NCBI GenBank assembly: GCA_945883675.1
Contig: CAMCYA010000010.1
Span: 1-34,158, forward strand
DNA: 34,158 nt
Source: Bifidobacterium breve
Lineage (GTDB): Bacteria > Actinomycetota > Actinomycetes > Nanopelagicales > Nanopelagicaceae
Direction: 5' to 3'
How positions within the stretch are numbered: the stretch's first letter is position 1; every line of letters starts with the position of its first letter. Of this stretch, positions 1 to 34,158 are shown one piece after another. A model generated the notes under the pieces. It was given only the letters and a program-made list of their open reading frames with translations, made no database searches and was not told the origin of the DNA. The position numbers and the translations under genes were made by a program.

Positions 1-2567
1 CCAACATTTCGAATAGCAGCTAATCCAAATCGAATATCCACGCCTCTTGGGGTGTATTCAGCATCAGATTCATTAACATCGGGAGATAAAACTTTGATTC
101 CCATTCGACGGCACTCAGAAAGATAGAGCGCAGATTTATCTTTGTCATCTCTAACCGAAGTCAAAAGAGCTGCCATGTATTCGGTTGGGTAATTGGCTTT
201 TAAGTAAGCCGTCCAATCAGAAACAACTCCATAACCGGCAGAGTGAGCACGGTTAAATGCGTAATCAGAAAATGGAATCAGTGTGTCCCAAAGACGCTTA
301 ATAGCAGCAGTTGAATAACCATTGGCCTTCATGCCAGCTTCGAAAGGTACATACTCTTTATCTAGAATCTCTTTATTCTTTTTTCCCATCGCTTTACGCA
401 AAAGATCCGCGCGGCCGAGTGAGAATCCTGCGACTTTTTGCGCAATTGCCATTACCTGTTCCTGATAGACAATTAATCCATAGGTATCGCCAAGAATTTC
501 TTGCAATGAATCAGAAAGTTCATTGTGAATAGGTTCAACGGGTTTACGGTTATTTTTGCGATCGGCGTATAGGTTATGAGAGTTTTCACCCATTGGCCCT
601 GGTCGATACAGTGCTATTACCGCAGAGATATCTTGGAAAGAATCAGGTGACAAACTCTTTAGAAGTTGTCGCATAGGCCCACCGTCGAGTTGGAATACAC
701 CTAAAGTTTCACCGCGGCTTAGAAGTTGGTAGGTTTTTGGATCATCCAATGTTAAATCTTCTAAGACAACATCAATTCCTTGATTTGCTTTGATGTTAAG
801 AAGGCAATCATCTAAAACTGAGAGATTTCGAAGGCCCAAGAAATCCATCTTGAGTAAGCCCGTTGCCTCGCATGCTCCCATATCAAACTGGGTGATTATG
901 GCTCCATCTGCTTCACGACGATGAATCGGAATTACATCAAGAAGTGGTTCGCGTGAAAGAATTACTCCAGCTGCGTGAACTCCCCATTGACGTTTTAATC
1001 CCTCAAGACCGCGAGCTGTATCGACAACTCGTTTTGAATCACTGTCAGATTCATAAAGTGAGCGAAACTCCCCGGCCTCTGCATAACGATCATCTTTTGC
1101 ATCAAATACTCCCGATAAAGAGATGTCCTTGCCCATTACCGATGGTGGCAATGCCTTTGTTAACTTCTCTCCCACTACATAGGGATAGCCCAACACTCGA
1201 GTTGAGTCCTTCAACGCCTGCTTAGATTTAATTGTTCCGTAAGTAATGATCTGAGCAACACGATCTTCTCCATACTTATTGGTGGCATAACGAATCATTT
1301 CACTTCGCCGACGTTCATCGAAGTCCAAGTCAATATCTGGCATAGAAATACGCTCTGGATTCAAGAAGCGCTCAAAAAGCAAACCGTGTTCTATTGGATC
1401 CAATCCGGTAATTCCAAGTGAATAAGCCACCAATGATCCAGCTGCTGATCCTCGACCAGGGCCTACGCGAATTCCAACTTTCTTTGCATGGGCAACTAAA
1501 TCAGCAACCACTAAGAAGTAACCTGGAAAACCCATCTTCTCCATAACGCCAAGTTCATAATCTAGTCGAGCCTCATGCGCTGGAGTTAGGCGTGTTCCCA
1601 TGCGCTCCTTTAAACCCAACTGTGCTTGCTTTTTAAGCCACGTATCCTCGGATTCACCAGATGGAACTTCAAACTGCGGCAGAAGGTTTTCGCCCTCTCG
1701 TAATGTCACATTGCATCTTTCGGCAATGAGTAATGTGTTATCGCAACTTTCTGGAAGATCTTTGAACAACTCTCTCATCTGAGCTGGAGTTTTTACGTAA
1801 AAAGAATCATTGTCGAATTTAAAGCGCTTTGGATCGGCCAATGTTGATCCCGATTGAACGCACAATAAAGCTTCGTGGGCAGGTGCATCAGCTTGTAATG
1901 TGTAGTGAAGATCATTGGTTGCAAGGAAAGGAATACCCAACTCCTTGCCAAGCTTGAGAAGGTCATCTTTTACCCGTGCTTCAATCTCAATTCCATGATC
2001 CATGACCTCTAAAAAATAGTTTTCTTTTCCAAAAATATCTCGATAATCACTTGCCGCTTTAATCGCTTCTTTATAGGCACCCATTCGAAGTCTGGTTTGA
2101 ATTTCACCACCAGGACATCCAGTTGTTGCAATCAACCCTTTTGAATGTAGGGCAAGTAGTTCGCGGTCCATGCGTGGCTTGTAGTAATAACCTTCTAGAG
2201 ATGCAAGTGATGAGAGCCGAAATAAGTTTGAAAGTCCTTCGTTGTTTTCCGCCAAAATCGTCATATGTGTGTAAGCGCCGCCACCGGATACATCATCTTC
2301 GCCTCCAGAGGCCCATTGCACACGTTTCTTATCAAGGCGTGATTCCGGTGCAACATAGGCTTCAATTCCAATGATTGGCTTTACATCAGCTTTTTTTGCT
2401 GCTTTGTAGAATTCAAATGCTCCAAAAACATTGCCGTGGTCAGTCATCGCGATTGCTGGCATATCTTGTGACTTAACTTCTGCCATAAGTTCATTTATAC
2501 GAGCAGCACCATCGAGCATTGAATACTCGGTATGTACATGCAGATGTACGAAATTATCTTTAGACAT
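1..2567 (-). CDS. dnaE1: DNA polymerase III alpha subunit, replicative (DnaE1), 3' end missing
   Basis: Catalytic subunit of the replicative DNA polymerase. The frame is open from an ATG at 2567 to the window edge, giving about 855 residues; a family member has roughly 1150-1200, so the C-terminal part lies outside. The N-terminal PHP domain has its metal ligands: HLHVH at residues 8-12, LDG near 19, TDHG, GIEAY, THM, a Cys in TTGCPGG and NDLH. In actinobacteria this PHP site is known to act as an intrinsic proofreading exonuclease. The polymerase core shows GRGSAAGS and the catalytic PDIDLDFD at about residue 410, plus LLKMDFLG. It follows the rluD-type gene by 18 bases on the same strand. 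I see no clear ribosome-binding site before the ATG, so translation may depend on the upstream gene. A second, divergent DnaE is encoded at 26670-29897. Confidence 0.96.
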
Positions 2568-2585
2568 GATTGGTGAGATTAGTGG

Positions 2586-3527
2586 CTAAGGCAGAACTGC
2601 GTCGGAAAGCAACGCCAGTGAGCGTGTGAGATCGGCTGGATACGGGGCGGTGAAGTTAAGTTTGGAATGAGTCACGGGGTGGGTAAAAGAAAGTTCGGCT
2701 GCATGTAGCCAAGGCCTGGACATTCCAAGGCTCTTACCCAAAACCGGATCGGCTCCATAAGTTGTGTCCCCCACTAAGGGATGGTGCAGCGCAGAGAAGT
2801 GAACTCTAATTTGATGAGTGCGCCCAGTCTCTAATTCAATCTTGACCATCGATACCGCGCGATAAAACTCCATAACTTCATAGTGAGTGATCGACTCCTT
2901 ACCTGTTGCAACCACTGCAAATCGATGATCCTCTTTTGGGTGGCGATCGATAGGCGCATCGATAGTTCCGGTGGAAGGATCCATATGTCCTTGAACGAGT
3001 GCGTGATAAATCTTTGAAACAGTTCTATTTCTAAATGCATCTTTCAAGGCGTGAAAAGCCTGATCACTTTTCGCAACGATCATCAGCCCGCTTGTACCAA
3101 CATCTAATCGATGAACAATTCCCTGTCTTTCTGAAGGACCAGAAGTTGAAACTGAGTATCCGGCTGCCATTAATGCGCCTACAACTGTTGGACCAGTCCA
3201 ACCAGGACTTGGATGAGCAGCACATCCAACAGGTTTATCGATAACAACTATGTCGCTGTCATCGTAGACAATACTTAATCCTTCAATTGGAGTTAAAGGA
3301 ATTGGTTCGCTGTTTAATGGAGCGGGCATCAATACTTCGATTACTTGGCCAGCAATCACACGTTCTGACTTTGGCATAACTTTGCCATTTGTTGTGATGT
3401 CGCCATCTTCTAGAAGTTTCACCACAGAAGTTCGGGAAAGACCGAGTACTCGAGTTAGTGCGCTATCGATTCGCTCTCCCGCGACACCCACAGGTACTGA
3501 CAGTGTTCGCAGCTCTCTTTGACTCAT
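2586..3527 (-). CDS. rluD: RluA-family 23S rRNA pseudouridine synthase (RluD-like)
   Basis: Converts uridines to pseudouridine in large-subunit rRNA. The 313-residue protein has an N-terminal S4 RNA-binding domain (about residues 15-65) and a RluA catalytic domain. The catalytic motif HRLDVGTSG places the active Asp at residue 142, and the later GRTHQIRVH motif is typical of the family. The length matches RluD. The ATG overlaps the lspA stop in an ATGA tetranucleotide, so the two are probably translationally coupled. The order lspA-rluD-dnaE1 is common in actinobacteria. The exact rRNA positions modified cannot be read from sequence; RluC/RluD specificity is inferred from domain layout and context. 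Confidence 0.93.
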   Translation of the reverse strand: MSQRELRTLSVPVGVAGERIDSALTRVLGLSRTSVVKLLEDGDITTNGKVMPKSERVIAGQVIEVLMPAPLNSEPIPLTPIEGLSIVYDDSDIVVIDKPVGCAAHPSPGWTGPTVVGALMAAGYSVSTSGPSERQGIVHRLDVGTSGLMIVAKSDQAFHALKDAFRNRTVSKIYHALVQGHMDPSTGTIDAPIDRHPKEDHRFAVVATGKESITHYEVMEFYRAVSMVKIELETGRTHQIRVHFSALHHPLVGDTTYGADPVLGKSLGMSRPWLHAAELSFTHPVTHSKLNFTAPYPADLTRSLALLSDAVLP

Positions 3528-4009
3528 AAATCTGACTTTACTCTTGTTATTGGTGGAATATTTCGCAATGACAGGAGCATGGAAATTCCAGCAGCAGCGA
3601 CTATTGCCGAATCGGCAATGTTAAATACTGGGAAGTTTGGCACTTGGAGCCAATCAATTACATGACCTCTTAGAACTCCTGGCTCACGAAAAATGCGATC
3701 GACAAGGTTGCCCAATATTCCACCCATTGCTAAACCAAGTACAACGGACCAACCCTTGGAGGTAATTTTGGTTGAGAAATAGAAAATCACCGCCAAAACG
3801 AAGAAGCCGAATAGAGTTAAAAAGATCGTTGCACCCTCGGCTATTGAAAAGGCTGCTCCAGGGTTTCGAACTAGAGTGAGTTGAAAAAAATCTCCGAGAA
3901 CTTTGATGTTGGAGCGATCCGAAAGAGTACTGATGGCCCATAACTTGGTTGCTAGATCTAGAACCCAAACAAACCAGGCAACACCATAAAGTGTTCGCCA
4001 ATACTGCAC
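3524..4009 (-). CDS. lspA: Lipoprotein signal peptidase (signal peptidase II)
   Basis: Membrane aspartyl protease that removes the signal peptide from lipid-modified prolipoproteins. It has 161 residues and four hydrophobic segments, the usual size. Conserved blocks are visible: NPGAAFSIA (residues 49-57), GNLVDR with catalytic Asp104, and FNIADS with catalytic Asp133. The start is GTG at 4009, two bases after the stop of the DksA-like gene; a purine-rich GAAGGAAGAG lies in the end of that gene and could serve as the ribosome-binding site. The gene overlaps the following rluD-type gene by 4 bases. It is the second gene of a DksA-like, lspA, rluD, dnaE1 run. Confidence 0.95.
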   Translation of the reverse strand: MQYWRTLYGVAWFVWVLDLATKLWAISTLSDRSNIKVLGDFFQLTLVRNPGAAFSIAEGATIFLTLFGFFVLAVIFYFSTKITSKGWSVVLGLAMGGILGNLVDRIFREPGVLRGHVIDWLQVPNFPVFNIADSAIVAAAGISMLLSLRNIPPITRVKSDL

Positions 4010-4011
4010 TG

Positions 4012-4815
4012 TTAGCGCCGCTCTTCCTTCTGTTTACAAAGCATGCATAACGTTGCACGTGGAAATACTTGAAGACGGGCTTTGCCAATTGGAGAACCGC
4101 ACTCCTCACAATTTCCATAGTTCTTGGAATCAATTCTCTCTAGAGCTCGTTCAGTTTGTAAAACCATGTCACGAGCGTTGATTACCAATGACATCTCATG
4201 TTCGCGTTCGAAAGTTTTTGTACCCGCATCAGCTTGGTCATCGCCAGCGCCTTCGCCAGATTCTTGAATGAGTTCGTCCATTTCCAATTCAACAATAGCC
4301 AGCTCTTTACGCAAACGATCTAGCTCTTTGGAAATCTCTGCTCTGACAGCCTTGAGCTCTGCGGCCGACCATGGTGCCTCGGCTTCTGTGACGACAACAG
4401 GAACAGGTGCGCTCTTGATTGGTTTAAGTGGAGCAATCTTTTTTCCGGTTTTGGTAGGTCTTGGTGGCGGTGGCATAACCAACCGTCGCTCTTCGACAAC
4501 TGGTGCAACAACAGTTGCAGTTACAGTTGAAACTGAAACAGTTTGAGATTTTTCATCAACAGTTAAAGTTGTTTTTGATGGAAAGCCTTTGCCCGAGGCC
4601 TTCTTTACAGGAATGCTCTTGACGCTAGATTTTTTGGCCGGAGCGGCTTTCTTTGCAGCTTTCTTAACAGCTTTCTTAACTGGTGTGGCTTTTTTGATCG
4701 GCTTCTTCTTGGTCGTCGCCTTTTTAGCAACCTTCTTAACAGCTTTTTTGGCCGGAGCAGCTTTCTTTGCTACCGCCTTCTTTGCGACCGCTTTCTTAAC
4801 AGGCTTCTTAGGCAT
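4012..4815 (-). CDS. DksA/TraR-type zinc-finger protein with histone H1-like Lys/Ala-rich tail
   Basis: The protein has 267 residues in three parts. Residues 1-77 are a low-complexity basic tail of KKA/AKKA/PAKK repeats resembling histone H1. Residues 78-150 are a Pro/Val/Thr-rich linker. The C-terminal part is a DksA/TraR-like domain with a predicted coiled coil (about 150-195) and a C4 zinc finger whose cysteines are Cys236, Cys239, Cys257 and Cys260. Known DksA proteins bind RNA polymerase through its secondary channel; the basic tail suggests nucleic-acid binding as well. A DksA-like gene just ahead of lspA is common in actinobacteria. A role as a nucleoid-associated transcription factor is inference. 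The ATG at 4815 has only a weak AGGG upstream. The gene is transcribed divergently from the ileS leader. Confidence 0.88.
   Translation of the reverse strand: MPKKPVKKAVAKKAVAKKAAPAKKAVKKVAKKATTKKKPIKKATPVKKAVKKAAKKAAPAKKSSVKSIPVKKASGKGFPSKTTLTVDEKSQTVSVSTVTATVVAPVVEERRLVMPPPPRPTKTGKKIAPLKPIKSAPVPVVVTEAEAPWSAAELKAVRAEISKELDRLRKELAIVELEMDELIQESGEGAGDDQADAGTKTFEREHEMSLVINARDMVLQTERALERIDSKNYGNCEECGSPIGKARLQVFPRATLCMLCKQKEERR
4585..4815 (-). repeat. Low-complexity Lys/Ala-coding repeat
   Basis: This stretch encodes the basic tail of the DksA-like protein. Short degenerate units coding KKA, AKKA and APAKK recur many times. Such tracts expand and contract easily by slippage, so tail length probably varies between relatives. 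On the opposite strand it gives an open frame of Phe/Leu/Ala-rich 'protein', which is a by-product of the codon pattern. Confidence 0.8.
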
Positions 4816-4890
4816 GTCGCGAACCCTATGCCGATTACCCCTGTGTTGCCAATTTCGCCACGTTGCAATTTATTTTCTAGCCATCATCTA
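4816..4890. promoter_or_regulatory. Divergent intergenic region between the DksA-like gene and the ileS leader
   Basis: This region must hold start signals for both the minus-strand DksA-like operon and the plus-strand ileS leader. TTGCAA and TTGCCA hexamers are present on the plus strand, but no pair of -35 and -10 elements with 16-18 base spacing stands out. I therefore assign no specific promoter. Confidence 0.35.
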
Positions 4891-4907
4891 GACTGAACTC
4901 CTCACAT

Positions 4908-5100
4908 AACTGGCACTGACGGGGCTATCACCTCACGAGCCTGCTAGAAGAAGTGGTCCTTTACCAAGGATTCACCTAGAACTAGCAAGTGGGATCAAAA
5001 GCGGCGAATGCATCAAGGTGTAGACGCAAGGTGGGTGGTACCGCGAAAACTGCATATGCAGATTTCGTCCCTCCAGATAATTTTCTCTGGGGGTTTTTTA
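4908..5100 (+). promoter_or_regulatory. T-box riboswitch controlling ileS, actinobacterial ultrashort Stem I type
   Basis: The leader senses uncharged tRNA-Ile. A minimal Stem I pairs GGCT (4923-4926) with AGCC (4938-4941); its loop presents ATC at 4927-4929, an isoleucine specifier codon, followed by A. A second helix pairs TGCTAG (4942-4947) with CTAGCA (4982-4987) and contains an inner hairpin TCCTT/AAGGA. The T-box core is unmistakable: GGG (5033-5035), the bulge TGGTACC (5036-5042) that captures the tRNA CCA end, and GCG (5043-5045), pairing with CGT (5066-5068) and CCC (5069-5071). The loop between contains the perfect palindrome CTGCATATGCAG (5050-5061). The competing helix shares 5070-5074, so the two folds exclude each other. 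Compact ileS T-boxes with translational control are known in actinobacteria. Confidence 0.92.
5070..5099 (+). terminator. T-box switch hairpin: intrinsic terminator that also sequesters the ileS ribosome-binding site
   Basis: CCTCCAGA (5070-5077) pairs with TCTGGGGG (5086-5093), an 8 bp helix with one U-G pair and an 8-base loop. Six T residues follow at 5094-5099, as in an intrinsic terminator. The GGGGG at 5089-5093 is also the only plausible Shine-Dalgarno sequence, 7 bases before the ATG at 5101. The helix could therefore stop transcription, block ribosome binding, or both. Which mechanism dominates cannot be decided from sequence. Confidence 0.8.
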
Positions 5101-8100
5101 ATGTCGTTTCGACAGATATCTGCATCGGTTGATCTGCCTGCAGTTGAACACCAGATTTTAAAATTTTGGCGAGACAACTCTGTCTTTGAAAAAACTGTCA
5201 ACTCCCGTGAAGATGGACCGGCATGGACGTTCTATGAAGGCCCACCAACAGCAAATGGAATGCCTGGAACTCACCATATTGAAGCTCGAGTTTTCAAAGA
5301 CGTATTCCCTCGTTTTCATACGATGAAGGGAAAATACGTAGAGAGAAAAGCCGGTTGGGACTGTCACGGACTTCCAGTTGAGATTGCCGTAGAAAAAGAA
5401 CTTGGTTTCTCGGGCAAAGGCGATATTGAAAAATATGGAATTTCACAATTTAACGACAAATGTCGTGAATCAGTTCAGCGCCATGTGAGTGCATTTACTG
5501 AAATGACCGACCGCATGGGTTTCTGGGTCGATTTTGATCAGGCATATTGGACCATGTCGCCAGAGTATGTTGAATCAGTTTGGTGGTCACTCAAAGAAAT
5601 TTGGAAAAAAGGTTTACTTGTTCAAGACCATCGAGTCGCTCCATACTGCCCACGTTGCGGAACAGGTCTGTCAGATCACGAATTAGCCCAAGGGTATGAA
5701 ACTGTTACCGATCCATCGGTTTTCGTCCGCTTCCCAGTCACTTCAGGTGAGTTACAAAAACTAAAAGCAAGCCTTCTTGTCTGGACTACAACTCCTTGGA
5801 CTCTTGTTTCAAATACTGCAATCGCAGTGCATCCAGAAGTTGAGTATGTAGTTGTGCAGGTCAGCGTTGAAGAGCAAGAAGATGAAGTGCTCGTTGTTGC
5901 TAAAGCCCTCATGGAGTCGGTAAAGGGTGATAAAAAGATTTTGAAAACGATGCTTGGTAAAGACCTAGAGAAAACTACCTACCAACGCCCCTTTGATTAT
6001 GTTGAGATCCCAGATGCCCATTATGTAGTTCTAGCAACATATGTAACCACTGAAGATGGCACCGGACTAGTTCATCAATCCCCCGCTTTTGGCGCGGATG
6101 ATCTTGCGGTCTGTCGTAGCTATGGATTGCCTGTGGTCAATCCAATTGCACCTGATGGAAAATTTCTAAAAGAAGTTCCCGTCGTAGGTGGAGTATTTTT
6201 CAAAGATGCAGATAAAACTTTGGTAAAGGAGCTCAAAGCAACCGGCGCACTTTATAAGCACCAGCAATACGAACACTCTTACCCCCACTGCTGGCGTTGT
6301 CACACGGCGCTGATGTATTACGCACAACCTTCTTGGTATATCCGAACCACATCAATTAAGGATGCATTACTTCGAGAAAATGCTTCAACCGATTGGCATC
6401 CTGAAACAATTAAAGAGGGTCGATATGGAGATTGGCTAAACAACAATATCGATTGGGCACTCTCCCGAAATCGCTACTGGGGTACGCCTCTGCCGATTTG
6501 GCGTTGCGAAAACAAACACGAAATATGTGTGGACTCCCTTAAGGAGTTAGGCCAACTAGCCGGTAAGGAACTTTCTAACCTAGATCCTCACAGACCTTTT
6601 GTTGATGACATCACATTTAAGTGCAGTCAGTGCGACTCAACAATGATTCGCGTCCCGGAGGTCATCGATTGTTGGTATGACTCAGGTGCAATGCCATTTG
6701 CACAGTGGGGTTATCCTCACAAAGAAGGTTCAGTTGAAAAATTTAAAGCCTCATACCCTGCAGACTTTATCTGTGAAGCGATAGATCAAACTCGCGGATG
6801 GTTTTACACCCTCATGACTATTGGAACATTAGTATTTGATCAATCCTCTTATAAAACTGTTTTATGCCTTGGTCATATTTTGGATAAAGATGGACGCAAA
6901 ATGAGTAAGCACTTAGGCAATGTGCTTGAGCCAATGGCGCTGATGGATCAACATGGCGCTGATGCAGTTCGCTGGTACATGCTTGCTGCTGGATCGCCTT
7001 GGTCTGCAAGGCGAGTAGGCCATGAGAATTTGAATGAAGTCGTTCGTAAAACTTTATTGACGTATTGGAACACTGTTTCATTCCATGCCTTGTATGCAAA
7101 GGCCTCTAATTTTGAGCTCTCTCAAACTCCATTACTTGCAGATCGACCATTAATGGACAAGTGGATTATTTCTGAACTTAATCTCTTAATTGCCAACGTC
7201 GATAAAGCACTCGAAGGTTTTGATTCACAAGTTGCTGGGCGCGAGTTAGCAAAATTCATCGATGACTTATCAAATTGGTATGTCCGGCGCTCACGTCGAC
7301 GTTTTTGGGATGGAGATGTCGCCGCTTTAGCCACCTTGCATGAGTGTCTAGTAACTCTGACACAACTACTCGCTCCCCTTGTGCCATTTATTACAGAGCA
7401 TGTATGGCAAGAACTCGTCCGACCAACTGATCCAACAGCTCCTCTTTCTGTTCATCTCTCAGACTTTCCAATCTCCAAGAGCGCTGAGATTAATCGTGAA
7501 CTCGGCAATCAAGTAGAGCTCACTCGTCGCATAGTTGAGCTTGGTAGAGCTACTCGAGCCGAATCAGGAATCAAGATTCGACAACCCCTAGGTCGAGCCT
7601 TGATCGCTGCAAAGGGATGGTCTGATTTGCCAGAGCAGATGCGTGAGCAAATTGCCGATGAATTAAACGTTATGGAACTTGAAGATATTGCAAATGCCGA
7701 CGGTGATCTAGTCGATGTAAGTGTAAAGGCAAATTTCAAGAGCCTTGGAGCAAAATTTGGTGGAGCTGTTCAAGAGATTGCAAAGGCCATCGCAGGTGTG
7801 GATCCAACAGAACTTGTTAAGCAACTTCGCGATCAAGGATCAACATCAATTGCCTCATGGACAATCTCCCTTGAAGATCTTGTAATTACTGAGGTGCCAA
7901 AATCTGGTTGGAGCGTTTCTTCACATGACGGTGAGAGTGTTGCACTTGATCTGCAACTCACACCTGCATTAATTCTGGCTGGAAACGTACGTGAGGTGAT
8001 CCGATTTATTCAAGAGCGACGTAAAAGTGAGGGCTTTGATATTTCAGATCGAATCAATGTTGCCTGGAACGGTATTCCCGAAATTATTGCTGCGATTGAA

Positions 8101-8217
8101 AGTGATCGTTCTCGAATCGAAAATGAGGTCCTTGCGGTGTCAATGCTCCATGACGGCACAATTGCTATAGGCGATAGTGAAATAGGGCTAGAGGTTGTTT
8201 TAACTAAATCGGGCTGA
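5101..8217 (+). CDS. ileS: Isoleucyl-tRNA synthetase (long, eukaryote-like type)
   Basis: Charges tRNA-Ile with isoleucine. The protein has 1038 residues, typical of the long type found in actinobacteria. The HIGH-class motif is seen as GTHHIEAR (residues 56-63) and the KMSKS motif as KMSKH (600-604). The editing (CP1) insertion lies between them, and a C-terminal tRNA-binding region follows. I chose ATG 5101 because it sits 7 bases after GGGGG and directly after the T-box switch; an in-frame ATG at 5008 would lie inside the riboswitch. The stop at 8215-8217 is one base from the stop of the convergent yggT-like gene. Long-type IleS enzymes are often less sensitive to mupirocin; this is family knowledge, not tested here. 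Confidence 0.97.
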   Translation: MSFRQISASVDLPAVEHQILKFWRDNSVFEKTVNSREDGPAWTFYEGPPTANGMPGTHHIEARVFKDVFPRFHTMKGKYVERKAGWDCHGLPVEIAVEKELGFSGKGDIEKYGISQFNDKCRESVQRHVSAFTEMTDRMGFWVDFDQAYWTMSPEYVESVWWSLKEIWKKGLLVQDHRVAPYCPRCGTGLSDHELAQGYETVTDPSVFVRFPVTSGELQKLKASLLVWTTTPWTLVSNTAIAVHPEVEYVVVQVSVEEQEDEVLVVAKALMESVKGDKKILKTMLGKDLEKTTYQRPFDYVEIPDAHYVVLATYVTTEDGTGLVHQSPAFGADDLAVCRSYGLPVVNPIAPDGKFLKEVPVVGGVFFKDADKTLVKELKATGALYKHQQYEHSYPHCWRCHTALMYYAQPSWYIRTTSIKDALLRENASTDWHPETIKEGRYGDWLNNNIDWALSRNRYWGTPLPIWRCENKHEICVDSLKELGQLAGKELSNLDPHRPFVDDITFKCSQCDSTMIRVPEVIDCWYDSGAMPFAQWGYPHKEGSVEKFKASYPADFICEAIDQTRGWFYTLMTIGTLVFDQSSYKTVLCLGHILDKDGRKMSKHLGNVLEPMALMDQHGADAVRWYMLAAGSPWSARRVGHENLNEVVRKTLLTYWNTVSFHALYAKASNFELSQTPLLADRPLMDKWIISELNLLIANVDKALEGFDSQVAGRELAKFIDDLSNWYVRRSRRRFWDGDVAALATLHECLVTLTQLLAPLVPFITEHVWQELVRPTDPTAPLSVHLSDFPISKSAEINRELGNQVELTRRIVELGRATRAESGIKIRQPLGRALIAAKGWSDLPEQMREQIADELNVMELEDIANADGDLVDVSVKANFKSLGAKFGGAVQEIAKAIAGVDPTELVKQLRDQGSTSIASWTISLEDLVITEVPKSGWSVSSHDGESVALDLQLTPALILAGNVREVIRFIQERRKSEGFDISDRINVAWNGIPEIIAAIESDRSRIENEVLAVSMLHDGTIAIGDSEIGLEVVLTKSG

Positions 8218-8218
8218 T

Positions 8219-8503
8219 CTAAAGGCGACTAACGAAGCCGATCAATAACTGTGTGCCGAAAAAAAGAACTATAAAACTCATATCCAAACTAATTGCCCCT
8301 AGGCGAAGTGGTGGAACGAATCTTGCAACGAATTTCATAGGCCTGTCTGTAATCGTATAAATTGCCTCGACCAAATAAAGAATAGGACCACGTGGGCGCC
8401 AAGTTTTGGAGAACATTTGTACATAATCAAAGATCAGTCGCCCCAACAAAGCAAAGAGAAACACCTGCAAGAGATTGGCTAGCAGTGAGCCCACGCTCAA
8501 CAT
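8219..8503 (-). CDS. YggT-family membrane protein
   Basis: A small protein of 94 residues with two hydrophobic segments (about residues 5-27 and 72-92) and the TDRPMKFVARFVPPLRLG region typical of YggT. Homologues lie right after sepF in many Gram-positive bacteria and are associated with division or membrane integrity; the precise function is unknown. It is the last gene of the division cluster, 2 bases after sepF. In most actinobacteria the polar growth gene divIVA/wag31 follows, but here the next gene is the convergent ileS. The stop codons are separated by a single base, with no room for a terminator. Confidence 0.85.
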   Translation of the reverse strand: MLSVGSLLANLLQVFLFALLGRLIFDYVQMFSKTWRPRGPILYLVEAIYTITDRPMKFVARFVPPLRLGAISLDMSFIVLFFGTQLLIGFVSRL

Positions 8504-8505
8504 GA

Positions 8506-8973
8506 TCAGCTCTGGTTAAAAAAACTTGCCTGTGCTGCAGCTGATTTGTCTTCACTGCTTACTGAAACATTTGCTGGTGAAAGAAGAAACACTTTCTTTG
8601 TAACTCGCTCAATTGTTCCATGTAATCCAAATGCCAGGCCACTTGCAAAATCTACAAGCCGCTTATGCTCTGATTCATCCATCTCTGTTAAATTGATGAT
8701 GACAGGATTGCCTTCACGGTAGTGCTCGCCAATTGTTCGCGCCTCGTTGTAATAGCGAGGATGCAAAGTAATGATGCGATCTAACGTTGGAAGATCTAAC
8801 TGCGGAGCTGTTTCAACTACTTCTCCCCTACGGACTGTAGGTACTGGGCGAAGCTCTCGGCTCTTAATTCGCACATCACTTGATTTTGCTGGTACTTGTG
8901 ATTGCGCGGTATCAAACTCCGGCTCATCCATTAGACCTAAGTAGTTGGCGACACGGCGGATTGCATTAGACAT
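8506..8973 (-). CDS. sepF: Cell division protein SepF
   Basis: SepF anchors FtsZ to the membrane in bacteria that lack FtsA, as actinobacteria do. The 155-residue protein has a short amphipathic start (MSNAIRRVANYLGL) likely to bind the membrane, a variable linker, and a C-terminal SepF domain (about residues 62-140) with VIINLTEMDE and the FASGLAFGL helix. Size and layout are normal. It follows yggS by 9 bases with a ribosome-binding site AGAGG near the yggS stop. FtsZ in this cluster ends in DIPDFMK, the kind of C-terminal peptide SepF is known to bind. Confidence 0.95.
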   Translation of the reverse strand: MSNAIRRVANYLGLMDEPEFDTAQSQVPAKSSDVRIKSRELRPVPTVRRGEVVETAPQLDLPTLDRIITLHPRYYNEARTIGEHYREGNPVIINLTEMDESEHKRLVDFASGLAFGLHGTIERVTKKVFLLSPANVSVSSEDKSAAAQASFFNQS

Positions 8974-8982
8974 AAGAAAAGG

Positions 8983-9639
8983 TTACCTCTGGGGTGAGCG
9001 AGAACCGAGTATTGATGAGCCAACGCGCACATGTGTCGCTCCATAGGAAATGGCCATTTCATAGTCCCCACTCATGCCAGCCGATAGCCCTGTCGCCCCA
9101 GGAAACTCCCTCATAAAGTCAGTATGAATCTGCTGAAGTTGTTCGTAGGCAAGGGTTGGATCCATTGATAACGGAGGCACCGACATAATCCCCGACAATC
9201 TATGTTTTGGAGAGTTTTCAATTGCCCTACCTAGTTCATATAGATCCTCACTCTTTGCTCCCCCGCGATGATGGGCGCTATCGAGTGAAACCTGAATAAA
9301 AATTGAAAGCGGGTGCGGTGCAATTTTTTCTATTAGCTCAAAATGTCGATGTTCATCTAATGAATGAATAACAGATGCCCACGCAGTAATTGATTTGAGT
9401 TTGTTGCTTTGTATCTGCCCCTGAAAATGCCAGGTGGCTGGAACCGCCATTGATTTTTCAGCCCCTTCTAAATCGCGATTCTCACCGAAATCGCAAACTC
9501 CGAGTTGGCTTAAAATCTCCACATCACTTGCGGGAAAACTCTTTGTCACTACAACTAAGTCCACTGCGTGATCTGCAACGGCGGCAATCTTACTTTTCAC
9601 TTCTCTCAGATTTTCTTCTAATTCGGCTTTCCTACTCAT
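8983..9639 (-). CDS. yggS: YggS-family pyridoxal phosphate-binding homeostasis protein
   Basis: PLP-binding protein of the alanine-racemase-like barrel fold that keeps vitamin B6 and amino-acid pools balanced; it has no known enzymatic activity. The PLP lysine is Lys33 in VVVTKSFPAS. Other family features are GENRDLEG, WHFQGQIQSNK, the SMDPTLAYEQ region and SAGMSGDYEMAI near the C terminus. I use ATG 9639, giving 218 residues, because it overlaps the pgeF stop in ATGA and begins the conserved region. A longer frame from 9717 adds 26 residues lying inside pgeF and without family support. Location between ylmD/pgeF and sepF is standard. Confidence 0.93.
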   Translation of the reverse strand: MSRKAELEENLREVKSKIAAVADHAVDLVVVTKSFPASDVEILSQLGVCDFGENRDLEGAEKSMAVPATWHFQGQIQSNKLKSITAWASVIHSLDEHRHFELIEKIAPHPLSIFIQVSLDSAHHRGGAKSEDLYELGRAIENSPKHRLSGIMSVPPLSMDPTLAYEQLQQIHTDFMREFPGATGLSAGMSGDYEMAISYGATHVRVGSSILGSRSPQR

Positions 9640-10286
9640 ATTTTCACTACCCCTACAAAACGACCAGTCGGTGATTGCCTGCGATGAGAAAAATATGAAG
9701 TGTTCTCCATAGTGCACACTGTTGAAGCTTCAAAGCTCACATCTTGTGCCAACAATTCTGCGACTAACCCAGCTTGAAGATCTAAAGCTGGTGTCGAATG
9801 CCTGGTAGTGGAGTAAGAATCTGGATGGATTGCAGTTACTTCCTCCTGCAACCCAAGCGGCACTTCATAACATTTTCCACAAATGGAAGGTCCCAATACG
9901 GCATGAATCTGTTTTGCACCTAAATCTCTCATTGCCTCTATGGAATTTATAGCAACTCTGTTTACCAAGCCTGCACGTCCAACATGGACAGCGCCTACAA
10001 CTGACTCTGAAAGAAGTAAAAGTGGGATGCAGTCTGCCACCATGACCGCTAATGAAATATCAGGATTGGCCGTAATTAAAGCATCACAGGTTGGTTCAAT
10101 TTCGCTGTAATCAGTCACAACCACAACAGCGTTGCCGTGTACTTGATTCATAAATTGGGTACTTGATAACGTCGATCGATTTGCTTTGACCTTTGATGAA
10201 TCATCGCCAACATGTCCGGCGAAGTTAAGAGATTCATAACTTCCCGAACTAAAGCCACCAGTTCGATCAGTGAAAAAATAAGACAA
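9636..10286 (-). CDS. pgeF: Laccase-domain protein PgeF/YlmD (YfiH family)
   Basis: Copper/zinc-binding protein of the multicopper-polyphenol-oxidase-like family. Members act as purine nucleoside phosphorylases or peptidoglycan editing factors (E. coli PgeF prevents mis-incorporation of L-Ser by MurC). The metal ligands are visible in QVHGN, VADCIP and AVHVGRAG. It has 216 residues, slightly short. The start is TTG at 10286, preceded by AAGGA at 8 bases spacing; no better start exists between it and the ftsZ stop. A cell-wall editing role would fit the cluster, but homology alone does not settle which activity applies. Confidence 0.9.
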   Translation of the reverse strand: MSYFFTDRTGGFSSGSYESLNFAGHVGDDSSKVKANRSTLSSTQFMNQVHGNAVVVVTDYSEIEPTCDALITANPDISLAVMVADCIPLLLLSESVVGAVHVGRAGLVNRVAINSIEAMRDLGAKQIHAVLGPSICGKCYEVPLGLQEEVTAIHPDSYSTTRHSTPALDLQAGLVAELLAQDVSFEASTVCTMENTSYFSHRRQSPTGRFVGVVKI

Positions 10287-10297
10287 CGCAGAGTTCC

Positions 10298-11428
10298 TTA
10301 CTTCATGAAGTCAGGAATATCGATCTCATCCTCAGCAACCAATTCTTCAAAAGTGACACGGCGCTTTGGTAGCTCGTTATCTAAATCAAGGGCCACAGCC
10401 AATGGATCATTGGCAGAAATGGGATCTGCCACTCCGCCCAATGTTGCGGCATCAAATGATGGTGTTGAAACCTTCTTTGGTTGCCCACCTTCAAAACCTG
10501 CTGCTACAACAGTTATACGAATCTCATCACCCAGGGCATCATCGATTGTTGTTCCAAAGATGAACTTAGCATTTGGATGAACTACAGATTGAACTAATTC
10601 GCAAGCCTCGTTAACTTCAAACAAACCTAAATCCGATCCACCAGAAACAGAGAGCAATACACCCATTGCGCCATCTATTGATGCCTCTAGTAAAGGACTT
10701 GAGATTGCAAGTTCCGCCGCCCGTATTGCGCGGTTTTCGCCACGTGCAGATCCGATTCCCATTAATGCCGATCCCGCACCTGACATGACGGCCTTTACAT
10801 CTGCAAAATCCAGATTGATTAGTCCGGGCTGTGTGATGATTTCGGAAATTCCTTGAACTCCAGAGAGTAGAACTTGATCTGCGCTCTTGAATGCATCAGC
10901 TAAAGTTATTTGGCGATCAGAGATCGCAAGTAAACGATCATTCGGGATAACAATTAGCGTATCGACTTCTTCACGCAATGCTTCGATACCAACATCTGCC
11001 TGCTCTGAACGCAACTTCGCTTCAAAAGAAAACGGCCGAGTTACAACACCAATTGTTAGCGCGCCGATTTCTCGAGCAATTTTTGCAACAACCGGAGCTG
11101 CGCCTGTTCCTGTTCCGCCACCTTCACCGGCAGTTACAAAAACCATATCTGCGCCGCGAAGTATTTCTTCAATATCATCTGCGTGATCGAGTGCTGCTTC
11201 ACGTCCTTTATCGGGATCCATTCCCGCACCAAGTCCGCGAGTTGTCTTGCGACCGATATCGAGTTTTACATCAGCATCACTCATTAATAAATGTTGTGCA
11301 TCAGTGTTGATAGCAATGAACTCAACGCCTTTTAATCCAACGTCAATCATTCGATTGACTGCATTAACTCCACCACCACCAATACCAACTACTTTGATGA
11401 CAGCCAAATAATTTTGCGGTGAAGCCAC
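10298..11428 (-). CDS. ftsZ: Cell division GTPase FtsZ
   Basis: Tubulin homologue that polymerises into the Z-ring. The 376-residue protein shows [13 protein letters not shown] (residues 15-27), the GTP-binding tubulin signature GGGTGTGAA (103-111) and the T7 loop NLDFAD (205-210) that completes the active site of the next subunit. A short acidic linker leads to the C-terminal peptide DIPDFMK, suited to SepF. The start is GTG at 11428 with a strong AGGAGG ribosome-binding site. Unlike most genes in the cluster it has its own 151-base upstream region with a candidate promoter, so it can probably be expressed independently of the mur genes. Confidence 0.98.
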
Positions 11429-11457
11429 GTGTCTTCCTCCTTTTGAACCTTAAACCT

Positions 11458-11496
11458 CACCTTGAGAGTTATGGCTCAATGATTTTCAATAAGGTG
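11458..11496 (-). repeat. Small inverted repeat in the ftsZ 5' untranslated region
   Basis: CACCTT (11458-11463) and AAGGTG (11491-11496) are perfect inverted copies separated by 27 bases. They lie between the candidate ftsZ promoter and the ribosome-binding site. They could form a leader hairpin or mark a binding site. Six base pairs over this loop could arise by chance. Confidence 0.35.
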
Positions 11497-11517
11497 AACT
11501 TAAAGCGCGCAAGGGTG

Positions 11518-11546
11518 ATTATCAAACACCGACATGAATTGTTTAA
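11518..11546 (-). promoter_or_regulatory. Candidate ftsZ promoter
   Basis: On the minus strand, TTAAAC (11541-11546) and GATAAT (11518-11523) are separated by exactly 17 bases, a good fit to a housekeeping sigma-factor promoter. Transcription would start near 11511, giving a leader of about 80 bases. It lies in the longest gap inside the ftsQ-ftsZ part of the cluster. Confidence 0.55.
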
Positions 11547-11579
11547 CGTGTCGCAAAACAATTTAATGCAATGAAGTTT

Positions 11580-12221
11580 TTAATTAACGATCGGTGCATG
11601 TGGAGCAGAAAGATCAATTTTAGTTATCTTTTTATTTTCGGGCAGGGCAAGAATCCTTCGATATACCCTGGTTTTCAACTCATTTTCACTGTTTATTCCC
11701 CACTTAACTTCAAGGATTCGATCTCCTTGTGCCAATTGCAGGTCGAGTGAACCTGAGTTCTGCACCCTGATTAACTGCAATGTTTGGCTTAACTGTGAAT
11801 CTAGAGAGCCAAGTAGTTCAACAGCTTTTAAAGCCAAGGCTGCATTGATCGCCTGGATCTGAATAAGGTCGGAAGGGCTACCATTTTGTAGTTGAAAGCT
11901 CTTTCCCTCTGCATCAAATGCTTTTCCGTTATACAGAGCAACCGGGGTCCGCTCAAGAATTCGGATCGTTACTTTTCCGCTAATCCAATCTCGCGAAACT
12001 TCAGCTTTTTTGACCCACGCTAAATTCTCAAACTTAGTTGCAATTACTTTGGGTTGAGTTCGAGCTAATTTTTCACCTTTTATAACCCCGGGATTTACAT
12101 TTAATCGCGAACCAATGATTTCAACTGAACTAACAGTAAATAATGATGAGTATCCCAGAGCATATGTTGCCCCGACAATAACTAAAAATGGCAAGGCTAT
12201 TAATGTAAAGCGTCTTCTCAT
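11580..12221 (-). CDS. ftsQ: Cell division protein FtsQ
   Basis: Bitopic divisome protein that with FtsL/FtsB regulates septal wall synthesis. The 213-residue protein has a basic N terminus, one membrane segment (about residues 6-24), a POTRA domain (about 30-100, including VKKAEVSRDW and a VTIRILERTPVA strand) and a C-terminal beta domain. It is shorter than many actinobacterial FtsQ, mainly through a very short cytoplasmic tail. The ATG follows the murC stop directly (TAA then ATG). No ddl or murB gene lies between murC and ftsQ. Confidence 0.92.
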   Translation of the reverse strand: MRRRFTLIALPFLVIVGATYALGYSSLFTVSSVEIIGSRLNVNPGVIKGEKLARTQPKVIATKFENLAWVKKAEVSRDWISGKVTIRILERTPVALYNGKAFDAEGKSFQLQNGSPSDLIQIQAINAALALKAVELLGSLDSQLSQTLQLIRVQNSGSLDLQLAQGDRILEVKWGINSENELKTRVYRRILALPENKKITKIDLSAPHAPIVN

Positions 12222-13613
12222 TTAAGAAAATCGCCTTTGTAAGCCTTCTACAAGGATCGGTGCTAGTGAACTGACATCACCCGCGCCAAGTGTCATGATT
12301 ACATCACCGGGTTGGGCTGAAGCAACTACCGAATCAGTTACTTCCACAAAATTAGGTATGTACTCCCCTCTAACCATCGTGGAGGTTATAAGTCTGGATG
12401 TAACCCCTTCGATTGGCTTCTCACTTGCGGCGTATATCTCTAAAACAATCGCACGATCTGCTTTGTCTAGCACTTCTGAAAATCTTGCTGCAAAGGCACG
12501 AGTGCGTGAAAAACGATGCGGTTGAAATACAACTATTAATCGACCATCTGCTGCGAATCGGCGGGCGGCTTCAAGGGTTACTTGTATTTCAGTTGGGTGG
12601 TGTCCATAGTCATCAATAACTCGTATCCCGTTGACCGTTCCCTTTAACTCAAACCTTCTTCCAGTCCCCCGAAACATTCCAAGGCCCGCCAAAAGTTGTG
12701 CCGCTGGCATCGATAACTTCAATCCCGTTGCTAATACTGATGCTGCATTGAGTAAGTTATGTTGGCCAGGAACTTGAAGTTCAATTATGCCAATCATTTT
12801 TCCATGCCAGATCGCTCGCGCTTTAGAACTCATCGCCAAAAGCTCGATCTGATCTATATGCAAATCGGCAGTTTCACTTAAACCATATGAAATCTGTTCG
12901 AGTCCCGATTTAGATACTTCCATTGCAAGCCGCTTAGCTCCTGAATCATCAGCGCAATAAACAAGGAAGCCCTCTTTTTGAATCGTGCTTGCAAAATCCA
13001 CAAATGCTTTGTCCACCGCCTCTGGGGTCTCGAAGAAATCAACGTGATCGTGTTCGACATTGGTCACTATTGCCCCAAATGGTCGATACTCAATAAAGGA
13101 TCCATCTGATTCATCTGCCTCGGCCACAAATATTTCACCAGTTCCACGGTGGGCGTTCGAACCGGAGGCCGTAATGTTTCCACCAATCGCAAAAGAAGGA
13201 TCGGCCGAACAGGCTTGTAGAGCAACGGCTAACATTGATGAGGTCGTTGTTTTACCGTGTGTGCCAGCAACTGCAATACTTTTGGACTCTGACATCAAGA
13301 TTGATAACGCAGAGGCGCGAGTTATCACCTGAAGCTCCAACTCTTCAGCACGGATGCGCTCTACATTGTTCATTGAAATGGCGTTGGAATAGACGACTAA
13401 ATCTGCACCATCCACATTTTCTGAAGCATGTGAAGTTGATATTTTTGCCCCCAAGGCAACGAGGGCGGAAATTACCGATGAATCCTTTGTGTCCGAACCG
13501 GTAACTGTAATCTCATGCGTTAAAGCAATACGAGCCAATCCACTCATGCCGGCACCGCCAATGCCGATAAAGTGAATGCGTTTACCGACTAAGGCTGAAA
13601 GTGTTGGCTTCAT
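12222..13613 (-). CDS. murC: UDP-N-acetylmuramate--L-alanine ligase
   Basis: Adds L-Ala to UDP-MurNAc, the first amino-acid step of the peptidoglycan stem peptide. At 463 residues it has the standard three-domain Mur ligase layout: nucleotide-binding GIGGAGMSG (17-25), ATP-binding P-loop AGTHGKTTT (116-124), the central EADESDGSF block, and DDYGHHPTE in the C-terminal region. It overlaps the murG stop by 4 bases (ATGA) and abuts ftsQ. Confidence 0.97.
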   Translation of the reverse strand: MKPTLSALVGKRIHFIGIGGAGMSGLARIALTHEITVTGSDTKDSSVISALVALGAKISTSHASENVDGADLVVYSNAISMNNVERIRAEELELQVITRASALSILMSESKSIAVAGTHGKTTTSSMLAVALQACSADPSFAIGGNITASGSNAHRGTGEIFVAEADESDGSFIEYRPFGAIVTNVEHDHVDFFETPEAVDKAFVDFASTIQKEGFLVYCADDSGAKRLAMEVSKSGLEQISYGLSETADLHIDQIELLAMSSKARAIWHGKMIGIIELQVPGQHNLLNAASVLATGLKLSMPAAQLLAGLGMFRGTGRRFELKGTVNGIRVIDDYGHHPTEIQVTLEAARRFAADGRLIVVFQPHRFSRTRAFAARFSEVLDKADRAIVLEIYAASEKPIEGVTSRLITSTMVRGEYIPNFVEVTDSVVASAQPGDVIMTLGAGDVSSLAPILVEGLQRRFS

Positions 13614-14686
13614 TTCTTTATTGCAAACTCTGCTAGTGCGGCGATTTTTTCCGCAGCCATGAGATCTTCTCCGCTACCAGATACCGGCGATTTAGAGGAC
13701 TCAATAATGAGGTTGGCAAGGTTTTCTTTTACATACTTGGCATTAAATAGTTTTTGATCAATAACTCTTGCTCTCCCAGCGCCTACTAGGCTGGTGGCAT
13801 TAACTAACTGTTCACCATTTCCGACTGGTAGAGGCACGAAAAGAGCGTAACGGCCGAGAGCGCGAAATTCACTACAGGTGACCGCGCCACTTCGCCCAAT
13901 AATTAAATCGGCAGCCAAATACGCATCTGCCATCTGCTCTACATATGAAACTGCTTCATATCCGCCCAATGATGCTGGCAATTGATTTAGACGACCTACA
14001 GAGTGAAGAACACTGAACCCATTTTTTTGAAAGAATTCCACGCACTCTTTGATCACGGTGTTTATCGCGACCGATCCTTGCGATCCCCCCATGATAAAAA
14101 TGAATGGATCCTTAGGTGAAACGCCTAAACGTGCCTTAGCTTCGGCGCGGGCCGCTGTCCAATCTTTTTTTGCATTTTCAAATGCAGAGGCAACATCTGA
14201 TCTCAATGGAAGTCCCGCCAAAAGAGCGTTAGAGAATTTCCCCTTATCAACTGGATGAGCAACTGCTAAATGTGGAGTGAGCACGGCTCCAACTTTGTTT
14301 GCCCAGCCTGGTTTGGCATTTGCTTCGTGAATAACTATTGGAATCCCTAAACTGCGTGCTGCTAGATAAGCGGGCGCACTTACATATCCACCAAATCCAA
14401 TCAATAGCTCTGAATCAGTAAGAATCTTTCGACACGAGAATATAGATGAAAGCAGATCAAAAGGTATTTTTAGCCATGAGAAAGAAGGTCGTCTAGCAAT
14501 AGCAACTTTTGGAATTATTCTTAACTCAAAACCAGCCTCAGGAATTAGAGTTGTTTCTAGGCCTTTAGCAGTTCCAATAAACAAACATTTATCTGAAGGA
14601 TGGAGTTTTTTCCATTCACGCGCTACAGCTAGAGCAGGTTGTATGTGACCTGCCGTTCCTCCACCTGCAAAAACTACTTTAGCCAT
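13610..14686 (-). CDS. murG: Lipid II synthase MurG (UDP-GlcNAc transferase)
   Basis: Transfers GlcNAc to lipid I at the inner face of the membrane to make lipid II. The 358-residue GT-B protein shows the N-terminal glycine-rich GGGTAGH (8-14), the second motif GGSQGS in the C-terminal half and GRSGAVTCSE near the donor site. It overlaps ftsW by 13 bases and murC by 4. The conserved start MAKVVFAGGGTAG supports the ATG at 14686. Confidence 0.96.
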   Translation of the reverse strand: MAKVVFAGGGTAGHIQPALAVAREWKKLHPSDKCLFIGTAKGLETTLIPEAGFELRIIPKVAIARRPSFSWLKIPFDLLSSIFSCRKILTDSELLIGFGGYVSAPAYLAARSLGIPIVIHEANAKPGWANKVGAVLTPHLAVAHPVDKGKFSNALLAGLPLRSDVASAFENAKKDWTAARAEAKARLGVSPKDPFIFIMGGSQGSVAINTVIKECVEFFQKNGFSVLHSVGRLNQLPASLGGYEAVSYVEQMADAYLAADLIIGRSGAVTCSEFRALGRYALFVPLPVGNGEQLVNATSLVGAGRARVIDQKLFNAKYVKENLANLIIESSKSPVSGSGEDLMAAEKIAALAEFAIKK

Positions 14687-15840
14687 TTGTTGCCCGTTGC
14701 TTGTAACTCTTTATAGATCTGAGGGTCACGTCGAGCCGCACCAAGTACAAAACCAATAGCCATATATGTTGCAATTAGCGAAGAGCCGCCGTATGAAAGC
14801 AGTGGCAGAGTCACACCAACTACAGGAAGAACACTTATCGCTGATCCAATATTGAGAACTGTTTGAATCCCAATCCAGCAACCAATTCCTGATCCAACAT
14901 ATCTGACCATTGGATCCTGGGCTCGCATGGCAATCTTAAAAATAGAGAAAAGGAGAATGCTTATTAAAAATAGCGTCGCTAGAGTTCCAAATAATCCTAA
15001 CTCTTCACCAATTACCGAAAATATGAAATCAGTATGAGCTTCGGCGAGATTTCCCCATTTTTGACGAGATGCGCCTAAACCAACGCCAAAGAATCCTCCA
15101 CTAGCCAAACCTAAAAGACTATGCGCAGGCTGCCAACCATAGAGTTTGTACTGATCCTCAGCGAATGGATTTAGAAAAGCGATGAATCTTTGCACTCTAT
15201 AAGGAGATGTCAAAACTAGAATAGCCAAACTTAAAAAACCTGCGCTGAGCACAACACCGAATACCCGCAGCTTCAGTCCTGAAACCCAGAGGAGTCCTAT
15301 CAGAATAAATCCGAAGACAGATGCGCTTCCTAAATCATTTCCAGCCAAGATTAGAACCATACACAGGAAGAATGCAGGGGTAATTAAGGCTAAGACATTG
15401 GAGTGAATTCGACCAGATCGCTCGTGCTTTGCCAGTACATAGCCAGCCCATAGAATCATTAAGAATTTAGCAAATTCACTTGGTTGAATGATTACAAAAC
15501 CTAAACTTAACCAGTTTTGATTTCCACTGGTTGAATTACCAAAAACTTGAACAAATAAAAGCATTACAACTGAGATTAAAACTCCGCCACGAGCAATGGT
15601 TTTCCAATGTACAAGCGAGATTCTTGAAAGTACCCAGGCCATAGGAATTGAAAAGAGTAAAAAGACTAATTGTCGAGCAGCAATGGCATAAGTTGAACCT
15701 GTATTTCCTAAAGAATCAATCGAGGAGGCTGAAAAAACCATGATCAGGCCTAATAGACTCAGCAACAATGTACTTCCTGCCAGCATGTAATAGAGATTGA
15801 CTGGTTTAGTAAAAAGATTTTCTTTTCCTTTAGTTTGCAT
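14674..15840 (-). CDS. ftsW: Septal peptidoglycan glycosyltransferase FtsW
   Basis: SEDS-family polymerase that links lipid II into glycan strands at the septum, working with FtsI. The protein has 388 residues and about ten hydrophobic segments. The large extracellular loop carries AEAHTDFIFSVIGEELG, a SEDS hallmark, and GVTLPLLSYGGSS lies near the C terminus. It is flanked by murD (11-base overlap) and murG (13-base overlap). Assignment as FtsW rather than RodA rests mainly on its place in the division cluster beside ftsI, murG and ftsQ. Confidence 0.95.
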   Translation of the reverse strand: MQTKGKENLFTKPVNLYYMLAGSTLLLSLLGLIMVFSASSIDSLGNTGSTYAIAARQLVFLLFSIPMAWVLSRISLVHWKTIARGGVLISVVMLLFVQVFGNSTSGNQNWLSLGFVIIQPSEFAKFLMILWAGYVLAKHERSGRIHSNVLALITPAFFLCMVLILAGNDLGSASVFGFILIGLLWVSGLKLRVFGVVLSAGFLSLAILVLTSPYRVQRFIAFLNPFAEDQYKLYGWQPAHSLLGLASGGFFGVGLGASRQKWGNLAEAHTDFIFSVIGEELGLFGTLATLFLISILLFSIFKIAMRAQDPMVRYVGSGIGCWIGIQTVLNIGSAISVLPVVGVTLPLLSYGGSSLIATYMAIGFVLGAARRDPQIYKELQATGNKWLK

Positions 15841-17209
15841 GTGACACCAATTTCTTCACAGCTGCAGCAAATCGATCCCCTCGATCTGCATAAGAGACAA
15901 ACTGATCCATCGATGCGCAAGCTGGCGCTAAAACAACGCTATCTCCTGAAGTGGCAAAGCTTAATGCATGAGTTACTACCTGCTCCATTAGTGAGTTATC
16001 TGCTTGGCCCTTTACATAGCCACTTGGTGTTTCAACTTTCACCATAGGAACTTCTGGGGCAAATTTTTGTAAAGCGTTCTCAATTAAAATTGAATCTTGG
16101 CCAATTAATATCGCTGCCTTCATTCGACCTTTACAGCGTTGAACCAAATCTTCCATGTCAGCGCCTTTTGCTAAACCGCCAGCAATCCAAACAACTGATA
16201 AGTGCGAATTTAATGAGGCAATTGCAGAATGTGGATTTGTTGCCTTCGAGTCATCAACCCAGGTTATGGAATCCTTTTCTAGAATTACCTCTATCCGGTG
16301 TCTTCCTGGCCTAAAATCTTGCAATGCTTTTTGAATTACTGCATGTGGAACATTAATTGATAGAGCTAGAGCGGCTGCAGCCATAGCATTTGAGACATTG
16401 TGAGGGATTGTTGGTTTTACATCGCTAATTTCACAGATCATCTGAGCTTCCATTGGATCAGAGACAAAGCAGCGATCAACAATTAACTCTTCCACGACTC
16501 CAATTTCACCAGGTGCCGGAGTATTGAGAGAGAAAAAAACTTTACGCCCCTTCCAGGAGGCAGAACGTGTGATGACTTCTCCGTCGTCTGCATTGAGGAC
16601 GGCGATTTCACTTTTTTCAAGTAGAGACAATTTAGCTTGCGCGTACATCTCAAAACTGCCGTGCCAATCAATATGATCATGTGCAATATTTAAAATTGCC
16701 GAGCTGTGAAACTGCGCCGTCTTGGCCCAATGCAGTTGAAAGCTTGAAAGTTCTAAAACCAAATATTCGAAGGGATCTACTTGATCAACTGCCTCTATGA
16801 CCGTCTCCCCTAGGTTGCCACAGGCCTTTGCTTTTAATCCAGCCGTCTGCAAAATCTTTGCGACCATCTCCACAGCAGTTGTTTTTCCGTTGGTTCCGGT
16901 AACAGCTAACCATTTCTGATGTGGAGCTATCTCAGACTTTAGCTGCCATGCCAAATCAACTTCGTTTAATACCTCTAAATCACTATCTAACGCTTCGACC
17001 AATAAAGGATGATCTAATTTCCAACCTGGTGAGACAACTACTGCATCAAATTTTTTGAGCTCTATTCCATCGGTTTTAATGCCTGCATCAGAGTAATCAT
17101 CTGCAATAGTGACTTTGCCTCCACGCGATTTCAGCCAACGCTCAACTGAAAGCCCCGTAACACCAGCTCCTAGGATAAGGAAGTTCTTGTCAGCTATGTT
17201 GGAAGCCAT
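15830..17209 (-). CDS. murD: UDP-N-acetylmuramoylalanine--D-glutamate ligase
   Basis: Adds D-Glu to UDP-MurNAc-L-Ala. The 459-residue protein has an N-terminal Rossmann-like domain (LILGAGVTGLS), the ATP P-loop TGTNGKTT (104-111), the central LELSSFQL segment and HDHIDWHG, and a C-terminal WVDDSKATNPHS block typical of MurD. The start is 3 bases after the mraY stop, and the end overlaps ftsW by 11 bases. Confidence 0.96.
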   Translation of the reverse strand: MASNIADKNFLILGAGVTGLSVERWLKSRGGKVTIADDYSDAGIKTDGIELKKFDAVVVSPGWKLDHPLLVEALDSDLEVLNEVDLAWQLKSEIAPHQKWLAVTGTNGKTTAVEMVAKILQTAGLKAKACGNLGETVIEAVDQVDPFEYLVLELSSFQLHWAKTAQFHSSAILNIAHDHIDWHGSFEMYAQAKLSLLEKSEIAVLNADDGEVITRSASWKGRKVFFSLNTPAPGEIGVVEELIVDRCFVSDPMEAQMICEISDVKPTIPHNVSNAMAAAALALSINVPHAVIQKALQDFRPGRHRIEVILEKDSITWVDDSKATNPHSAIASLNSHLSVVWIAGGLAKGADMEDLVQRCKGRMKAAILIGQDSILIENALQKFAPEVPMVKVETPSGYVKGQADNSLMEQVVTHALSFATSGDSVVLAPACASMDQFVSYADRGDRFAAAVKKLVSHAN

Positions 17210-17212
17210 GGA

Positions 17213-18271
17213 TTATTTCGCCACCCATTGTGCATAGAAGAGTCCAAGACCAAGGGCCACGGACAAACCTGAAATAATCCAGAATCGAATAACGATCGTT
17301 ATCTCTTCCCAACCCTTTAATTCAAAGTGATGGTGTAGTGGCGCCATTCTAAAAACTCTTTTACCACCGCTAATTTTGAAATAGAAAGTTTGTATCAACA
17401 CTGACAATGTAATGATTACAAATAGACCGCCAAGTGGGATCAGAAGCAACTGAACACGCAGTGTGGCGGCAAAGGCTGCAATGGCACCACCCAATGCAAG
17501 TGATCCGGTGTCACCCATCATGATTCTTGCTGGAGCCGTATTCCACCAAAGAAAACCAGTACATGCCCCTGCAAACGCTGCAGCAAGGACTGCTAGATCA
17601 AGGGGATCTCTGACTGCATAACAGCCAGCGGTTATTTCAGAACCACAACTTTGACCAAACTGCCAGACTCCAATTAAAACAAAGGCAAGAAAAACCATAA
17701 TTGCTGCACCAATAGCTAAACCATCCAAACCATCAGTTAGATTCACACCGTTGCTTGCAGACAACACCATCAAGATAATCCAAAGAATTACAACAGTTGT
17801 TCCAAGATAAATACTTGTTTCTCGCACGCCCGATAAGTACTGTGAAATCGGAGTAAGTGAATACTCATTCATAAATTGCAGACCAAGGTAGGCAAAACCA
17901 CCCGCTGCAAGCGCCTGACCCGTTAATTTGTAACGGCCTTTGAGGCCTCTTGAGTTTTGTTTAGAAACTTTTAGCCAGTCATCAAGAAAGCCAATTACTC
18001 CCAATGCTAGAACGAGACCAATGACTAGTAACGCTGATGCTGTTACGGGAGTTAAAGTAACTAAGTGTGAGAAAAGGTAGCCAAGTATGGCTGCAAGAAT
18101 GAAAATGATTCCACCCATGGTTGGCGTCCCATGCTTTATGTGATGGGTGCTTGGACCATCATCACGAATAATCTGCCCAAATCCTTTTTTCACCAGGATA
18201 CGAATTAAAATCCGTGTTCCAAAAAGTGCAAAAACCAATCCAAACGCGCCTGATATGAGTATCTGTCTCAA
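17213..18271 (-). CDS. mraY: Phospho-MurNAc-pentapeptide transferase MraY
   Basis: Integral membrane enzyme that moves phospho-MurNAc-pentapeptide to undecaprenyl phosphate, forming lipid I. It has 352 residues and about ten membrane segments. Signature motifs are DDGPSTHHIKHGTPTMGG (37-54), the Asp pair FLDDW (96-98), NLTDGLDGLA (178-187), GDTGSLALGG and the late PLHHHFELKGW. It overlaps murF by 4 bases (ATGA). Confidence 0.97.
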   Translation of the reverse strand: MRQILISGAFGLVFALFGTRILIRILVKKGFGQIIRDDGPSTHHIKHGTPTMGGIIFILAAILGYLFSHLVTLTPVTASALLVIGLVLALGVIGFLDDWLKVSKQNSRGLKGRYKLTGQALAAGGFAYLGLQFMNEYSLTPISQYLSGVRETSIYLGTTVVILWIILMVLSASNGVNLTDGLDGLAIGAAIMVFLAFVLIGVWQFGQSCGSEITAGCYAVRDPLDLAVLAAAFAGACTGFLWWNTAPARIMMGDTGSLALGGAIAAFAATLRVQLLLIPLGGLFVIITLSVLIQTFYFKISGGKRVFRMAPLHHHFELKGWEEITIVIRFWIISGLSVALGLGLFYAQWVAK

Positions 18272-19638
18272 CTTTCAACTCCGCTCTTATCTAGCCAATC
18301 ACTTTCGATCTTTTGAGCCAGGATTTCTAGGCCTTCAGAGCGGGAAGCTTTTACTAAAACGACATCTCCTGCTGAGAAATGCTCCACTAGTAATGCTGCT
18401 TCTGCAATGTTTTCAACATGGTGCACGCGCATTGCTCCCATACTTGCGCCAAACTCCGGTTGATTAATTGCAACTAAGTGATCGACTCCGATCTCCTGCG
18501 CAAGGGTGCCAATTTTCCTGTGGGCAGCTGTAGATGACTCGCCAAGTTCATGCATTTTTCCTAAGAATGCCCATGAGGAGCCACCACGTTCCTGCGCAAA
18601 TAAAGTTAGCGATCGCAAGGCTGCAGACATAGATTCTGGGTTTGCGTTATAGGCATCATTGATTATGAGAAGTCCGAATACGTCATGTAGCTCCATTCTC
18701 CACTTGCTCTTTATTTCAGCAGTAGAAAGTGAACTTGCAATCAATTCGATAGGTAGTTCTAAGGCTGTACCAACTGCTGCCACCGCTAAAGCGTTTGCGA
18801 TTTGATGTGCGCCTATAACTCTCATTCCAACTGCATCGCGCCCTGCAGGTGTAACAAGTTCGAAATGAGGACAACCTTCTCGAATTTCTATGTCAGCCGC
18901 GCGAACATCCTTGTTATCTCCAAAGAAAATTACTCGTCCTTTATGAAGCTTCGCCATGGCTGGTGTAAATGAATCATATGTTCCTAGGACTGCAGTTGAA
19001 CTTTCATCGAGTGAAGAAATCAACTCAGATTTTGTTTCAGCAATTGCTTCAACTGATCCAAACTCACCTAAGTGGGCTGTACCAACGGTAAGTACAACAC
19101 CGATATTTGGCTTGGCAATCAGAGACAAGCGTGCAATGTCACCTTTATGACGTGCTCCCATCTCAAGAATACAAAATCTCGTTCTTTCATCGCACTCAAG
19201 CAATGTAATTGGAAGTCCCAAATCATTATTAAATGATCCGATGGGTGAAACTGTAGGCCCAACAGCTGCCAGCATGTGTGAGAGTAAATCCTTTGTACTA
19301 GTTTTCCCCTGCGATCCCGTAATTCCAATAACAATTAAATTTTCTAATCGAGTGCGAACGAATGTTGCTAATGTTGACAAAGCAAGCACAACATCTTTTA
19401 CAACTATGCATGGTCCGTCAATGCGTTTAGTTGTCAGAGACAATACGGAGCCGGCGCGATATGCTTCGGCGGCAAAATCATGTCCATCGAAGTGTTCTCC
19501 TTTTAGTGCGAGAAAAATTGATCCTGGTATCGCTTTTCTCGAATCAAAGACAGGTGCTTTTGAAACCAACAGATCTTTGTCACAGTGAATCTCTCCTCCA
19601 AGTAAGAGAGCGATTTCTCCTGCAGTTAAAGTAATCAT
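18268..19638 (-). CDS. murF: UDP-MurNAc-tripeptide--D-Ala-D-Ala ligase
   Basis: Adds D-Ala-D-Ala to the UDP-MurNAc-tripeptide, completing the pentapeptide. The 456-residue protein carries the P-loop TGSQGKTST (107-115), where Ser-Gln in place of Thr-Asn is common in MurF, and DAYNANPESM in the C-terminal half. It overlaps murE by 4 bases (ATGA) and mraY by 4. No ddl gene that would supply D-Ala-D-Ala is present in the window. Confidence 0.96.
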   Translation of the reverse strand: MITLTAGEIALLLGGEIHCDKDLLVSKAPVFDSRKAIPGSIFLALKGEHFDGHDFAAEAYRAGSVLSLTTKRIDGPCIVVKDVVLALSTLATFVRTRLENLIVIGITGSQGKTSTKDLLSHMLAAVGPTVSPIGSFNNDLGLPITLLECDERTRFCILEMGARHKGDIARLSLIAKPNIGVVLTVGTAHLGEFGSVEAIAETKSELISSLDESSTAVLGTYDSFTPAMAKLHKGRVIFFGDNKDVRAADIEIREGCPHFELVTPAGRDAVGMRVIGAHQIANALAVAAVGTALELPIELIASSLSTAEIKSKWRMELHDVFGLLIINDAYNANPESMSAALRSLTLFAQERGGSSWAFLGKMHELGESSTAAHRKIGTLAQEIGVDHLVAINQPEFGASMGAMRVHHVENIAEAALLVEHFSAGDVVLVKASRSEGLEILAQKIESDWLDKSGVES

Positions 19639-21119
19639 TTTTTGTCCTCGATTGCCCGAGCTAACTCAATGCGATCATCGAAGGGAAGTACTGCGCCATT
19701 TACTTCCTGTCCCTTTTCATGGCCCTTGCCTAACACGATGACAAGATCACCATCATTGGCTTCATCTACAGCAGCTTTAATTGCCTGAGTTCTATCCTCT
19801 ATTACTGCGCTAGGGTCCTTAATATCTAAACCCAAAACCATCTGAACTAAAATATCCTTCGGTTTCTCACTTCGAGGATTGTCACTTGTAAAGATTGATA
19901 CATCGGCACCTTCATGAAGTGCCTTTCCCATTAGTTGGCGTTTTGAAGAATCCCTATCTCCCCCGCAGCCTAAAACTGCAATCACTCGACCATCTGTAAT
20001 TTCGTGTGCTGTTTCCAATACTCTTGAAACTGCGTCCGGGGAGTGTGCATAGTCGATCATCGCAATAAAGTTTTGCCCAAGTGCAACGGCTTCTAGTCGT
20101 CCAGTAGCTCCAGATAACGTTGGAAGAATTGCTGAAATATCGAGAGGATCGATTCCGCTCTCAACAGCTAGTGCTACAGCCATGAGAAGGTTGTCGTAGT
20201 TATATCCACCGTAAAGCCGAACTTTGCCTTCGATCAGGATTCCACCGGTGCCTCGGATTGCAACATGGGCACCAATGTAATCTCGAGAAATCTTTGTGTA
20301 ATGCCAATTCGCAGTTGTATCCAACCGTGAGAGGCTCACGATTGGCAACTCAGTTTGCTTCGCCAGTTTTACGCCATATTCACTATCAATATTGATCACC
20401 GCAAGATCGGCATACTCGAAAGTAAATAGCTTTGCTTTTTCTGCAAAGTAACTCTCCATATTTTTATGAAAATCTAAGTGATCTTGTGAAAGATTTGTAA
20501 ATCCGATAACTGCAAAATGGCTTCCTCGAATTCGTTCAAGTGCCATAGCGTGACTTGAAACTTCCATTACTAAATTGCGCATGTGTCGCTCACGCATTAC
20601 AGCAGATAAAGCTTGTATCTCGCTGCTTTCTGGAGTGGTTCTCACACTCTCTATTGCTTCTGAACCAATAAGGGTTTCAACTGTTCCAATTAATCCGCTT
20701 TCGCGACCGGCCCCAGTCATGATTTGATGTAGCAAAGTTGTAACTGTGGTTTTTCCATTCGTTCCAGTTACACCCACACTATACAAATCACGCATTGGCT
20801 CCCTATAAAACCATGCACTCACTACTCCGGCAGCACGCCTTGGATTATTTGAGACGATCACTGGCAGGCCTTTAATTTTTGATGCTCCCAAAGAATCACT
20901 TAAGACAGCAACAGCGCCTTTGGCAATAGCATCGGATGCAAACTCTGCTCCATGAAAATTCTCTCCAGGTAGAGCAATAAATAGATCTCCAGGCTGAATA
21001 TCTTTGCTTGATTGAGACAATCCATTCACTTGAATTGAAGAATCGCCAATGATTTCTCCATCGATCAGTGAACGGATCGACTCTAGGCTAACCTCGAAGG
21101 TTTCAATTGGTCTTAACAC
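19635..21119 (-). CDS. murE: UDP-MurNAc-L-Ala-D-Glu--meso-diaminopimelate ligase
   Basis: Adds the third stem-peptide residue. I use the GTG at 21119, giving 494 residues: it is preceded by TAAGGT at good spacing, overlaps ftsI by only 17 bases, and starts where the family usually starts. The frame is open to an ATG at 21257, but those 46 extra residues lie within ftsI and look unlike MurE; an internal ATG at 21155 has no ribosome-binding site. The ATP P-loop GTNGKT is at residues 119-124. The DNPR motif at 413-416 (SDNPRSEKP) is the known determinant for meso-diaminopimelate rather than lysine, so the wall should be of the A1gamma mDAP type. Confidence 0.95.
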   Translation of the reverse strand: MLRPIETFEVSLESIRSLIDGEIIGDSSIQVNGLSQSSKDIQPGDLFIALPGENFHGAEFASDAIAKGAVAVLSDSLGASKIKGLPVIVSNNPRRAAGVVSAWFYREPMRDLYSVGVTGTNGKTTVTTLLHQIMTGAGRESGLIGTVETLIGSEAIESVRTTPESSEIQALSAVMRERHMRNLVMEVSSHAMALERIRGSHFAVIGFTNLSQDHLDFHKNMESYFAEKAKLFTFEYADLAVINIDSEYGVKLAKQTELPIVSLSRLDTTANWHYTKISRDYIGAHVAIRGTGGILIEGKVRLYGGYNYDNLLMAVALAVESGIDPLDISAILPTLSGATGRLEAVALGQNFIAMIDYAHSPDAVSRVLETAHEITDGRVIAVLGCGGDRDSSKRQLMGKALHEGADVSIFTSDNPRSEKPKDILVQMVLGLDIKDPSAVIEDRTQAIKAAVDEANDGDLVIVLGKGHEKGQEVNGAVLPFDDRIELARAIEDKK

Positions 21120-22902
21120 GTATGACCTTATTCTGTGCAAGTAACTGCGCTTCATTGAGGGCAACTTTTTTGATTTTATCCTGAGTTGGAGCCACTCCTT
21201 GTGACTGCAGAACAAATGACATGACCTCTTTGAAAACTGGACCACCGAGTGCGCCACCCCAGTGCATGCCTTTTGGATCTTGAATTGTCACATTGATTAC
21301 ATATGCTGGTTTGTCTGCAGGAGCAAAACCAATGAATGAAGCTGTATATCCGCGATAACAACCACATGTGTCATCAATTCGCTGGGCTGTACCAGTTTTA
21401 CCCGCTACTCGATACCCTTGAATTGCAGCCGTGGGAGCTGTTCCATTTGCAGAAACAACTGTTTCCATCATCATTCTCATTTGCTTGGCAGTTGTTGCAC
21501 TTACTACTCGCACAGCTTTTTGCTTCTGCGTTGGTGTGTAATTTCCACTTGAATCACTTGTACCGGCAATAACAGTTGGAGGAACTCTTACTCCATCATT
21601 TGCAATCGTGGCAAAGATACTTGTTGCTTGCATTGTATTAAGCGAGTATCCCTGTCCAAAAGCCATTGTAGGTGCTGTTGTTCCAGACCAGTCGCTAACT
21701 TCTAAAAGTTTTCCTCGTGATTCACCTGGTAAACCAGCTCCAGTTTTAACGCCGACTCCAAATTTAGTTAAGTAGTCATACAAGCTTTGGTTAGACAACT
21801 TTTCACCAATTAAAATCGATCCTGTATTGCTAGAAACTGCCAAAATCCCTGATGCGGTGAGCCGTTGAGTTGGATGAGGCTCGTGATCACTAAAAACTTT
21901 ATCTGCGCGCTTTAACTTGTAGGGAACAGTGAAAACAGTTTCCGGAGTGATCTTTTTCTCTTCAATAGCAGCTGCCAATGTCATGATTTTTCCCGTTGAA
22001 CCCGGTTCATAAATATCTTGAACCGACGGATTTCGCATTGCTATTAATGAAACTTTTTTAGTGTTATTTGGATCAAAAGTCGGAGCAGTGGCATGTGCCA
22101 AGATGTGCCCTGTCTTTGGATCCATAACAATCACTGTTCCACTTAAAGCATTTGATGACTTGACCGCTTTTGCAATTGCCTTTGATGCCACCCACTGAAT
22201 ATCTCTATCAACAGTAAGCCTCACAGAGGTTCCAACCTGGGCTGGAATGATTTCAGACTGCGATCCAGGAATCTCGGCTTTGAATCCATTTGCATAGGAA
22301 TACTTTCCATTGACTCCAGTAATTTTGGAGTTCATGCTCGATTCAAGACCGGTAGCGCCAATTCCTTCCTGGTTTACAAAACCCACCAGGGATGCGATTA
22401 AATGCCCAGAAGGATATTCGCGAATATAACCACGCTCTGGAAAGAATCCAATTATGCGTTCAGAACTTACTGGTTCAAACTTTGTGTTGTAAGCCGCGAT
22501 AGCTTCAGTTAATTTCAACCAAGTAGCTGGTTTTGCATTTCGTGCGACCATGCTCCATTTTTTTGTTCCTGTCAGTGCAAGCTCAACATCTGCTTCTGGT
22601 AAACCAAGTATCGGCGCGGCTAGCTTTGCAACTTTATCTGGATTTAGAATTTGAGTTTGATCAACAACGATGTTGATAGCAGCAACGCTACGGGCAAATG
22701 CCACACCATGAATGTCAGTTATATCTCCGCGGGGGGCCTGCAAAGTGCTTACTTTCTCCATCTCATTAAATGCTTTAGAGCGATAATCGCTGGCCTGGAT
22801 GGCTTGAATCTGAATTAATCGAACTCCAAATAAGAAAATAATGAAGGCTATAAACAAAACTAAAGCTCTGATTCTCGAATGCGCCAAATTAAAGTTACCC
22901 AT
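21103..22902 (-). CDS. ftsI: Septal penicillin-binding protein FtsI (PBP3/PbpB)
   Basis: Transpeptidase that cross-links septal peptidoglycan. The 599-residue protein has a short cytoplasmic tail, one membrane anchor (about residues 10-33), a dimerisation/pedestal domain, and a transpeptidase domain with the three active-site motifs: STGK (Ser302, Lys305), SSN (357-359) and KTG (502-504). It overlaps ftsL by 8 bases and murE by 17. Its partner polymerase is probably the FtsW encoded downstream. No PASTA domain is evident. Confidence 0.97.
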   Translation of the reverse strand: MGNFNLAHSRIRALVLFIAFIIFLFGVRLIQIQAIQASDYRSKAFNEMEKVSTLQAPRGDITDIHGVAFARSVAAINIVVDQTQILNPDKVAKLAAPILGLPEADVELALTGTKKWSMVARNAKPATWLKLTEAIAAYNTKFEPVSSERIIGFFPERGYIREYPSGHLIASLVGFVNQEGIGATGLESSMNSKITGVNGKYSYANGFKAEIPGSQSEIIPAQVGTSVRLTVDRDIQWVASKAIAKAVKSSNALSGTVIVMDPKTGHILAHATAPTFDPNNTKKVSLIAMRNPSVQDIYEPGSTGKIMTLAAAIEEKKITPETVFTVPYKLKRADKVFSDHEPHPTQRLTASGILAVSSNTGSILIGEKLSNQSLYDYLTKFGVGVKTGAGLPGESRGKLLEVSDWSGTTAPTMAFGQGYSLNTMQATSIFATIANDGVRVPPTVIAGTSDSSGNYTPTQKQKAVRVVSATTAKQMRMMMETVVSANGTAPTAAIQGYRVAGKTGTAQRIDDTCGCYRGYTASFIGFAPADKPAYVINVTIQDPKGMHWGGALGGPVFKEVMSFVLQSQGVAPTQDKIKKVALNEAQLLAQNKVIRVKTN

Positions 22903-23299
22903 TTTTTACCACAGCTTTTTCAAGGCTAGGAGTTAGGTCTAAAAAGTTTGGAACTTTTGAAGGCTTCATGCCAAGTTCGGCCGCTTTTTGTGCAAGTGCT
23001 TCCGGAGAAGAGATCTCATCAATCGTTCTAGCAATTGCCTCTCGCTGATCGCTTACTAATTTAGCTTCAGCCTTTAACTCTGAGAGCTTAAATGCATCTT
23101 GTGCCAACAATGTATTGATAAAGAGTAGAAACACCAGGCCAATGACGCCCACTAGCGTGACGAAAACTGCAAAGTATCTGCGATCGGCCTGTTTGCCTTC
23201 AGTTGGCTCTGGCACAAGTTTGAGTGCAACTTCAGCGCTTTTCTCAGCCAAGATTTTTCTTGATCGAACGACAGCAGGTGCAAGTGAGGTAAGTGCCAT
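22895..23299 (-). CDS. ftsL: FtsL-like septum protein
   Basis: A 134-residue protein with a basic cytoplasmic region, a single membrane segment (about residues 43-64) and a following stretch likely to form a coiled coil (about 68-100). This layout, and the place between rsmH and ftsI, define FtsL even though sequence conservation in this family is low. FtsL forms a complex with FtsB and FtsQ that activates FtsWI. The ATG overlaps the rsmH stop by one base (TAATG). Confidence 0.82.
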   Translation of the reverse strand: MALTSLAPAVVRSRKILAEKSAEVALKLVPEPTEGKQADRRYFAVFVTLVGVIGLVFLLFINTLLAQDAFKLSELKAEAKLVSDQREAIARTIDEISSPEALAQKAAELGMKPSKVPNFLDLTPSLEKAVVKNG

Positions 23300-24252
23300 T
23301 ACGCGGCCACTCTCTCTATGGCGCGCAACCGTACCGACTGCGCCCGTGAGTTTTCTTCTACTTCATCTTCTGTTGGTCCTTGGCTACCACGAAATACCAG
23401 AGCAAACTTTGCAGCAAATTCTGGCAACTCAACAGGAAGTTCCCGAGGTGTACCAGAGGTGCTGGCCGATACAAAAATCTCCTTAACAATTCGATCTTCA
23501 AGGGATTGAAAGGACATCACGACAAGACGTGCTCCAACATTTAGAATTTCAAGTGCAACTGGAAGAGCGCGAGTTATGCTGCCGAGTTCATCATTTGTCT
23601 CAATGCGAAGTGCTTGAAAAGTTCGCTTGGCTGGATTGCCACCTGTACGACGAGTTGCCGCTGGAATTGCATCCTTTACCAACGCTGCCAGTTGGGCAGT
23701 TGAATTCATTGGTGCAATTCCTCTGGCTCTTACTATTGATTCAACAATTCGTGTAGCAAATTTTTCTTCACCATAAGTTCTTAAGATGCGTACTAATTGA
23801 CCTGGCTCATATGTATTGACTATCTCTGCTGCAGTCAAAGATTGTCTGCGATCCATTCGCATATCTAGCGGCGCATCTTGAGAGTATGAAAATCCTCGCT
23901 CTGATTGATCTAGCTGCATCGAGGAAGTACCAAGATCAAATAGAGCACCATCGATTTTCTTGAACCCAAAATCTTTTACAACTTCGCCAATTGCATCAAA
24001 GCTTTGGTGGGCAGTAAGCAGTCGATCACCAAATTGAGCAAGCCTGGATGTGGCTTTTGTGATTGCATCCATATCTCGGTCAATTGCAATTACAGTCAAC
24101 TGAGGAAATTTCTGGAGTAATGCCTCAGAGTGTCCGCCTAATCCTAAAGTTGCATCAACTACAACAGGATTTTTTGAAGAGGCAATTGCGGGAGACAGAA
24201 GTTCAATGCAGCGATCACGCATCACAGATATGTGTTCATTATCAATACTCAC
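23299..24252 (-). CDS. rsmH: 16S rRNA (cytosine-1402 N4) methyltransferase RsmH/MraW
   Basis: Methylates N4 of C1402 in the 16S rRNA decoding centre using S-adenosylmethionine. I place the start at GTG 24252 (317 residues) because a very strong purine-rich site, GGAAAGGGGGA, lies just upstream and the conserved N-terminal block follows at once (HISVMRDRCIELLSP). A frame starting at 24348 would run through the structured leader. Motifs include DATLGLGGHSE, DLGTSSMQLD, SERGFSY, KRTFQALRIETNDEL and SFQSLEDRIVK. It is the second gene of the cluster and is separated from mraZ by a 149-base region. Confidence 0.95.
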   Translation of the reverse strand: MSIDNEHISVMRDRCIELLSPAIASSKNPVVVDATLGLGGHSEALLQKFPQLTVIAIDRDMDAITKATSRLAQFGDRLLTAHQSFDAIGEVVKDFGFKKIDGALFDLGTSSMQLDQSERGFSYSQDAPLDMRMDRRQSLTAAEIVNTYEPGQLVRILRTYGEEKFATRIVESIVRARGIAPMNSTAQLAALVKDAIPAATRRTGGNPAKRTFQALRIETNDELGSITRALPVALEILNVGARLVVMSFQSLEDRIVKEIFVSASTSGTPRELPVELPEFAAKFALVFRGSQGPTEDEVEENSRAQSVRLRAIERVAA

Positions 24253-24309
24253 TTGTCCCCCTTTCCTAAGTAACTCCCGCTTTATTTCTTTACAACTGTT
24301 CTCATCTCT

Positions 24310-24390
24310 GGTCACTGCCGGCCGACGGATCTGAAGTTGTAACGGCACCGGGGAAGGGGTGTCGCTACTTTCGAAGGGTCGGCAGTGGCC
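24310..24390 (-). ncRNA. Structured leader RNA candidate between mraZ and rsmH (mraW-motif-like)
   Basis: A long inverted repeat brackets this stretch: CACTGCCG (24313-24320) against CGGCAGTG (24380-24387), extended on the outside by GG/CC and on the inside by GAC/GTC. An inner hairpin pairs CGGCACC (24343-24349) with GGTGTCG (24358-24364) around an 8-base loop. No T-run follows on either strand, so it does not look like a terminator. A conserved 'mraW' RNA motif upstream of mraW (rsmH) has been described in actinobacteria by comparative genomics; position and host group match, but I could not compare with its covariance model. Some non-Watson-Crick pairs are G-U only on the plus strand, so orientation is not proven. 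Confidence 0.5.
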
Positions 24391-24401
24391 ACAAATGAGA
24401 G

Positions 24402-24833
24402 TTAGAACAAACCTGGAAAGACCTCCTCTGATACTTCAGCGAAACTCTTTTCACGATCTGCTAAATATTCATTCCAAGAATTTGAATCCCAAATTTCAAC
24501 TCTTGTATTGGCACCAATAACTACGCAATCTTTTTCTAAGCCTGCATATGTTCGAAGTGCTTGAGGAATAGTCACTCGACCTTGGCGATCAGGAATTTCA
24601 TCGTGCGCACCAGCAAACATCACACGGCTGTAATCACGTGCTGACTTTGCAGTCACTGGTGCTTGTTTAAGGGTTTGGGTAATTTCAGAAAACTCTTGTG
24701 AAGGAAATACATAAAGACAACGTTCTTGCCCTTTTGTTATAACTAAACCTGCAGAAAGCTCTTCACGAAATTTCGCCGGAAGTATGAGACGACCTTTTTC
24801 ATCTAAACGCGGTTCGTGGGTGCCAAGAAACAT
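24402..24833 (-). CDS. mraZ: Transcriptional regulator MraZ
   Basis: DNA-binding regulator that heads the division and cell-wall cluster and is known in other bacteria to control its own operon. The 143-residue protein has two AbrB-like MraZ repeats, each with the family signature: [17 protein letters not shown] near the N terminus and [18 protein letters not shown] in the second half. The ribosome-binding site AGGTGG lies before the ATG at 24833. A strongly phased set of MraZ-type boxes lies upstream at 24901-24975. Confidence 0.96.
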
Positions 24834-24854
24834 CGCTGCCCACCTACTTCCCCT

Positions 24855-24884
24855 AGATAAAGCTCAACCGAAAACCAGGCTCAA
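24855..24884 (-). promoter_or_regulatory. Alternative mraZ promoter candidate
   Basis: On the minus strand TTGAGC (24879-24884) and TTATCT (24855-24860) are 18 bases apart. A second TTGAGC copy lies between them. The match is moderate, and the promoter at 24903-24930 is the better candidate. Confidence 0.3.
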
Positions 24885-24900
24885 CTGCCTGCGTAATTCC

Positions 24901-24975
24901 CCACTTTACTCCACTTTTCTCCTTTTTCAACCACCCTTCGCCACTATTTACCCATTTACCCCCACCTGCACCCCA
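24901..24975 (-). promoter_or_regulatory. Phased array of MraZ-type operator boxes upstream of mraZ
   Basis: Read on the plus strand, eight successive 10-base units begin with CC: at 24901 CCACT, 24911 CCACT, 24921 CCTTT (degenerate), 24931 CCACC, 24941 CCACT, 24951 CCCAT, 24961 CCCAC and 24971 CCCCA. On the coding strand of mraZ these read AGTGG, GGTGG, ATGGG, GTGGG and similar. MraZ of E. coli is known to bind TGGG-type repeats spaced by 5 bases, a 10-base period. The array therefore looks like an extended MraZ binding platform, longer than the three or four repeats described in model species. Confidence 0.72.
24903..24930 (-). promoter_or_regulatory. Candidate mraZ operon promoter within the MraZ-box array
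   Basis: On the minus strand TTGAAA (24925-24930) is followed after 16 bases by TAAAGT (24903-24908), a good -35/-10 pair. The -10 overlaps the box at 24901 and the box at 24911 lies in the spacer, so MraZ bound there would block RNA polymerase. The degenerate box at 24921 coincides with the -35 element, which may explain why it departs from the repeat. Confidence 0.5.
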
Positions 24976-24989
24976 CTGCAAATGGGCAT

Positions 24990-25013
24990 AAAAAAACCCT
25001 CCAAAAGGAGGGT
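24990..25013 (-). terminator. Intrinsic terminator of the dnaE2-dinB-DUF3040 operon
   Basis: On the minus strand ACCCTCC and GGAGGGT pair around a TTTT loop (24996-25013) and are followed by a run of T residues (24990-24995). It lies 48 bases after the DUF3040 stop and just ahead of the mraZ control region, insulating the two operons. Confidence 0.9.
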
Positions 25014-25060
25014 CTGTGATGAGTCAATTGTGGGCAGATCTTTGCCCTTACTGGCCAGCT

Positions 25061-25447
25061 TTACTGGTTATTGCGCTCGTCCCAGCGTTGGTCCCATCGC
25101 TTATCCATGCGATCTCGCAACTTTGATGAGTTTTTGGGACTCTTTGAGCTGTTGCGGCCCTTGGACAGTGACTTAACCTTGCCAGAAGCTGAAAAACTAG
25201 AAATCACAGTTATGACCCCGGTCAAAGCGATGAGAAATCCGACTATTCCAACAGGGGCGGTTTTGCTAATGACTCCTGCTAACACAGTTACCAATCCAAG
25301 TAGTAAAAGGGCTGCTCCCTTAATAATCCGATTTTTGGAGGGAGTTAGCGGTGATGCAGAGAGTGCCGATACTAGGCGTGGATCCTCCGTTAAAAGGGCA
25401 GCCTCCATCTCATCTAGGAGGCGCTTTTCACGATCAGATAGTGGCAC
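25061..25447 (-). CDS. DUF3040 family small membrane protein
   Basis: A 128-residue protein beginning PLSDREKRLLDEME, the N-terminal signature of the actinobacterial DUF3040 family, followed by two membrane segments (about residues 43-62 and 66-86) and a basic C-terminal tail rich in Ser, Lys, Arg and Asp. The function is unknown. DUF3040 genes often lie near mraZ or DNA polymerase genes in actinobacteria. The start is GTG at 25447, 32 bases after the dinB stop; there is no ribosome-binding site, but a -10-like TATTCT ends 6 bases before it, so a leaderless transcript is possible. Confidence 0.82.
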   Translation of the reverse strand: MPLSDREKRLLDEMEAALLTEDPRLVSALSASPLTPSKNRIIKGAALLLLGLVTVLAGVISKTAPVGIVGFLIALTGVITVISSFSASGKVKSLSKGRNSSKSPKNSSKLRDRMDKRWDQRWDERNNQ

Positions 25448-25453
25448 ATGCGC

Positions 25454-25459
25454 AGAATA
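25454..25459 (-). promoter_or_regulatory. -10-like element for possible leaderless DUF3040 mRNA
   Basis: TATTCT on the minus strand is followed by exactly 6 bases and then the GTG start codon. This spacing is typical of actinobacterial leaderless transcripts. No convincing -35 element is visible. Confidence 0.35.
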
Positions 25460-25479
25460 GAACAGATTTGCCTGACTCG

Positions 25480-26673
25480 CTACTCCTCGTGTTCATCGTC
25501 GGGCTCGATTAACCGAGCAGGGCGTACCGAGCCTGGACCAAAGCGCTCACGGGCTTTATCTACAGCGCCTTCCGCCTCTCGCCACCCCTTTTCTCTCTCA
25601 CCAAGCATCAATTGCACAGGTGCGCCATCGGTTAAATTCTCCAAACTAACTCCCACCAACCGAAGACGCGCACGATCAATTCCAAGGGCCTCATAAATCG
25701 CCTTCACAACTTCGTATACCTCATGTGTTCCATCAATTGGTAGGGGTAAAGTTTTTGATCGATTAATTGTTGTGAAATCACCGAAACGAACTTTAATACT
25801 GATTGTTTTTGCAAATAATCCTTTATCTCGAAGCCTGGAAGTTGCGCGCTCGCACAGTTTTAAATACTCGCGCAAGATCTCTTCTGGATTATCTAGATCA
25901 GTTGGAAAAGTTTCTGCTGCACTAATACTTTTTTCGCCGTCATGTGGTGCTACATCTCGATAATCCCTTCCCCAAGAAAGCTCATGTAACGTTGCTCCAG
26001 ATGCTTCTCCGACAGCACGGATGAGAGTAGTTCGGGGCAACTTGGCAATATCTTCAATTGTCCTAAGTCCTAGGCGCTCCAGAATTTCAGCGGTTTTTGG
26101 TCCAACACCCCACATCGCCGAGATCGGAAGTGGGTGTAGAAAATCTAAAATCTCTTCCGGTGCAATCTCTAGCATTCCATTTGGTTTGCAATGTGTTGAT
26201 GCTAACTTTGCGATGAACTTAGATGGAGCGATTCCAACAGAACACGTTATGCCTTCTTGGCTTTCTACTTTTGCTCGAATTGCAGTTGCAATTTCACGTC
26301 CAGTTCCTAATAATCGCTTAGCGCCTGTAACATCTAAAAATGCTTCATCAACAGAAACTGGTTCAACATTTGGAGTAAAGCTTTCAAAGATCTCCATTAT
26401 GTTTACAGAAACTTCTTGATACCTAGCCATATCAACCGGCAAAAAAACTGCATGTGGGGCTAATCGCCGTGCTTGACTCACGGGCATTGCTGAATGGATT
26501 CCAAACTTACGCGCCTCATAATTTGCGGCCGAGACCACTCCCCGTGTTCCCATCCCAATCACTACTGCTTTGCCTTTTAACTCAGGATTATCGCGCTCTG
26601 CTACTGATGCAAAGAATGCATCCATATCTACATGAAGAATTGTGGCCTGTATTGGCCCATCAACTGCACTCAT
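25480..26673 (-). CDS. dinB: Y-family DNA polymerase IV (DinB)
   Basis: Translesion DNA polymerase. I place the start at ATG 26673 (397 residues), overlapping the dnaE2 stop in ATGA; the frame extends upstream to 26730, but those residues lie inside dnaE2. The catalytic acidic residues are intact: HVDMDAFFAS with Asp16, and SVDEAF with Asp109 and Glu110. A helix-hairpin-helix region (MWGVGPKTAEILERLGL) and the little-finger domain follow. QLMLG near the C terminus could be a sliding-clamp-binding motif. Pairing with dnaE2 under a LexA box suggests a joint mutagenic-repair role. Mycobacterial ImuB, which takes this place in the mutasome, lacks these catalytic residues; this protein does not. 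Confidence 0.93.
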   Translation of the reverse strand: MSAVDGPIQATILHVDMDAFFASVAERDNPELKGKAVVIGMGTRGVVSAANYEARKFGIHSAMPVSQARRLAPHAVFLPVDMARYQEVSVNIMEIFESFTPNVEPVSVDEAFLDVTGAKRLLGTGREIATAIRAKVESQEGITCSVGIAPSKFIAKLASTHCKPNGMLEIAPEEILDFLHPLPISAMWGVGPKTAEILERLGLRTIEDIAKLPRTTLIRAVGEASGATLHELSWGRDYRDVAPHDGEKSISAAETFPTDLDNPEEILREYLKLCERATSRLRDKGLFAKTISIKVRFGDFTTINRSKTLPLPIDGTHEVYEVVKAIYEALGIDRARLRLVGVSLENLTDGAPVQLMLGEREKGWREAEGAVDKARERFGPGSVRPARLIEPDDEHEE

Positions 26674-29600
26674 ATTACGAGCGTACTTTGTTTGGTGCTC
26701 CAACTTTCGTAGGCGACGCGAAGATCCCATACGCCAGTAGCTCTTATAGATATGCCTCTGGCTCCAGTTCGGCGAGTTACTCCCCTTACTAGCAATAAAG
26801 ACGTTGAATACAAAACATTGGCGTACTCTCCCTGAACATCAGTAAAGAAAGTTGAATCACTGCATCCATAACCATCATCTAGGGTTAAAAAAATAACTCT
26901 CTTGCCAGATCGAACCGGTGGTGTCTGCATTGCCACTTTAATACCTGCCACTAAGACCGATGACTGAGAACGCTGCTTGAGTAGATCGCTAGAACGAACG
27001 GCACCAATTGAATTAAGAAATTCTCCATAGAACTCAATCAAATGCCGTGACATATCTATCCCTAGGCGATCAACTTCATACTTAACGCTTTCGGCTGAAG
27101 ACATATCGGGTAGACCACTGCTAGTAAGTTCAGGGGGCGCAAAGTTTAAATTCATCTGCGCACCTGAAACCGTTGCTGCTGGTGATTTTTGTAGATCTGA
27201 AAAATGCAGCAACAAGTCCCGGCGATTAACATCAGGATGTAGGCGGTCAAATGCTCCCGTAAGGATCATGCTTTCAATAACTGGTGCGCTAGCTCCTGAG
27301 CGGTGCACGAAATCAGCTAAATCAATATATGGCCGAGCGGCAATAATCGATGTAACTTCGCTATCGCTAATTCGAGCAATAGTTGAGAGCGCAATACGAA
27401 TTGCATTTCCATGATCTTCAACGCGATAAACCGCATCTGATGCATTTGCATCAAGGGGTGCGATAGTAAGTCCCATCTGTCGCGCCTCATCAACGATTAA
27501 ACGTTTGGGATACATTCCTGGATCGTGAGTTAATACTCCGGCAAGAAATGCTGCTGGGTAATGCCTTTTAAGCCAGGCTGATTGATAGGTAGGCAAAGCA
27601 AAAGCTGCAGCGTGTGCTTTACAGAAACCAAAGGATGCAAAAGCTCGCAGCACATCCCAAATTTTATGAATGATCACAAGCTCATATCCCTTGGCTGTTG
27701 CTGCAGGGAAAAACCAATCACATACTTCTTGTTGGCCATCTCTATCGCCTAGGGATCTACGTTTTTCATCGGCCGTTGCTAGCGATGCTCCAGTCATTGT
27801 GGCAATGATCTGAATAACTTGTTCATGAAAGACAACAACACCTTCGGTACTAGCCAAAATCTCATACAGGTCAGGGTGGATGATCTGTGCAGGCGCCCAT
27901 CCATGGCGGGCCTTAAGAAATGGCGTGATCATGTCACTTTTAACTGGGCCGGGCCTAAATAAAGAGATATCAATAATCAAATCGGTGAAATTTGATGGTG
28001 CAAGCTTCCCAACTAGTTCGCGCTGGCCAGGACTTTCCACCTGGAAAATCCCTAACGTGCGAGTTGATTGAATAAGTTCATACGTTGCCAGATCATCAAG
28101 TGGCACTAAATCAATATCAATTTTTTCTTTATGAACCCGTTCTATCTCTTTAACTGAATAAGCAATTGTTGACTGCATTCTGACTCCTAATACATCGAGT
28201 TTGAGTAAGCCAACTGCTTCAACGCCATCTTTATCAAAGGCAACCATGGGATATCCACCAGCGCTAGCCATTAGTGGTGCGCGATCTAAAAACCCACCAT
28301 CAGATAAAACGATCGCACAGGGATGCATCGCCAAATGTCGCGGTAGACCATCGAGGCGTTGTGCTATCTCAATAGTTGCGGCCATAAGAGGTGAAGAGAT
28401 GTTGAGTCTTCGAAGTTCAGGTAAGGACTCGATAGTTTTAGAGATGTTACGAGCCCTGATATGCGGCATAGATTTTGCAAGCATGTCGATCTCCATGCCA
28501 GGTAGGCCTAAAGCTGCACCTGCATCACGAATGGCATGTCGGGCGCGATAGGTATCAACCATTGCGACAACGGCGCATCGAGATTGATTATTTGCTACAT
28601 CCCAGTTGTTATCACCGTAGCGTTTAAAAATCATGTCATAGATCTCAAGACGTCTATCGGACTCAACATCGATATCAATATCTGGCAACGCTTTGCGCAG
28701 TGGTGAGCAAAAACGCTCCATGAGTAAGCCGTGCTGCATGGGATCCACATTTGATATCCCAAGTAGATGACAGATCAATGAACCTGCACCACTGCCTCGA
28801 GCAGCAACTCGAATACCGGCATCGTTTGCCATTGCTGCAATATCTGCAACAGTTAAAAAATATGATTCGTAGCCAAGGGTTGCAACTACTGCTAACTCAT
28901 CATCTAAACGGGCCCGTGCTTTTTTAATCGCATCGTTTTTGCTGTATCTACGATTGATTCCAGATTCACTACGAGTGCGCAGTAGGGCGCGCATCTCTTG
29001 TGCATTTGCAGCGCCCACCACATGAGGCTCAGGTAAATGCGCTCCCCCTAAACCAATATCTCTCTGAGGCGATAGGAGGGCACGTTCGGCCCATTGGCGA
29101 GTTGTTTTAAGTAACGCCCGCGGAGTTGACTCACCCGCAGCACGTGCAATTTCGCTAGCTAGATAGATCATTTCATCACTAGATTTCAAAAATCCTTCAG
29201 CATTGCGACGTTCAAGATGACGCTCATGTAAGGGTACTAATTGGCGCGTGCAATCTAAGACATCAGCTATCGGACCATCTCTTCTATCTAGCATCCGCAC
29301 TGCATTAGTAACGACTGCATCAATATCATTATCGCGAGCAAAAACTAGGGATCTAGCAGCGTGCTCAGTAGATCGGGGGCCCTTACCGGCGATTAAATGT
29401 GAAACACATTCGACTGCATTGCTGGCAAATAAATCTCGGGTTTGATTAAAAATAGAGAGAGCTTGATCAAAGCGATGTGCCTGTATTGCATTACTCATTG
29501 GGGATTCTGGTCCATGTAATGCATAGAGATTGGTGCTGTAATTACTAAAACGCTGTAAAAAATCTAGAGTTAGAACTGGCTTACGAGTATCACTTGTCAT

Positions 29601-29897
29601 CGCTAGAGATGTCATCAATCTGCACAGCGAGCGCCATCCGCCATCGCCGTGGGCAAGTAATGTAATCCGCCCCTTAACCCCGCCTAACTCGATTGCAGAG
29701 TTGACTCCAATAATCGGTGCAACGCCATACTCAACACAACTTTGAGCAAATTCAATGGCACCTGCTAAACCATCGCGGTCATTTAACGCTAGTGCAGGCA
29801 TTTCAAACTGTGCGGCTCGCTCTACTAAATCACTGGGTCGAGTTGTTCCATACTTTAATGAGTAGGCACTAGCAACATTAAGGTGAATAAAACTCAT
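26670..29897 (-). CDS. dnaE2: Error-prone DNA polymerase DnaE2 (ImuC-like)
   Basis: C-family DNA polymerase of the damage-inducible type, 1075 residues. The polymerase core is intact: ARGSGAGS, PDIDIDV with catalytic Asp406 and Asp408, and LLKLDVLG. A C-terminal OB-fold region follows (VLVAGIKVAMQTPP onward). The N-terminal PHP domain has lost its metal ligands: HLNVAS replaces HLHVHT, KYG replaces LDG, NDRD replaces TDHG, GVNS replaces GIEA and TNAVRM replaces NDLHY. Proofreading by this domain is therefore unlikely. It overlaps the DUF6504 gene by 4 bases upstream and dinB by 4 downstream. A LexA box lies before the operon. Confidence 0.95.
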   Translation of the reverse strand: MSFIHLNVASAYSLKYGTTRPSDLVERAAQFEMPALALNDRDGLAGAIEFAQSCVEYGVAPIIGVNSAIELGGVKGRITLLAHGDGGWRSLCRLMTSLAMTSDTRKPVLTLDFLQRFSNYSTNLYALHGPESPMSNAIQAHRFDQALSIFNQTRDLFASNAVECVSHLIAGKGPRSTEHAARSLVFARDNDIDAVVTNAVRMLDRRDGPIADVLDCTRQLVPLHERHLERRNAEGFLKSSDEMIYLASEIARAAGESTPRALLKTTRQWAERALLSPQRDIGLGGAHLPEPHVVGAANAQEMRALLRTRSESGINRRYSKNDAIKKARARLDDELAVVATLGYESYFLTVADIAAMANDAGIRVAARGSGAGSLICHLLGISNVDPMQHGLLMERFCSPLRKALPDIDIDVESDRRLEIYDMIFKRYGDNNWDVANNQSRCAVVAMVDTYRARHAIRDAGAALGLPGMEIDMLAKSMPHIRARNISKTIESLPELRRLNISSPLMAATIEIAQRLDGLPRHLAMHPCAIVLSDGGFLDRAPLMASAGGYPMVAFDKDGVEAVGLLKLDVLGVRMQSTIAYSVKEIERVHKEKIDIDLVPLDDLATYELIQSTRTLGIFQVESPGQRELVGKLAPSNFTDLIIDISLFRPGPVKSDMITPFLKARHGWAPAQIIHPDLYEILASTEGVVVFHEQVIQIIATMTGASLATADEKRRSLGDRDGQQEVCDWFFPAATAKGYELVIIHKIWDVLRAFASFGFCKAHAAAFALPTYQSAWLKRHYPAAFLAGVLTHDPGMYPKRLIVDEARQMGLTIAPLDANASDAVYRVEDHGNAIRIALSTIARISDSEVTSIIAARPYIDLADFVHRSGASAPVIESMILTGAFDRLHPDVNRRDLLLHFSDLQKSPAATVSGAQMNLNFAPPELTSSGLPDMSSAESVKYEVDRLGIDMSRHLIEFYGEFLNSIGAVRSSDLLKQRSQSSVLVAGIKVAMQTPPVRSGKRVIFLTLDDGYGCSDSTFFTDVQGEYANVLYSTSLLLVRGVTRRTGARGISIRATGVWDLRVAYESWSTKQSTLVI

Positions 29898-30175
29898 ACG
29901 CTACGAATAATCCACTGACCCGTTAACTCATCACGTTCGAGTTCAAAGGTCGTTAAGGAGCCAATCGGTGCAGCCTCTACTCGCCACAGTGCGCGGGCTT
30001 GATCATCAGGGCGGTATTTGCCATCGCTAATGCGATTCCACCATCCGCCGGCTTCACACCATCTAGAAAGAACTGCATGTATACGAAAGCGCTTGCCCCT
30101 AAAGGTAAATTCAATGGGAGTTGTTGCCCCATCTATAGTTACATCGGCCGAAGGATTAATCTGTGGAGCTGACAT
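29894..30175 (-). CDS. DUF6504-like small protein leading the dnaE2-dinB operon
   Basis: A 93-residue soluble protein with an N-terminal beta-rich part (FTFRGKRFRIHAVL), a Trp-rich middle (RWCEAGGWWNRISDG), then ALWRVEA and a C-terminal ELTGQWII strand. I recognise it as the DUF6504 type that accompanies dnaE and a Y-family polymerase gene in actinobacteria such as Streptomyces; this is recollection of gene neighbourhood, not a search. Its function is unknown. It is too small to be the RecA-like ImuA'. Being first in the LexA-controlled operon and translationally coupled (ATGA) to dnaE2, it may be an accessory or regulator of the polymerase. AAAGG lies about 12 bases before the ATG, a weak ribosome-binding site. 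Confidence 0.72.
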   Translation of the reverse strand: MSAPQINPSADVTIDGATTPIEFTFRGKRFRIHAVLSRWCEAGGWWNRISDGKYRPDDQARALWRVEAAPIGSLTTFELERDELTGQWIIRSV

Positions 30176-30192
30176 TTTCTACGGGTACCTTT

Positions 30193-30202
30193 CACAGCTG
30201 TG
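30193..30202. repeat. Perfect 10-base palindrome between the SOS box and the DUF6504 start
   Basis: CACAGCTGTG is a perfect inverted repeat located 18 bases before the DUF6504 start codon, within the expected leader. It could be an operator or a small hairpin. With only 10 bases, chance is possible. Confidence 0.3.
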
Positions 30203-30215
30203 GGTAATCGGGTGA

Positions 30216-30221
30216 GTATTA
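30216..30221 (-). promoter_or_regulatory. Candidate -10 element of the SOS operon
   Basis: TAATAC on the minus strand lies 8 bases downstream of the LexA box, placing the box across the expected -35 region. LexA bound there would exclude RNA polymerase. The -35 itself is poorly conserved. Confidence 0.5.
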
Positions 30222-30229
30222 GGGGAAAT

Positions 30230-30245
30230 TCGAACAGATGTTCGA
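30230..30245. promoter_or_regulatory. LexA-binding SOS box (mycobacterial type)
   Basis: TCGAAC, four bases AGAT, then GTTCGA: a perfect match to the actinobacterial LexA consensus TCGAAC-N4-GTTCGA. It lies 55 bases upstream of the DUF6504 start and controls, by position, the DUF6504-dnaE2-dinB operon on the minus strand. The plus-strand DoxX-like gene starts 107 bases away with its own promoter and is less likely to be controlled by it. Confidence 0.93.
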
Positions 30246-30304
30246 AAAATAGTCCTTTCCACTGACAAATAGCAAGCCCCTGGGGTGTCAGATGCAATAA
30301 ATAG

Positions 30305-30332
30305 TTGAAACTTCAATTACTATTGCCATAAT
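30305..30332 (+). promoter_or_regulatory. Candidate promoter of the DoxX-like gene
   Basis: TTGAAA (30305-30310) and CATAAT (30327-30332) are 16 bases apart, a strong match to a housekeeping promoter. A clear ribosome-binding site TAAGGAG (30342-30347) follows before the ATG at 30353. Confidence 0.7.
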
Positions 30333-30352
30333 TAATCTACTTAAGGAGTCTC

Positions 30353-30766
30353 ATGGACATCGTTCTCATTATCGCCCGCGTGCTTTTCGCGCTGATCTTT
30401 ATCAGCTCAGGCGTATCGCACCTGACCAAACTGGAAGCTATGACTGGATATGCCAAGTACAAGAAAGTTCCAGCAGCAAAATTCAGTGTGGTTCTATCGG
30501 GTCTGATGATCCTTGTCGGCGGTCTCTACATCGCATTTGGTGTTTACGCCGACCTTGGCGGACTTCTCATCGCACTATTTCTTATCCCAACAGCATTCTT
30601 GATGCACGCATTCTGGAAAGAAACTGATGCAACAGCCAAGCAAAATGAATCAATCGGTTTCTTTAAAGATCTTTCATTAGCAGGCGCTGCGCTGATTATC
30701 TTTGCCCTCGTTTCCACGGGAACAGATTTCGGTCCATCAATTACAGGTGCGTTTTTTAACCTTTAA
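30353..30766 (+). CDS. DoxX-family membrane protein
   Basis: A 137-residue protein with four hydrophobic segments and the family-type start ARVLFALIFISSGVSHL. DoxX-like proteins are small four-helix membrane proteins; some are linked to thiol and oxidative-stress functions, but for most the role is unknown. It has its own promoter and ribosome-binding site and is closed by a strong terminator at 30785-30819, so it is a single-gene unit. Codon use is like that of its neighbours. Function here is not assigned beyond the family. Confidence 0.82.
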   Translation: MDIVLIIARVLFALIFISSGVSHLTKLEAMTGYAKYKKVPAAKFSVVLSGLMILVGGLYIAFGVYADLGGLLIALFLIPTAFLMHAFWKETDATAKQNESIGFFKDLSLAGAALIIFALVSTGTDFGPSITGAFFNL

Positions 30767-30784
30767 TTACTAGAAATTCACTTC

Positions 30785-30819
30785 AAAAGGCCCGTCGGTT
30801 AATTACTGACGGGCCTTTT
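30785..30819 (+). terminator. Strong intrinsic terminator after the DoxX-like gene
   Basis: AAAAGGCCCGTC (30785-30796) and GACGGGCCTTTT (30808-30819) form a perfect 12 bp helix with an 11-base loop, ending in T residues. The A-run on the left arm means it could also act on the minus strand, though no minus-strand gene needs it here. Confidence 0.92.
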
Positions 30820-30824
30820 GCATC

Positions 30825-30830
30825 CATCAT
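30825..30830 (+). promoter_or_regulatory. -10-like element for possible leaderless TauE/SafE mRNA
   Basis: CATCAT lies exactly 6 bases before the ATG at 30837, and no ribosome-binding site is visible. The preceding terminator means that the gene needs a promoter starting almost at its ATG. The hexamer matches the consensus at four of six positions only. Confidence 0.3.
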
Positions 30831-30836
30831 TGCTTC

Positions 30837-31586
30837 ATGGAGATTCTTGGTGGCCTTGTAGCGGGCTGCTTTATAGGTGGCATTCTGGGATTTGTAGGCG
30901 CCGGTGGTGCGATGCTCACCGTTCCTATACTTATATATCTCTTTGATTTCACTCCGCAATCTGCAACTACTGCTGCATTAGCTGTGGTCTTACTCGCTGC
31001 CGGTTCAGGACTTATTCCAAAACTTAAAAACAGAGATGTTCTCATAAAGGAGGCTCTGGTTATTTGGGGTCTAGGTCTTGTGACCAATATTGCTAGCTCA
31101 CTAGTTGCCTACAAACTTTCTGATAACTTTATTACGACAGGGTTTTCAATGGTTATGTTGGTAGCAGCTGCAACAATGTTGATTAAACCTGTCTCTGGAG
31201 CAGAGAAAAAAGTTCCAATTTTCTGGCTCATATTGATCTCACTTATTATTGGCTGTATAACGGGCTTTTTTGGTATCGGTGGAGGCTTTCTAGCTATTCC
31301 AATACTGGTTTTATTTTTTAAAAATACTCCCGCCAAAGCTGCAGGTACATCGCTTGCAATAATCTCTCTCAACTCATCTACAGCCTTTTTAGGTCATTTC
31401 CAGGGATGGGGCTCTGTTAATTGGAAAGTACCAATCTCCATGGCCTTAGCAGCCGTCATTGTTTCGCGCTTGGCTTCAATTAAAAGCAAAGACATCAAGC
31501 CAGAGATACTGCGTTATGGCTTTGTAATCCTGCTTTTTGTAATTTCAATATTTACGCTGACGGAAACCTGGATCCTTGCTGCTTAA
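30837..31586 (+). CDS. TauE/SafE-family sulfite/anion exporter-like permease
   Basis: A membrane protein of 249 residues with about seven or eight hydrophobic segments in two homologous halves. Each half has the glycine-rich motif of the family: GGILGFVGAGGAMLTVPIL near the start and GCITGFFGIGGGFLAIPIL in the middle. Members export sulfite, sulfoacetate or other sulfur-containing organic anions; the substrate cannot be told here and the neighbours do not help. It begins only 17 bases after a terminator and has no ribosome-binding site, so a leaderless transcript or an alternative start is possible. Confidence 0.88.
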   Translation: MEILGGLVAGCFIGGILGFVGAGGAMLTVPILIYLFDFTPQSATTAALAVVLLAAGSGLIPKLKNRDVLIKEALVIWGLGLVTNIASSLVAYKLSDNFITTGFSMVMLVAAATMLIKPVSGAEKKVPIFWLILISLIIGCITGFFGIGGGFLAIPILVLFFKNTPAKAAGTSLAIISLNSSTAFLGHFQGWGSVNWKVPISMALAAVIVSRLASIKSKDIKPEILRYGFVILLFVISIFTLTETWILAA

Positions 31587-31614
31587 TGGTGTGGGAAGTC
31601 CAAAGATAAGTTGT

Positions 31615-31620
31615 TAAAGT
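31615..31620 (+). promoter_or_regulatory. -10 element for possible leaderless YbaK-type mRNA
   Basis: TAAAGT lies exactly 6 bases before the ATG at 31627, and no ribosome-binding site is present. The same hexamer serves as the -10 of the candidate mraZ promoter. This would put the transcription start at or next to the A of the ATG. Confidence 0.45.
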
Positions 31621-31626
31621 TAACGT

Positions 31627-32112
31627 ATGGAAGGTGTAATAGAAAAAGCTGCAGTAAAGCGAGTACTTGCCGCTTTGCATGAACATGGAGTTGAAGGTGA
31701 AGTCCATGTACTTTCAGATAGTGCCCGCACTGCCCAGGAAGCAGCAACAGCCCTTGGTATTGAAGTTGGACAAATCGCGTCGTCGCTCATTTTTAAACTT
31801 CCAGATGAATCACCACTCTTGATTATTACAAGTGGACGTCACCGAGTTGACACAGATTTAGTTGCTAATGGCTTAGGGATTGAAAAACTTAACCGCGTTG
31901 ATGCAGATTATGTAAAGGAAAAGTCTGGCTTTTCTATTGGGGGCGTTGCACCAATTGGCTGGCTCTCCCCCGCCACTATTGTCATTGATGAAGCGCTCAA
32001 CGATTACGAAGTTGTTTGGGCAGCCGCCGGTCATCCCCATGCCGTCTATCCAACTTCCTTTACTGAATTACTTGCCTGCACTGGTGCCAGAGCAATGATT
32101 GTTGGGCCTTAA
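31627..32112 (+). CDS. YbaK/EbsC-family aminoacyl-tRNA deacylase
   Basis: Trans-editing enzyme of the YbaK/ProX superfamily that hydrolyses wrongly charged tRNA, such as Cys- or Ala-tRNA-Pro. The 161-residue protein has the conserved lysine in SLIFK (Lys57), the GGVAPIG motif and the C-terminal AAGHPHAVYPTSF block. The subfamily, and so the exact mischarged substrate, is not certain. Its stop overlaps the next start by one base (TAATG), which couples it to the carotenoid gene that follows. Confidence 0.88.
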   Translation: MEGVIEKAAVKRVLAALHEHGVEGEVHVLSDSARTAQEAATALGIEVGQIASSLIFKLPDESPLLIITSGRHRVDTDLVANGLGIEKLNRVDADYVKEKSGFSIGGVAPIGWLSPATIVIDEALNDYEVVWAAAGHPHAVYPTSFTELLACTGARAMIVGP

Positions 32113-32792
32113 TGGTCATCGCTTATTTTTGGAGAATTAAACCCTCAAGAATTCCTTTCGCTCTTGCATCCATGGCTTTGAATCGCTTCTTTCTTCTTCA
32201 GGATAAAAATGTGGGTTTTCACAAATCTCTTGGAATTGGCAAGGGTGAAACTTTTACCCCGCGAGATGCTGATCCCTTGAGTTGGGGATTAATTGCAGTC
32301 GTTGATGATATTGAATCTTTCGATCGCTCTCCGGTGATTTCACAGTGGCGCAAAAATAGTGTCAATGAGTTTCGCGCAGTGCTTTCTCCAATTTCTTCAC
32401 ATGGCAAGTGGGCCAGAAAAGATCCTTTTAGCAATGGGTTAGACAATGCAGATGCGAAAGATTCGATTAAGGCATGGAGCGGGCAAGTTGTTGCAATCAC
32501 ACGTGCTCGGATTAAATGGCATCAAAATTTTCGATTTTGGAGATCAGTGCCACCAGTAACAATTTCTTTGAAATCTGCAGAAGGATTAGTTAGCGCGATC
32601 GGTATTGGAGAGGCTCCAATTGGATTGCAAGGGACTTTTTCACTGTGGGAATCAGCTGCAGCTGTGCGAGATTTTGCTTACCGTGGGCAAGCCCACCAAA
32701 AGGCAATCGCAGATACTGCACGCTATAACTGGTATTCAGAAGAGCTTTTTGCCAGATTTGCAGTACTTGAGCAGCGGGGTTTGATGAAGTAG
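32112..32792 (+). CDS. CrtA-like carotenoid monooxygenase (spheroidene monooxygenase family)
   Basis: A 226-residue protein similar in motif to spheroidene monooxygenase CrtA, which introduces keto groups at C-2 of acyclic carotenoid ends. The most telling part is the C-terminal third: GIGEAPIGLQGTFSLW, then FAYRGQAHQKAI and WYSEELFARFAVL, which follow the CrtA pattern closely. CrtA proteins are reported as haem-dependent oxygenases. Location next to cruF-like and glycosyltransferase genes supports a role in carotenoid tailoring. The ATG overlaps the YbaK-type stop (TAATG), so it depends on translational coupling. Confidence 0.85.
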   Translation: MVIAYFWRIKPSRIPFALASMALNRFFLLQDKNVGFHKSLGIGKGETFTPRDADPLSWGLIAVVDDIESFDRSPVISQWRKNSVNEFRAVLSPISSHGKWARKDPFSNGLDNADAKDSIKAWSGQVVAITRARIKWHQNFRFWRSVPPVTISLKSAEGLVSAIGIGEAPIGLQGTFSLWESAAAVRDFAYRGQAHQKAIADTARYNWYSEELFARFAVLEQRGLMK

Positions 32793-32821
32793 GTCGAGAT
32801 TTATAGGGCAGAATTATCCCT

Positions 32822-33625
32822 ATGTCTATGCGCCAATTTACTCCAAGAAAATTTGTGCGTCGCAGTACCTCGCCTTACTTAACGCTTTTAATCTTTATTT
32901 TTCTTGGACTTACAATTGCAATGCAGATTGCTTATCCACTTGTCGATGGATTTGCTTTAGATTTCATAACAATTGCATCTGTATACACAGCAGCAACTGC
33001 AATGTTCTTACATGGTTTTGCAGTGTATGGAGCTAGGTATGGATTAACTCTGCTTGTGATCGCAATTTTGTTTGGATTTTGGATAGAACAACTTGGAGTA
33101 ACAACTGGGTGGCCCTTTGGCGACTACGTATATTCAGATACTTTGGGACCTAAAGTCCTTGATGTTCCTTTGGTTGTTCCATTTGCATGGTTGATGATTG
33201 CTCATCCATGTCTAATTGCTGCCCGCAGGATCGCAAAATCTTGGGTATTTTTGTATGGAGCAGCTCTCATGTGTGCATGGGATTTGTTCTTAGATCCACT
33301 GATGGTCAGCGCCGGTCGATGGACATGGCAGGTATCCGGTGCACATGTTCCATTTCAACCTGAAATTCCACTTTCAAATACATTTGGATGGTTGCTCTCT
33401 GGCATGGCCTTGATGTCCATACTTCACTTCTTCACACCTCGCGATCGTCGCAAAAATAGCGGCTCCTTAATTCCAGCTGACATAATTTTATTTTGGACAC
33501 TTTTCTCCGGCGTTGTGGGAAATCTCTTTTTCTTTGGTCGCCCCGGAATTTCAATGTTCTCTGGTTTGATTTTAGGAATACTTCTTATCCCATATTTTTT
33601 CAATCGATGGATCGGAAGGCCGTAA
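32822..33625 (+). CDS. CruF-like carotenoid 1,2-hydratase (DUF422 family)
   Basis: A 267-residue membrane protein with seven or more hydrophobic segments. The conserved FWIEQLGVTTGWPFGDYVYS region, LMCAWDLFLDPLM and the later GRWTW block are typical of the CruF / carotenoid biosynthesis protein family. CruF hydrates the terminal double bond of acyclic carotenoid ends, supplying the tertiary hydroxyl in myxol- or bacterioruberin-type pigments. It lies 29 bases after the crtA-like gene and 39 bases before a glycosyltransferase; CruF is often paired with the glycosyltransferase CruG. Two nearby ATG codons (32822 and 32828) could each be the start; no ribosome-binding site is clear. Confidence 0.86.
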   Translation: MSMRQFTPRKFVRRSTSPYLTLLIFIFLGLTIAMQIAYPLVDGFALDFITIASVYTAATAMFLHGFAVYGARYGLTLLVIAILFGFWIEQLGVTTGWPFGDYVYSDTLGPKVLDVPLVVPFAWLMIAHPCLIAARRIAKSWVFLYGAALMCAWDLFLDPLMVSAGRWTWQVSGAHVPFQPEIPLSNTFGWLLSGMALMSILHFFTPRDRRKNSGSLIPADIILFWTLFSGVVGNLFFFGRPGISMFSGLILGILLIPYFFNRWIGRP

Positions 33626-33664
33626 ATCTTTAACTCACTGCTCTACATTTTGCCTCTGTTATTA

Positions 33665-34158
33665 ATGACATTGACTTTGATGAATTTTTTTCTCATCCGA
33701 AACCCTCATGCTGTTAGTGATCAAAGGGCAGGGGTATTCGTTCCCCTGCGCAATGAAGCGGAAAACATTCAAGATTTTATTGCAACGCTGTCTCGACAGG
33801 TTGGAGATTTTCACTTTTATCTTCTAGACGACAACTCCGAAGATCTCACTCTTGATCTGCTTGAGCAATTCACAGCAGGTGATTCACGGTTTACTGTCAT
33901 AAAAGGTGCGCCATTGGCACAAGGGTGGATTGGTAAAACTTGGGCACTTCAACAGTTATTTGATCAATCAAATGAAGAATTTCTGGTTTCAGTTGATGCA
34001 GATGTGCGGCTTACTCCTGATGCCATCGCTCGATCAGTCGCCACATTGAAATCAACTTCGCTAGATTTCATCTCACCTTACCCACGCCAGATTGCACTCT
34101 CATTTGGTGAGCGGATGATTCAACCATTACTGCAATGGTCGTGGTTAACAACGGTACC
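33665..34158 (+). CDS. Family 2 glycosyltransferase, CruG-like, 3' end missing
   Basis: The frame is open to the window edge, giving 164 residues from the ATG at 33665. After a short hydrophobic start (MTLTLMNFFLI) it shows the GT-A fold pattern: VFVPLRNEAENI, FHFYLLDDNSED and the metal-binding DAD in VSVDADVRLTPDAI. WIGKTWALQQ resembles carotenoid-acting CruG-type enzymes. Adjacency to the cruF-like gene suggests that it glycosylates the hydroxyl CruF installs. The start is uncertain: the frame remains open back to the cruF-like stop with no break, and a TTG at 33650 would lengthen the hydrophobic start; neither has a ribosome-binding site. Confidence 0.83.
   Translation, partial: MTLTLMNFFLIRNPHAVSDQRAGVFVPLRNEAENIQDFIATLSRQVGDFHFYLLDDNSEDLTLDLLEQFTAGDSRFTVIKGAPLAQGWIGKTWALQQLFDQSNEEFLVSVDADVRLTPDAIARSVATLKSTSLDFISPYPRQIALSFGERMIQPLLQWSWLTTV

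Follow-up and report, generated by a model that had tools for sequence, protein, structure and literature searches.

The operon and its operator

We examined a LexA box and the three genes that follow it, in the order DUF6504, dnaE2 and dinB, within a 34,158-nucleotide stretch of DNA (the window). The features of the locus, from promoter to last gene, are as follows.

30270–30275, minus strand: putative −35 element TTGCTA, with an 18-base spacer; consensus only, read from the sequence
30246–30251, minus strand: putative −10 element TATTTT, abutting the LexA box; consensus only, read from the sequence
30230–30245, no strand assigned: LexA box TCGAACAGATGTTCGA, a palindrome; exact match, 0 mismatches
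29894–30175, minus strand: DUF6504 protein of 93 aa, a standalone ImuB-C relative (PF20114, E 6.7e-10)
26670–29897, minus strand: DnaE2 (DnaE2B type) of 1075 aa, an error-prone Pol III alpha homologue (tree and residues)
25480–26673, minus strand: DinB (Pol IV, Y family) of 397 aa (catalytic motifs and tail motifs)

A sequence-only reading had described a perfect LexA box before three genes joined by 4-base ATGA overlaps; all of this was confirmed, the overlaps lying at 29894–29897 (DUF6504/dnaE2) and 26670–26673 (dnaE2/dinB). A longer ATG frame for dinB starts at 26730 and overlaps dnaE2. In a pattern scan, the second-best LexA match in the window has 2 mismatches and there are no others at ≤2; shuffled sequence gave a mean of 1.19 matches at that threshold. 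The −10-like sequence is similar in seven relatives, and the LexA operator appears to be located at the operon's putative promoter.

The three proteins

Family labels do not decide the class of the window DnaE: it scores 627 bits against PRK05672 (“error-prone DnaE”, cut-off 939) and 663 bits against PRK05673 (Pol III alpha, cut-off 1002), and the superfamily model TIGR00594 is the only curated model whose cut-off it passes. We therefore made a tree, and the class assignment rests on it. The window DnaE groups with the 13 included DnaE2 from DUF6504 genomes (91/87), and that group joins the Streptomyces-type DnaE2 as sister (100/100), apart from six DnaE1 and from ten DnaE2 taken from genomes with ImuB or from ImuA-ImuB cassettes. 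By this placement the protein is of the DnaE2B type and not of the ImuA/ImuB-linked A group, the letter B being given by analogy with the Streptomyces group of a 2026 NAR survey (PMC12926913). Its PHP site is substituted (HLN, NDRD and TNAVRM, versus HLH, TDHG and TNDLHY in the DnaE1 of the same window), while its polymerase Asp residues are intact.

DinB keeps VDMDAFF and SVDEAFLDVTG, and among complete DinB of related loci DEA is found in 68/68 and the D-x-D pattern in 66/68. Judged from these residues the window DinB is apparently a catalytically intact PolY, in line with the earlier suggestion of an apparently active Pol IV; with the catalytic residues of both enzymes in place, the proposal of an SOS-type operon with two polymerases also appears sound. 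The DinB tail carries a clamp-like QLMLG and a RecA-NT-like RFGPGSV (QFGKGSV in RecA). The strict RecA-NT pattern occurs in 57 of 68 DinB tails of related loci; hhalign of the tail against the RecA N-terminus gave E 6.2e-4, but at 28% probability and over 15 columns only.

For DUF6504, PF20114 matches the C-terminus of all five alphaproteobacterial ImuB examined, one of them above the model's cut-off; at the cut-offs used it matched none of six actinobacterial ImuB nor the one Pseudomonas ImuB. A first hhalign comparison with a mixed ImuB set was non-significant (3.7%), as was one with actinobacterial ImuB-C (1.3%); a deeper DUF6504 set against alphaproteobacterial ImuB alone reached 81% (E 1.3e-5). 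In a plain HMM search a decoy ORF scored 11.6 bits, equal to the second-best ImuB, so that search is weak and the stronger evidence comes from Pfam's model. On these profile matches, DUF6504 is a relative of the alphaproteobacterial ImuB C-terminal domain. The operon thus holds an ImuB-related piece, and with the Pfam label linked to ImuB-C, standalone copies can be searched for by a public model.

Structural comparison gave little for this protein. A sequence search of solved structures returned nothing for DUF6504 beyond a single match at E 0.3; for one actinobacterial ImuB the matches were Pol IV and Rev1 alone. The AlphaFold2 model of DUF6504 is mostly strands, at moderate confidence (mean pLDDT 75.8, pTM 0.62); Foldseek found nothing for it at E ≤ 0.001, and a further structure comparison was topped by engineered scaffolds (Z ≤ 6.9, 70 residues, rmsd 3.1). 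These adhirons and affimers, a class of cystatin-like scaffolds, may share only a common arrangement with the model. We found no mention of DUF6504 in the literature searched.

Conservation of the locus and search for ImuA′ and ImuB

The order LexA box, DUF6504, dnaE2, dinB recurs in many Actinomycetes, across families. In the best 80 named loci, with L166 (which has DUF6504 and a LexA box) included in the counts, DUF6504 lies ≤2.5 kb upstream in 72/76, a LexA box ≤1.5 kb away in 73/76 and a Y-family gene ≤1.5 kb downstream in 66/74; the neighbourhood is conserved in relatives, and this check did not refute the sequence-only reading. Operon linkage is not universal: at eight of the 74 loci a Y gene is missing next to dnaE2 (at L154 DUF6504 is missing too), so that DinB may act alone. 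DUF6504-dnaE2 pairs without adjacent dinB include G052, L147, L149 and others. In a genus survey, where “DnaE2-type” was assigned from PF07733 scores and short fragments (e.g., G013, G017, G023, G044, G050, G054, G059) were excluded, all three genes are adjacent in 24 of the 26 genomes possessing them; in the other two, dnaE2 and dinB are on separate contigs. A Fisher test on this survey gave p 0.0007, with relatedness ignored and with two genomes scored as linked despite a contig break (G041) or a distance of 9.6 kb between DUF6504 and dnaE2 (G056). The genus survey and the named loci overlap (e.g., L048 and L167 are one contig, judged by length and content), and their counts are not independent. 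dN/dS is about 0.03–0.09 in 9 of 12 gene pairs, those for which it was computable, with dS near saturation.

Neither imuA′ nor imuB was found in the window's own genome (84.5% complete) or in four single-contig relatives. An ImuA′ model matched none of ten lineage genomes; it matched all seven ImuB genomes given as control, of which four built the model and three were independent. Each of five genomes (G000, G014, G015, G060, G061) has a single Y-family gene. The earlier claim that ImuA′ is absent is supported, and no imuA′ or imuB turned up elsewhere in the incomplete genome to refute it. “Without ImuB” is right in that no ImuB was found and the sole Y gene keeps its catalytic residues, and needs qualifying in that DUF6504 resembles the ImuB C-terminal domain.

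A predicted mutasome and the LexA regulon

PMC12926913 predicts, on computational grounds, complexes of DnaE2B, standalone ImuB-C, active PolY and RecA, in Actinobacteria only, as a fourth DnaE2B group with Tessaracoccus lapidicaptus as an example. The locus described here, also actinobacterial, matches them in its DnaE2 from outside the ImuA/ImuB group, its standalone ImuB-C relative, its apparently active PolY with a RecA-NT-like tail, and in that ImuA/ImuB were not found. What had been put forward as an undescribed system thus has a composition already predicted there, and the window operon is a new example of that predicted mutasome type. Other known types fit less closely. The mutasome of mycobacteria and Caulobacter (ImuA′-ImuB-DnaE2) shares SOS control, a DnaE2 and an ImuB-C-type domain, but its DnaE2 falls in another clade, and the features that mark membership, ImuA/ImuA′ and a catalytically dead ImuB with a fused C-terminal domain, were not found here, where the Y-family residues are intact. 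The Streptomyces type (DnaE2B-iPolY-RecA, with dnaE2 and scDinB2) has the sister DnaE2, and in S. venezuelae dnaE2 and dinP are reported as LexA targets (PMC9380542); S. coelicolor DinB2 is termed inactive (PMC6511836, PMC12926913) and the type has no ImuB-C, whereas the window operon has intact DinB residues and DUF6504.

We consider it probable that the operon serves translesion synthesis under LexA repression and that its three proteins form, with RecA, a DnaE2B-[ImuB-C]-PolY-RecA mutasome. DNA damage would give rise to RecA filaments, on which LexA would be cleaved and leave the operator abutting the −10 element; one transcript would then yield all three proteins by coupled translation, the DinB tail would dock on the beta clamp and RecA, and DnaE2, presumably without PHP proofreading, would copy past lesions together with DinB, with mutations as the cost. 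Induction, protein contacts, division of labour, complex formation and mutagenesis are all inferred. The locus would offer a small, clean setting for the predicted mutasome, with a single operator before three genes, in a genome where one Y-family polymerase and no ImuA/ImuB were found.

It is possible, if doubtful, that the products are separate tools under shared control, DUF6504 serving DnaE2 only and DinB being an ordinary Pol IV-RecA polymerase that shares the operon. The DUF6504-dnaE2 pairs and the eight loci lacking an adjacent Y gene suit this, and PMC12926913 describes a DnaE2B group linked to ImuB-C only (e.g., Arthrobacter alpinus), which the window operon resembles in pairing ImuB-C with DnaE2B and differs from in its linked PolY; L147, L149 and G052 resemble that type. 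Against it stand the gene order kept across families and the adjacency in the genus survey, whose exceptions involve different contigs. That DUF6504 is a DNA-damage sensor or DNA-binding regulator and not a subunit seems unlikely: Aravind et al. (2013; PMC3765255) proposed such a role for ImuB-C, with binding to DNA, and drew attention to a conserved Trp and basic residues, and Trp residues are invariant across the DUF6504 set analysed here, but in the model of PMC12926913 ImuB-C sits on the PHP domain of DnaE2 (that paper's own claim), and DUF6504 accompanies dnaE2 at nearly all named loci. Least credible, and disfavoured, is an ordinary DnaE1 duplicate in an operon for plain DNA repair without a mutasome role; PRK05673 does outscore PRK05672, but the tree position, the PHP site substituted here and conserved in the window's DnaE1, the LexA operator and the partner genes all speak against this reading.

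The window's own genome has four LexA sites with ≤1 mismatch, and all of them belong to the operon, lexA/LysM (two, with an exact box) or recA (a one-mismatch box). Nanopelagicaceae of ~1.2–1.5 Mb retain the operon, and in five such genomes exact boxes are confined to the region before it and to lexA or the LysM gene of lexA, while recA has one-mismatch boxes. A reversed-pattern control gives one-mismatch matches at roughly the same frequency, so only sites outside genes were used; the genome-wide scan covers ≤1 mismatch, and the regulon may therefore be larger. With boxes so confined, the cassette may be the sole DNA-synthesis function of the detectable SOS regulon. We tentatively suggest that the Nanopelagicaceae SOS regulon has been reduced to lexA with its LysM-domain gene, recA and the cassette, and that mutagenesis by a mutasome in which a detached ImuB-type tail bridges two live polymerases, with RecA itself in control, is the only inducible DNA-synthesis response left. 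If so, genome-streamlined plankton shed other LexA targets but not inducible mutagenesis, a point relevant to the question of why cells keep error-prone polymerases at all. We found neither this retention with restricted LexA boxes in print, nor Planktophila together with LexA in the literature searched; “Planktophila” and “Nanopelagic” are absent from the main text of PMC12926913, which describes DnaE2 species as usually having fairly large genomes, unlike the hosts here. The host of the window is a tiny freshwater actinobacterium.

Operon layout and genomic setting

The cassette is real, conserved and SOS operator-bearing, and belongs to a recently predicted kind of mutasome. The perfect LexA box that the sequence-only reading had placed ahead of three ATGA-overlapping genes was confirmed as an exact match, and the overlaps are present:

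25480-26673, minus strand, DinB, 397 aa
26670-29897, minus strand, DnaE, 1075 aa
29894-30175, minus strand, DUF6504
30230-30245, LexA box, perfect match, upstream of DUF6504
30246-30251, putative -10-like TATTTT abutting the LexA box (consensus reading)
18 bases beyond the -10-like element, putative -35-like TTGCTA (consensus reading)

Seven relatives have a comparable arrangement of box and putative promoter elements. The genome (1.19 Mb, 84.5% complete), of which the window is one contig, is of the Nanopelagicales/Nanopelagicaceae lineage. Among the matches listed, the closest named relatives are lake actinobacterial bins, including Candidatus Planktophila and Nanopelagicaceae, together with the isolate-type chromosomes LanE43 (L116, 88% identity) and IMCC26103 (L125). 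Seven bins with DnaE2 of this group (L097, L105, L134, L135, L152, L163, L167) are titled Bifidobacterium breve; these metagenome bin titles are probably wrong.

Directly after the operon (region 23299-25447) come mraZ and the division/cell-wall genes, and a SCO2097-family gene adjoins it. In the best 80 of 571 loci, SCO2097 matches were found in 67 and MraZ matches in 50, which suggests that the operon's place here is old and vertically kept.

Conservation of the cassette

Two surveys, overlapping in genomes, were made. In the genus survey (37 genomes, own included), DUF6504 was found in 30, DnaE2 of this group in 28, and a Y-family gene in 30, at most one per genome. All three occur in 26 genomes and are adjacent in 24; in the other two, dnaE2 and dinB lie on different contigs. 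The named-contig survey drew on the best 80 of 571 confirmed loci. Of the 76 with visible upstream DNA, 72 have DUF6504 no more than 2.5 kb upstream of dnaE2 (not found in L154, L163, L173 and L174) and 73 have a CGAACN4GTTCG box no further than 1.5 kb away (not found in L143, L165 and L167). Of the 74 with visible downstream DNA, 66 have a Y-family gene at most 1.5 kb downstream (none adjacent in L147, L149, L154, L162, L168, L172, L175 and L176). The neighborhood is conserved in relatives. Against four relatives, dN/dS is 0.03-0.09 in nine of 12 gene pairs and undefined in three (dS 1.2-2.3); the cassette genes are under purifying selection.

Variants were also seen. Among the loci scanned with a gap of suitable size, L040, L042 and L166 have a HEPN_SAV_6107 gene separating DUF6504 from dnaE2; the frame examined in L047 gave no match. 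In L163, L173 and L174 the LexA box is followed first by the HEPN_SAV_6107 gene, with no DUF6504 found; the HEPN protein may replace DUF6504 there, or have some other role in the SOS operon. Among relatives of the lineage, L147, L149 and L154 have the operon without a neighboring dinB. In L154 DUF6504 is missing too, and the LexA box lies 64 bases ahead of dnaE2; the pattern looks like stepwise loss. The dnaE2 of G040 (1.4 Mb, 93% complete) is broken into two frames by a TAA stop (L048, 1001-4480), either by decay or by assembly error.

Kinship of the three proteins and the search for ImuA' and ImuB

PF20114, the Pfam model for DUF6504, matches the extreme C-terminus of all five alphaproteobacterial ImuBs (E 2.1e-6 to 0.032; above the curated cut-off in one), none of six actinobacterial ImuBs and not the single Pseudomonas ImuB. 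At genome level, of 14 control genomes only Caulobacter scored above cut-off. When a profile of 72 standalone DUF6504 sequences was aligned with ImuB tails, the probability was 81% (E 1.3e-5) for the alphaproteobacterial set and 1.3% for the actinobacterial one. There is thus a good sequence case for DUF6504 as a standalone relative of ImuB-C in its alphaproteobacterial form; kinship to the actinobacterial form is unproven. The AlphaFold2 model (mean pLDDT 75.8) is predicted to be mostly strands with one helix, agreeing with the reported beta character of ImuB-C; sequence and structure searches of solved structures gave no clear match for DUF6504.

NCBIfam models did not settle the class of the window's DnaE. 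In a tree of 34 DnaE sequences it joins the 13 DnaE2 entered from DUF6504-bearing genomes, with support of 91/87, which is below the starred level, and also four DnaE2 that are Streptomyces-type or similar (100/100). Standing apart are 10 DnaE2 from genomes with ImuB or from ImuA-ImuB cassettes (100/100), as well as six DnaE1 (100/100). Because the program warns that long branches meet at the base, no claim is made about the order in which the three big groups branch. Since its polymerase aspartates (PDIDID, KLDVLG) are intact and several conserved PHP-site positions, kept by the same window's DnaE1, are substituted, the enzyme is probably active without PHP proofreading. DnaE2B-type genes are also carried by two Streptomyces plasmids (L061, L062): in one the gene lies behind Ku, and in the other it precedes a short Y-family gene that lacks the catalytic motifs.

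DinB passes NCBIfam PRK03858 and retains VDMDAFF and SVDEAFLDVTG; the Y-family member appears active. Its tail has QLMLG and then AVDKARERFGPGSV; the clamp motif of E. coli Pol IV is QLVLGL. AVDKARERFGPGSV resembles ALAQIERQFGKGSV of the genome's own RecA, and profiles of 58 DinB tails and five lineage RecA N-termini aligned over 15 columns only (E 6.2e-4, 28% probability); the RecA-like tail motif and its meaning are taken from PMC6511836.

ImuA' and ImuB had been read as missing, and neither was found. A model built from four actinobacterial ImuA' matched all seven ImuB-bearing genomes given, four of which supplied it, leaving three independent positives (G039, G043, G055). It matched none of 10 genomes of the window's lineage, the window's own being 84.5% complete, and gave one weak partial match (G047, E 2.8e-4) in five other DUF6504-linked genomes. 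Of 19 class-level genomes in which a DnaE2-type match was seen, none of the nine with DUF6504-linked DnaE2 gave a weak match of ImuB-like Y-family character, versus eight of the 10 others; of the remaining two, G038 had none and G054 an inactive-looking PolY. G043 carries ImuA'-ImuB-DnaE2 and also, on a different contig (L041, G043:C672), a DUF6504 gene that lies away from dnaE2 and has an exact LexA box of its own; this speaks against a strict either-or.

Relation to described mutasomes and the SOS regulon

The cassette had been proposed as an undescribed system; that no longer holds, its composition being that of DnaE2B-[ImuB-C]-PolY-RecA, already predicted in a 2026 survey (PMC12926913). 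ImuB-C and its standalone form were defined earlier (Aravind et al., 2013; PMC3765255), and a 2019 NAR paper described variants that lack ImuA and have standalone ImuB-C and/or DnaE2 (PMC6511836). Among the LexA targets of Streptomyces venezuelae are dnaE2 and dinP, for which RNA-seq changes of 30.62 and 13.74 are listed (PMC9380542); for a related cassette, LexA control has therefore been measured elsewhere. Our literature search, which covered few subscription papers, found neither the cassette in Nanopelagicales nor the name DUF6504.

Operator sequence, gene order, homologies and catalytic residues are observed here. LexA cleavage would induce the three genes together; DinB may hold the clamp and RecA, and DUF6504 may join DnaE2 at the PHP domain of the latter, in the way that PMC12926913 models ImuB-C. 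DinB and DnaE2 would then both copy damaged DNA with errors, in one complex or sequentially.

The point worth following is retention of the cassette in very small freshwater genomes as most of their detectable SOS effector set. With up to one mismatch, the window's genome has four LexA-type sites: the exact operon site, a pair, one of them exact, that separates lexA from a LysM-domain gene (both gene identities confirmed by Pfam), and one before recA. In four single-contig relatives (G014; G015; G060, the LanE43 record; G061, the IMCC26103 record), exact boxes occur only at the operon and the LysM gene. Three of these genomes have the LysM gene beside lexA, and in G014 the two are separate. 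One-mismatch sites recur at recA and lexA/LysM; those remaining (3, 2, 1 and 1, respectively; 2 to 7 matches per genome in a reversed-pattern control) fall inside other open frames or right at their starts. The small LysM-domain gene has LexA boxes in all five genomes (L005, L065, L066, L183, L184), adjoining lexA in four; its position resembles that of the SOS cell-division suppressors DivS/ChiZ.
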